Shown here piece after piece: positions 1 through 64,000 of a stretch of DNA of 64,000 nucleotides. Made by a program: the position numbers and the translations under genes. The stretch covers positions 13,418,491-13,482,490 of the forward strand of contig OY720345.1 of NCBI GenBank assembly GCA_963082975.1. The letters are read 5' to 3'. How positions within the stretch are numbered: the stretch's first letter is position 1; each line of letters begins with the position of its first letter. Under the pieces are notes generated by a model. It searched no databases. It was not told the DNA's origin and worked only from the letters and a program-made list of their open reading frames with translations. This stretch comes from Labia minor (taxonomy: Eukaryota > Arthropoda > Insecta > Dermaptera > Spongiphoridae).

Positions 1-469
1 CCATCAACACACAGATACTTCTACAGAGATAGAAGTCCACCCATCCACCTCTTTACCACCTCCACCCACCCCTATCCACCGGTAAGGGATGGAGGACACG
101 TCGCTAGATGTCCTCATGGTTGTCGTCGTTACTAGGAATATTAGTAAAAGGGGTTGGATCATGTCAGAAAGGGTTGTGTATGTGTGTTTTTAGATGAGAA
201 CCAAGTGATGGAGGGGATAGGGGGTGGGAGCTGGTATGTCAAATAAATATGTTTGCTAGTTGAAAGCAAACCACCCTCACCCTCTGTCATACCAGCCCTT
301 CAATTCTTTAATCAATTGATCAATTTCTATATTCAAACGACTTCAAATCAATTAGAAATTATTATTATTCACAATAATATTCGTTATAGAAAAACTAATC
401 TTAATTTAAATTTAAACCTGCAATTAGAAATTTATAAATTTTATAAACTAAAAATTAATAATTACAAAA
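1..469. other. Left-edge spacer, no gene seen
   Basis: The first 250 bases are of mixed composition with C-rich runs, followed by AT-rich sequence. A 103-codon open frame from 253 is dominated by Asn, Leu, Ile and Lys codons and runs into the repeat end at 470, so I do not call it a gene. Confidence 0.5.
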
Positions 470-501
470 AAACAATACCTCCCTTACTATCGTCGGTCGG
501 T
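470..501 (-). repeat. Solo terminal fragment of the A/B repeat family
   Basis: This 32-bp stretch is the reverse complement of the end shared by the A/B modules (ACCGACCGACGATAGTAAGG, then GAGGTATTGTTTT). Nothing else of the module is recognisable beside it. The same isolated end sits inside an R1 repeat at 9868. It may be a truncated insertion or a deletion product. Confidence 0.75.
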
Positions 502-524
502 AATAATTATTTAAATTTAAATTT

Positions 525-647
525 AAACAAAACAAAACAAAAATATTTCATGATTAATAATTAAATCATTAACCAATTAAATTATTTTTATTTAATTTGT
601 TTATAATTTAATTATTAATCATGAAATATTTTTGTTTTGTTTTGTTT
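525..647. repeat. Perfect inverted repeat, 42-bp arms
   Basis: The arm at 525-566 is the exact reverse complement of 606-647, with a 39-base spacer, so single strands could form a long hairpin. The spacer and right arm (from 567) are repeated directly with a few changes from 649 to about 720, an offset of 82 bp. It is almost pure A+T apart from the AAAAC/GTTTT runs. It may be the relic of a foldback element or a replication-slippage structure. Confidence 0.8.
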
Positions 648-720
648 TCATTAACCAATTAAATTATTTTTATTTAATTAGTTTATAAATTAATTATTAA
701 TCACGAAATATTTTTTTTTG

Positions 721-2290
721 TTTTAATAAAGTATTAAGTAATTGTTAAGTTACCTTGTAAGTACATACCAAGGTACGTGGATTGAATTTTTTATTGGAGT
801 TCACAATGCCACACAATATTTAAAATTACTATTAGCTATAATCCAATACTAATTATAAATTTTTGTTTTTATATATAAATATATCTCTTCTAATGTATAA
901 TATTAATTATTAATGTACTGTAAACTATTCAATTAGAAATGTGATATTATAAATATGGGTAACATAAGGTAAACATAAAAAATAATTTTTAATTTATAAA
1001 CAATTCAATTAATTTTATTTAAAATTAATCTTATTATAGAAAATTCAATTCCAGTAATTGGATAAATTAAATAAATTATAATAATATATTTTATTTTAAA
1101 TTTTTTTAAAATATTAGTACGTATTAAAATGAAAGAAAATTAGTCAGTGTTATTATGTAAGTGTATTGTAAAGTAGTATAGAAAAGTGTATATAAATAAA
1201 ATTCTTTATATTTTTTTTTCAAGTTAAAAAAAGAATAAACATAATGTCGGGAATGTTATTATAAATTCGATAATTATAATTTAAATTTAAATTTTATCTA
1301 TATATATATATATATATATAATGATGGACAAAAGAAGAATAAAGAGATAATATTATTGTAAAAAGCTGGTTAACATAATGTATAAAAAAAAAGTCCTGTC
1401 TTCCATCTCTCTCTCTTCTCTCTTTCTTTTGCCTCCCCTTTACCTCCTCCTATTATGTTGTTTTGACTTTATTTTAGAAAATGACTTTCAAATTTTTGTT
1501 TTATTATTTTTTTAAAACCCTTGGTGGCTGCGTTTTTTTTAAGATGAACGTCGTCGTCGTCGTCGTCTATGATTTTTTTTAATTGAGAATGACCAGAGAA
1601 AATAGAAAGAGAGTGTGTGTGGGTGAGAGAGAGAGAGAGAACGAGAGAGGCAGAAAGTGTGAGAGGACGAGAGACAAGTCAAAATAATATAAGAGACATG
1701 ATTTTTTTTTTTTTTAAATAAAAATTCATTTAAAGCAACATCTGGCAGGTAACAACAAAAAAAAACACAGATGAATAAATTATATCATTTTAAATTTATT
1801 TAAAATAATCAAATCATTTATTTTTACATAGAAAATTTTAAATTTAAAAATTAAAACAAAACATCTTATGTAAAAGATAGTCAAAAACAAAGAAATTATC
1901 ATTTTATAGATAGAACTCTATAATAATCCTAAAAATTCTCAAAAAAATGATTATTATTGAAATTGGGTAGAAGGAATTAATTATTAATATGAAAATGAAT
2001 ATGTATGTCATATTACAATATATGCAGTATGTGACCTACACAGGTGTTACTTATTATGTAGTTAATTATATATATAGCTATAGGTATATCTTAAAGGTCT
2101 GTACGCGACTATAATCCAAATAGAATCAATTATTTAAAACTACGTTTCTATTTGTAATTAATTATTCTTTTTAAATATTTTAAAATATTTTTATATTATT
2201 TTAAACTATTATATTATATATTGTTTAACATATAATTTTAACAAATACATAATAAATCAAAATTATATATAAAAATTAATTAAGAAAAAT
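721..2290. other. AT-rich spacer with simple repeats
   Basis: No gene is visible. It contains a (TA)n run at about 1299-1321, a CT-rich tract near 1402-1450, a (CGT)n run at 1549-1567, a GA-rich tract at about 1610-1675, and several poly-A/T runs. Confidence 0.6.
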
Positions 2291-2856
2291 CTGGAGTGTC
2301 TCCACTCGACTATCTCGCAAATTTGAAATGGATTAAATAACATATATTAATTTAAATTAAATTAAATTAATTAAATTATAAATTAAAATTAATAAATAAT
2401 ATTTATTGGCTCTTTTTGATGGCTCCCGTCACGTATTGGCGCGTGAGATTTGAAGTGTTAAAAAATTATTTTGGTATTTTCTTGCTGAAATTATATATAT
2501 AGCAGTTATATACAATTTTTAATCATGGGAAAAATTATCAAACATATATCTTTATTTTTACGGTCACTTTAGAAGAAAAAAAAATCAAAACGTTGTAGGT
2601 AATGACCCTCTTCCGGTTGAGCTACATTTCTCAAAAGTTGATAGAAAACTATGAATTTTGAATAATGCCCATGTACCAAATTTCATCATTATAGCTCAAA
2701 CCGTTTTTGAGTAATCTTGGTTACATACATACACACACACAAACATTTTTCTCAACCTTAGTGAAAATGATCCAGGAACCTTCAAAACGTATAAAAACAT
2801 CAAAATCTCAACATCGAAAATTTTCGTGATCTCAATAATATCTCTGGCGAGATAGT
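2291..2856 (+). repeat. Unclassified interspersed repeat R1, copy 1
   Basis: It starts CTGGAGTGTCTCC followed by ACTCGACTATCTCGC and ends CTGGCGAGATAGT. The sequence ACTATCTCGC therefore occurs inverted at both ends as a short terminal repeat. Two further copies, in the opposite orientation, lie at 8719-9306 and 9591-10268. The interior shares a block around TTGAGCTACATTTCTC and a (CA)-rich microsatellite at a fixed place. No coding potential is seen. It is a probable non-autonomous DNA element, but I cannot place it in a superfamily. Confidence 0.8.
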
Positions 2857-3728
2857 AAAAAGGCACTAAAATATTATTTTATTAAAAAATCATTAATTAT
2901 TTAATTTATTTATTTATAGATATTTATTCATTATAATTTTCAAATTTTCTCTGTAAAATTTTGTTTTTTTCTATACCTTCTTACAAATAGTTATTATAGA
3001 ACCAATAAAAAGGATTAAGATTTAAAATCACTATGTTTGAAAACTTTAGCTTTAGAAAAATCACATTTGGTGATATAATTATATATCTATATGTAGGGTA
3101 AGAGAGAGAGAGAGAGAGAAAATCAAAACATTTGATTATTTTTTAATAATAATAATAAAAATTAGAGGAAATACGATTTTTTTTTTATTATTTATTATCA
3201 ATATATTTGATCAAAAATAAATATATGTAAAATTTTCATATATTATTTTTTTTTCTTTTAATATAATTTTTAATTTGTCAACGTAATTTTAATATCCTTT
3301 GTCCTTGTGTGCCTATCGATGTGTAAGGGTATATGTAAGTATATTAATTGCTTGCGCATGCGTGAGAGTAAACACACCTTACACGCACATCCTGTGATAT
3401 ACATATATGTATTTATATTTATTAAATAATAAATAAATAAAATTTTAATCAAGATCTTTGATTATTATAAGAGAAAATAAATTTTTTTATATATATAAAA
3501 AAAAATGAATAAAAAATAAAAATAATATTTATTTCAACTAAATACTATACTTATATATGATTTCATAATTAATTAATAATTAATAATTAAAATTTGTATA
3601 ATTGAAAATTAATTAATTTTATTTTATATTAAAGTTCTGTTTTTGATCTTGAACTACTTTCATCTATCTACATAATTCTTATAATCACAAAATTCTCTGA
3701 AAAATTATCTGTCTTTATTTTGACTACC
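2857..3728. other. AT-rich spacer
   Basis: No gene is visible. A (GA)n run lies at 3102-3121. A slightly more complex patch at about 3290-3400 underlies a 60-codon minus-strand frame that has no recognisable features. Confidence 0.5.
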
Positions 3729-3736
3729 ATCTATCT

Positions 3737-3939
3737 CAATGGATCTCAACCTTTTTTTTTACCGCGGCACACTTTTAACGGTTTAAAAATTTGGCGGCAC
3801 ACAAAGAAAAAGATAAGTGTAAAAGTTTACCATATTGAAAAAAATGGTCCCAAAAACGGTAAACTTTTTCTTTTTTTTTAGAACCAAATTGAAAAAATTT
3901 AGAAAAAAAAGTCGGAATCTCACTGGTTGAGAATCACTG
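3737..3939. mobile_element. hAT-type MITE, CCGCGGCACAC subfamily
   Basis: The element is 203 bp. Its ends are imperfect inverted repeats: CAATGGATCTCAACC at the left, and GGTTGAGAATCACTG at the right (consensus TIR CAGTGATTCTCAACC). It is flanked by a perfect 8-bp duplication, ATCTATCT, at 3729-3736 and 3940-3947. An 8-bp duplication with CAGTG-type ends is diagnostic of hAT transposition. The interior holds GC-rich subterminal words (CCGCGGCACAC) and poly-T, with no coding capacity. Confidence 0.92.
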
Positions 3940-3974
3940 ATCTATCTATTCTACTCTTGATCTTTTCACACATA

Positions 3975-4269
3975 AAAAAAAACCTCTTACTTTTGTACGT
4001 CCTACGCAAGGACAACGCCTATCAAGTCAGTTATATCAATGAGGTGTCCTATGATCAGTAGAACGGGTCCTCTCAACCTTTACCTTGATTTTCTTGATCG
4101 GAGGCGCTACTTTTTATCAAGTAGCTATTCCCCAATGTTGATCCCGGAGGCTGGGTTGACCCCGTCCCATAGACCCCAGCTAGAGATATTCCCTTGCCAG
4201 GCCCGGGACTTGAACCCGCGACCATGTGAATGTGAGACAGCGAGGCTAGCCTCTCACCCAATGGCGTCT
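3975..4269 (-). mobile_element. tRNA-derived SINE, copy 1
   Basis: Read on the minus strand, the head carries a tRNA-like segment with a pol III B box (GGGTTCAAGTCCCGGG) about 45 bases in. A roughly 200-base body follows and the copy ends in a T-rich tail. The insertion is flanked by a perfect 14-bp duplication, TCTTTTCACACATA, at 3961-3974 and 4270-4283, as expected for LINE-driven retroposition. A second copy is at 25279-25572 on the plus strand. The open frames on both strands here (81 and 118 codons) are by-products of the SINE body. Confidence 0.92.
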
Positions 4270-4429
4270 TCTTTTCACACATAATTGTATCATTATTAGT
4301 TTTTCCTTGTATAATAATTATTATTAAATTTATATGTAAAGGCATCGGAGAGAGTGATGAGGAGGGTGAGCATGACTTTTCATAGTAATACGATGATTTT
4401 GAAGAAGGGAGTTGTCTCTTAGATTGCAT

Positions 4430-4960
4430 GTAGTATCAACGGTTCTCTTTCTCTATGTGGTCAGTAGTCTTTGTATTTTATGTCACGTGGCGCTATGCAA
4501 ATTTTAAAAGAATTTCCTGTCGGTTGTTTTGACTAAAGTTGAGGGTACTCTCCACTCGACTATCAATTGACCTATGCAGTTTAGAGAGTATTTCTCTTGT
4601 ATCAGGCAAGCCTGGGGCCTAGATATAGATTGGACAGTGGGAATTAGACTTAATCCAAAAGGAACTGGTTAGGGTACTTGAATACTAGTACTATTACCAA
4701 AGGGACATACACCTATTATTATCTTATTGACAACATCGACGTATTGACTTTAGACAGAGAGTTGAGATTGTTCTTGTAGGTATCTTTGAACAAACTAAAA
4801 GTCCTTCGCCAAAAGAGGAGAACAATAAGACTGCAACTTTCTAGATAAATGCCTCGAAATATAAGGTCATCTTCAGGACTGAGTTCACAATTTGTGATCT
4901 CGCTGTTCCAGAAACATTTATTCACTGTTGCTGGACTGCCTGATTTATTGAGGAGTGAGA
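4430..4960. other. Unique GC-richer block, unidentified
   Basis: This is more complex and less A+T-rich than its surroundings. A 68-codon minus-strand frame (4719-4925) has a more protein-like composition than most, but I recognise no domain. At 4550-4564 a 15-base match to the R1 terminus (TCTCCACTCGACTAT) appears without the rest of R1. It could be an old transposon remnant or regulatory DNA. Confidence 0.35.
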
Positions 4961-5141
4961 TTAACAGAAATGATAGATAATTTTATTTTTTCAAAGAAAT
5001 ACTAAAATTGAAATAATCCATACTGGATAATGATTAATGATATACGAAATTTTATTTTTATTTTTTAATTCTAGAATATGTTATACTCTCTTGGAAATGT
5101 TTACAGTGTTAATGCTTATATTTTTGTTCAATGTTGTATGA

Positions 5142-5240
5142 CAGGGATGGCGAACCTATGTCACGTTTGAAAATTTTGATGGCACGCACAAAGACAAGAT
5201 TATTTTTTTTTTCCATTTCTGAAATTTATGAATATAAAAA
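5142..5240. mobile_element. One end of a hAT-like element (fragment)
   Basis: The sequence CAGGGATGGCGAACC followed by a GGCACGCAC word resembles terminal inverted repeats of hAT elements. No matching right end was found nearby, so this is a solo end or a truncated copy. Confidence 0.45.
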
Positions 5241-5673
5241 CAAGAAGGATTTCTTTTAAAAATGTCGAAATGTGAATTTGCCTAAGATTCAGTTAAATAT
5301 TGGAAATAATATAATGAGTTCACACTACTCTAATCTAAAATCAATTAAAGAATTTGCATACAATAAAAATAAAAAAATAATAAATAATTTTTAGGAAAGA
5401 TATACTTTTCCACAAATAAATTCCAAATTAAATAATAATAATTTTATTTTTTTGGTATAAAATTTAATATTTAAAATTATAACACTTTTATACAGGATAG
5501 TTAGAAGTTATACAAAAATATTCGATTATATATTAACACTAAAAGGGGTACTACTAGTGGAGAAAACAATCATGACAATTTTATGGTATATTAGTTACTT
5601 CAAATAGATTTTTTATAATTTTGTAGTACGGACATCCAAAAAACGTTCGCCTTCTCTACTGTATTGTATACAC

Positions 5674-5900
5674 CAGTGATTCCCAAACTGCGAGCCGCGA
5701 AAAAAAATTCCTAATACTTGAAATTTTTTGGTTCTAAAAAAAAGATGATTTTGTGGGGAAACTTTTGAACATTTTCGATTATTTTCAAAATTTTTTCAAT
5801 TTGCTTCTAAAAAAAAGGTAAACCGTTTGTCCCGGTTTGATGTTTTCGAAATATGGTTCCCCTAATTAAGGGAGCCGCGGAAAAAGTTTGGGAACCTCTG
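5674..5900. mobile_element. hAT-type MITE, GAGCCGCG subfamily
   Basis: The element is 227 bp, starting CAGTGATTCCCAAACTG and ending AGTTTGGGAACCTCTG. The target duplication is GTATACAC at 5666-5673 and GTATACAT at 5901-5908 (7 of 8). Subterminal GAGCCGCG and GGAGCCGCGG words are inverted partners. No coding capacity. Confidence 0.9.
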
Positions 5901-5908
5901 GTATACAT

Positions 5909-7689
5909 ATATAGATAAGGTATATAGTGTAAGTAATAGTATTAAATAGTCAAATACAACTATTTAACTTGTTGATTTGTGAACTGTATATTATTTTAAT
6001 GTATTAGTGGAAAAATGAGTCTGTTCGTGGTAATGTATGTATATTGCGATTGAAAGATTTTAAGGAGTTTAGTGAATATTTTGTAAAATTTAGAAAAAAA
6101 TAGCCTATACTTTATTTATTTAAATGGAAAATAACGATTGTGTACAATTAATTATATTATAATATTTAATACTATTTTGGATAAGTTCATTCATTAATAA
6201 ATAAATAAATGATAATTATTAAATTTATTACAAATAAAGAATGAAACAGTATGTAGCTTTAAAAGAGGATAACAGTTGTGTTTTTTTTACTTTCTAGAAA
6301 GGTGTTCATTGATTGATTATCTAAATTGAAATATTTTAATAGTCAACTATATAATTGTGTTTTTGTCATTTTAAAATTTTATATAAATATTTGTTCAATA
6401 TATATATAAATAGAAATGATTATAAATGTAATAGATAATATTAAATTAAATAAATTAAATTGCTTGGCAAAATGAATATATATATATATATATATAAACA
6501 AAAACTAAACAAATATATTTATATATATACATTACAAGATATATAGTCGAAGATACTTGTTCTACGACTTGTATACTGCTCCCATCTAGCGGCAGTTTAA
6601 TTTATTAACTAAAATGTTGGCTGCCAAGTTAGTATTTATAGAGATATCTATGTCTATATCATATTTATATCTATAAAATATATATAGAAACAATAAATAA
6701 GATGAATAAATGAATTTATTGATTATAAAACTTGAAATTAATATAAATAATAATTATCTATAAATAAAGAAAAAAAAAACAATCTATCATTTATTAATAA
6801 AATAAAATTACTAAAATATAAAAACAAATAGAATAATTATTATATAAATTAATTTAAGAAGGTAATATATATTATTGAACTGAGAAAGAGACAGAAACAA
6901 TTTCCCATTATTAAAATTATTCAACAAATAAAAACAATCATTGTTAAAAAAATTTAAATTTTATGCGATTTTTCCCAGATGATAAAATCTGATGTGTTGT
7001 GAGTTTGACGCCCCAAATTAAGACCTTTAGAGTTAATTAACTAATAAACAAATAAATAAATTACTTGTTTAAATACTTAGTAAACATATATACATACATA
7101 TATATATATATATTGTTGTTTAAATGTATTTATTTAGTAATACATAAAATAAATTCATAATCAATAACGATTATATTGTTTTAAATTGTTGTAACTTAAA
7201 TTAAATTTTGTATTGAAATCTTTATTAAAAATTATATTTCATTTTTAAGATTTAATTTATTATTTAATTTATTATTATAATCTAATACTTATATTATATA
7301 TATTATAATTTTTTTTTTAAAATATACTTATATATATATATATATTTTCAATAAGGATTCTGTATACGAATACGTACATAAACATATTATTGGATATCTT
7401 ATAATTCAAAAAAAATTATTATTAATATATAGAAAGACAAGTTTATTTAAATATAAAAAAAAAATCAAATTTTAAAAAAATATTTGATAAATTAAATTCA
7501 TTTTTTTTATTTTAAATCTTATTATTGAATTTAATTTAATAAGAATAGTTAATCATTAATATTGAAGCTTTAAAATTATTTTAAATTATGTTTTATTGAT
7601 TATAAATAATACATATAAATAAATTTTACAGAAATGTACTCAGAATAAGTTAGATATTTCAGGTTTTAACTTATTTATACACTTATATG
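5909..7689. other. AT-rich spacer
   Basis: No gene is visible. It contains TA microsatellites (about 6478-6496, 7099-7112 and 7328-7345) and long A/T runs. A less AT-biased patch at 6540-6625 includes CCATCTAGCGGCAG. Confidence 0.5.
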
Positions 7690-7850
7690 TAGGGTGACCA
7701 AACGTCCCGTTTTTCCGGGATTGTCCTGTTTTTAGGTGCTCTGTCCCAGCGTCCAGAAAAATGTCATCGGGACAGCCTATTGTCCCATTTATTTTAAATA
7801 AAAACGCTTTCGGGACTAGGATCTTAAACATTTCTGACTTTTTTTTTCAA
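7690..7850. mobile_element. Truncated hAT-type MITE, TAGGGTGACC family
   Basis: It begins TAGGGTGACCAAACGTCCC and continues with the CCGGGA/GGTGCTCTGTCCC interior seen in the full copy at 48710-48976. The right TIR is missing. Confidence 0.8.
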
Positions 7851-8718
7851 CATATAAGAACACATAAGAATATAAAACATGGAATTCTTTTATTATTAAA
7901 ATATTTTTCAATTATATTTATATTGTATATTTTCAGTTAAATTAAGAAATATATATGAGTTTCCTTATATATAAAAAATATTCAAATAAAATAGAACCAT
8001 TATGTGTATTCTAATAAGAGTAAATTAAAAAAATATATAATATAACACAAGAAATTATATTTCTTTTCATTTTATTGATTTTTTTATTATTTTTCATAAT
8101 TATGTATTTATTTTTTAAAAAATAATGTATAATAGAACAGAAATTGAAAAAAAAACAAATATATATTATTAATAGTATTTTCATTATATACTTTGGTGAA
8201 ATGGCCCAGTTAAATATTTTTACGCTTGGTTTTAACAAATTTCTGAAAGCTCCTCTATGTAATCAAATTCAAAATTTTTAGACTTTTCAAACTCAATATA
8301 AAAATTGTACACTTTTCAGCCATTGCTGTAGTATACTTGTTGTATTTGGGTATAAGACTGGTAAAATTATGTTAAGAAAGTCACTCAATTTTTATGGTAG
8401 TGATATTATGTGAATAACGTTTAAATTCATCGATGAAAAGTATAACTCATTTTCTGATACCACGCATTTCCTATAAATTAATAAAATCATTATTCAGCCA
8501 TTTATTAAATTTCGTATGGAGTGTTCACTCCAAGGGTACATAAAAAATACTTACCCTCCCAATAAATTTTTACCTCCATAAAAAAAAATGTCCATTTAAG
8601 TAAATAGTATAACTATGATATTAAATGCTCATGGAGATATACACAGATTATATTAATAAAATTTATACATACAACAAAATTATATTTGTTGTGTACTATT
8701 ATATGTGGTACTATTTTT
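7851..8718. other. AT-rich spacer
   Basis: No gene is visible. A 75-codon minus-strand frame (8011-8238) is Phe/Ile/Lys-rich and composition-driven. Confidence 0.5.
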
Positions 8719-9306
8719 ACTATCTAGCCAGAGATAGTATTGCGATCATTAAAATTTTCGATGTTTTTATACGTTTTGAAGGTTCCTGAATCATTTTCAC
8801 TAAGGTTGAGAAAAATGTATGTGTGTATGTGTGTATGTGTCTATGTAGACAAGATTACGCAAAAATGGTTTGAGCTAGAATCATGAAATTAGGTACATGG
8901 GCATTATTCAAAATTCGTAGTTTTGTTTCAACTTTTGAGAAATGTAGCTCAACCGGAAGAGGGTTATTACCTACAACGTTTTGATTTTTTTTCCTCTTAA
9001 GTGACCTTAAAAATAAAGATAGATGGTTGATAATTCTACACATGATTAAAAATTGTATAAAACTGCTATATATAGAATTTCAGCTTGATTGATTCGCTGA
9101 AAGTACCAGAATTAATTTTTTAACACTGCAAATCTCACGCACCAACACGTGACGTGCTGCCATCAACAAAAAGCTAAACATGCGCCGGTTTAATAAATAT
9201 TATTTATTAATTTTAATTTATAATTAATTAAATTTAATTTTAATATAATATATTATGTTATTTAATCCAATTCAAATTGCGAGATTGTCGAGTGGAGACA
9301 CTCCAG
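8719..9306 (-). repeat. Repeat R1, copy 2
   Basis: Inverted relative to copy 1. It starts ACTATCTAGCC and ends GAGTGGAGACACTCCAG. The internal block matches copy 1, with the microsatellite position occupied by TGTGTATG-type repeats at about 8818-8846. The 62-codon minus-strand frame inside it (8855-9043) is repeat-derived and not a gene. Confidence 0.85.
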
Positions 9307-9590
9307 CTAATTTTTGTTTAAATACTACACAAAAATATTCTCTTTGTCACCAATTCTCGCCACCAACTGTGTCAACCCACTGACTTATTAATTTGAAACC
9401 CCATTAGATGGAAATTCAATAAATGGTAGTACGATACCCGAGGACGAGAAACAAAACAATACAATGATGTTAGAATCAGCCGGGACTTTGTTTACCTCGT
9501 CTTTCACCTTTGCATACCATTTGGGCATTCAAACTGAATCTCGTTGCGTTATAATTAAACATTTTATTGGGGTCTAATGATGCATTTTTT
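9307..9590. other. Unique spacer between two R1 copies
   Basis: These 284 bases are of mixed composition and non-repetitive, sandwiched between two R1 copies in the same orientation. No open frame of note is seen. The arrangement would suit either an R1-flanked composite unit or two chance insertions. Confidence 0.4.
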
Positions 9591-10268
9591 ACTATCTCGC
9601 CAGAGATAGTATTGCGATCACGAAAATTGTCGATGTCGAGATTTTAATGTTTTTTGAAGGCCCCTGAATCATTTTCACTAAGGTTGAGAAAAATGTATGT
9701 CTGTCTGTCTCTCTCTCTCTCTGTGTGTGTGTGTACGCAAAAACGGTTTGAGGTAGAATAATGAAATTAGGTACACAGGCATTATTCAAAATTCGGAGTT
9801 TTCTATCAACTTTTGAGAAATGTAGCTCTTTCGGAAAAGGATCATTACCTATCACGTTTTCATTTTTACCGACCGACGATAGTAAGGGAGGTATTGTTTT
9901 TCCTCTAAACTGACCGTAAAAATAAAGATATAAGTTTGATAGTTTTTCACATGATTAAAAATTGTATAAAACTAGTATATAGAATTTCAGCTTGATTGAA
10001 TAGCTGAAAGTAGTACTAAATTATTTTTTTAAATTTTTAAATTTTGACTTAAAAAGGAAAAAAGATAAAGGCTTTAAATTTAAATATAATATATGTTAAT
10101 TAATTAATTTAATTGAATAAGATAATGTAAATTTAATTTTTTTTAATTAATTAATCCAATATATACTTAATTTATAATTTATATATTTTAATTAAATTTA
10201 ATTTAAATATAATATTTGTTAATTAATCCAATTCAAATTTGCGAGATAGTCGAGTGGAGACACTCCAG
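9591..10268 (-). repeat. Repeat R1, copy 3, with a 33-bp insert
   Basis: It starts ACTATCTCGCCAGAG and ends GAGTGGAGACACTCCAG, in the same orientation as copy 2. It is longer than the other copies through an added AT-rich tract near the right end (about 10020-10220). The microsatellite position holds (CT)n(GT)n at about 9701-9734. At 9868-9900 it carries an extra segment identical to the A/B family terminus. Confidence 0.85.
9868..9900 (+). repeat. Solo A/B-family terminus inside R1 copy 3
   Basis: This 33-bp segment (ACCGACCGACGATAGTAAGG, then GAGGTATTGTTTT) is absent from the matching place in R1 copies 1 and 2, where the flanks run together through a T-rich tract. It therefore arrived after R1 or by a template switch. 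Confidence 0.8.
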
Positions 10269-10838
10269 ATTTTTTAGAATCGCTGATGTTTTTTATTGGT
10301 ATTTCTACATGCTTGATTTCTACAAAAGGATTGTGCTGCTAGAACTTGTCAATCAATAATTTAACGTTTTACTTAAAGTCTTTAACTCTACGGGGTTGAT
10401 ATTTTTCACTCAGCTAAGTAATTTTCTTCTTCTTCTGTAATTAGAGGCCATGGACCGATAAATGACTTTTTGAATTTACTGGAAAGTCTAAACTCAATGG
10501 TTGTTTTTGGCAGACATTAAAAATTTTTGTTACACATTTATTGTTCATGTCTTTTCCAACAGTCATAGAAGTATTTTGTAACAATTTTTTCATTAAATTC
10601 TATATTTAAATATTCACAATTATATATATAGGAGCAAATAACTGTAAGGTATCTTTGATTGAAATTAAAATTTTGGCCATTCCAAAGAGAAAATAGCATT
10701 AGAAAAAATAGTTAACTACAGTATATCTACAGTGATCCCAAATATTTGCTTAGTGGTTCAGCATGGAACTTAAATTCAAATTAATTTTATATTACCGCCC
10801 TCTGACTATGTTTATATATTAAATTAAGTAATTGTAAA
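10269..10838. other. Spacer, no gene seen
   Basis: AT-rich with a moderately complex stretch at 10380-10530. No recognisable element. Confidence 0.4.
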
Positions 10839-11528
10839 TGTTAGTGTTAAGTAATTATGGAATTTGTATCGAGGTTTTTAAGTTAATTTCATTTATAATT
10901 TTAAATATTTATTTTTATTGTAATAAATTAATAAGTTTGACCACCTCCCTCGCTTACCACCCCTAATGAGTGACATTCCCCACCCTTACATATCTTCATA
11001 AAAAAGCGGACCGAGCGCTCTGAAGAGCCTTCTTGTTGTTCTGCCTGTCTTGTTGTCTTTGCCTGCCCGCCGACGCCTTACTCGGCCAGTTCGCTCGCAT
11101 ATTTGGCCCGTTCAAATTTACAACTTGAACGCGGTGCAATTTGGGATCGTCGACGCTGCTACAGAGACTTCAGCTGCCGGCCCTGAGCTCCAGAGTTTGT
11201 TCCGAGAGGGCAAACCCATTGGTTGCTGAGGGGGACCATTTCTGCCACGTTCGAGCCGTTGGGGTCCAGTTAATCCGTTGGAAACTCGAAGGGTTTCCAA
11301 AGCCAATTGTTATCTGGATCTATTGGCAATCAATCTGCAGCAGGGCGATCATCCAAGTCACGCGAGACGGCGAATTCCCTTTCCCAATCCTCGTGGTCAC
11401 TTATTCTCCCCTTTGAATTATATTAAATTTTAGATTTAAGTTGTTATATATATTTAGGTGGTCCTAAATATAATTAATCTTTTATTATTATGCTAAATTG
11501 ATTTAAAATATTGTAAAATTCAATTACA
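10839..11528 (+). mobile_element. Possible old solo LTR
   Basis: An AT-rich first half leads to a TATA-like CATAAAAAAG at about 10999. An abrupt GC-rich tract follows (11006-11400, with repeated CTTGTTGT and TGCCTGCC words), then an AT-rich tail ending in ATTACA. The TG...CA limits and the promoter-to-R-like layout resemble a retroelement LTR. I found no convincing 5-bp target duplication and no second LTR. The 91-codon plus-strand frame inside shows no known domain. It could instead be a unique regulatory island. Confidence 0.3.
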
Positions 11529-12778
11529 GTTTTATTTAGCGATCTTTTATCTATCCCGAATCTTCAATATCTTAAAGAAGACCTTTTTATACAGTCCACC
11601 CAATTTTCAAAGTGCGATAGAAGTGAAGAGGTATCTATCGTATTTTTATTAATCCCTCTTTTTAGCCCTTCGAGCAAAATTAATAGATATTAAAGATTCA
11701 TCCCATTCCATTTCATCCCACTTTCGATTTTTCAGGAACAAAAATTTTCTTTATTTATTTAGGTCTTACAAGCCGTTGTTAGATGTATCAAGCAGATACA
11801 CTTAGGTAATAACGTTTTGAAAATTATCAAGACCAAACCACAAAATCTCTTAACCTATATCATATTTATGTGTTCTTCAATTACTAACAGTAAAATAATT
11901 CCTCATAAAATTAAATCTATATATTGTCAAAGTATTCTTATCATTTTATATATTTTTTCCAGTAGAATAAATATATATATATATATATATAATAAAAGGT
12001 GTGATGATTCATTAGATATTTTCTTATTTGACAGGTGTGAGCTCGATTCGATGCCAAGTTGTTTAACAAGTTATATATATATATACAATATAATATAGTT
12101 TATGATGAAATAAAAAGAAAAACGATCAAGGTAAACGGTTTTTGTTAATTAAAAAAGATCATGGAATTCTTCTCCCAAGGAATTAATAAATAATTTAAAA
12201 AAAAAAAAAAAAAATTTATTTATTTTTGAATTGGGAATAAAGAATTTTGTACGTATTTTATAGAGAATATTATAAGAATGTCGGAAAAATGTCACTTTCT
12301 CTCTTTCTTTCTCTTTTTCTAATAACTTGTACATTCTTCCTCTCTGTTCATACTTCCGCAATCTAATGTATCAACTGAATTAATATTTATAATACTAACT
12401 CTTTAATTATACATGGAAAAATTTATTGTTTATTTCGCCCCTCTTCATGAATCCCTCTAATTGATATTATTTTATTGTTTTTGAAATTAAAAGATATCTA
12501 CCTGAATATATATTCATAAATAATTTTTTCTTTTTGTTCATATAATATAATAATTAATCATCATTTTTAACATTTAATAGAAAACTAAAATAAATTAAAT
12601 TATCATTTTAAAGAAAATTTAATAAAAAGTTATTAAATATCAATTCATATATTATTTTACATATAATTCATCAGTTATTAAATTGAAATATATATATATT
12701 TAAAATTGATTATAAAACTTAAGCAATTTCATTTACATTTACAGAACATATTTTGACAATATTCCAACTAATATTACT
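11529..12778. other. AT-rich spacer
   Basis: Moderately complex from 11550 to 11820, then AT-rich with TA runs (about 11970-11990 and 12073-12082) and a CT-rich tract at 12295-12320. No gene is assigned. Confidence 0.4.
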
Positions 12779-13235
12779 TGTAGCGAAAATAATTCCGAAG
12801 CGCCCCGCTAATAGGCTCTCCGGAGCGCTAGTGGTCTCGCTCGCCCCTCCACTGTCTCGCGCGCCCGATCAGCTCCGCCCAGCTGCGCGCGCCCGGTCCG
12901 CTCCGCCAAGCTGCGCGCGCACCTCGCCTCACCACCTGGCCGGCGCCCCTCCACAAACTACCTCTATATAAGGGCTCGCCCGAAACACACAAAGAGAGAG
13001 CGACAGGAGACCTAGAAGGTATCACCAGCCTCTCCTGCCCACCCAGGTTACTGCATCCATCCCATTGGAACTAACCTGGATTATCCCTCGCAGGTTACTG
13101 CATCCATCGATTGGAACTAACCTGTGCCCCCTTCCCCCTAAACTAGTCCATCCTTTGTATTACTTGGATAGAAATAAAGATTTTTTTCACTCGAGAACCC
13201 CGATCTTTCATTTATAACCTAAAATCCCCGTTATA
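12779..13235 (+). repeat. 5' LTR
   Basis: Begins TGTAGCGAAAA and ends CCCCGTTATA. A TATA box (CTCTATATAAGGG) lies at about 12961-12973 and a polyadenylation signal AATAAAG at about 13174, so U3, R and U5 are plausible in order. Within it a roughly 32-base unit (AGGTTACTGCATCCATC...GGAACTAACCT, itself ended by an inverted AGGTTA/TAACCT) occurs twice, at about 13045 and 13092. Confidence 0.95.
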
Positions 13236-13238
13236 AAT

Positions 13239-13256
13239 TGGCGCCCAACGTGGGGC
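13239..13256 (+). other. Primer-binding site, tRNA-Lys type
   Basis: TGGCGCCCAACGTGGGGC lies 3 bases after the 5' LTR. It matches the standard 18-base site complementary to the 3' end of tRNA-Lys(1,2). A partial second copy, TGGCGCCCAAC at 13310-13320, follows a degenerate copy of the LTR end, so the LTR/PBS junction has been partly duplicated. Confidence 0.9.
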
Positions 13257-13357
13257 TAGGTTACTGCATCCATCAATTGGAACTAACCTAGTCTAGTGCC
13301 CGTTACAATTGGCGCCCAACTAGAGGCTCGAGTGAAAAAATTTTTTTTTTTCTTCTT

Positions 13358-13456
13358 CCGTTTCCCCCGAAGATTTCCGGTCTCGTTTCCCCGAAGATTT
13401 CCGGTCTCGTTTCCCCGAAGATTTCCGGTCTCGTTTCCCCCCGAAGATTTCCGGTG
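13358..13456 (+). repeat. 24-bp tandem repeat in leader, 4 copies
   Basis: Units beginning GAAGATTTCCGG start at about 13369, 13393, 13417 and 13443, with the last one ending at GGTGAGT. The repeats lie between the PBS and the gag-like region. GGTGAGT resembles a splice donor, but this is only a motif match. Confidence 0.85.
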
Positions 13457-13800
13457 AGTGCGTGTTCGAAAAGAAGAACCCGTCACAATTCTACCTAGAA
13501 GAAGCCCAAGGTTAAAACCCAAGATAACGCGTACGGACCATCGCCACACCGAGCCCCCACAGATGAGCACCTCGATTTCCTGTGGCGTGACGCTGGGTAT
13601 GCCGTCGACGCCCCCTTCTCGCCAGAATACACGCCTGGACTGTTCCAGCCCCTCAGGAAAGTCCAGCTTGCCGCACTCGAGATCAGGGACCTGCATCGCC
13701 ACGGCTGCCTCCGGTCCTGCATCGCCACGGCTGCCTCCGGTCCTGCATCGCTACGGCTGCCGCCGAGGTCGTCGCCGTCATCGCAGTCGCCTCGGACATA
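13445..13800 (+). pseudogene. Gag-like remnant
   Basis: Two open stretches in different frames look coding rather than random. The first (about 13450-13512) ends at a TAA shortly after a QFYLEEA motif. The second opens just after a TAG near 13495 and runs to about 13800, with motifs DEHLDFLWRDAGY and LAALEIRDL. A 26-bp unit (CTGCATCGCCACGG...) is tandemly repeated three times at 13691-13768 and has expanded the end of the second frame. The position after the leader suggests gag. I cannot match it to a named family, and the longest track-style frame across it (from 13458) seems to be in the wrong register. Confidence 0.5.
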
Positions 13801-13968
13801 ATCGCCATCATACGGGTCGTCAACACCACCTAGGCCGTACATGTTGGCCATCACTGCCGTCATTTCCATCCGCGCCATCGTCTCCTGCGCGACAACACGT
13901 GCTGCGGCCGCCGCCACTGTCCTGGATGTCATCATCGCCACGACCACGAGCACCCGGTGTCACCGCAT

Positions 13969-14091
13969 CGACAACGTACCGATGCTAGTGCCTACGCTCT
14001 AGGTGCAGCTCTCCTCCAGGGGGAGGGAGCAGAAGAACGGTGCATCGAGTACGCCAGCCGTCTATTACTTCCCACCGAACCAATAGGGGGT
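13969..14091 (+). pseudogene. RNase H domain fragment of gypsy-type pol
   Basis: The frame reads TDASAYALGAALLQGEGAEE followed by RCIEYASRLLLPTE. This matches the N-terminal part of the RNase H domain that follows reverse transcriptase in Ty3/gypsy pol proteins (first catalytic Asp in TDAS; conserved YASR-L-P-E). The family normally continues with a YSTTEREALA segment. Here the sequence departs after PTE, so the rest of RNase H and all the integrase core are deleted. The upstream RT catalytic domain is also absent. Confidence 0.85.
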
Positions 14092-14092
14092 C

Positions 14093-14206
14093 TACCACTC
14101 ATCGCAGCAGAGACCCTTCCAGTCAACAACGCCCGCTGAGGAAGCGCCGGTCCAACCCCTTCGACGACGAGGACGCCCTAGGAAACAGACAGTCACCCAT
14201 ACATGA
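14093..14206 (+). pseudogene. C-terminal tail of pol (basic, AT-hook-like)
   Basis: In a frame different from the RNase H fragment, the sequence ends with PAEEAPVQPLRRRGRPRKQ and a stop (TGA at 14204-14206) shortly before the polypurine tract. RRGRPRK is an AT-hook-like basic motif, common at the C-terminus of gypsy-type polyproteins. The join to the RNase H fragment marks an internal deletion. Confidence 0.65.
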
Positions 14207-14233
14207 TCATGATCGGGACGATTTCATGATCCT

Positions 14234-14244
14234 GAGGGGGAGAT
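14234..14244 (+). other. Polypurine tract
   Basis: GAGGGGGAGAT sits immediately before the 3' LTR (TGTAGCG). It is the expected plus-strand priming site. Confidence 0.85.
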
Positions 14245-14701
14245 TGTAGCGAAAATAATTCCGAAGCGCCCCGCTAATAGGCTCTCCGGAGCGCTAGTGG
14301 TCTCGCTCGCCCCTCCACTGTCTCGCGCGCCCGATCAGCTCCGCCCAGCTGCGCGCGCCCGGTCCGCTCCGCCAAGCTGCGCGCGCACCTCGCCTCACCA
14401 CCTGGCCGGCGCCCCTCCACAAACTACCTCTATATAAGGGCTCGCCCGAAACACACAAAGAGAGAGCGACAGGAGACCTAGAAGGTATCACCAGCCTCTC
14501 CTGCCCACCCAGGTTACTGCATCCATCCCATTGGAACTAACCTGGATTATCCCTCGCAGGTTACTGCATCCATCGATTGGAACTAACCTGTGCCCCCTTC
14601 CCCCTAAACTAGTCCATCCTTTGTATTACTTGGATAGAAATAAAGATTTTTTTCACTCGAGAACCCCGATCTTTCATTTATAACCTAAAATCCCCGTTAT
14701 A
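14245..14701 (+). repeat. 3' LTR
   Basis: 457 bp. I found no difference from the 5' LTR when reading them side by side. Flanked on the right by TACT, matching the base quartet before the 5' LTR. Confidence 0.95.
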
Positions 14702-14705
14702 TACT

Positions 14706-16431
14706 TAAAAAAAAATAATTGAAATAAAATTAAATCCATAATCTAAATTATATAAAATAAAATATTTTAATGGAATTTTTACTTTTTTTATAAATATTTT
14801 AAAGAATTTGAAAAATGTTTAATAGAAAATTAAAAAAAATTAAAAATGAAAAAAAATTCAGAAGAAGAGTAAAATAATTGAAGCAATAATCATTTTAAAA
14901 AATAATAAAAAAATAAATAAATAAGATAAATATTTAGATATGAGATGAGGTTAAGAAGGGTCAATAAGGCTATATGTATAATAATAAAAGGAATTAGGTA
15001 CTTTATATTTATTAATATTTGTTCATTATTATTTAAACGTATAATTAATTCAAAAAATATAATTTATATTAAAAATTAATTATAAAACAATAAATAAATT
15101 TACATTTATATTACAACTAATTATGTAGAGATTATTTTTTCTTTTGAATTTAATTTAAAATTAATTATTATTATTATTATTATTATTATATTAAATAGTG
15201 TTAATAAGAACCAAAGTGAGACAGTATTGTATCAGTTATTTAAAAATCCATTTAAGTACAATTTAAACATTTACAATTTACAATTTAAATAAATATACAA
15301 ATAATAATAAATAAATAAATGTATTGTATTATAGAGAATGCAAATTGGTTAAATTGAAACAATATAAATATTAAATCTAGGAGTAACGGTAAGAACATTG
15401 GAAATCAACAAAGTTAAATACAAACCCCAAATTATTACTACTAAAACTAATAGAATGGCTTTCAAAGGCGAACTCTCAATTAAAACTAAGATTAATAAGT
15501 TATTAATATTAATAAATAAAAAATAATTTTATATTTAAATTGTAAATATTTTCTATTCAAATTAAAAATTTCATTACATTATATTGAATCATTCATCTCT
15601 CTCTTTTCTTAAATTCTTCCTATCATTTTTTCATCTTTTGATATTTTAACGTTTTTATAAAATTTTGAACATCTTCATCAGGGTTCATTGAAAAAATCAA
15701 TAAAATTTACACTTGGCCTTTTTTTGTTTACTTCTTTATCTCAGTCAGCTATGTAAATTCATTCACAAGAATAAAAAAATTTTTGTTGCAAAGTCTTAAT
15801 TATGAGCAATTAAAATGTTTATTGTAGAATGATAAGATGTGAATATAAATTGTGACAGTTATTATAATTATTTTATTTATTATAATTTTCTCTATGAATT
15901 GTATTACTTTCAATTTTTCTTTTAATTCTGCTCTGATTAATTGTTTATTAATTAATTCTTCTCTTAAAATTTATTTGAAAATTTAATATGATTTTTTTTT
16001 ATTAACATTTTTCATTTTGTAAATGTAATAACTGAAAATGAATAATAAATAAAATAATAAACAATTTAGGTTAAATTTCCAAATTGATATAATGTTTCAA
16101 CAAGAGCTGTCAGTCCAATCTATAAATCTAATTAATATTTATTAATAAATTATATATATAATATATATATATATATATAAAAACAGTTTTCGATCCATCT
16201 ATCTATTCTTTCTATAACTATCTATAAAATATTCAGATTATATGAAATTATAATTGATAAATTAATTGATATAATCACATATAAGATCTCCTGTTCTGTT
16301 TTTCTTATTTCTTTTTTTTTTGTTTTGTTTTGAATTGTTTGTGTTAAATTTCAATAAATTTATTATTATTCATAAAAATTAGTCTTAATTAAAATTGAAG
16401 AATAAGATTAAATAAATTTTAACATTTTTTT
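14706..16431. other. AT-rich spacer
   Basis: No gene is visible. It contains an (ATT)n run at about 15163-15190 and a TA-rich run at about 16152-16178. Confidence 0.6.
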
Positions 16432-17033
16432 ACCGACCGACGATATTAAGGGAGATATTGTTTTTACACTAAATTCCACATGTGGAGATTTTTACATATC
16501 TTCACGAATCATGCATTTTCTTAACAGAAAAAAAAAGTATTTTTAGCATGTACACGTCCGTATAGATGTGTACAGATTGAATGGCTTGAAGGATTTTGAT
16601 AAAATTTAGTATATTTACTCAATGCATCAGTATGATGAATTGTTAAACTTTTGGTATACATCCGGAAACCGAAAGTGGTAGTATTACTGATCGACGTTAG
16701 GATGGGAAGGGTTATTTTCACACTAAATTTCACATGAGGAGATTTTTTTACATATCACCACGAATCATGCATTGGTTTTATCATCGGGAAAAATCATCTT
16801 CATTAGTTTTTTCTTAATTTAAATTATATAACGTCACCCAGCCCTTCATGACATGACAGCCAGCGCCTCCTTATATATTATAAATAAAATAAAACTAAAA
16901 ATATTTAGGTTAAATCCATATCTGTTTTTTATTAGATTAATAGATATATTAAAATTATTTGAAATTGTTTCTGTAGCTGGAAATTAATTTATTTCTAACC
17001 GTCGGTCGGTTCTGTGCCTGGCCACAGGTCACC
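16432..17033 (+). repeat. Composite A+B repeat, copy 1
   Basis: Module A runs from ACCGACCGACGATATTAAGG (16432) to about 16685. Module B begins with a mutated copy of the same head (ACTGATCGACG, 16686) and ends with CCGTCGGTCGGT (16999-17010). Another 20 bases, including the small palindrome GCCTGGCCACAGGTC, are also shared with the B copy at 27401. Both modules open with the same roughly 75-base head (repeat end, then TTTCACATG, GGAGATTTTTACATATC and CGAATCATGCATT). No protein is encoded. The 70-codon minus-strand frame here is repeat sequence. Confidence 0.85.
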
Positions 17034-18331
17034 TTATTTATTATTATTTTCAATTAATTTATCCGATTTCATTTGTATTTTTTTTTATCTTAACATTCAA
17101 ATAATATAAAAAATATAGGTATCTTCGAAATTTTTTTTAAGGGATTATAGAATTCAATTTTATATTTTTTATTAATTAATTAAAATGTTTTTATATAATA
17201 TATATATTATTTTATTATATTTTTTCTATTCTTTCTGTTTCATGTATTTATTGTCATCGTATAATGGAATTTAAACTGTTTGATTTATCTATCTATCTAT
17301 CTATCTTAAGTATGAAATTCAAAGAAGCGCAACGAACTCGAAGACGAAGAACGTAGCAAACGTAACGTCATGTATAATTATTGTCTGTTTTTTAAGTGTT
17401 ATTAAAATTCTAATCCAAGCACAGAGAGCAACGATTGGTTGGCTACCCAGGCACGCCAATGAAATTACGACAAATTATTCAGTATTAGGGACCAAAAGGT
17501 TCTCACAGCTCAACTCCTTTGCTTCCCTCCCCCTCCTCCTCCTCCTCCTCTACTTGCACCACTATTCCTCCAAGACCCCCCGTCCCCATCCCCATCACAA
17601 AGCGGCAATTTTTTCACTAATCAACACTCTCATTTACAATTACAAATAGATCTAAATACAATCCATTTCAGACCTAACTTGTTTTTTTTTTATATAATTA
17701 TTATATAGAAATATTTTATTTCACAAGAATTATTCTAATTAGTTTTTAAACTACATATTAATATGAATATGTATTGGCTGGGAAACACGGTAGTAATTTT
17801 AGAAGAAAAAAAACGTTATTCAATATTTTTAAGAATTCTATTTAATTTTATGTAAAGATTAAATTCAAATTTAAAAAAAAATTATTTAAAATACTATTGT
17901 CAATATTAATATTGATCAGTAATAAACTATAAGATAAAAGTATAGATATATTATTCAAAATAATATAAAGAAATAATTAAATTAATTTTTTTTCTAAATT
18001 TTAATTTTTTTTTTATTTATCATTTTAATTATTAAATTTAAATTTATATGAATTTTCTTGTTTATGATTTTACAAACATATAAATATTAAATAAATTTAT
18101 TTATTTATATAATTTTTATCTTTCTTCCAGATATTTATAATAACATTTATTTGCATTTATAAAAGTTTAGATTTTTTTCTAAATTATTTTTTTTATTTAA
18201 ATTAATTATTTTTAATTTTATCCTTAAGTTTATAGATATGTTGAGATTGAATATAATTTTATATACAATTATGATTATAATTATCTTGATAAATGGTAAG
18301 TATACCAAATCAAATCAAATTGTTTTATATG
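17034..18331. other. Spacer with a unique GC-richer patch
   Basis: Mostly AT-rich. A (CTAT)n run is at 17286-17306. A complex, non-repetitive patch lies at 17310-17640, including a (CCT)n run at 17532-17551. I see no gene. Confidence 0.5.
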
Positions 18332-18503
18332 TAGGGTGACCATATTTATATTTCGAAAACACCAAACCGGGACAAACGGTTTACCTTTTTTTTGTTTTTT
18401 TTTTCAGAACCAATATTTAAAAAACGGGACAATAGCCTGTCCCGAAGACTTTTTTCGGGATGCCGGGACAGATCACCTAAAAACGGAACGTTTGGTCACC
18501 CTA
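18332..18503. mobile_element. hAT-type MITE, TAGGGTGACC family
   Basis: 172 bp, starting TAGGGTGACCATATTTA and ending TTTGGTCACCCTA. The flanks TTTATATG (18324-18331) and TTTAGATG (18504-18511) match at 7 of 8. Both the GGGACAAACGG and CGGGACAGATCACC interior words belong to the family. The 72-codon plus frame through it is not a gene. Confidence 0.9.
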
Positions 18504-19825
18504 TTTAGATGTATTATTGGTTCATACATTTGCCAATACTTGAAATGCATCTAAATAAAAAATAATCTTTGCGCTAACTTTTAACTCTTATAGCGATGCA
18601 CTTTTATTTAATCTATGCTTGTAAACTTCTGCTCAATAAGAATTATTTTATTTTTTAGAAATATAACATAACATTCGGAACCATATCTGGTGAAAATGGA
18701 GAATGATCAATAATGTTATTTTTGACCGAAGATTAATTACAAAGCTTAGCCTTTTTATTTCCACTACTAAAATATTTTTAATCAAATTTTATTATACCAA
18801 ATACGGCTTTATTGCGTTTATTTTTTGTAAATGTATTAAAAAACTATAATTTATTATAATGAAATCCTTTAAAAATTATAATCTGAAAAAAAAAATATTA
18901 TCAAAGGATTACTTTTTTCTTATATCTACTCGTATATAATAGAATAAAAATAATAATGAATTATTATTTTGTTATTATGTTATCTTTATAATAAAGTATG
19001 TAAATTTTTTTTTATTTCTAATGTTTCAATATATAAGAAAACTGGCTGATAATTGGAAAAGTACTTGATTGTATAAAAAGATGCCTATCAATTTGAATGG
19101 ATTATTTGAGTAGACATCTGCTTTTCCCATTAGTTCTCCATTTCCCTCCACTCCTCGTCTCCTCTTCTTCAGCTCCCACCCTTTTCTTCACCATACATAC
19201 ATCACGGTAATTCTTCATGGCTACTTTATTCAAAGTTCAAATCATTTGATTCGTTAATGAGATATTTTTCGATAGTTAAGTAACTACACTCATATACCGC
19301 CGCCACCTTTCTTCCCTTCTATTTCCGTTTTTTTTTTTTTTTTAGTTTTTTTTCCATCTCCGGAAATATCTGCACGAGAATAAAGAGATTCTATTCTGTC
19401 CCAAGTCAGGTATTTCGTTCCATACAATTAGCTTTTTATAAAAGATGTCAATTATTATTATTTATTATTATATATAAATCTGAAAAGATTTTAAAGTGAT
19501 TTTTTTTTCTATTTCACTTGATATATCTCTATTAAAAATATAATAATAATAATAATAATAAAAATAGTCTATTACAATTAAATATTCTTCTAATATCATT
19601 TATTTAAAAAAAAAAAAACATTAATATTACATAATAAAGATTTTATAAACAAATTTAATAAAAAATTATGATTAAATTAAAATTTAATATTTATTTGTTT
19701 ATTTGTTTTTTCTTTAATTAATTTTATTTTAATCAGATTTGAATTATTTAATATCTTTACAATATTTATATTATTTCTATATAATCAAATTTTTCCAGGA
19801 CAAATATAACCGCAATAAATTAATT
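18504..19825. other. AT-rich spacer
   Basis: No gene is visible. Slightly richer patches lie at 19100-19430, with CT-rich tracts and a poly-T run. Confidence 0.5.
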
Positions 19826-20760
19826 GCTCAGTATTTTAATACATTTTTACTTAGTAAAAAATTCCAAATGACCAGAATTTTATTGTTTTTTGTTCGGTTA
19901 AATTGCTCAGTAATTCATGCTCAGTAAAATAAATAAAATCGTTCAGTATTTGATGCTCAGTATAAATATCACTGATTGCACAGTAAAAATCACTGAATTT
20001 TCAGTAAATATTATTGACTGCGCAGTAAAATGCTCAGTAAATTTTGTGTATTATAATATTGAAGAATTCCTCCATTGTATTTAATTATTTAAATATATTA
20101 TTTTAATTTACATTTTTTTTAAAAATTATTTAAATATAAAAATTAAATATATTTATTTCTGGTATTATATCGCTCAATAAAATATAATGAATTTGTTATT
20201 ATTTACTTTTTTATGTAAATTTATAATTGATTTAATTTTGAAATATTGATACAATAAAATATTTCGGCTCACAGAAATTTTCAATGGTTCTAAAACAAAA
20301 AATGTGAAATTAGGATAGGATTTTTACCGGTATGTACAAGGCAATATGTATTGCAGGCATCAGGAGTTTAGGCCGAGCAATGGAATACAATGTTCCAATT
20401 TTAGTAGAGCGGTATCCACATTTACTTATTGTCATCTACTCTGCGTTAAAATTATGTCCCGCTCGAAATTACCTCACCCTTTCCCACACCACATTTATTT
20501 TTACAGAACGGTTTCCGATTTTACTGGGCTTTGATAATTATTACTTAGCAAAAAGTGTTTTTTACTGGGCATTTAGAATTTTTACTTTGCATTTTGTTTT
20601 TTTACTAAGTGTTTAGTTTCTTTAATCGGCATTTTACTGAGCATTTGGATTTTTTACTGAGTATTTAGTTTTATACTCTGCAATTTTTTTTCGACTGAGC
20701 ATTTAAATAATATATTGGGAAAGTCTACTGTGCATATTATTATAATACTGCGCAATTTAT
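19826..20760. repeat. Block flanked by inverted short-motif arrays
   Basis: On the left (19826-20045) about ten copies or near-copies of GCTCAGTAAA occur in one orientation (for example at 19826, 19905, 19919, 19955 and 20032, with variants GTTCAGTA, GCACAGTA and GCGCAGTA). On the right (about 20520-20760) about twelve copies of the reverse complement, TTTACTGAGCATTT and variants, follow at roughly 20-25-base spacing. The centre, about 470 bp, is partly AT-rich and partly complex, with a 94-codon plus frame of unknown meaning. Motif-rich subterminal regions in inverted orientation are typical of transposase-bound element ends, but I see no clear terminal repeat or target duplication. A cluster of protein-binding sites is the alternative. 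Confidence 0.6.
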
Positions 20761-20807
20761 TGATACCCAAATATATCTATATAGATACAATAAATGACGA
20801 TCTAAAC

Positions 20808-20976
20808 CAGTATTTCCCAATTTGATTGTAAAGGGGGGCAATTCGAAAATGGACTCTACACGAGTTTAACCCTTTTTAATATTAAAAATTATATACATAT
20901 ATATATTACATAGGGGGGCAAAAGAAATTTAAATGGGCTTAGGTGGGCCATTGCACAAAAAGGTTGTGAAACACTG
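20808..20976. mobile_element. hAT-type MITE, short
   Basis: 169 bp, starting CAGTATTTCCCAATTTG and ending AGGTTGTGAAACACTG. Perfect 8-bp duplication ATCTAAAC at 20800-20807 and 20977-20984. GGGGGGCA words lie on both sides of the centre. Confidence 0.9.
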
Positions 20977-21680
20977 ATCTAAACCATCCTAAACTTAATC
21001 TAGTATCCAAAATATTTAAAAATTTCTTAACAATCTTGTTTTTCATTACTTTTGATTGTTTAAAGTTAATGTAGTGTGTCACAGGTAAATTAAAACGCCG
21101 GTCAAATTGAACAAATTACGTTTAGAATTGTGGTTGACCATTCACAACAGTTTAATCCATATGTGTGACCTTCAGGTATATCTGGGTGTTTTTATAAACC
21201 TTAAAAAACCTTTAGGAAAAGAGCTTTGACTCAAATTAAGAATTGATTTTAAAAGTCAAGACAAAGCTCCTTCTACAAAAAAGATATAAAAAAAATGTAG
21301 AGGACGATGGACTGAATGTTAGATGAACTGACTGGATTATAGATTAAAGTTTGAATTTTGACTAAAAATTGTTGTTTTAATAGTGTATAGCCCTGGAATT
21401 TAATGCTATATTAAGTGAATACAAAAACATCTTTAAATTTTAATAATTTAAATAATTTTTATATAATTTTTATAAATAATAAATAATGAGTACAAGAGAA
21501 TTAATTTTTGAATTTATTGATAAAATTATAATAATATCTATCAGTTGTAAAAGACACAATACAGTCTTAAAATATTAAAATAATTGTATGCAATTACATC
21601 CTCGATTAGAAGAATTATCTTATTTAGAATTGTTGGAGAAGGCCAGAATAGTATCAATATTCAATGATATCTCTCTAATA

Positions 21681-22061
21681 CAGTGATTCTCAACCTCTGT
21701 GCCGCGGGATTTTCAAAATGTGCCGCCAAATTTTACAAATGTAAAGTTCAAATTAAGAAAAAGTACTTATTTATTTTATATGTAGGTAAAAAAAAAAGGT
21801 AAAATGTTTTTGCGATCAGGCTCTTAATCATTTTCAATTTTCCAATATGGCTCTAAGTATCACCAAGTGTGCCCACCCCTGTTATTTTATTTTAGAAATG
21901 TGCCCGACTATTGAAAAAGGTTGCCGCGACCCCTGATTATTATCATAAACTATATTACAGTCTATTGTAGGTAAGTAAATAACTTTTACTTTTTTGTGTG
22001 CAGCCAAATTTTTAAATCGTTAAAAGTGTGCCGCGGTAAAAAAAAAGGTTGAGAATCATTG
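21681..22061. mobile_element. hAT-type MITE, CCGCGG subfamily, with an embedded second end
   Basis: 381 bp, starting CAGTGATTCTCAACC and ending AGGTTGAGAATCATTG. Target duplication CTCTAATA (21673-21680) and GTCTAATA (22062-22069), 7 of 8. The interior holds CAAGTGTGCCCACCCCTG near 21870, which looks like the right TIR of a different hAT family, so this copy is larger and possibly nested or chimaeric. Confidence 0.88.
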
Positions 22062-22069
22062 GTCTAATA

Positions 22070-23089
22070 TAATAGAAATTCTGATAAAAAATAAATTAGA
22101 AGCAGAGTTTCTTTCTTACCTTATCAATAAAGACTTGTTATTATATAAAAATAATGAAAGTTACTTGTTTATTATTTAATAAGTATTATATATATTTATA
22201 ATTATTATAGTAAATTCTACTCGTGTTTATTGTTGATAATATAACATATAAAGAGTGAGAAACATTTATAAATGACTTAAAAAGGCACAACTAAGAAGAT
22301 AGCGATATTAATAAAATTACTTATCAGGTTGAAATCTTATACACAAAAGCGCATCGAGTTATTTAAATTTTAACATATGTCATTTGAATCAACATCATTC
22401 ATAATTAAAAAAAATGTCAGAAATTATTAATAAACAAAATAAATAATAAATAACTAACACGACGTTTCTGACCAAAGAATTATTATAATAATTATATTTT
22501 TATATTGAATTTTTAGTTAAATTTATACTTGAAATATCAAATATAATCATCCATCCGAATGATAAATTACAAATTTAATAGGCCAATTGTAATTTCTATT
22601 TTGTAAGAAATTATGAGGTTATGGATATTTCAAAAAAATTACATATTTAATTTAATAAGATTAATAAGAACTCAGATTAATTGATAAATATTATTATAGA
22701 AATAGGAACTTTTATAATTAATACTTATATAATATTAATCACTACACTGTCTGATATTTTGGGAAATTATAAATAAAAATAAATATTACTAAAATCTTAT
22801 TCAAGAACTCAAATATTTAAATAAATTAATTTAAAAAAATTTAAAAACAAAAAAATGTATTTTTGGATTGTAAGTTTTTTTTCTTTCATCAATTTTCACA
22901 GTTGATAAATTTTATAGTTAAAAGTTTTCCGTATAGTAATAGAAACTGTACAAATAATATCAATCAAAATAGAAAGGATTATTACTATATTTAGATTTCA
23001 AAATTAATTAATTGTATTTATATAATTTTCAAAAAGCAAATATAGATGTAAGATTTTAACATTAAATTTAAAATTTGTATTTTTATATA
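22070..23089. other. AT-rich spacer
   Basis: No gene and no recognisable element seen. Confidence 0.5.
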
Positions 23090-23615
23090 CAGGGTGTCCC
23101 AAAATGAAAGAGCAGATGTCAATTTTGTATTACAGCCAAACTATGAAAGATAGAAACACATTGCGCATGTTATTGAATAGAGAAAGGTTCAAAGTTTTGA
23201 CACTATATCATATACTACATCATACACTCAGCATCAGTGTATGATGTAGTATGCTCGAGTAACATCGAAACGATAGTCCATTTCATTCCATACACGCATC
23301 AACTGGTCCCTATTTATTGAATTGACAGCTTCAATAATTCGATTTCGCAGACCTGTGAGAGTAGCTGGCATAGGTAGGACAAACATGTACCCCTAAAAAT
23401 CACATGGAGTAAGATCTGGGGACCTGGGAGGCCAGAAACAATGAACAAGGTCTTCCTGTGGTGTAGTCGCCATGTTGCTATAAACAAACAACAGCGCTGC
23501 TGTGTAAAAACTTTGAACCTTCCTCTATCCAATGACATGCGCAATGTGTTTCTATCTTTCATAGTTTTTCTGTAATACAAAATTGAAATCTGCTCTTTCA
23601 TTTTGGGACACCCTC
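23090..23615 (-). mobile_element. Long-TIR Tc1/mariner-superfamily (IS630-like) element
   Basis: 526 bp, bounded by TA on both sides. The ends are inverted repeats of about 113 bp (about 23090-23202 and 23503-23615) beginning CAGGGTGTCCCAAAATGAAA, with few differences. Between them is a decayed transposase fragment on the minus strand and a strong internal palindrome (ATACTACATCATACACT...AGTGTATGATGTAGTAT, about 23211-23252). The element is too short to be autonomous. Confidence 0.88.
23225..23470 (-). pseudogene. Transposase C-terminal fragment, IS630/Tc1 type
   Basis: On the minus strand one frame reads PPRSPDLTPCDF, a stop codon in place of the usual Phe-Leu-Trp continuation, then GYMFV, TLTGLRNRIIEAV and VWNEMDYRFDVTRA. 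SPDLTPCDF surrounds the third catalytic acidic residue of DDE/D transposases of the IS630-Tc1-mariner group. The N-terminal domain and the first two catalytic residues are missing, and the in-frame stop shows the copy is dead. The annotated-length 95-codon frame starting at 23601 is in the wrong register for this homology. Confidence 0.8.
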
Positions 23616-25278
23616 TATATGTACATAAATAAAAATAAAATTTAAAAAAAAATTAATCAAATTTTCTATTTAAAATTTATATATTTTATAATATTGTTTT
23701 AATATTTGTTGATTTTTTTTGATTTTTGTTGGACTTATAATACTTATAATAATATTTTTTATTAGTATTAATTAATAAATAATATAAATATTTTAGTTTC
23801 TCATTTTTTCCCTAATTTTTATAAAGAAATATCAATATAATTTAATAAATTAATAGAAAATCAATATTGTTTTCTTTGTTGTTTATTGTTATTGTATTTG
23901 AGATTAGATATATTTCATTGTGAGTGTGTATTAAAAATATTCTTCTGCACATGACATGGTTTTTATACCATGAAAAAGTATTTTTTTTTTTTTATTCTGA
24001 GAGAACAATACATATACAAAGAAAGTAAAACAATGTTAATATTTTTTTTTATATAATATATTTTAGATATGATTTTTATTTTATATTCGAAGAAATATCT
24101 ATATTTCGCGGTTGAAATGGTTTTACTTAACTTTTGTTTTTGTTTTTTTATTTTTTGTTTTTTAATACTTAAATAAAATACACACGAAAGAGGTATGGAT
24201 AATATATATATGGAGAGAGAGAAAGAGATAGAGAGAGTAAAGAGTGAGATGGGAGGAGTAATTAAAATACAATATAAATAAAAATCAAGTGAATGTGTTT
24301 TAATTATTATTATTGTTTGCCTCGACTTCCGGTTTCTTCTACTTCAGAATTGTTCCGCTTCGATGACGAGGATAGATAACATTGGCCCTGGACAGGCCCA
24401 AGTTTCTTCTTCAACCTCTCCTCTAAGAAAAAAGAAGGGAAAGAGAAATGGAGGGCGTAATTAATTTTATTTTGTCGTCGTCGCCGATGACCGCCCCTCT
24501 TGAGAAACTGAAAATAATACTAACTAATTATACACCTGCTGAAACTTATTAAATTCCAACACACGGTATATAATGTTATATATAGTCTATATATACATAT
24601 TTTAAAATAATATTTTAATAAATAAAAACAAAAAACCGAGAAAATCCATTAGTCAAGATATTAAATTTAAAATTAAATTACATAAATTTCTATTATAATA
24701 TAAATAAATATTAATATAAATATATTTACATTTATTCATTAATATCCCTGAATGTAAATTCTGCAAATTGAATTTTCCTAAATAAAAAAAAAACTATTTA
24801 TTTTATAAATAAACTTATAATAAATTACAAATAAAAAAATAATTGAAATTATCTAAATTAACCAATAAATCCAAATTATATTAACTATTTAAGTTAAAGT
24901 TTATAATAATAATAATTTCAATATTTATTTTTTATTTCACAAAAAAAAAAAGAAAAAAATTTTAACCCAAAAAAAAAACTTTAAGTTGGAAACAACTATT
25001 AATATTATAATTATGTGCTTATATTACTTAAACGTCTCAGTTAATAATACTTATTTTTATGCTGGATCTTCTGATTTGATTCACATTCAAACTTTTTTTT
25101 TGTCATTTTGTTATTATTACATAATGTCATTGATTTAAGAATTTTTAAGACTTGCTATTTAATAATAATTTTAATTGTTTTTTTTTTAATTATCAATTAT
25201 TGATATATGCTTTTAAGGACTTAATTTTAATATAAATAGCAAAAATGTTAATTTTATTTTGTATTTTGTTATAGATAA
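23616..25278. other. AT-rich spacer with one unique island
   Basis: Mostly AT-rich with GA-rich tracts (24212-24240). At 24318-24520 there is a distinct, less AT-rich, non-repetitive patch (including a CGTCGTCGTCGCC run) with no open frame. It may be regulatory DNA. Confidence 0.45.
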
Positions 25279-25572
25279 GGCGCCACAGAGTGAGAGGCTA
25301 GCGTCGCTGACTCACATTCTCGTGGTTCCGGGTTCAAGTCCCGGGCCTGGCAAGAGAATTTCTCTAGCTGGGGTCTATGGGACGGAGTCAACCCAGCCTC
25401 CGGGATCAACATTGGAGAATAGCTACTTGATAAAAAGTAGCGCCTCCGATCAAGAAAATCAAGGTAAAGGTTGATAGGAACCGTTTTACTGATCATAGGA
25501 CAACTAGTTGATATAACCGACTTGATAGGCGCTGTCCTTGCGTACGACGTACAAAAGTCAGAGGTTTGTTTG
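25279..25572 (+). mobile_element. tRNA-derived SINE, copy 2
   Basis: Plus-strand copy of the element at 3975-4269. The tRNA-like head carries CTAGCGTCGCTGACTCACAT and the B box GGGTTCAAGTCCCGGG. A shared body with a CTAGCTGGGGTCTATGG word follows, ending in a GAGGTTTGTTTG-type T-rich tail. Target duplications are not clear here. The 71- and 75-codon frames on the two strands belong to the SINE. Confidence 0.9.
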
Positions 25573-27400
25573 TTTTTTTTGTTTTATTATATCCAAAAAG
25601 TCAAGAACAATCTGTTAAAAAGTTAATTGATTTGTAAGTGTTGAGATTCTAAAATAAAACCTATAAAATTGGTTTAATAAATTTCATTGTAGGCATTTTC
25701 ACTCAAATATGAATTTGGATATGGGGATGAGCACATTTTAATTCGAAAATTGAAATAAACCAAATGAAGATTATTACTTATGTCAATATGACGAGGAATC
25801 AAATGTAATGTCTATTTTGAGATATTTCTTAGACACCAAACATTTAATTGTAATTTAACAAAAAAAAAAAAATAGCCACAGTTTGTGAATTTTAAAGGAA
25901 TCATATTCCATCCACTATGACGTTAAAGCATACATCAAGCATGGATCATTCGCCAAAAAAATGAGTAGCACTTGTTTAGGAAATGTTGTCACATCAACCG
26001 TGAGTTCTCAATTTACCATTTGTTGAAAAACTTATTAAATTGATTTAATGGTTGAACGTTATAACGATGTGAAATTGCACATAGTTCGATTTTTTTACAT
26101 ATAAATCCAAAAGTTGAATGAATACTACAGGATAATCAAGTTGTCTAAAAGGTGACAAAATGTCATTGATCAAATTAGAAAATAAAGTTTAATAATTATG
26201 TCAAAATGTCATTGTTTTGTTATCAAGACAATAAATATATAATCTTTTATCAAATACATACATGAATAATGAAAAATTATAAAGGATTCATAAGAAAAAA
26301 ATTATTCAAATTTTAATGATTTTTACATTAGTCATATCTAGATATTTAATTTTATATAGGATTCATTTGGAAACTTGATTTAGGCTTAAATCATAACAGG
26401 TGATTAAACTCAATGGTCTAGTGGAGTCATTTTACCGACATAAATAAAAAAAAGTGATTCATTATTAAATGAAAATATTATTATTATTATTGAATTTTAT
26501 AAAGTACATTTACAGGTACAAGCTCAATCATCATTTATCATAAATTGTCTTTAATCAATTTTTTTTTCATCAGATCACATAAATTAGAATAGGGTCGTTT
26601 TAGCCGGGGCACAGCCAGACAAATAGTAACATGCACATTGTACCAGGCTGGATAGAAAAAAATCTAAATATTATGAATTATACTAAAAGAAATAAGTTAT
26701 GATGAATAATAAATTAAAATATAAATAATAACTTAAATTATATTTATATTATATATACATAAATAAATAATTTGAATAAATAATATTTATCTAAATTTAA
26801 TAAAGTATAAATTATAAAAAAAAAAAAAAAACTGATCAAAATTCTAAATAAGTTTATTTGCGATTTCGCAAATAGTCTCTTTGCTTAAGCTTATAACAAG
26901 AACATAATTCACAAATTGCAACATGGAGAGTCAAGTCATCTTTTCATATTAAGTAACCATGGAAGAAGAAAAAAAAACAGTGACCTGCCTATTCGCCTGT
27001 TTTGTCTTGAACAATCTGTTCAATCGAATGTTTTTCTCCATCTTCTCTTAATATATATTTTGGAATTGTTTTTATTTTTATGATTAATAATAATAATTCT
27101 TTAATGTGAATTTAGTGCCTGGAATTTTGTTAAAAAATCTATGTCTTTTGGAACAAATATGATTGGAAAAAATATGATGATCTTTCACCCAACTATAAAG
27201 AATCTGTATATTTTGAGTAAGTGAGGAGTGGATGATAATAATTAAATTTTTTTATGGTTAGTAAGAAATTTTTATTATTAAATGTCGTTATTCTTATAAT
27301 AAAAGTGATTAATTAGCAAAATTAATTGATTATATATAAACATGAATATAGAAATAGAATTAACTTAAATTTAAGTAATTATTATACAAATAAATAAGTT
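25573..27400. other. Spacer, partly complex, no gene
   Basis: The 25700-26450 stretch is moderately complex without a long open frame. A short GC-richer patch is at 26590-26660. The rest is AT-rich. Confidence 0.45.
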
Positions 27401-27751
27401 GACCTGTGGCCAGGTCCGAACCGACCGACGGTTTGAAGTAAATTAATTTCCAGGTACAGAAACAATTTCAAATAATTTTAATATATCTATTAATGTATTA
27501 AAAAACAGATATGGATAGAACATATAAATATTTTTAATTTTATTTTATTTATAATATATATGTAAGACCAGGCTGTGACGTCATGAATGGCTGGATGACG
27601 TCATATAATTTTAAATTAAGAAAAAAACTAATAAAGATGATTTTTCTCGAGTATAAAACCAATGCAAAGTGCATGATTCGTGATATGTAAAAAATCTCCT
27701 CATGTGAAATTTGGTGTGAAAACAATACCTCCCTTACTATCGTCGGTCGGT
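27401..27751 (-). repeat. B module alone, with both ends
   Basis: On the plus strand it begins GACCTGTGGCCAGG and CCGACCGACGG and ends CTATCGTCGGTCGGT, so CCGACCGACG forms terminal inverted repeats around a 351-bp unit without coding capacity. It includes two TGACGTCA palindromes, at 27576-27583 and 27596-27603, whose starts are 20 bp apart. It is the same unit as the second half of 16432-17033. The 92-codon minus frame is repeat-derived. Confidence 0.85.
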
Positions 27752-30040
27752 AAAAACATCCAAACCAACAAAAAAAATTTTGTAGGATCGATATGAAATT
27801 ATTTCTTATTTTAGTTGGTTTAGTCATCCTTTATTCTTTCATTTTTGTTTTTAGTACTATTAATAAATATAAAATTTCTATTATTAAGAAAAATATAGAA
27901 ATAAACAGTAATTTTGGTATGTATAAGTATATATAAATATATATTAATCTTAATATTGACATAAATAATTAATTTATAAATAAAAATTAAATAATTCAAA
28001 TATATTTCCTTGATAAGAAGTCATCATAAATATTTTCAGATTCAAAATGGAATATAAATCGATTAAGTATACTATGCATATTAATTAAATAAATTTTATT
28101 AAAATATATTTTTAAATTATAAAAATTTAATTAAAGTAATATGTATTTCCAATGATAATAAAATTTTGAATTGTTTTTAAATTTGTTCTCTTTTAATTCA
28201 ATCATGAATTAAATTAGAAAAATTATTGTTCTGATTTTCACACAAGTAGCTTAAATAATGAATTTTAAGAAGAAATCTCGAGAGTAATATTAAACAAACA
28301 TAATAGGAGTAATAATTTTCAGGTAATCAAGTACAAAATAAATTCAATTAAGATTCTTTTATATTATTTCAATTAACATAACTATTTTAAATTTAGTGAT
28401 GTCCTTTCACAAAGGGTTCAAAGAGGTTCCAATTTTTTTTTTTATTAGCTTTACTCGCGAATATTCCCGAACTGTTATGTCCAACCGATTTATTTTTTAA
28501 GCAACAAATCATTTTTAATTTCATATTCAGGTAAATATGAAGATGAAAAATGTAAAAAAAATAAATATTCAGTTTTTCCTAAATTAAAAAACACATGTCT
28601 TTTATATTATATAAGTTTTTTAACTGCCTCGTCATTTTGTATTTTTTATGAATTTTTCTTATTACCGCTATATTGTAAATATGGGATAAATTAATTATAA
28701 TAAAATTGTCTTACACCCTTGAACAATCGAATATGTAGCATGAATGCCTCTTTGGGAAATACTGAATTCTTTGTTAGATATTTATAAAACTCAATTGAAT
28801 GTTAAATTAGAAAATAGAATATTAATATATTATTATATATAATACATTGAACATAAAAATTTATTATGCATATAGATTAGTTGAACATAATAATAGCCTT
28901 TATCATGCATCGTTAATTTTTTTTTTTTTTTTAATAATCTTAAATTAAAATCTACTTAAAATTTCTTAAAAAATAATTTACTATTTAATATTACTAAGTT
29001 ACAATATTTTTAAAATTTAACTAAAATAATCGTTCACCAGAATCATTAGAGGATTCATAAAAAAATAACAAGATTTCTAAAAATTCTCTTTAGTTTCTAT
29101 TGTTTACCCAAATTATTTTATAAATTTATAAGAGACTTTAATGCAAGGCAAAGTTACGAGAATTCTATTTAAATTCTATTCTATATTTTTTCATTTGTGG
29201 TCGAATTTTATTCAAACGTATATAATTCAATGATTAAAAATAAATTATTTTAGTGTTTATCATTTAAAAAACGTAAGATTGAAGATTACGATATGATAAT
29301 CTCCATAGCGATGCGGTTTGCTCTAAAAGTGTAACTTTATCATAAAAAAAGACAAAAATAGAAGGAAATACATTTTCTCTCCCTCTCTCTCTCTCTCAAT
29401 ATATATAAAAGAAAAATTAATAAATATTTTTGAGATTTATAATGTGTAATATTAATTATTTTTATTTTTTCAATTTAATATCATTTTTTTTAATTCATTT
29501 TAAATAAAATTTTTGTTTCTATTCCATGATATGAGATTATTTTATTATCTAATTTAATTTAAATTTCATTTAAATACCTAAATATTTATCTAACTCTTAA
29601 TTTGATTTAATTAAATTTTCTATCAAATGTAATTTTTTTTTTATTATATATCCAATTTATAATATATTCATATTTATTATTATCTATATTAATTCATTTT
29701 CATATTATGGAAAATTGAAGAAATTTTTTTGAATCTTTATTATTATTATAAATAATATTTTTAATTTATAATTGAAAAATAATATAAATTATTTTTATAT
29801 TTATTATTATAATTCTTGAAAAAATTAAATTATTCTTGTAATATTATTAACTTTCGTATTTAGTTAATAATAAATAATCTAAGTTTGCTCCCCTTTGTAG
29901 ATATGCATTACCCGAAACTGTTCCTAGCACAAAACGAAACAAAAACATTGAGCAAGTGAACGGGTAGGATGTAGAGGACACAATACAATTATCGAAAAGT
30001 ATAGAATTGGGTATTAGAAAAGACAGTGCACACACTATCC
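27752..30040. other. AT-rich spacer
   Basis: No gene is visible. A patch at 29880-30040 is more complex but holds only a 62-codon minus-strand frame with no features. Confidence 0.5.
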
Positions 30041-30237
30041 CGTTTTTAGGTGCTCTGTCACGGCGTCCTCAAAAATGTCTTCGGGACAGCCTATTGTCCC
30101 GTTTTTTATATATTTAGGACATTTCGTACTTTTTTTTCAAAAATTTTTCAATTTGGTTCTAAAAAAAAAGATAAAACGTTTTCTGGACTAAGCTCTTAAA
30201 CATTTCTGACTTTTTCGAAATATGGTCATCCTAACCA
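30041..30237. mobile_element. Truncated hAT-type MITE, TAGGGTGACC family
   Basis: It begins inside the family consensus (CCCGTTTTTAGGTGCTCTG) and keeps the right end, AAATATGGTCATCCTA. The left TIR is missing. Confidence 0.8.
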
Positions 30238-31017
30238 TCCTCCATTTTTTTAGACAATTTGGGAAAAACACAAGATTTTGTTTTCATATTCTGACAAGGA
30301 TTAATACATAATTTCATCGAATGAAAGGATCAGGGTTTACAAACATCATGGATATTCATCCTATATCTATTTGGTCGAAATTATTTTTAAGAAAAATAAA
30401 AAAAGTATATACCATATGCATTTAGTTTTTATATTTTAAAATTTTTTATTAAAAATTACAATAATTATGTAAATGCTAAACTCATTCCACCGTCTCTCAT
30501 CATCCTAATTAATATAATACATATTAAATAAACAAAAAAAAAAAAAAAGTTTGTACAATATATAGAATTTAGTCAAATAGAAAGTAATCAATCTTAATTT
30601 TTATTTGATTCTTTAGATATATATTTTTTTTTTTTATAAATTACCACTGTTTTTATTCTTCATGTAATTTTTATGTTTTTTTTTTTATTTCTTAATTTCT
30701 AATTGAGTGCACACACGAAAATTCAAACTGTCTTTTGAGTGGAATGGGGGTGAGGTGTGGGTGAAGAGAGTGGAGGGGATAGTCATCATCATCTTCAACA
30801 ACCAAAGCCTATATATACATCGAGGCTAAAAGATAATCATCAAAACAGGTGAAAATCAGTGGCGCAGAAATATCTGTCTGTCTTGTTAGAAATTATAATT
30901 ATTTATTCACATTTTAAGGCTTGCATTAACATTCTCCATCCCCTCTCGCCCTCCTATCTCCCTCCTATCTAGCCAATTCCACCTATCGTGATAGAAAGAA
31001 AACCAAGCAAATGTATG
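30238..31017. other. Spacer, no gene seen
   Basis: AT-rich, with a C/T-rich and more complex patch at 30710-31010. Confidence 0.4.
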
Positions 31018-31048
<31 letters not shown>

Positions 31049-31060
31049 TGTGTGGGAGAC

Positions 31061-31093
<33 letters not shown>

Positions 31094-31096
31094 GAA
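31018..31096. repeat. Compound (TG)n-(GA)n microsatellite
   Basis: A TG run, interrupted once by TATG, passes directly into a GA run. Frames of 65 and 100 codons through it are simple-repeat artefacts. Confidence 0.9.
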
Positions 31097-31973
31097 TTTT
31101 TATTCGATTTTTTTCGAAGACGAATAAGAAGAATAATGAATAGAAAACGAAATCAGCCAAGTTCATCGCCTTTTTCTAAAAGTCGACTCGACTTGCCTAT
31201 TCAGTGGTTACCAATTACTTTATTCAATTTAACACCCAATCTTAAAAGAGATATTGGAATGAATGAGAGAAAGAGAAAGAGAGAGAAAGGATGTGGAAAT
31301 AGATCAAGTGAGAGATTAGATTGAATAAAAATGAGGCAATTATACTAAAATCAGCCCATTTTAGTTTGAATTCATAAGATAATTATTGTACAATCGCGTT
31401 AGAAAAGAATTTCCTTTTTTAATAAAGATTAGTATATATTAAAAGAAAAATTGTAATGAATCAAATTAAAAAAAAAAAAAATAAAATAGATAATAAAATA
31501 AAATTGTTAATTTATAAGAAATATTAATGAGAATAAATTAAGAGAATTATTTATTAAAAATATTCCAATATTTTAAATATTGCCAGAAAAACCAAAAGAG
31601 AGAGAAAGAGAGAGAAGAGAGAAAACAACAAAAACAAAAACAAAATCAAAAAGTGTAGTTTTTAAGGTAAAAATCAACCACAATAATGTTAAAATTGAAA
31701 AAGGTCAGAAAACAAATGAAAATAGCAAATTGGAATGCATTAATATTTGGAACTTGGGAAAAAGTTTTTTTTTTATTGTAAATTGGGCAGAGACAAAAAT
31801 AAAGGGGAAAATATAAAATAATGAAACTGCTTTGATATAATTTTTTTTTTAATTTTTCATTTAAAGTTCATTATATAACTGAATAATTTATATTAATAAT
31901 ACATTTACTTTTATTTAAAAAATTGTATTTTGAGTAGTTATAATGAAAAGTCGAATTGGAAGGTTTTTATTTT
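31097..31973. other. Purine-rich and AT-rich spacer
   Basis: A GA-rich tract lies at about 31596-31625. Its 78-codon Lys/Glu/Arg-rich frame follows the purine bias and is not called a gene. Confidence 0.5.
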
Positions 31974-32258
31974 ACCGACCGTCGATAGGAAGGGAAGGTA
32001 TTGATTGTTTTCACACCAAATTTCACATGTGATGATTTTTACATATCTCCAAGAATCATGCATTTTGTTAACAGAAAAATGTATTTTTAGCATGATGTCT
32101 GTCCTTCTGTCCGTCCGTCTGTACATTGTGTGTCCGTATAGACGTGTACAGCTTGAACAGCTAAACGGATTATGATAATATTTGATATATTTACTTAATG
32201 CATCAGTAGCATGAATTCATCAACTTTTGGTGTATATACGGAAACACGAAGTGTTAGC
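31974..32258 (+). repeat. A module alone
   Basis: Begins ACCGACCGTCGATAGG and keeps the head, the GTCCGTCCGTCTGT-type microsatellite (about 32098-32122) and the tail up to CGGAAACACGAAGTG. The B module is absent. Confidence 0.85.
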
Positions 32259-35200
32259 TTACTTAGTAATTAATTAATTTTATATTCATTGTCGGAAAAA
32301 TAAATTCACTTAAAATATAGTAGTAATTATTAATTGAGTAATTAAACTAAAAAAATAAAAACCAAGATGGTAATATAATTTAGCCATTTTAATTCAAGTT
32401 TTTTGATACTTTATATTATATATATTGTTATAATGTTGTTTGGAAAATCGGTGGTTGTGTGCCTAGACTCAATAATAAAAAATAATTTATAAATTTTATA
32501 AATTAATGTTTAAGAAAATAAATATTTAATTCATTAAAGTCAATTGATTACACATGCTATTGTGTTATTTTGAAAATTCCATTTGTCAGTTTATATTATT
32601 AATCTATCAAAATTTTGTAATTTTCACCCTTTGTTGATTAAAATTCCTTTCACAAATTTAGATATACAGTCGAGGGTGTAGAAGAGAAAAGTGAAGAAGA
32701 TATATATATATATAATCGCAATGAGTAGAGAACAAAACGTTCCTTAACGCTTATTTGTGCTGCAAAGACGTTATCAAGCTTGATGTCGTAAATTTTCATG
32801 GGGACCAACCCCCCGACGACGATTGCCTTGAGCACTTGTCCCTCAGTGTTGGTGTATTTATTTGCGTGTGTGTCTGTAAAGAGAGAGAGACAATATATCA
32901 GGGTGACCAACCCACAAACAGTGAATTCCATTTCTACGGCTGGCTGAACTGCTTATAAGATTTACATCCGGTATTTCAAACGCCACCACCGTCCTGCGCG
33001 ACCCACCCTCGCAATCCACCCGCAACTCTCTCAACCTCCCTCCTGCCACCCATTCACACACTAAAAGAGACCACTAAACGACGACACTGTTGACATTTTC
33101 GCTTACAACTAAATATATATGCACTCGAGTTTACAATATTATTATTATTATTATTATTATTTTATAATAACATCAGAGACAGAGAGTAGAGAAATCTCAT
33201 TAAGGAGGAGAGGCTGTTTCGTCTTCTCTAAACCTTAAAAACTCTTCCTTTACAGTGTAATTGCATTTTATGCTAAATAAATCAGTTTCCTATTCAGTCC
33301 CCCACTTCAAACCACTAACCAAAATCCCCCCCCCCACCCCTCTCCTATGTCTTTGTTTTTGTTACATTCATAATTAATAAAAAATAAATAAATAATTAAA
33401 TTATATAAATATTAATTAAGAATAAAAAAGAAAAGATTATATTTTAAATCAATTTCTAAAATATATATAGAATTGTTGGTTAAAACAAAAATATAATAAT
33501 ATCAAAAGTAAAACTTCACTTAAAACATATCGTTTTCCATATTATTTAATATTTATTTTCATATGAATTTTCGATTTGATTTAATCTTTTGATGACTTTA
33601 CTTTACTTTTCTATTTTAATTAAAATATTTTTTATCACTATTTGAAAAGTTACACTTTGAATTATAATACAGTTTAATCAATAATATATATCAATAAATA
33701 TCAATTTTTTTATAATAAAATTGTAAAATCAACTTAAATATTATAAACAATATTTTCTTTGGATTCACACTAATATTTTTATTGAAATCATAAAATAAAA
33801 GATTTTTACAGACATATCTACAAGATGTACAATCATCGTGGATAATTTTTGCAAACTTTTCTAAAATAGGATGATTATTAGTATATACTTAATTAGTAAA
33901 AATAAATTGAAAAAAAATGTGTCCAGATTCAACATTTCAATTCATTCATGTTTACTCAAAGTGAAAGTCAAAAAAACTTTATTGTCAAATAAAATAAAGG
34001 AATCAACAAAACGAAAAGTAGTAAAAGTAAATATTATTAAAGTAGTAAGAAATTATATTAATATATATTAGAAAATAATTAGAAAATAAACCAATAACCA
34101 TAATAACATATTTCAGAGAGATACAAACTAGAAAAAAATAACTATGTAGTATATAGTATAATATATATATATATATTTTCACCATTTAATATCAGAAGTA
34201 TTATGAACAAAATAATATTATACAAATAAATATATTTGTCATTATTCTTAAATAATAGAATAATATTATTTATTATTTATTTATTATAAATAAACAAATG
34301 TTGAAAAATTTGTAGGATTATTTAAAAGATAAAATTTAATTTAAATTTTCCTTGAGTAATTTAAAGAGTAGAATGAAAATCTTCTGATTTTTTATACTGA
34401 TAGAATCTTGCTTAATAATTATTAATAATTTTCATAATGTAATTTTAATAATATACTTATTGTTTCAAAGGTAATTTCAAAATAAATGAATTAATGAATA
34501 GATAATTATATTTTTAAACATAAACCTATAACTTTCAAATAACTTGTATAATACATATTAATAGACAATTATTTATTTTTATTTATTTAATATATATATA
34601 TATATAATAAATAAATTAATTGATAGTTTAAAAAAGAATTAATTTATAAATTTGATAATTAACTTCCGATAATTAAATTAGAATTAAATTAAAGTTTTTT
34701 GAATGATTATTTTTGATAAATGATATGAAAAGGAAGTCTTTTTTTATCCATATGTACTATCTGCCCCTCCCCTTCTCTCTCTCTCTCGATAATAAATATA
34801 ATAAATATATAAATAGTATTGATATCCTTCTCTTGAACTCTTATAATTTATTACGAACTTGTATATTATATATAAATAGGGCTGTAATTAAAATTTTAAT
34901 GTGATAACGTCTTAAACAACTGACTTTTGAAACAAGTTTTTCTGCATCTTAACGAAGGAAGTAGATCCGTTTTATATTCAATATTAAATATATATATATA
35001 TATATTTACTTAATTATTAATTCAATTCAATTGATGGATTATTATTTTTCGTTTTTTTTTTTTTATTTAATAAGTGTGCGTGTTGAATTCGTTGATAAAT
35101 GCACATATTACTCTTCATCGTCTCTTCTTTACTTATTTCTTCTTTGCCTCTGCCCGCCAAAAAGACCGGAAGTGAGGTACTTGGAACACTGAAGGCGTTG

Positions 35201-35317
35201 ATTGTATTATATTCTTTCTTAAGCGCGCGTGTGTGTGTGTGTGCAGGTGGTTGGCATTTGAGTGAGAACAATAATAATCATCAAGTGGGAGGTGAACTAG
35301 AACATTTCACACAAACA
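32259..35317. other. AT-rich spacer with one unique island
   Basis: A GC-richer patch lies at about 32730-33100, non-repetitive, with short frames on both strands but no domain. An (ATT)n run is at about 33137-33163. The remainder is AT-rich. Confidence 0.45.
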
Positions 35318-35320
35318 CAT

Positions 35321-35384
<64 letters not shown>

Positions 35385-35396
35385 ATACATATATAT
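35318..35396. repeat. Compound (CA)n-(TA)n microsatellite
   Basis: A CA run merges into a TA run of about 20 units. Low-complexity frames cross it. Confidence 0.9.
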
Positions 35397-36034
35397 AGGG
35401 AGAGAGAGAGAGAAACACATACACATTTAAAAAAATAACTTTATGTAGATTTAAAGACAAATAAATTGATTAAACCTGTCTTTATTTTATTTTCTTTTTT
35501 TTTTCTTTTATTTATCTCCTTCTCTTCTTATCATAATATAGTACATATATAATATATCAAAGATGATGTTTTAAATAATAAAATAATATTATTAAATATT
35601 TTTAAGAATAATTTAATTCATTAATCTCAATCAGTTAATTTTAATAAAATAAGAAAACTACTACTAAAACATCTCTCTATATTTATATGAGTAAGAGAAC
35701 AAATAATAATTGCTTTGAATGAATTAAGTAAGACTAATAACTAGTATGAGTATGTGTGTGTGTGTGTGTGTGTATTTAATATGAGTGTATGACTAAAAAT
35801 GTTAATATATTGATCCAATTGAGGCCAATATTAATACTTAATATATTAATATATTAATTACATATCTTATGTTTTGATTATTATATTTTAATTTGAAAAT
35901 TAAACTAAAAGAAAACAATAGATATTTATCAAATTGATTGATTTTATCAATATGTTTGATTTGTGGTCTTTTTGGGTTTTAACCTATCACTAGAAGAAAC
36001 ACCTTAATATATGAATAGAAATTTATAATATATA

Positions 36035-36761
36035 CGAGGTATGTTCAAAAGAAAAGGTTAATTTTGAATTTTCGCGGACTGTGTAAATTCCATTATCTAA
36101 ATTCTCTTTTAATTATGTTTGTACACATATATTTCTCATATGTTGACATTATCAGCCATTTTGGATTAGTAGTTTATTTTTGACAACTGAAAATGAAATG
36201 TTAGTCACGTTTTTGTGTTTTCTTCGATTTTTTACTTAAAAAAATTGATCAAAGTATCTGTAAAATCTAATAAAGTGCTCCAACGCACTTAAAATGTTGA
36301 AAAGATTTTGCTCATTGATTTCTTCGATCGCAATGGCGTGGTGCATCATGAGTTCTACCCAACAGGTCGTACTGTTAATAAGGAATACTACAAGGAAGTT
36401 ATGCAACGTTTGCGTGAAGCAATACGGTTCAAATGATCGGAATTGTAGAAAAACAAATGCACCAGCTCACACATCATTGCTTGTTGGTGATTTTTTTTTG
36501 CCAAAAAACACCGTATTCACCAGATTTGGACCCTTGCGACCTTTTCCTTTTCCCAAAACCGAAGAGACCAATGAAAGAGAAGTATCTTGCCACAATTGAT
36601 GAGATAAAGTGGGAATCAAAGAACGAGCTGATGACTATACCGAAAAACGCATTTCAGAAGTGCGAGAGGAATTACTTTGAAGGGAACAAAATGGATATTG
36701 ATGAATAAATAAATCCTTTTCGAAATGATTCAAAATTCACCTTTTCTTTTGAACAATCCTC

Positions 36762-36762
<1 letters not shown>
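36035..36762 (+). mobile_element. Mariner element with both TIRs, internally deleted
   Basis: 728 bp compared with the usual 1.3 kb. The ends form inverted repeats of about 35 bp (CGAGGTATGTTCAAAAGAAA at the left; the reverse of CGAGGATTGTTCAAAAGAAA at the right), with TA at the left flank and a changed TG at the right. The missing N-terminal half of the transposase shows the internal deletion. Confidence 0.92.
36290..36707 (+). pseudogene. Mariner transposase, C-terminal half, frameshifted
   Basis: Three frames carry consecutive pieces of one mariner transposase. From about 36295 come LLIDFFDRNGVVHHEFYP and GRTVNKEYYKEVMQRLREAI. Next is NAPAHTSLL. Last is PYSPDLDPCDLFLFPK, then KRPMKEKYLATIDEIK and NYFEGNKMDIDE with a stop at 36706-36708. 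The third catalytic Asp (LDPCD) is kept. The first (TGDE region) is deleted and the second (HDNA) is altered to a TNA sequence. At least two frameshifts make it inactive. The FFD...HHEF and YFEG...DIDE words place it among animal mariners. Confidence 0.92.
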
Positions 36763-36800
<38 letters not shown>

Positions 36801-39537
36801 TGTAAAATAAAGAAATTAAAAGAAATATCTAAATAATTTCATTTTATTATTAATAATAAACCAAGATTATTTCCAGCAATTATTATAAATTTTAATTATA
36901 TTTTAATAATTTATAACATATAAAAATTGATTTATAATTATGTAATTATTTTTTTTTTTTTTATTTATAATTTAATTATTTCCTTGTATGTATTTATTTA
37001 TTCATTTTAAATTAACAAATGAGTTGAAAGAATAATAAAAGTTATAGTAATTTGTATTTTAGTTGATAGTGAATTGGTTTATATATATGTGTGCATGTGT
37101 GTGTGTGTGTATGTGTTTGTTAGAATGGGAATTTGTGACTCGTAATTAGATCTTGTAGTATCGTGTGAACGCAGTGGCCTGACTGAGCTTGTTTCTTGTT
37201 TTAGACAATGCTTTGCCCTTTTAGCTAATAGATATAAATATTTTTTGATGATATCCAACTACAATTCGAACAAAAAAAAAACGACAGATTGAAATTTTTC
37301 ACACAAAAATAAAAACTTTAATATTCAACTATAAATCAATTCTATAAAACTAAATAAGAGTAAATAAAAATATTTTTAAATAATTGTGAATATACTTATA
37401 TATATATACTTATATATATATATTTTATATATAATTTTTTATATATAAAATTTTTTACAGATGTAATATCTTGTAATTTGTTTTTCTATTCATGCCTTGT
37501 TATAATGATATTAATACTAATATTAATTATTTTTCTTCATTATTAATAAATGCAAGGGAGAGTGGCTCACTTTGGGACAGAGTTAGCCTCGAGGCAGCTT
37601 TATTTTTTACCCCAAATTTTTGAATTAACATTAACATTATGTAGATCTTATAAATATAGAGAAAGGGCATCCCAATCAAATTATGTTATCATATTATATT
37701 ATGAGTTTTTAAATAATTTAAAAACTAGATTCGAATTTATTAAGATATTTATTTTTAGAAAATCTGTACCTAGAAGATTTTATATAAAATTTCGCTAAGT
37801 AGTAAAGTAAATGTTTAATTGAAAATATTTTCAAATAATAAGTACTATAATGAAATCTAAAATATTTTCTTTAAAACAAATGAATAATAATTGTTCTGGT
37901 GTTAAGTCTAACAGCCTGGCATTCTAAAGTTTCAAAATTTGGTACACCTTGGGACACAAGATTTGCCATGCTAACTTGGATTTTTCAAAAATATATTGTT
38001 TTTAAAATATTTTTTTTTTTTTATTTAATTTATGTTACCTCAGTTCGATTTAAACAAAATTAGTAAATATTAATTTCTAATAAGTTTTATTAATTTACTT
38101 CTAATCATTTATCAATTTAAATAATTTTCTTCTCGAAAAAACAATTTCAAATAAATTGTAATTCGTTAGTCATTTACATTTACTTTACATTATACCCAAG
38201 CAGACTAGGTAGTACATATTGGGATTAGATACAAGTCTATTAAATATTTTGTTTTTAATTTTTCTATAATGTAGATTGGAGATAATGGAGATTGAAAGTT
38301 ATTTAATAATAGATGGAGATAATAATAGATGCATTTATAGTCAAATTGTAAGTAAAATTTATTAGAAAAAAAAAATATTATTGATTTATTTATATAAATC
38401 TATTGTATTTAATTTAATCCATCTAATGCATAAATAAAGATTTTTCAACAAAAATAACAAGATTTAATAATTAAATATTACCTAAAAAATACTTTTTTTC
38501 TAATTTAAAAAAATTTAATACATAAAAAATGAAGCAGGGTTAGTAGAATGGAAGAGAAGAAGAGTAAATAGAAAACATATCTTTGACATACCAATTTGAA
38601 ATCAGTAAGTAATGGATCAAGAAATGTTAAGGTTAGCATCAAGAAATTAGTGGAGAAGAGGAATAGATTGGGAAAGAGTTAGGATAAGGATGGTTGGAGG
38701 AATGAATGCTCTACAAGAGATTTTTCGGATTTAATTAGCATTGAAAAAGATTGAATAGAAATAAAAATAAATAATAAAATTAAACAACGAAAGACTTTTA
38801 AATAGAATTTCGACTTTAATCTTTTAACCGAATTTAATTTCAAAGGGTGATTGTGTAGATACATAGAAGGTCCCTAAATACCAGCCCTAAAAAAATCGTT
38901 TCAAGTTCTAAGTATTTGTTTAGTCGATGAGGCATCCAAAGAAGCACTAAATCTGGGTAAGGGGAGGTGTGTGGTGGATTTAACTTTTTTATCTCTCATT
39001 CCCCAATTTCATTCCCCCCTCCCACTCTCAATTTTCCCTTTTTCTGTTAATGTAAATCTATGGGGGAGATAAATCTTTCATTTAGCCCGGCCTAATTTAT
39101 AATATAAGATTTTATTTTACAAAATCAAACCTCAATGAGAAGTAAACATTAATAGAATTGTTTTTTTTTTTTATTATTTTATATAATATTTAAAATGTAA
39201 AAGAATATTTTAATTAAAATCAAAAATAGTAAAAAAAGAGACATTAGATTTCAGAAATATATTTTTTATAAATTTTTTAAAAATTAACAAATAATAACAA
39301 ATTATTTTTGAATTAATAAAACTTTTTATTAATAACTTTTAAATAAATAATGTATAAATATTATTCCTTATAATAATAATTATTATTAGTATATATTTAT
39401 ATATCTATTTATATATCTATATATCAAAGGAAATTGATTAAACTATCAATTTGAAAATTGTCATCAACAATATTCCTCCATCCTAATTTATTACTTATTC
39501 CAATTTCGTTTATTCCATCATCTAACCCAGTGGTTTC
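36763..39537. other. Spacer, no confident gene
   Basis: Begins with a (TA)n run (36764-36795). At 37553-37595 a GAGAGTGGCTCACTTTGGGA sequence and at 37946-37985 an ACCTTGGGACACAAG sequence hint at degenerate transposon ends, but the inverted match is weak. The rest is AT-rich. Confidence 0.4.
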
Positions 39538-39787
39538 CAACCTTTCTGTACCGGCGCCCCTCTTTTTTAAAAAAATTCTTGCGCCCCCTTAATTTTTATA
39601 ATAATCTAATTTCCTTTTTCAATAGTCAGTTCAAGCATCGCAAAATCATCTGACCTTTTTTTTAGAATCATATTTAAAAATGTTCAAAAGCTTGCGGGCG
39701 CTTGAAATTGATTCTAATATCTTCTCGCCCCCTTACAACAGTCTCGCGCCCCCTAGGGGGAGGGCGCCCCACAGGTTGGAAACGCTG
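39538..39787. mobile_element. hAT-type MITE, GCGCCCC subfamily
   Basis: 250 bp, starting CAGTGGTTTCCAACC and ending GGTTGGAAACGCTG. Perfect duplication ATCTAACC at 39530-39537 and 39788-39795. GCGCCCC words are near both ends. Confidence 0.92.
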
Positions 39788-39795
39788 ATCTAACC

Positions 39796-41210
39796 AATCA
39801 TTTCCCAATTGTTTTCTCATTAAATAATTAAATTGAAGTCTTACAATTAAGGAATGTATAGTTGAATGCAACCTTAAAGATATGAAGAATTTTATTTTTT
39901 TATTTTGGTTTCTATACTATCCAATTTAGTTCAAATTTTGTGTAAAAAAATTTATAAATTTCTTGAAATGAATGATTTCAAGTTTTTTTTTTTTTTTTAA
40001 ATATAAAAATTCTTGATTAATTTTGTTTTTGCAATGTGCATATAAATATGATTATATATATACAATATTTTTTCTTTTTTTTTCTTTCTTTTTAAACAAA
40101 TGATTATAATTAATAGAGGTATAAATTACATGAAGACATATCAAACAGAAATCTTTCTTATTTCTCTCTCTCTCTCTCTCTCTTTCTCTATGTTTAAAGA
40201 AATATCTAATCTATATAAATAGCCTTTGAGAGTGGGAAAGCTGAAGTGATGTTACTTTTCTTTCTCTCTCTTTCTTTGGTTCTTTCTAAATCCAAAAAAT
40301 CTAAATAAATTGTCAAAGATTACCAATTGACAGTTTCAAGGGGAGGTTTTTTTTTTGTTTCCCCTCTCCTACATGGTTCCTCTCTTTTTTTTTCCTTCAT
40401 CGCATGCATTCGAATTTTTATTTTTCTATTCGATGTTGATTGAAGACTGTGAAGATAAAAAAAATACAGATACAAATACATTTTTCAAGATTTACATAAT
40501 TTAAAAATGAAGTGAAGCTGCTCACTCTATTTCACTTTATCCACAAATCATGTGATTTATGAGAGTATTAATGTGTTTTTTTTAAATATCTAATTCTCAT
40601 ATATTTTTGTAACTTATATATATATTACTCTTTTGCTGATATTTTTTTTAAAAAGATTTATCAGAATTTGTTTGCAAATACGATGAAATGATCAAATCAA
40701 TCATCTATTATACTTATATAATGAAAAATTAATTTTTGTAAATGTGTGTTTTGAAGAACATAAACAAATTTCCCAACTCATTTAACATTATGTAAGAGTA
40801 TTTTTTTTAGTAATTAAATGAAAAAAATAGAATTAATAACTCGGATTATTATTTACATGCATATTTTATAGAATTGGCGTTTCTTTAATGGAAAATTAAA
40901 TTATTTTTAATTCATAAATTCATTAAAATATAAAAAAAACACAATAGTTTTTTTTAAGAACATTTACTTTTTACATTTAGATTTTACAAATGCTTGAAAT
41001 TAAGTCGATTAAACTCCTGATCGATATGAAAAATTTAATTATACATATTTCTTATTATATTCCTTATTTCCTATTACTACAATAGGATTCCCTACTTTTA
41101 AATGTGTAGTTTATTAAAAAATCTATTTTATTTAATATAAAAATCGATTATAAACATATATAATTACATACAATTTTAATTATTATAAACATTCAAATAA
41201 AATATATATA
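39796..41210. other. AT-rich spacer
   Basis: No gene is visible. CT-rich tracts lie at 40163-40190 and 40258-40280. Confidence 0.5.
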
Positions 41211-41523
41211 CAGGGGCGGATTTAGGCCTAGGTAGAATAGGCAACTGCCTAGGGCCCGTAATTTCAGGGGCCCCGTAAAACGGTTCAAAATATCGTGAAA
41301 TTTTTCACTTTTGCGATCAGATTTTTAAATATTTTCGACTTTTTTTTAAATCAAAACTTAAAATGTTTAAGTATCACCAAGTGTGTCCACCCCTGCTATA
41401 TTATTTCAAAAAAAGTACTCTTCAATAATAATTTGAATTCCTAATTTGAAAAATAAAATAATCAATAGATTTTATGTTATTTTATGGATGGGGCCCAGAA
41501 TTCTGTTCTTGTTTAGGGCACTG
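41211..41523. mobile_element. Candidate hAT-like element, GGGGCGGATTTAGG type
   Basis: Begins CAGGGGCGGATTTAGGCC and ends TTTAGGGCACTG, with GGGCCC words near both ends. TATATATA lies on both sides but within TA-rich DNA, so the duplication is weak evidence. An internal CAAGTGTGTCCACCCCTG near 41396 looks like another family's TIR, as in 21681-22061. Confidence 0.6.
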
Positions 41524-43188
41524 TATATATATATATATATAAATACAACATAAGATTTTATTTATTATTATTTGTTATTTATTAAAATCATTTGTATAAA
41601 TATTACTTTAAATACAAATACAATAGGCAGAAAAATATAATAAAGTATTTTTATCCATTAATTTAAAATAATTACTAAAATAATTCTAATTCTAATTATT
41701 TTACAAGTATATGATATTTATTTTTAAAATGAGTAATAATGGATTCATTTAATAGGTATATAGGAGAAATTTTCAATTTTTATAACTAATAATCTAACTA
41801 TAATCAATATTAATTCATTCTAAAAAAAATAAAACTATTCCGATGGTAGCATAATATTTTCAGATAAGCACATTATTTCTCATGACTTTATGTTTTTATA
41901 TAAAAATTAAAATAAATCTTAATTATTATTTATTTAATTATTTTTTTTTTCTACAACAAAATTAATGTTAACATCTCCTCCCTGTTATGTAAAATTGTAA
42001 ACCATTGACAAAATTTTACAAGCATACATTAATAGATAAAAAACTTTTTTTTATTAAAAAAAATCGAGTTTTATGTTATTAATAATAATTTTGTCAGATT
42101 GCATGAATCTATTTTGAAATATCATGATGGAATTTTTTTTTTAATTTATTTATATTTTTCATTATCATTAAAATCAAACATCGAGCCAACAAGAGAGAAA
42201 GAAAGTGTGATAGAGAAGGGTGGGGAATTAGTGGTGATGGGTGAGGTTAAATAAGGGTTGCAAGAAGAAAAGAATGAAAAAAAAAACTATGTAATTTGTT
42301 TAATTAAAATGATATAACTATATTAATAATACTATTACTAATCTTAATATGTTTTAATAACTTTCAACTAATTTTCTGTCAAGATTTATGTCTTACGTAG
42401 CCTTTTGCATGACAGCAAGTTATATTCCCCCTTCCCCTCCCCCGCCACCCCTCCTATCCCCATTCATTGGTTCACCTTCATAGATAGCATGACACTTTTA
42501 CTTCATCAACTTGGGGTTAATTTTTTTATTATTTTTTTTTTTATTTTATATAAATTTCTTAGTATATCATCATTTTCCATCATTTATTATAAAATAAATG
42601 TAAGACTATTCTAAATTAATTAAAAATTAATTTTGAATAAATAATAATAAAATTATTTATTTAATTATTTCTTTTTTTTATAAATAAATTTAAAGTTAAA
42701 TTTTAAATAAATTTATATCTCTTAATAATAAAACGAAGAGAAATTATTTTTAATTCATATGTGTAAAGTTCTTGAAGTTAATTAAATTAATAAATTTAAT
42801 TAATTAAAAATTTTAAAAAATTTTCAATTTGATAAAAATATTATTCACTTAATATTTTTAATTTTTAATAATAATTTTATCATTATAATTTCAATTTAAT
42901 ATTTAAAAGTGTGATTTTTATGGTAATATTTAAAAATTCTAATCCTATGATGATTACACTATAATATTTAATATTATAGACATATTATTGTATATTTTGG
43001 TATTCGATAGTGTTAGCTTGTTTCATGGGTTGGTTTTTTAGGGGGGGCAGCCAAGCAAGCAGATCGACTCGTCATCAATGAACTTGAATGAGCAGAAACA
43101 TACTAAAATATAAATGATGCACATCTCCAAGCTTTGCCAACAAAATAAACGGTCTCCTATCTGTGCATTCATCTCTCTTTTGTTTTTT

Positions 43189-43220
<32 letters not shown>

Positions 43221-45998
43221 CACATACACTAATAGTTGAGTGGGTGGGAAGGTAGGGGAGGGGGGGAGTAGAGGCTTTAATTACATTCCCTCCCTTTCTC
43301 TTTGTGAGAATTTAGTCGGCGATTATAGACATTTAGATTAACATTAACGTTACTCTGCTTTGACCTTTTTAGGGTTTAGGGAAAAGGAAGGGGGTTCAAG
43401 AGAGAAATGAAAGAGAGGGGTAGGGATGGAGGTCAATACCGTTGCAAGGAAGCGACTTAATTGGAATATTAATATTCAAAGATGTCCAAAACGAAAAGGC
43501 GCCCACTACAAATAGAATAAATTCATGTGGAAAATTTCAATGAATTATTATTAACTGTATAAATCTGTTTTAAGATGACGGAAATCCATCTATTTAAAAT
43601 TAATATTATTTAATTATATATTTATTTTTTTTTTAAAAAAAAAAAGATAAATAAGTAATTAAATTTCAATAAATTGAATAAAAAAAACAACTTACTCTTC
43701 GTAAATCAAATAGGAAAAAAAAATTTTATAAATAAAAATAAAAAAATTTAACATGGAAAATTTACTAAAAAATTATTATATACGTACATCACAAAATAAA
43801 AATAATGTGTGTGACAGGTTTTGATCACTCCTCCCTTCTCTCCTTCCAATCATTAAAATTTGATGTAATTTTTAAAATTAAAAATCAAAAATCATCTTAA
43901 ATTTATAATAATTTATATTTACAAAATTTTAATATTTAGATTTCGTGCATTTTTTATGTTAGGGGTTTAAATTTTTTTTTAATTTTTATGTTTTAGTTTT
44001 ATTATTATTAATATTAATAATATTACTATAACTATTAATGTTGTGTACAATTTGTTATTTTTCTTATTTTAATTGGATTTCAAATACCTCGTTTCTTTCG
44101 TTGATTGTTCAATTTATTATCGATTGGTCTCGAGAGTCGTTAGATTGGTTTGGTGCAGTATAAAAAAAAAAATCGAATTTGAAAGTGCACCCCCCGCTGA
44201 TCAGCACCTAATTGGACCAAATATCTATCCGTCTATCGGTAACTAATAAATAAAATAAAAGTTAAAATGAAAATAGAACCAATAATAATAATAATAATAA
44301 TAATAATATGGAGAGAAGAAGAAAAATAAAAAAAAGAAAAGAGAATATGAAGGAGAAGAATTGAGTGGTGGGGGTAAAGCGAAGACATTTTCTCCAAGTC
44401 GCGATAAATCTCGTTTGACAGAGGCTATTTGTCTGTGAAGAGGCCATAGAGGCAGGAGGCTGGACCACCTGAAGGGAGCCACCAGCAAGACCTAAACCTA
44501 ATTAATTATATTATAAATGCACTTCATTTCGATGGAGAGAGAGAGAGAGAGAATGAGAAAAGGAAGGAGAAAAATTTTTCAAATATTAACCTACTCCTAT
44601 TAAATATTAAATATTTCCAAAAAAAAAGAATATTTTATTATTATTATAATTAATTCTATTATATTATAATTCTTTAACATATTATATTAGTTAAGTTGTT
44701 GTTTTTACTATAAATTAATTAATTAATTAAATATTATTAATAATATATTTATATTTATATATGAGGGGTACATAATATTTTCTATTTTATAGTTTGTATT
44801 ATTAAACTTTAAAAATTAGAAATTTATAATTGTAAATTTATGTGAGTTTGTTTTTATTATATATTATTTACCCATATTATATATTATTTCTATAATTATA
44901 TTATAAAATCAAATTGATGCAACATTAATAAATATAAAATTCAAATAGATTTTTCAATATTCATTTAAATAATGATTAATTAAAATCAATAATTCAATAT
45001 TTTATTTTTTTACTTCTCAATATATTGCAGTATACGTACATATGTCCCAAAATTTTTCTTTATTGTTTTTTGATTTAATTCTTTTTTGTTTTTTTTATTT
45101 TTTGTTTTTTTTTTGTTTTTTGTTTTTTGTTATTTATCTCCAAGTGGTTTTTTTCAATGATATATATCTTTGTTTTGTGGAGAGATAGATATATTATCTA
45201 TCTATAGCAGAAGGTATGTATGCTTCTTCGCAGCTCTTAAACCATACAGACACGCAGAGAGTGCAACAGAGAGATGGAAAAAGAGAGGGAGGGAGGGAGA
45301 GAGAAAGAGATCTTAAAGCTTCTTTACCAAGTCGTAAATTTTAGACGACGATACATAAGTCACAGAAGAGAGATCCCCTCTCATCCCTTCAATTCACCTC
45401 CTCCTTATGCCATCCCCTTGATGCCCTTCAGATACTCCCTACCACCCCCATCCCTTCTCTCTTATATGCCGATAAAGCAGCAGCAGCAGGCAACACACAT
45501 GCCTTACCTACAAATCTAATCACCTCCCACCATCTTAACTACTGGAGTTTATTCATAAATTCAAATAATTTCAATAGGAAAAGAAAAAAGCTATAAAGAG
45601 ATCACGAAACGCAAGGATCAATCAATTTATTATAAAATTAATTAATCAGTCGATCACCACGAAATTGCATTCAATTCAATCAATAATCAATCAAAGAGTA
45701 AATGATTTATTTTTTTTTTAAATTCTTTTTATACATGTAATAATTATTATTGGATTTTTAAATTTATTTATTATAATAATATTAATATTTTTATAATGTC
45801 CTTATTTCTTATCATTTGCTTCTCTAATATATTTTGAATCTAAACTTGCCCATAATAATCAAATTTAATTATTAAAACGATAGAATGGTATTTTGAAAAA
45901 TAAACCATTTTGATTTATTAACCAAATTTTTTAAAATTATTTATATACTTAATGTACTAGGTAGGATATAGACATATATAGTCATCGAATATATAGAA
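41524..45998. other. AT-rich spacer with three unique islands
   Basis: No gene is visible. Less AT-rich, non-repetitive islands lie at about 43270-43530, 44340-44500 and 45200-45540. The second contains a compact complex stretch around AAGTCGCGATAAATCTCG and a Hox-cofactor-like TGACAG. (AAT)n is at 44281-44309. Frames of 68-81 codons over these islands show no domains. Confidence 0.45.
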
Positions 45999-46252
45999 CA
46001 GTGATTCTCAACCACTGTGCCGCGGCATTTTTGTGTGCCGCGAGAATATCAAAATGTACTGCCAAATGTAAAGAGGCTCTTAAACATTTCCGACTTTTTT
46101 TCTAAATTTTTTCAATTTGGTTCTAAAATAAAAAGGTAAACCGTTTTTGAGACCACTTTTTTACAATATGGTAAACTTTTACACTTATTTTTTCCTTTGT
46201 TTGCCGCCAAAATTTTAAGTGTGCCGCGGTAAAAAAAGTTTGAGAATCACTG
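45999..46252. mobile_element. hAT-type MITE, CCGCGGCA subfamily
   Basis: 254 bp, starting CAGTGATTCTCAACCACTG and ending GTTTGAGAATCACTG. Perfect duplication ATATAGAA at 45991-45998 and 46253-46260. The interior is close to the elements at 3737 and 21681. Confidence 0.93.
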
Positions 46253-46260
46253 ATATAGAA

Positions 46261-47554
46261 CATCAATATGGAATGAAATTGTTTTTATTATTTGTTAATT
46301 TAATCGAATAAAAAAAAATAATTATCTAAAATTTTTCATTTACACGTTTAACAATTATATCTAAAATTTTCTGTTTACTAAAAAGTTTTTTTAAAATTTA
46401 CGAAAGAAAAAATAAAATAAATTAAATACAAATATTTTTTTAGTGTAGTTGGTAATTTTTAATGTTTTCTATATATATATTGTGAGATCTCATTTCATAT
46501 TAAATTTATTAATGATATTTGAAAAAAAAAAATAATCCTAAGATAATTCAACGGATAATTTTTTTTTTTTACAAATTTAAATAAATTTTTTCATATTTGT
46601 AAACAGATAACTATTATAAAAGTCAATTAATCCCAGTAAACTGGACCTAACTTTTAAATTAAAAATTTAAATTAAATTTTGCACATTACATATAAGTAAT
46701 ATATCCCCTAGATATTTTTCGTTGGTTGCATAGTTCAATATTTTATGTGAGCAAAAATGTGCAAATGGAAAAGTGAAGATGAGATCCTGTCTCTGTCTGG
46801 GAAGTAAAAATATTGTTCTAATAGGCTTACTAGAAAATCACTTTTAGAAATATTTAAATAAGTTTTTTTTTTAAAAAAAATAAATGAAAAAAATGATCGC
46901 GTGCAGATTACCAAAACAGTTTCGTAATTTTTAGTGTGAACTTCTTAGAACAAATTATTTATATTGTAATTTGTGTATTTTATTGTTAATTAGAGTGAAA
47001 CAAAGTCCTAAAGTGAATTTTTGATTTAATTTCCTTTAAAAATAGTGACAAATATTGATAGAAATAAAATTTCTGAGATTTTTGGATTAAATAATTTATC
47101 TAAAATTTACTCTAGTATATTTAAAATAATTTATAGTATTTGAATTTACAAAAGAAAAATTGAAAAAAACACATATTTTATTGGTAATTGAAATTTATTA
47201 TTATATATACTAGTGCATAAGTTAAAGTTAAAGTTAATTATTTATGTTTGAATTATACATATTAGTAGTTAAAATTATATTTTATATTTATAGGTAATCA
47301 ATTCCTAAAGACAATTTTTTATTTTTAGGGCTATCATATACTCAAATATAGATAAAATACTTATTATATATAATATCACTATTGAAAATAAAAATTAGGA
47401 ATAAAAAAAATATGTTCTATAAGTTCCAATACTTACAATAAATATTTAACATTAAAATGACTTTGAAGTGATGAAATAGTGGACTTTAAGTGATGAATTT
47501 GATCTGGTAAAACGTTTTATTTACGATTAAATTTTGATGTTGATGTTATATTTT
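46261..47554. other. AT-rich spacer
   Basis: No gene or element recognised. Confidence 0.5.
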
Positions 47555-48035
47555 CTATTTATCTATCTCTGTGGCTCTACGGACTCAAAAGTTCTTGGCC
47601 ACAGCAACCACACCCCTCCAACTATTCCTATTCTGAGGCACAACCTTCCAGTCCCTATCTCTCTCCCATCCTTTCCCACATTATCCACCCATCGTGTCCT
47701 TGGTCTTCCAAGTGGACGTTTCCCACTTGGTCTCCCTACCAATATATTTTCCACCATTCTATCTTCTCCCTTTCTAGTCAGGTGTCCTGCCCACCGCAAC
47801 CTTCTCGATTTTATAATTCTAACTATATCTGGAGATGCATAGAGATCATGCAATTCCTCATTATACAATCTCCGCCATTCCCCGGTGACCTCATCTTTCT
47901 TTGCCTCATAAATGCTTCGCAGAATCCTATTCTCAAATACTGTAAATCTACTCTCGTCACCTAAGGTCATAGACCATGCCTCACACCCATATAATACAAT
48001 CGGTAAAATAATTGTTTTATATATTTTAATGTTAT
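47555..48035 (-). pseudogene. Non-LTR retrotransposon, 3' end of RT ORF, copy 1
   Basis: The minus-strand frame is open from about 48010 to the stop at 47563-47565. It reads PIVLYGCEAWSMTLGDESRF, VFENRILRSIY, EWRRLYNEELHDLYASPDIV, RRLRWAGHLTR and GKRPLGRPRTRWVDNV. This is the C-terminal region following the reverse transcriptase domain of the widespread arthropod endonuclease-reverse transcriptase (RTE/Jockey-like) elements. The RT catalytic YADD region and the endonuclease are absent, as expected for 5' truncation. Just after the stop the copy ends in an AGAGATAGATA tail, a simple-repeat 3' end shared exactly with the opposite-strand copy at 50180. It lacks internal stops, so it may be fairly young. 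Confidence 0.88.
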
Positions 48036-48701
48036 ATTTTATCGATCATTTTTTTTAATGATATTTAATTTAATAATATATATATAGCATATATTATATA
48101 AATGAAAGTAAAAATATTAAAAAAAAAATTAACTAGAAAAAAATAAAATAAAATATATATACCTAAAGAAAATTAATTTTTGAAATGGACTTTTTCTATT
48201 ATTTAAATTCTTTATTACTGACAATTCATGATAGAAGAATCGAATCCAAAACAGAGGGCAAATGAAAGAGAACCCCATGATTTTTCTATAAATTTTTATT
48301 AAAAAAAATAAAGTAACGGTTGATTAAAAAATATTAAAAATATCAGACACACACACACAACATTCAAATTTTATTTTTTTTTAATAAATCTTTTTTTATC
48401 TTCTTTCATTTGGTCTTTTGATAAAAGACTTCCTTTTATTATTATTTTTTTTTTTACTATCATCTCCTCTCATTTTCAATAGGACAAACCCATAAATTTC
48501 TACATCAAATGACATTTCAATGTGGGGGTGGGTTTGGTCCTTTTTATGAATACAATTCCACCCTTAATTAGATCTAGGTGTGTCCTTACTTGACTAAATA
48601 TTTTATAACGATTTTTCACAAGGGGTGTGGCAAATATTATATTTTCAAATTAAATAAATACACTTATTAACAGTACACCGGGATAACTATTCTATGAGTT
48701 A
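48036..48701. other. AT-rich spacer
   Basis: No gene seen. Confidence 0.5.
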
Positions 48702-48709
48702 TCTATAAG

Positions 48710-48976
48710 TAGGGTGACCAAACGTCCCAGTTTTCCGGGATTGTTCCGTTTTTAGGTGCTCTGCCCCGGCGTCACAGTCTATTGTACCGGTTTTAAACAT
48801 TTAGGAATTTAGGACATTTCCGACTTTTTTTCTAAATTTTTTCAATTTGGTTCTAAAAAAAAGGTAAAACGTTTTCGAGACTAGGCTCTTAAACATTTCC
48901 GACTTTTTTTCTAATTTATTTTCAATTTCGATTTCTGTTCGTCCCGGTTTGATGTTTTCGAAATATGGTCACCCTA
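48710..48976. mobile_element. hAT-type MITE, TAGGGTGACC family, full copy
   Basis: 267 bp, starting TAGGGTGACCAAACGTCCC and ending AAATATGGTCACCCTA. Perfect 8-bp duplication TCTATAAG at 48702-48709 and 48977-48984. It is the reference copy for the truncated relatives at 7690 and 30041. Confidence 0.94.
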
Positions 48977-48984
48977 TCTATAAG

Positions 48985-49844
48985 TAGAGTGAAACATTAT
49001 TATTATAATTATTATTTTGATTTTAAATCTTCGAAAAAGAGGAAATATAATTTTTCACAAAAACACTTGATAGCTGAAATTATAATACAATTTTTTAATG
49101 TTGTATATGAAATATAAATTTATAGCTATATAAACTTTTTATGAATTATTTCTTATTTTTCTTGCCCTTTAAAATAATATTTAAATATATATATTTATCA
49201 ACATTTATCTCATTAATTATTATTATAGAATTATTTTTTTTTTACATTTTTAAGTTTCAAGACATTTATAAATGATATTTTTTATGAAAATGTGCGAGTA
49301 GTTCAAATATCATTCAATCATACCTAATATTACTACTAATAATAATTTTCATTTTATTAATAATAAAAAAAAAATTCAATTAAATAAGGAGAGAGGGAGA
49401 AGGAATATTTTTTTTTTTAAAAACATATGATAATAACAATCATATTAATATTAATATTAATATTAAAGAAACAGGTAATCAGTAATAAATTTCATTTCCA
49501 TTCAATACAAAAATTATTTATTTATTATTTTTTTTTAATTCGATGATTTATTGTAGAATTTATTAAATATTCTCCTTCTTCCTATCATATACAGCCGCAT
49601 GACTGTATCGGATTTCAAGCTTATAGGATAAAATATGGACGACCAATTTTTTTTTATTTTTTTATCAATAGCATTCATCCTCCTTCGGTTGAACCTGTTG
49701 CATAAAAGGGCCTTCTATATAGATCTCTTTCACTCTCTGTCTCTCTCTTTTTCTGAATATATATATATATATATATAATTTAAAGATCTATTGTCTGTCT
49801 ATTCGAAAGAAATTTCGTGATCATAGGGGAGAGAGAAATAGGAA

Positions 49845-49886
<42 letters not shown>

Positions 49887-50179
49887 TATAGATAGATAGA
49901 TAGATATAAATAAATAAAATGTCATTTTCAAAAGAATTTTCGATTTTTATTGAATATATAGGTTTCAAGGGTGACATTTTTAGAGGGGATAGAAAATTTA
50001 GTAGGAAAAATGCATAGTCAGTCCTTATTTTTTATACTCACTTCGAGAAACACGATACTATATAATTTATACAATTTTAATTTTTCAATCAATATATGTT
50101 CAACCAATAAAAAATACTAATCAATTATTGTAGTAAATAAATATAATATATCAAATGTATTAGAATTTGAAAATGTAGA
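48985..50179. other. AT-rich spacer with microsatellites
   Basis: No gene seen. (TA)n is at about 49846-49884, followed by (GATA)n to 49905. Confidence 0.55.
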
Positions 50180-50755
50180 AAAAATTAAATACATAGCTTC
50201 TGTGATAACGAAAGATAATAATATTCGAGATGAGATTAAAGCGAGGTTGCAATCGGGAAACGCCTGTTATCATTCAGTAAAGGGCTTATCGCGTCAAAAT
50301 TATTATCAAAGGGGTTAAAAATTAAAATATATAAAACAATTATTTTAACGGTTGTATTATATGGGTGTGAGGCATGGTCTATGACCTTAGGTGACGAGAG
50401 TAGATTTCAAATATTTGAGAATAGGATTCTGCCAAGCATTTATTGGTCAAAGAAAGATGAGGTCACCGGGGAAGGGCGGAGATTGCATAACGAGGAATTG
50501 CATGACCTCTATGCATCTCCAGATATAATTATAATTATAAAATTGAGAAGTCTGCGGTGGGCAGGACACGTGACTAGAATGGGAGAAGATAGAATGGGGA
50601 AAAATATATTGGTAGGGAAACCAAGTGGGAAACGTCCGCTTGGAAGACCAAGGACGCGGTGGGTAGAATAGGAATACTTGGAGGGGTGTGGTTGCTGCGT
50701 CCAAGAACTTTCGAGTTCCGTAGAGAGCCACAGAGATAGATAGATAGATATAGAT
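50180..50755 (+). pseudogene. Non-LTR retrotransposon, 3' end of RT ORF, copy 2
   Basis: Plus-strand relative of the copy at 47555-48035 that reaches further upstream (IRDEIKARLQSGNACYHSV, from about 50210). One frameshift falls near 50285-50320, before IYKTIILTVVLYGCEAW. It then follows copy 1 through ENRILPSIYWSKKDEVTGE and RSLRWAGHVTRMGEDRM to RPLGRPRTRWVE. A deletion of roughly 45-60 bases removes the WVDNV...EIG segment and brings a stop. It ends AGAGATAGATAGATAGATA, the same GATA-type tail. Confidence 0.88.
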
Positions 50756-51425
50756 ATCAAATATATACAATATAATAAATAAATTTAAAGAAATTTTATT
50801 ATTATTAATCTTATTTAAGTGGTTTTAATATAATATTTCTCTATATTAAAATTAAAATTATAATTGACTAATGAATGAAGTAGAAGTAGAAAAGGGAGGT
50901 TTTAAAAATTAAGTATTATTTTTCCTATTAAAATTTATTATCATTCACCCCTACATAAATATAATAAATCATTTAAATATATGGAATATTTTACTAAATC
51001 TAAAATTAATAAAAAGAAAATTAATTAATTAATTAATTACAAAAGTAAACTAAATTTTGGTATGTTTTTAAAAGAATTTCGATTTTTTTTTTTAATTGGT
51101 TGTTTTTTATTTCCATTTATTTATTATTTATAATTTTTAAGAAAATTTGGTGAGAAAAAAATGGCAGAACCTTTATTAAATATATATTCACTTGGAATTT
51201 TTTTTTTTTTTTTTAATCTTAATGTCGTTCTTCATTCTCCAACTATGTTTTATGTTTTAGAAAATCTTTCAATGTGTATTCTATATACAGACATAGATAG
51301 GTTTTATGTTTGTGTATGTGAACAAGTTATTGGGCATCCAACCGCGCGAGAAACATGACTGGTCCCAATTTATCAAGGCAATTTTTCAATTTATTAAAAA
51401 AATTTAATTTATTAAATATTTATAG

Positions 51426-51465
<40 letters not shown>

Positions 51466-52329
51466 GAACTGGAGAGAAGGGATGTATAGTAGCCACGTAG
51501 AATAGTGGACCTCCCGGAAAGTGTTATTTGATCAACATTAATATCTTAAAAAAAATGCAAGAAACATGTCTTCTACTAAAATCAAAAAAGAAATAAATAC
51601 ATTTACAAAAATGATCTCTCTCTCTCTTGTCTATACTATATATATATATAATTAACAGGAATATTAAAATTATAAACAATTTTCAAATTTATTTGTTTAT
51701 TAAAAAAAATCAATAAATTTCATGTCAAAAAAAAAAAATAATTCCGATTTATGCAAAAAAAATGATGAAATAAATTAAAAAAAAAACAACTCAAAGGTAT
51801 TAACTAAAAATATATTTCTAAATGAATGGATGAAATGGATGAAAGTGATTTATGTGATTTTAATTAATTTCTAATTTTAAATCTATTTATTAAAATCTCG
51901 TATTCATTAAAATATTTAAATTATAGATTATAATTTTAAAGGAACATTAAAAGTCAAATGTATAAAAAAATTAAATTGTTTTAGAGCTGGTTGGAAAAAC
52001 TTTTTTGTAGAATATATTTATAAAATATATTTTGAGAGTTTATTGTATTGTATGTTTATCATAAAAAAAATATATATATATTTTTAAATTTTAAAGTTCT
52101 TTTTAAATTAAAATGATTAAAATGATTATAATTTGTATTTATTTTGTTACTTTCAAAATTTTCACTTTGTTTTTTTTTCCTTTGTGTGTATAATCATATT
52201 AAATGATTATGGTGAATATGCTCGCATGATAGGTGAACGTTGATTTCAATATTACAAAAATTAACACGGTACATATTCAAAATTAGAATTGTTCATTTAG
52301 AATTGTAAATATTATTGGCTAAAGGCGAT
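50756..52329. other. AT-rich spacer
   Basis: No gene visible. (TA)n is at about 51431-51463. A less AT-rich stretch at 51290-51370 holds the end of a 65-codon frame without features. Confidence 0.5.
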
Positions 52330-52740
52330 TGAGACTTCCAAAAACGACTTGCAATGGAATTGAACAATAGTCAATAAATAAACTGTTTCGAATCGACTAG
52401 GAGAGATAGAAAAAAAAATCATCAGCAGATGGGCACCCCATCATTTTCCTCCATGACAACGCTCTATCACAATCGACGAAACCGGTTCATGAAGCACTCA
52501 ACTGGGAAGTGCTACCCCAAGCGGCTTACTCATCAACTTGGATTCTTCTGATTACCACAAGTTTTCATTGATGGGTCACGCACGCATTTGCTGAGTAGCA
52601 ATGTGAAAAAAAAATGATCGATTAAAGAAATACTGAAAACGTTTAAGATTTTTACTGCCTTATATCCACAAATTTACTCGAAAGATGAAACAAATCGAGC
52701 ATATTCTGAATTAACCACTTTTTATTATTCTTTCCAATTT
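52330..52740 (+). pseudogene. Mariner transposase fragment, heavily decayed
   Basis: Consecutive plus-strand pieces match a mariner transposase catalytic region: FLHDNALSQSTKPVHEALNW then EVLPQAAYSS, and in another frame LDSSDYHKFSLMGHA. The second catalytic Asp (HDNA, codon at 52455-52457) and the third (SSDYH, codon at 52550-52552) are recognisable, but small deletions and frameshifts separate them. No TIRs were identified. Confidence 0.82.
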
Positions 52741-52949
52741 AAAGGCTTTTTTTTAGAAAAAAAAATCCCCATTTCATACCTAAACCTAAAATTATTCCTC
52801 CTTATCGGGTTTATCTGGTAATATTAATACCTTGTTCACCGAACCGTCGTTCAAATAATTTAAAAGAACATAATTTAAAAAAATTAGTCATAAGACATAC
52901 ACCCCTTAAACGTACGTATTAATGCACTGAAAGACATAAAAGTATCGTC

Positions 52950-53105
52950 TGTTTCGTAATTTTATTTTATTTATAATATTTTGTATTTAAGGAAGAGCTC
53001 GATCTGACGTAGTTGCTGACATCATATAAATTTCGTATTTTAAATTAATCAAAAACTAATAAAAATGTTTTTTCCCGAGGCTGAGACCAATAAAGATCAT
53101 TTTTT
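52950..53105 (-). repeat. Degenerate B-module fragment
   Basis: Follows the interior of the B copy at 27401 in the same orientation: a TTTTATTTTATTTATAATAT tract, a degenerate pair of CRE-like sites (CTGACGTAG and CTGACATCATATAA), then TTCCCGAGGCTGAGACCAAT. Both ends are lost. Confidence 0.65.
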
Positions 53106-53214
53106 TTCTTTTTAAAAATTATCTATTATGTGAATTTCAAAAGCTGTATAATATTTCAAAAATACAAATATATAAACATATATATATATATAATTTTTGC
53201 TAGTAAGTATAATA

Positions 53215-53217
<3 letters not shown>

Positions 53218-53266
<49 letters not shown>

Positions 53267-53275
53267 AAGAGAGAA
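53218..53275. repeat. Compound (TA)n-(GA)n microsatellite
   Basis: TA run passing into GAGAGA. A 84-codon minus-strand frame through it is an artefact. Confidence 0.85.
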
Positions 53276-55194
53276 CTAGAAAGGGAAGAAGAGAAAAGAA
53301 AGAAAGAAAAGGATAATGAAGAATAATATTTCTTTTAGTAATTATTCTGATTAAAATCTCTCTCAATGAATCAATGGATTAATTTTCAAAGGTATAAATC
53401 TTGAATTTTTTTTTTTTTTGAATCCTCATCTTCACTCTTCTTCTGTTCTTCTTGTGAGCATTGTAAATCATGATGTGATATATTTAATTTTTTTTAAAAG
53501 TGACAAGGAGAGAATCTGTCCGTCCCTCTTTCCACCTCAGACCGCTTATATAGAGAGGGTGTATGAACAGGAGGAGCAGGAGTAGCACACTCTAAATCAA
53601 TCCTATTGGAGGTAATGAATGGATAGTCAACTGTAGGTGTGTGTGTGTGAGAGAGAGAGACGGGAGCAAAGTAAAAGATTCACAAAAAAAACAAACCCAC
53701 CCTAATCTACTCACCCACAATATATATGGTGTAGGTATTTTTTTAAAAAAAATTATGAAACACGATAGAATAATATATAATTAAAAAAAGTATATAATAT
53801 GAACAAATTAATATAGAGTTGTAATTAATTTATGAAACAAATAAGATTTTTAAAAATAAATTTCAATTAATAACTATAATAAATAAATTAATTAAATAAT
53901 TAATATTAATATTTATTTCTTAATTAATTTTTTTATATATTTTATAGGGTATTACTTAATAAAATAAATACTTAACAAACAAAATTAACAATCTTAATCG
54001 TAAATAAACATAAACATAAATCGTCCGTTACATTCGTCTGCATACATAGAGTGGACCAGAGCATAAAACAACCACAGGTCGCAAGTATTGTAGCATAGAG
54101 GTCGCTTACATAGCCTTCACACAGCGCCCTCAGTTAACTTCATCTTTAAATGAAATAATTTAAATTATTTCCTACAATTTAATTTAGTTTAATTTTTATT
54201 TTTATAATTTAATAATATTGATATTATATTAATTTTTTACATTGATTATACCTTTCTTTAAAGGTTGAATTTTTGCTAATCTTCATGATATGAATTGAGT
54301 ATATAACTGCAAAAAATAAAAATAAAATTATAAGTTATAATCTCCCCTAACCATTTTTTACATAAATGCTTATATTTTTTTTTATGTTTTTATGAACTTC
54401 GCTTAAAACTTTTTGCTTTATGCTAGTGGTTTCATATTCTAACATATACGATCCACAGGTTACCTTGTTAACTCAAATTTAAAAATAATAAAACAATTAG
54501 CCTTAAATGTATATTATAACATATAAAAAAAAAACTAAATAAATTTTTTATTTTTTAAAATTTGAAAAAATTTCCAATATAAGAGAAAAAATGTTTCTCA
54601 TTGAAACTATTAGTTATTTTTTAAATTAATTTCAATGAAAATTAATGTTTATAATTATTATTAATTATTTTCAATTTTGTTTTATTTTTCAAGTAGGTAG
54701 TTTGATAATGGAATTTAACTAAAATATTAGTATTATCAGAACATCTTTACTAAAATATAAAGTAAAGTTTATAATTTGATTACGATTATATTCACCATTT
54801 TCCATAAATTTTATTTTGTAAACTTTATTATTTTACAGAAAAATCATTATGTATTGGTTGTTTTAATGAAAATATAGAGATCTTATAATAACAACTCTAT
54901 TATGATATTATAATTAATTTATTTAATTTATTTAATTTTAATTTAGAACACAATATAAAATAATATAATAAATAAATATAAAATAATATTATATTCAATC
55001 AACTCATTTATATGGGAATTGATTTATATTAATAAGTATTGTACCTTAAATTTATTTTAATTATTTATTAAATAGATTAATTCATAAGCTGATATAATAA
55101 ATAAGTTTTTGTTTATGTTTATTTATCTAAGATACAATTTCATTTTATAATAATATAATAATATATTTTGGTTATATCATTTCATTCAGCAAAT
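53276..55194. other. AT-rich spacer with unique patches
   Basis: Less AT-rich, non-repetitive patches at 53490-53720 and 54010-54140, no gene. Confidence 0.4.
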
Positions 55195-55440
55195 TAAATT
55201 TGGTTGCTCATTCTCCCCTCCCTCCCTCCCACCCACCCGCAAAACTCACTTCCCTTAAATTTCTCTAAACGGAGAGTGCAAAAGCGAGTGCACTCTATAT
55301 CATTAAGAGAATAGTGAGAGGAGAGAGGGAATTTTGGAAGGGTGGAGAGGATTGGAGAACAAGTTTTGTGTCCTTTTAGTGGAAATGCATCCATTTAATA
55401 CTTATCAACACTGTTTATTACAAAAATCATTGAATCAATA
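55195..55440. promoter_or_regulatory. Candidate non-coding module, copy 1
   Basis: A unique, GC-richer island starting with a CCCTCCC-type tract. It includes AGTGCA, AAGCGAGTGCACTC (about 55282-55295), then TGGAAATGCATCCATTTAAT (55380) and further AT-rich words. The same order of words occurs about 1 kb downstream at 56300-56450. The function is inferred only from the duplication and from the contrast with neighbouring DNA. Confidence 0.35.
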
Positions 55441-56299
55441 ATTATAATTAGATAATAAAGAATAAAATTCAAAAGTGTTAATTATAATAAAATATTAATT
55501 ATGACTATTAATAATAAAGAAAGAATTTTAATTAATTAATTAATTAATTAGGTAATGAAAAAAGTTATTTTTATTTATTCAAATTATAAATCTATATTCT
55601 AAATAAAATTAAAAATATTTTGATCTTCCAAGAAAATTTAATACATATAAAATTATGGAATGTATTGTATTTCTTACTTATCTTTATAAATTTAAATTAT
55701 AATAAATAATAATTCATTATTATAATATAGGAGTATATCATATGATATTAAAATTTATTAATTAAATTAAAATAATTTAAAAAGGGAATAAAAATACTAA
55801 TATTAATATTTTTCTAAAGATATTTTTGATTTTATTTTTGATTTATTTCTTTTATATATACTTTTGTGTGATTCATTCATTTAATTAGTTTTTTTTTTAA
55901 ATTATTTATATACATATTCATTGATTTATAAAATTGAATAGATAAATAAAGGACACCTGTCATTGAGAGGAATGGTTGAGTGGTGTTTTTACAGTAAAAG
56001 AAGTAGGGATTGAGGGAAGAGAAGGGCAGGAGAGTAATGAAGGGTGGTCACCATTGGGTTTTGTATTGTATGTGCAATTCCGATGCGAAAATGTTCTAAA
56101 GCACTTACAGACCTCGAGAGTTTCAAGCTTTCGTTTCAAAATGGGAATCGAATGAAACAAAAATTTATGAATCCCTCACTCTCTATTATATATATATAAC
56201 TCCCCCTCCCCCCTCCCAACCCCCCTTTTCTCCCCATATAAATATATAATATGTGTATATACAAATATACTTCCAGTTTATTGATTGACAAAATTAGCC
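55441..56299. other. Spacer with a unique island
   Basis: AT-rich to 55940. A complex, non-repetitive island lies at 55950-56165 with only a 66-codon minus frame, then a CCCCCTCCC tract at 56200-56240. Confidence 0.4.
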
Positions 56300-56450
56300 T
56301 AAAGTGCACAGAGAAACGAGTGCATTAAAGCTGTGTGCACCCTCCTCTTTCCACTTCCACCCCCTTTCAATCAACCTTTCATATTTCTGCCCATAATGGA
56401 AATGCATCTGTTTTATATTTTATCAAAAATTTATATTCAATCATTACAGT
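56300..56450. promoter_or_regulatory. Candidate non-coding module, copy 2
   Basis: Carries AAAGTGCACAG, AAACGAGTGCATTAAAG (about 56313-56329) and TGGAAATGCATCTGTTTTAT (56397), in the same order and at similar spacing as the island at 55195-55440. The ATGGAAATGCATC core resembles POU/octamer-like sites only loosely. Confidence 0.35.
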
Positions 56451-57208
56451 TTTATCAATTAACTAAACAAAAAATATATTAAAATATATAATATATAAAT
56501 ATATCGTTTTAAAAAAATAAATGAATGTTTATTATTATTATTATTATATTTATTTATTTTATTTATTATGATTTATATTTTTTTAATAAATATGTTCAAT
56601 ATGAATTCAAATAAATAAGTTTCTAATAAGAATTAATGTTGTTTGATTGAATTAAAAATATATTAAATAAATTTATAAAATTTATTGTTTCATTTTTAAG
56701 TACGATACATTAAAAATAATTTAATTATTCTCTTAGTTTGTTTGTTTTTTTTTTTTTTAAAAAAAAGTAAAACAAGGACACACATATTAAATATTTGACT
56801 GGCAAAGAGATTCAAAAAACTTTTAAATATTTAGACATTTACCTTTTGAAAGTATATTTAAAAATCAATTTATTTACATTTGTATATGTATGCAAAATAT
56901 AAATACTTTTTTAATAATAATGTATTTTTAAAAAAAAAAAAAATTTTTTTTACATTTTTTTTTTTTTTTTTTTTTTATCTTTTTCTTCTTCAGAGGGATG
57001 TATAAAGGAACGTGGTGGAGGGGGGGGGTTGGTTGGCTATCAATACATTCAAAGAAGATATTTCCTTTTAAAAATCAGACTGTGAATTCATTCAGCAACT
57101 CTTAAACCACAAAAAAATAAAAAATAAAAAATAAAATAAAAAGAAATTTACTATCGTTTCCATTTCAAGCAATTATTTTTAAAATCATGTGATGGTAGTC
57201 TTCAGAAA

Positions 57209-57247
<39 letters not shown>

Positions 57248-57747
57248 CAGAGAAGAGAAAGAGTTCTTTGAAACTGTCTCTTTTAGAGTGGGGGAGGTGA
57301 ATAAGAGAAAAAGACTAAAAAAATAAAAAAAATTCCGTGAAAAGATCGGATAACTGATTAATAGCTTAATCGCCTTAAAGAAGCGGGCTTTGAAAGGAGC
57401 CCTATCATCCCCTTGAATCTCTTGATTTTTTTTTTTAGTTTCGGGGCAGTATGAAGGTGGAGAAGGGTGTATGTAAGAGGGGAGAGGAGTGGATAGGGAA
57501 AAGCGAGCCAATCTGTCTCTGGCATACACAGACGCAATATCTGATTTCGAATATCATTGATTATATAATATAGAAACGAAAGTTGCAAAGACAGATGAAA
57601 TCGTTAAGACTTCCATATAGGGTGAATGAATGAGAGGGGTTGGGTCTTCATGGCGGCGAAGTAGATTAATCGTCTGAAAATATTAAGTATTGATAGAAAA
57701 TATACAAACCCTTTATTCATTAAAAAAAAAAAAAAAATTAAAAAAAA
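56451..57747. other. Spacer with low-complexity runs and one unique island
   Basis: Contains poly-A/T runs (56745-56766 and 56930-56980) and (TA)n at 57217-57246. A less AT-rich island at 57250-57670 lacks a domain-bearing frame. It has TAAT-type homeodomain words near 57355 and 57663. Confidence 0.4.
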
Positions 57748-57838
57748 ACAAATCGAGGTTGCAATCAGGTAACGCCTGTTATCATCCAGTAAAGGGGCTT
57801 ATCTCTTCAAAATTATTATCAAAAATACCTAAATATAT
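57748..57838 (+). pseudogene. Non-LTR retrotransposon fragment, copy 3
   Basis: One open frame reads RLQSGNACYHPVKGLISSKL and then LSK, matching the upstream part of copy 2 (50230-50310) but without its frameshift. Both ends are lost. Confidence 0.82.
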
Positions 57839-57965
57839 ATTATAATTACTCTATTACTTATACTATCAAATACATTTAGAATATCAAAATTCTTAAATTA
57901 AAGAAGTATACATAAAAAACAATAACAAATTATTGTTTAATAATAATTATACTCAAATAATAACA

Positions 57966-58454
57966 CAGTAGAACCTCAATAACTTAAGCCTCGGTAACTT
58001 AAAAACTTCTATAACTTCAAAAAATAATATGCTCCCTTCCCATCAGAGCCCAAAACCTCGATAACTTAAATAAGTAATCTCTGTATTGGCTCTCAGAAGC
58101 TGTAATCTTGAAGAAACAAGAATCAGGAGAAAGTCTTCATTGTAAATTTTCGAATTTCCTAATTTAGAACAAACATGTTTGTTTACGTGGTTCAAACAGT
58201 GTCGAAACAAAAACATCAGTGTTAGTGGACCCATACTGAAAGAAAAAGCTGGAGAGTTCGCTAATTCGCTGAAAATCAAAAATTTTAAAGACAGCAATGG
58301 CTGGTTAGAGAATTTTAAGAAACGACATGATTTAGCCTTTGAAAATGTTATTAACCTATACGCCTATCCCTAACATAGACCCTTGATAACTTGAAACCTC
58401 TATAACATAAAATATTTTGTTTCTCTTGGACTTTAACTTATCGAGGCTCTACTG
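57966..58454 (+). mobile_element. Pogo/Tigger-like element, internally deleted
   Basis: 489 bp. Left end CAGTAGAACCTCAATAACTT and right end the reverse of CAGTAGAGCCTCGATAAGTT, the hallmark Tigger/pogo TIR. TA follows on the right; the left flank has CA. Extra CCTCGATAACTTA-type words occur inside both subterminal regions. The DDE catalytic domain is gone. Confidence 0.9.
58155..58373 (+). pseudogene. CENP-B-type HTH domain of Tigger transposase
   Basis: The open frame includes LFTWFKQCRNKNISVSGPIL, KEKAGEF, NFKDSNGWLENFKKRHDLAF. This matches the second helix-turn-helix (HTH_Tnp_Tc5/CENP-B) domain of pogo/Tigger transposases and their domesticated relatives: WF then SGP-L-EKA then F-SNGWL-FKKRH. 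The frame reads without stops for the whole domain and ends in TAA at 58371-58373 soon after. There is no first HTH and no DDE domain, so the encoded protein would be a DNA-binding fragment at most. An ATG is at 58179. Retention of an intact domain in a decayed element may be chance or recent origin. Confidence 0.88.
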
Positions 58455-58561
58455 TATAACGATTCATAATGAAAATTTTTTATTTAATTTTAAATTTTAG
58501 GTAAAATTTTTTAATAAGATTTTTTTATCATTATACATCTTAAATCCTATAATATCCGATA

Positions 58562-58860
58562 TATTGTGGATTGTCCGTAAAGTAATTTCGTTTTTTATTT
58601 TTTTTTTTTATTTTTTTTTTGTATATGTCAAGTTTTGAATTTTAAAGTGTTAATATACTGAGACAAATTCGATAAATTTAATTTTTCAACGATCCCATCA
58701 GTTGCTATTCGGCGATATATATGTAGGAACAATAATAAATTTTTTTATCAACTTGAACTGGCCTCCCAGAACGTGGTAGAAAATTCCCCGAATAGAATTT
58801 TGTAAACCTGTTTTGGCACTAATATTTTATCAATACATCTTCTCTTTACACATTAGATAA
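58562..58860 (-). pseudogene. Mariner remnant with 3' TIR and N-terminal coding fragment
   Basis: At 58569-58590 ATTGTCCGTAAAGTAATTTC resembles a mariner terminal repeat. On the minus strand a frame at about 58690-58830 reads FYSGNFLPRSGRPVQVDKK and then IAE, matching the linker after the first helix-turn-helix of mariner transposases (GNF-PRSGRP-VD). Most of the transposase is deleted, and the other TIR was not found. Confidence 0.75.
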
Positions 58861-59129
58861 CTTTTACCTTATTAATAATAGTAATAATAATAATAAAGTG
58901 CCAAAAGTTCTGTTTTCGACTTCTAAATAAGAGAGTAATAGAAAAATTTAATAAACAAAAATAATCATATAATTTTTTTTCATATCAAACCTTATTATAA
59001 TCGAAAAATAAAATCTATTTTTCGATATATTAGTATAGAAGTTATAATTTGACAAAAGAAATTCAAAGAAAAATTAATAAAAAATTGACACACATTTATA
59101 CAATTCCAATTTTTGTGAATTTCTTTAAT

Positions 59130-59460
59130 AGTAAAATATAGGAGTAGCGGGTAGCGATGAGGATGATCCCGATAGAGAAGTTGGTCCACTTCGAGGAAAC
59201 AACCCTGCTAACGCAAAACACGACATTCTCTCGCCTTTAATTGAGAAAGTCGTGTCAAAATCCTAAAGAATCCTTTCTATTCAATATTGAAATCCTTTCC
59301 ATATACTCCATCTATCCTCGCTAATCCGTCTAGTCAATGTGGAGTTTCATGGCTAACAACCCCCTAATCATTTATTCAATGACCAAACCTAAAAATAAAA
59401 AGAATAAAGAAAGCTGGCTATTGTTAGAGGGAGGCCTACATCCGAAAATGAATAAGAAAA
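59130..59460. other. Unique GC-richer island with a small hairpin
   Basis: Non-repetitive and less AT-rich. A hairpin at 59218-59255 has 13-base arms (ACACGACATTCTC and GAGAAAGTCGTGT, one mismatch) and a 12-base loop. No coding frame of note, although a 64-codon minus-strand frame starts here. Confidence 0.4.
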
Positions 59461-59503
59461 TAGCTAGGTTTAAAAAAAAATAAAAAAAAATATAGGACAG
59501 AGT

Positions 59504-60079
59504 CCACCGATGGTTTGAAATAAATTAATTTCCAGCTACAGAAACAATTTCAAATAATTTTAATATATCTATTAATACAATAAAAAACAGATATTTATGT
59601 TATATCCATATTTTTAATTTTATTTTATTTATAAGATATAAGGAGGCGCTAGATGTGACGTCATGAAGGGCTGGGTGACGTCATATAATTTTAAATTAAG
59701 AAAAAACTAATGAAGATGATTTTTCCCGAGGATAAAACCAATGCAAAGTGCATGAATATGTAAAAAAATATCCTCATGTGAAATGTGGTGTGAAAATAAA
59801 CCTTCCCTTCCTATCGTCGATCGGTAATACTACAACTTCCGGTTTCAAGATATACACCAAAAGTTGATCAATTCATCATACTGATGCATTAAGTAAATAT
59901 ACCAAATTTTATCAAAATCCGTTGAACTGTTCAAGCTGTACATATCTATACAGACGGGCGGACGGACGGATAGACATCATGCTAAAAATACATTTTTCTG
60001 TTCGTGGAGATATGTAAAAATCTCCACATATATGAAATTTGATGTGAAAACAATACCTCCCTTACTATCGTCGGTCGGT
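59504..60079 (-). repeat. Composite A+B repeat, copy 2
   Basis: Inverted relative to 16432-17033, with the B module first (59504-59825) and the A module second (59826-60079). Internal junction CTATCGTCGATCGGT and outer end CTATCGTCGGTCGGT. The B part holds two perfect TGACGTCA palindromes (59656-59663 and 59676-59683). The A part holds a GACGGGCGGACGGACGG microsatellite at about 59954-59970. No protein is encoded. Confidence 0.87.
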
Positions 60080-60479
60080 AAAAAAAAATAGTAAAATTTA
60101 AAACAATTTGGAATTTTTATTCGTTGTAAACAAAATTTTATAAAAAAAACTTTTCATATTAATTAACTAAACTAGTATTATATTTCACTAATAATTATTT
60201 ATTATTTGAATTCATATAATTTAAAAGTAAAAAAAAAAAAAAATTTAATAAAGTTATATTATTACAATATTGTATGTATAATTTTTTTCTATATGCATAT
60301 ATGAATAAAATGTTTGTGAAATGTAATTAATATATAAATAAATATATGGTGTACAAAATAAATAACGCGTATACTTATATATTTATATATATATTAGTAA
60401 CAGACAGAATCATTTATTATATTTTGAAAGAAAGAAAACATAATTTCCAAATGTGAAGGAAGGGGATGAAATTTGATAT
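60080..60479. other. AT-rich spacer
   Basis: No gene seen. Confidence 0.5.
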
Positions 60480-61080
60480 GTAATTCATTTAATCCTGGTC
60501 ATTTTCCAGTCTTTTTCCAAAGGGTCTAAAATTTCCGTTAAATATCATAAATTTCCTAAAGACTTGCAAGAGATGAGACGTCATCTGGAGGGCCTCATAC
60601 ATACTAATCCGTGCATATGTCAGCCTCCGGGATACTCTTTAGGGAGGAGAGGTGGGTGTGTGGGTGGTGTATGTATGAGAGAGAGAGAGAGAGGGAGGGG
60701 GGAGGGTCATTTATTAATGAAATCGTCGGTGGGGGATGTTAATAAACGCAAAACGAACCTCCTTCTGGCCATTTTCACCGCCGAGAGTGGAGAGGGCATC
60801 TCTAAATTTCATGAAAGCTTCATTTCCTGACCCGTCCCTTAAGAGAGGAAATATTCTAATTAATCATTGAACGAGAGACGCGGACCAAAAGGGCCTTAAA
60901 GCAGCCCCTTTTGCCCACCTGCCGCCCCCTTTTATATCCAAGCCGGGGCACCCAGCATAGTCAATGAATTTCGAAAATTTACTATTTATGAATTGGAAAA
61001 CGGATGCTCAAGCTGCCTGGCTGCCTGCCTGCCTGCCACCCTCAAGCGCTCTGATTATAACTACATACTCAAAAGAGATG
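60480..61080. promoter_or_regulatory. Large unique GC-richer island, possible cis-regulatory DNA
   Basis: The most complex non-repetitive stretch in the window. It includes CTAATTAATCATTGA, the repeated word CCCCTTTT, AAAAGGGCCTTAAAGC and a CTGCCTGCC run. A GA microsatellite (about 60680-60695) lies within. An 88-codon plus frame from 60564 is interrupted by that microsatellite and shows no domain. I infer regulatory potential only from complexity within an AT-rich desert. Confidence 0.35.
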
Positions 61081-61669
61081 GATTAATATACATTCACTAT
61101 GTGTTCAACCTTACATTTAATCCAATGGTCAATGTTTTTTGAATTAATAATAATTATAATTCACCCTACTCATTTTCTAAATACAATAATAAAATATGTT
61201 AACTCTTGCAGGATGGAAGTGAGATAATAGGGGATGGGGAATTGAGAATTGTGGGGATGGATATCAAGGTAACGAACTAATTAACTGATTAACCTGACAC
61301 TTTCACTTATTTCAAAAAAAAAAATAAATAAATAAAATAAACAATTTATACCAGAAGATACAAATATTTATCTTAAATCATTCTTTTATTTATCTTTTTT
61401 CTTCAATTATCAAAATATTAACAAAAATTGTAGATTTATCTAATATGTGAAGAACTAGAAAGGTCATCATTCATTATATTGATTGAAATCTATAAAATCA
61501 TAATATTACTTATTATAATTATAATATTATTATATCACATTTATTTCTAAAATTTAAAAAAAATCCTTCAAATAATTTTTATTTAGTTTTATTTTTTCTA
61601 CAAGAATTTAATTTAAATTGAAAGTTTACCAAACACTGATAATATTGTATTATAAATATTATAATATAG
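61081..61669. other. AT-rich spacer
   Basis: No gene seen. Confidence 0.5.
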
Positions 61670-61875
61670 TAGATTCTCAACTTCTTAACGGGGGCGAAAA
61701 GTTATTTTTGGGGGGCGAAATCATTTTCAACTCTTACAAAAAAAGGTTTTTTCAATATGGTTCTAAAAAAAAGGTAAGATGATTTTGAATTTTTATCTGT
61801 TAAAATTTATAAGGGGCGAATTATGAGCCGGCCTTACGTAGTGAGTGTTTGGTCCAAAAAGGTTGAGAACCACTA
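61670..61875. mobile_element. hAT-type MITE, GGGGGCGAAA subfamily
   Basis: 206 bp, starting TAGATTCTCAAC and ending GGTTGAGAACCACTA. Perfect duplication TAATATAG at 61662-61669 and 61876-61883. The terminal CAG is changed to TAG on both ends. Subterminal GGGGGCGAAA and AAGGGGCGAA words are seen. Confidence 0.9.
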
Positions 61876-61883
61876 TAATATAG

Positions 61884-62589
61884 TATATTTGCAGATTTAA
61901 ATTTATAATATAAATAATAAAAATATGAATAGTTTTAGTAATAGATCCAAAAATGTCAATTTTTCTGAATTTTTTTTCTTTTCATATCATAATGATATTC
62001 TAGTTATTATTTTTAGTCAATTCAAACATTAATGTATAAATTAAATATAAAATTTGTAGAATATAATATTTGCAACATGTTACGTTTAACAATTATAATA
62101 TTAATTATAAGAGACACGATCAAATCAGGAAGGAAAAAATAAATTTCGTAAAAATGATAATGATAACTTAATATATATATATAATACAGAATCATATAAA
62201 TTTTGTAAGCTTTTATCTTTATACGTATATTATTCTTTTAATAAACTAATAATATAACAAGACAATATCAATATCTTTCAAATATACCAAAGAATAAATA
62301 AATTGTGATATTGTAGTTATTTTCATAAAAGAAATTAAAATTTTGTTTTTAATTAAAAAACCACTGATTTGACTTGAATCTTTTTTATATGTATAATCAA
62401 ATATCTAATTTTTAATATATCTTTTGATATTCTCTTATTCTAATTAAATATAATTTTTTTAATCAAATCAATTCTCTTTGTATTTAAAATGTCTAAAAGA
62501 GAGTGATACGGAAATACTCTGCACTCAAATAAAAATTAAAAAAAAACTTAAAAAATAAATTAAATAATTTCCAATAAAATAGTAGATTA
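61884..62589. other. AT-rich spacer
   Basis: No gene seen. Confidence 0.5.
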
Positions 62590-63480
62590 ATTATAATATA
62601 GTTTTTCTACATATTTTGATAACTTTTCTGGCATTTTGTGGATACGTTCGTCTTTTGAAACAAACCAACCAGACACCCAATTTTCGACTTCCTCGTAGAT
62701 ATCAAAATGCTGCTGAGCCATCGATGAAAACAAACGGTAATCTGGTGAAGTCTGGTGAATAAAGCGGGAAGGGTAAGTTTTGCTTTTGTGTCCAGTCGCA
62801 TTGTCGTGTAATAAAAAAAATTACATTGCTGTGTCTTCTGGTTCATTCTGGTCCTTTATCGATCAATGCATTGTTCAAATTGATCATTTGTTGTTTGTAG
62901 TGATCAGTGTTAACAGTTTCATCAGGTTTTAGTGGAAGCTCATGATACACCACACTGTACTGGTTCCATCAAACGAATCGATCTAGTTTTGGAGTTAACG
63001 TTGAAGTTTGTCTCAGATTAAACCATGATTATTTATGTTTAAGATTCTTAAAATAAATCCATTTTTCATGACCATTAAGAATTTGATCCAAAACTGATTT
63101 TCTTTTTTGCCTTTGATGCAAAATTTCACAAGTTTTGTTTTTCGATTTTCCATCTGTCTATTGTTCAATTCATCTGGCACCAATTTTTCAAACTTTTTGA
63201 TTTTTTCCATTGTTTGTTGTACAACATTTAACATTGATACCATTTGATTTCAAGTCAAAGTATCATCTTCATCCAATATTGCGTGCAATTCAGGGTCTTC
63301 AAAATTTGTTCGAGGTCTTTCACGCGTTCTCTAGTTCTAACATCAAAATCAGTATCCGAATCGTTGAAACCATCTTAAACATGTTGCTTGTGATAGAGCT
63401 AGATGACTATATGCCTCGAAAATAATCTGATTCGACTCCGCAGCACTTTACTTCAAATGAAAACAAAAATTTAATGCTTT
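62590..63480 (-). pseudogene. Mariner transposase, nearly full length, inactive
   Basis: Minus-strand pieces cover most of a mauritiana-type mariner transposase in order. The N-terminal helix-turn-helix is near 63380-63470 (LALSQATCLRWFQRF). Then comes LDEDDTL (about 63250). Then come MVSMLNVVQQTMEKIKKFEK and PDELNNRQMENRKTK (63013-63243). The first catalytic site is NGHEKWIYF (63060-63085), where the usual TGDE Asp is His. Next are VVYHELPLKPDETVNTDHYK (about 62905-62965), HDNATGH (second Asp, 62803-62805), and SPDYRLFSSMAQQHFDIYEE (third Asp kept). Several frameshifts and stops separate them. The lost first Asp and the frameshifts make it inactive. I did not find TIRs. Confidence 0.9.
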
Positions 63481-64000
63481 CCGCAAATTATCACTTTCTG
63501 GTACAAAATCCCAAATATTTAACACGATGAAAAAATATTTTGTTGGGTATTCAATGACTTGATGTATGTTAATTATGTTTGATAGATGTCATACCAACCA
63601 AACAAAAAAAAACTAAGGCTATTTCAAAATAAATGGTCCCTATCGACATATTTCATACTGATAGACCTAGTAAGCAAGAAACTTGGATAGAAAAGGTAAT
63701 TACCTACATAAATGTGGTGATTTCCAGGATGTTATTTAATAAAGAATGAAACTATAAATTATGTACTTTATTTAAAAGTTTTAAAATTTCTTATAATAAT
63801 ACCGAGAGATCAATTACACACAAATTATTTGATTCTTATGAAATGTGAACCCCATTCTCTTTCTTTCTCTTTCTTTCTATCAAGTTGTAAAATTCACCTT
63901 TCTATTTTGTATTCTGTCGAACTTTATCAACTATTCTTTTCTCTTTCTATATCGGTATTTATTTTGTTTGTTTTTTTTTTGTATGATTTTTCCTACCGCC
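63481..64000. other. Right-edge spacer
   Basis: AT-rich with a CT-rich tract at 63857-63880. No gene seen. It may contain the unrecognised 5' end of the mariner to its left. Confidence 0.4.

Follow-up and report, generated by a model that had tools for sequence, protein, structure and literature searches.

In a 64-kb window of the Labia minor genome (the window being the whole stretch of DNA that was analysed), a short motif of the type GCTCAGTAAA recurs in two arrays of opposite orientation, which raises the question of what kind of sequence carries them and what they may be read by. The initial annotation regarded them mainly as the subterminal arrays of a transposon, with hAT and Mutator elements as examples, and gave a dense array of sites for a Maf- or AP-1-like factor as another reading. 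The segment 19811-20768 is very probably a member of a family of non-autonomous cut-and-paste transposons whose insertion duplicates 9 bp of the target site, with the oriented GCTCAGTAAA arrays as the subterminal regions of this copy. The family is new, belongs to a kind already known, and is perhaps a Merlin variant. Its parts and flanks in the window are as follows:

19802-19810, no strand: left target-site duplication AAATATAAC, an 8/9 match to 20769-20777
19811-20768, plus strand: very probable non-autonomous DNA transposon of 958 bp, with ends taken from the alignment with genomic copies and from the 9-bp duplications
19811-19843, plus strand: left tip CGCAATAAATTAATTGCTCAGTATTTTAATACA, whose part from AATTAATTG inwards corresponds in inverted orientation to the right tip
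19826-20041, plus strand: left array of GCTCAGTAAA-type motifs, with strict copies on the plus strand only
20172-20181, plus strand: isolated motif variant GCTCAATAAA between the arrays, found with the weight matrix
20314-20616, plus strand: open frame of 100 codons, with no support as a gene
20353-20491, no strand: GC-richer core stretch, common to a minority of copies and deleted or different elsewhere
20520-20753, minus strand: right array of motifs, with strict copies on the minus strand only and a spacing of mostly 19-21 bp
20735-20768, minus strand: right tip, reading inwards GGGTATC in the window copy and GGGTACC in most copies, followed by the inverted stretch
20769-20777, no strand: right target-site duplication AAATATATC, an 8/9 match to the left one

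Motif arrays and arms of the window copy

The strict motif CNCAGTA occurs between 19820 and 20760 seven times on the plus strand (19827-20033) and six times on the minus strand (20522-20746); when these 941 bp were shuffled 2,000 times with dinucleotides preserved, the count averaged 0.14 and never exceeded 2. The remainder of the window holds three strict sites. An iterated weight matrix placed 22 of its 47 window sites with a score of at least 8 inside the 941-bp stretch, nine on the plus and two on the minus strand in the left part, ten on the minus strand and none on the plus strand in the right part, and one (minus) in the core. Lowering the score to 4.5 gave 10 plus and 2 minus sites on the left and 1 plus and 13 minus sites on the right, in agreement with the earlier estimate of about ten motifs on one side and about twelve on the other. 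Between the arrays, the matrix recovered sites at 20172 (plus), 20372 (plus, weak), and 20435-20444 (minus); two core variants that had been reported at 20386-20394 and 20449-20456 were not recovered at those coordinates.

The right array, followed outwards from a weak site at 20509, proceeds in steps of 20, 20, 21, 20, 20, 20, 12, 20, 19, 19, 33, and 20 bp and has a period of approximately 20 bp with a single 12-bp and a single 33-bp step. The left array, with steps of 23, 56, 14, 22, 14, 23, 42, and 12 bp from 19826, mixes steps of 12-14 and 22-23 bp with gaps of 42 and 56 bp. A literature search with the motif 10-mer returned papers that look unrelated by title among the matches listed, and none was found in a search for Spm/TnpA-type papers. 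A loose two-motif pattern was present in at least 120 stretches of viral_contigs, which were taken for chance; a plasmid search gave nothing, as did scans of the window with Rfam (gathering thresholds) and for tRNA.

The similarity between the two arms of the window copy depends on the motif. Under composition-blind scoring, its two 600-bp halves align no better than random stretches do, which were as good in 119 of 283, 79 of 289, and 149 of 289 cases (three score sets); composition-aware scoring brings the arms into an inverted alignment of 94.3, above the 52.6 that the best of 970 controls reached. After the motifs were masked, the inverted-arm score was 25.5 against a mean of 24.0, with 439 of 1,454 as good, and the same orientation gave 27.0. 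Because masking abolishes the inverted alignment, the arms share the motif and not the spacers, and a long foldback-type terminal inverted repeat (TIR) was rejected for this copy; beyond the tips, its ends have the motif in common, not a long inverted repeat. The single-strand fold of the element is stronger than that of 20 shuffles (z -3.5), which adds little. Taking the outermost motifs as tips produced a spurious 8-bp duplication, AATTAATT/AATTTATT, which 9.6% of 3,000 random position pairs equalled in quality, and it was dropped because the genomic copies gave 9 bp at other ends.

Genomic copies, ends and target-site duplications

The genome searched is AT-rich and comprises 604 Mb in 71 contigs. 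A genome-wide search for blocks with both arrays had been proposed in the initial annotation, and with the element as query it uncovered a dispersed family with at least 66 matches at E ≤ 0.001, a lower bound since 40 of the 188 first-look candidates were scored. The relaxed tip pattern shared by the ends of the element is AATTGCTCAGTATTWTAATA. Tip patterns with up to three mismatches were found at 90 left and 69 right places, against none for the reversed-pattern controls, and the right tip of the window copy itself has three mismatches to its pattern. These places form 30 left-right pairs within 30 kb, correctly oriented and with separations of 392-2515 bp (below 950 bp in 15 pairs), and leave 60 left and 39 right tips unpaired at this stringency. 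Altogether, 59 loci were compared, namely the window, the 39 other scored places, and 19 from the tip pairs; both tips were recognisable, with at most seven errors each, in 39 loci, and the other 20 were left out.

Comparison of these copies placed the tips 15 bp beyond the outermost motifs, and in the majority sequences, built from 37 copies with L192 and L209 set aside, the first motif likewise starts after 15 bases at both ends. The right tip read inwards is GGGTACCAATTAATTGCTCAGTATTATAATA. At the family level, an inverted stretch of 24 bp, AATTAATTGCTCAGTATTWTAATA, is common to both ends and constitutes a short TIR, where the initial annotation had found none evident; the outermost seven bases are unlike between the ends, the left tip being CGC and the right tip GGG. 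The inverted arrays reported earlier at 19826-20760 are real, and the true unit extends from 19811 to 20768. The median divergence from the majority among the 37 copies is 5.0% in the left 200 bp and 5.8% in the right 120 bp, with 4.2% and 8.4%, respectively, for the window copy.

For the target-site duplications, five of the 39 two-tip loci were removed as sharing the flank of another copy, leaving 34, and perhaps slightly fewer of these are independent insertions, since L196 and L198 look by eye like members of the same shared-flank group. The 9-bp flanks are identical in 18 of the 34 loci, match at 8/9 positions or better in 26, and at 7/9 or better in 29, compared with 3, 6, and 53, respectively, of 1,122 pairs in which flanks were swapped between copies. 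The duplication length is nine because the 8-bp register gives an exact match in one of 34 loci and the tenth base almost never matches (in one of the 18 exact duplications on one side and in none on the other). The exact duplications are AT-rich: T is the most frequent base at positions one and two, and A at the final four. The alignment of copies, suggested at the outset for finding ends and target duplications, has thus supplied both. The family has moved in the past, and it displays the features of class II elements: dispersed copies, fixed ends, target duplications of constant length, terminal inverted repeats, and, by Pfam scans of three core frames of the window copy and one frame of L207 and by comparison of the transposase pieces from locus L210 (below) with the 39 elements, no encoded transposase. 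With the ends lying just outside the arrays, the main reading of the initial annotation was borne out.

The motif obeys an orientation rule across the family. Within the outermost 300 bp of each end of the 39 copies, or the outer half in copies under 600 bp, the strict motif was counted 182 times on the plus strand and never on the minus strand at the left, and 227 times on the minus strand and never on the plus strand at the right, with no exception among 409. Counted by halves, two minus-strand motifs occur in the left half of L136, L163, and L209 (three of 39 copies), and the right halves are free of plus-strand motifs in all copies. A dense, locally evolved enhancer with sites for a Maf/AP-1-like or other factor would account for a motif density far above chance; given that the arrays belong to a repeat that is dispersed, has defined ends, and is flanked by target duplications, and that motif orientation is set by the element end, such a regulatory cluster is highly improbable as their origin and is not needed once the arrays are explained as transposon ends.

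The interior is less constant than the ends. The core, approximately 20353-20491, can be aligned with 11-13 of the 38 further copies, and query positions 574-712 are absent from many matches. Three core frames of the window copy gave no Pfam family above the cut-off, and with the stretch aligning to so few copies, the core open frame listed in the initial annotation has no support as a gene. The two longest tip pairs (L205 and L206) contain later inserts, as do several other copies. L207 contains an insert that its closest relatives lack and in which neighbouring element sequence is partly repeated; a frame of this insert resembles the hAT C-terminal region at E 0.22, below the cut-off. L145, L151, L205, L206, and L207, and by eye also L146, L150, L158, L196, and L198, lie at the same point in a second repeat, with the flank ..TTGTTTTGTCATATATTGAA and the duplication TTTAATTTT; in these shared-flank copies, the transposon apparently spread as a passenger of its host repeat when that repeat amplified.

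Several other repeats were observed in the window. A hAT-type MITE lies at 20808-20976, approximately 40 bp to the right of the element; its tips are CAGTATTTCCCAA and CAGTGTTTCACAA, and the same 8 bp, ATCTAAAC, flank it on both sides. Identical 458-bp direct repeats (12778-13235 and 14244-14701) surround a middle of 1 kb within a GC-richer stretch, with TGGCGCCCAACGTGGGG just past the first copy, and the pair looks like a candidate short, recent LTR-type element. A frame at 58146-58367 has a Tc5-type transposase DNA-binding domain (PF03221, E 9.3e-19) and is a pogo/Tigger-like remnant. Two related frames on opposite strands (47566-48045 and 50240-50668; 82% DNA identity) resemble by eye the C-terminal part of a LINE and had no Pfam hit at E 0.01, while 36264-36705 and 62593-62820 appear by eye to be mariner transposase remnants, with no Pfam family above the cut-off.

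Candidate sources of the transposase

For the source of the transposase, we lean, with slightly more confidence than doubt, towards a supplier of the Merlin/IS1595 type. The genome has 56 hits to PF12762 (Merlin/IS1595), one of which (C1:70507506-70507676) lies less than 1 kb from a right tip, where approximately 0.03 hit-tip pairs within 1 kb are expected at random; no other hit is within 20 kb of the 159 tips. At this locus, L210, 120 bp of right arm immediately adjoin a transposase gene that is interrupted and lies on the opposite strand, the arm being 72-96% identical to the copies and 86.7% identical to that of the window. A 69-aa piece of the gene matches PF12762 with E 1.5e-8 and 35.2 bits, against a cut-off of 27. 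A second piece, of 122 aa and lying upstream, contains a zinc-ribbon-like segment, CPRCG, for which PF12760 gives E 0.13, below the cut-off. The transposase frame is open into the array with no visible start, no left arm was present in the 5.65 kb examined, and the transposase pieces matched no stretch of the 39 elements. L210 may represent an autonomous copy that has decayed, or else two sequences joined by chance; no autonomous element bearing both tips turned up. Its right flank is that of the L145/L151 group, and the stretch also has an apparent mariner fragment, seen by eye.

In the part of a Merlin survey used here, Merlin elements have target duplications of 8-9 bp, tips that begin with GG, imperfect TIRs, and internal tandem repeats, with the repeat region of Sy.m_F1 duplicated in opposite orientation, and the described members lack the Zn_Tnp_IS1595 domain (PMC8101967). 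The 9-bp duplication of the element falls within this range, its right tip starts with GG, and one copy adjoins a PF12762 transposase of this superfamily, which is related to IS1016/IS1595. Unlike those Merlins, the element has a left tip that starts with CG, which places it outside the tip definition given in that part of the survey, and the L210 gene has a sub-threshold zinc-ribbon-like segment where the Merlins described there are without that domain. The superfamily leans to Merlin and is otherwise Mutator-like, the L210 link being suggestive, not decisive.

Target duplications of Mutator-like elements (MULEs) measure 8-11 bp, and the 9 bp found here fit a transposon moved by a MULE (type-2 Foldback) transposase, as Muta1 of Aedes; we consider this unlikely, yet the most substantial of the alternatives that we weighed. 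MULE genes with open frames are present in the genome (17 hits to PF10551). As far as the Muta1 report was available, this element of Aedes aegypti has 8-9 bp duplications, nine copies of a 12-bp subterminal repeat on 3-4 bp spacers, 145-bp TIRs, and a palindromic tip, and its derivatives keep the ends and vary inside (PMC5225508). The family described here resembles Muta1 and other Aedes MULEs, to the extent they are covered there, in its duplication length, its subterminal arrays of short repeats, and its non-coding derivatives with a variable inside; it differs in having about 24 bp inverted and spacers that differ between the arms, as opposed to the 145-bp TIRs of Muta1. Because the motif-masked arms of the window copy do not align, that copy has no long near-identical TIR, which speaks against a MULE origin. 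Also against it, all 17 PF10551 hits lie more than 20 kb from each of the 159 tips (up to three mismatches), and 13 stretches of about 9 kb at MULE loci carry at most four strict motifs each, so that the earlier Mutator example stands for its duplication length and fails for genomic proximity. The MULE loci L178-L190 have open frames of 429-1137 codons, some being more than 99% identical along about 5 kb, and are possibly a recently active family with no link to the motif-array element.

The hAT element Hermes makes an 8-bp duplication and has a CAG tip, neither of which fits the element, and the 8-bp duplication of P elements does not fit its 9 bp either. A hAT element with BED-bound subterminal repeats would find a parallel in Hermes, where, in the part of the study used, STR2-STR7 on the left and STR1-STR5 on the right are oppositely oriented and most cannot be aligned between the ends (PMC10368747). 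That asymmetric arrangement, with motifs mostly opposite at the two ends, is shared with the element, whereas the Hermes motif is, according to the same part, the four-base AAGT/AAGC (PMC10368747). The hAT-type MITE beside the element also favours this origin, while the duplications (9 bp in 18 of 34 loci, against one of 34 in the 8-bp register) contradict the hAT example of the initial annotation; in addition, CAG as tip gives a flank match of 1/8 in the window, and the hAT-like fragment of L207 lies below the cut-off within an insert absent from relatives. A hAT origin is thus very improbable. Galileo, a Foldback-like member of the P superfamily, is similar in having several THAP sites in internally repetitive ends, as indicated by footprint and EMSA, and dissimilar in its long TIRs with three sites far apart, as far as the consulted sections go (PMC3688188); Galileo is also treated in PMC3573991, likewise used in part.

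Possible role of the oriented arrays

The oriented motif arrays most likely represent putative transposase binding sites, as judged from their arrangement. The element, apparently without a transposase of its own, would be moved by an enzyme supplied in trans from an autonomous relative, and this transposase would dock on the oriented arrays to recognise and pair both ends, probably with several motifs bound at once and the right-array sites about two helical turns apart. Hermes, Galileo, and Muta1, as described above, serve as precedents for such a reading.

Conservation of the motif was compared with that of the spacers in 37 copies. In the left arm, the motif columns have a conservation of 0.916 against 0.890 for the rest (46 of 234 mask shifts as good), and in the right arm 0.858 against 0.864 (143 of 261); selection on the motif was not seen across these copies, its columns being not clearly above the rest. 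This outcome neither proves nor excludes a role, because neutral decay after insertion gives the same result. It would also suit a transposon whose arrays are by-products of tandem expansion, a passive minisatellite without a role in movement, as would the weakly related spacers of the right array (identity 0.41; null 99th percentile 0.396) and its motif number, which ranges from 1 to 11 among the 39 copies when a loose pattern is used. Yet one motif stands in opposite orientation at the two ends, the spacers of the arms are unrelated in the window copy, and the first motif is equidistant from both tips, which makes a wholly passive origin improbable; the right array may in part be a passive 20-bp tandem expansion.

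For the preferred reading as binding sites, we tentatively propose, at somewhat less than even confidence, a Merlin-type lineage with unlike tips (CGC/GGG) that reads its ends by multivalent recognition, through oriented subterminal arrays of an approximately 10-bp motif with a spacing of about two helical turns. The part of the Merlin survey consulted mentions internal tandem repeats and does not mention oriented motif arrays at both ends (PMC8101967). Arrays of subterminal motifs occur in several superfamilies of transposases (hAT, P/Galileo, and MULE), and the strict orientation and variable motif number of this family make it well suited to the question of how many sites per end a transposase requires. 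If Merlin supplies the enzyme, the array design would extend to a superfamily not seen so described in the portion of the literature covered here, and the interest of the family would rise further should both the Merlin link and multivalent binding prove true.
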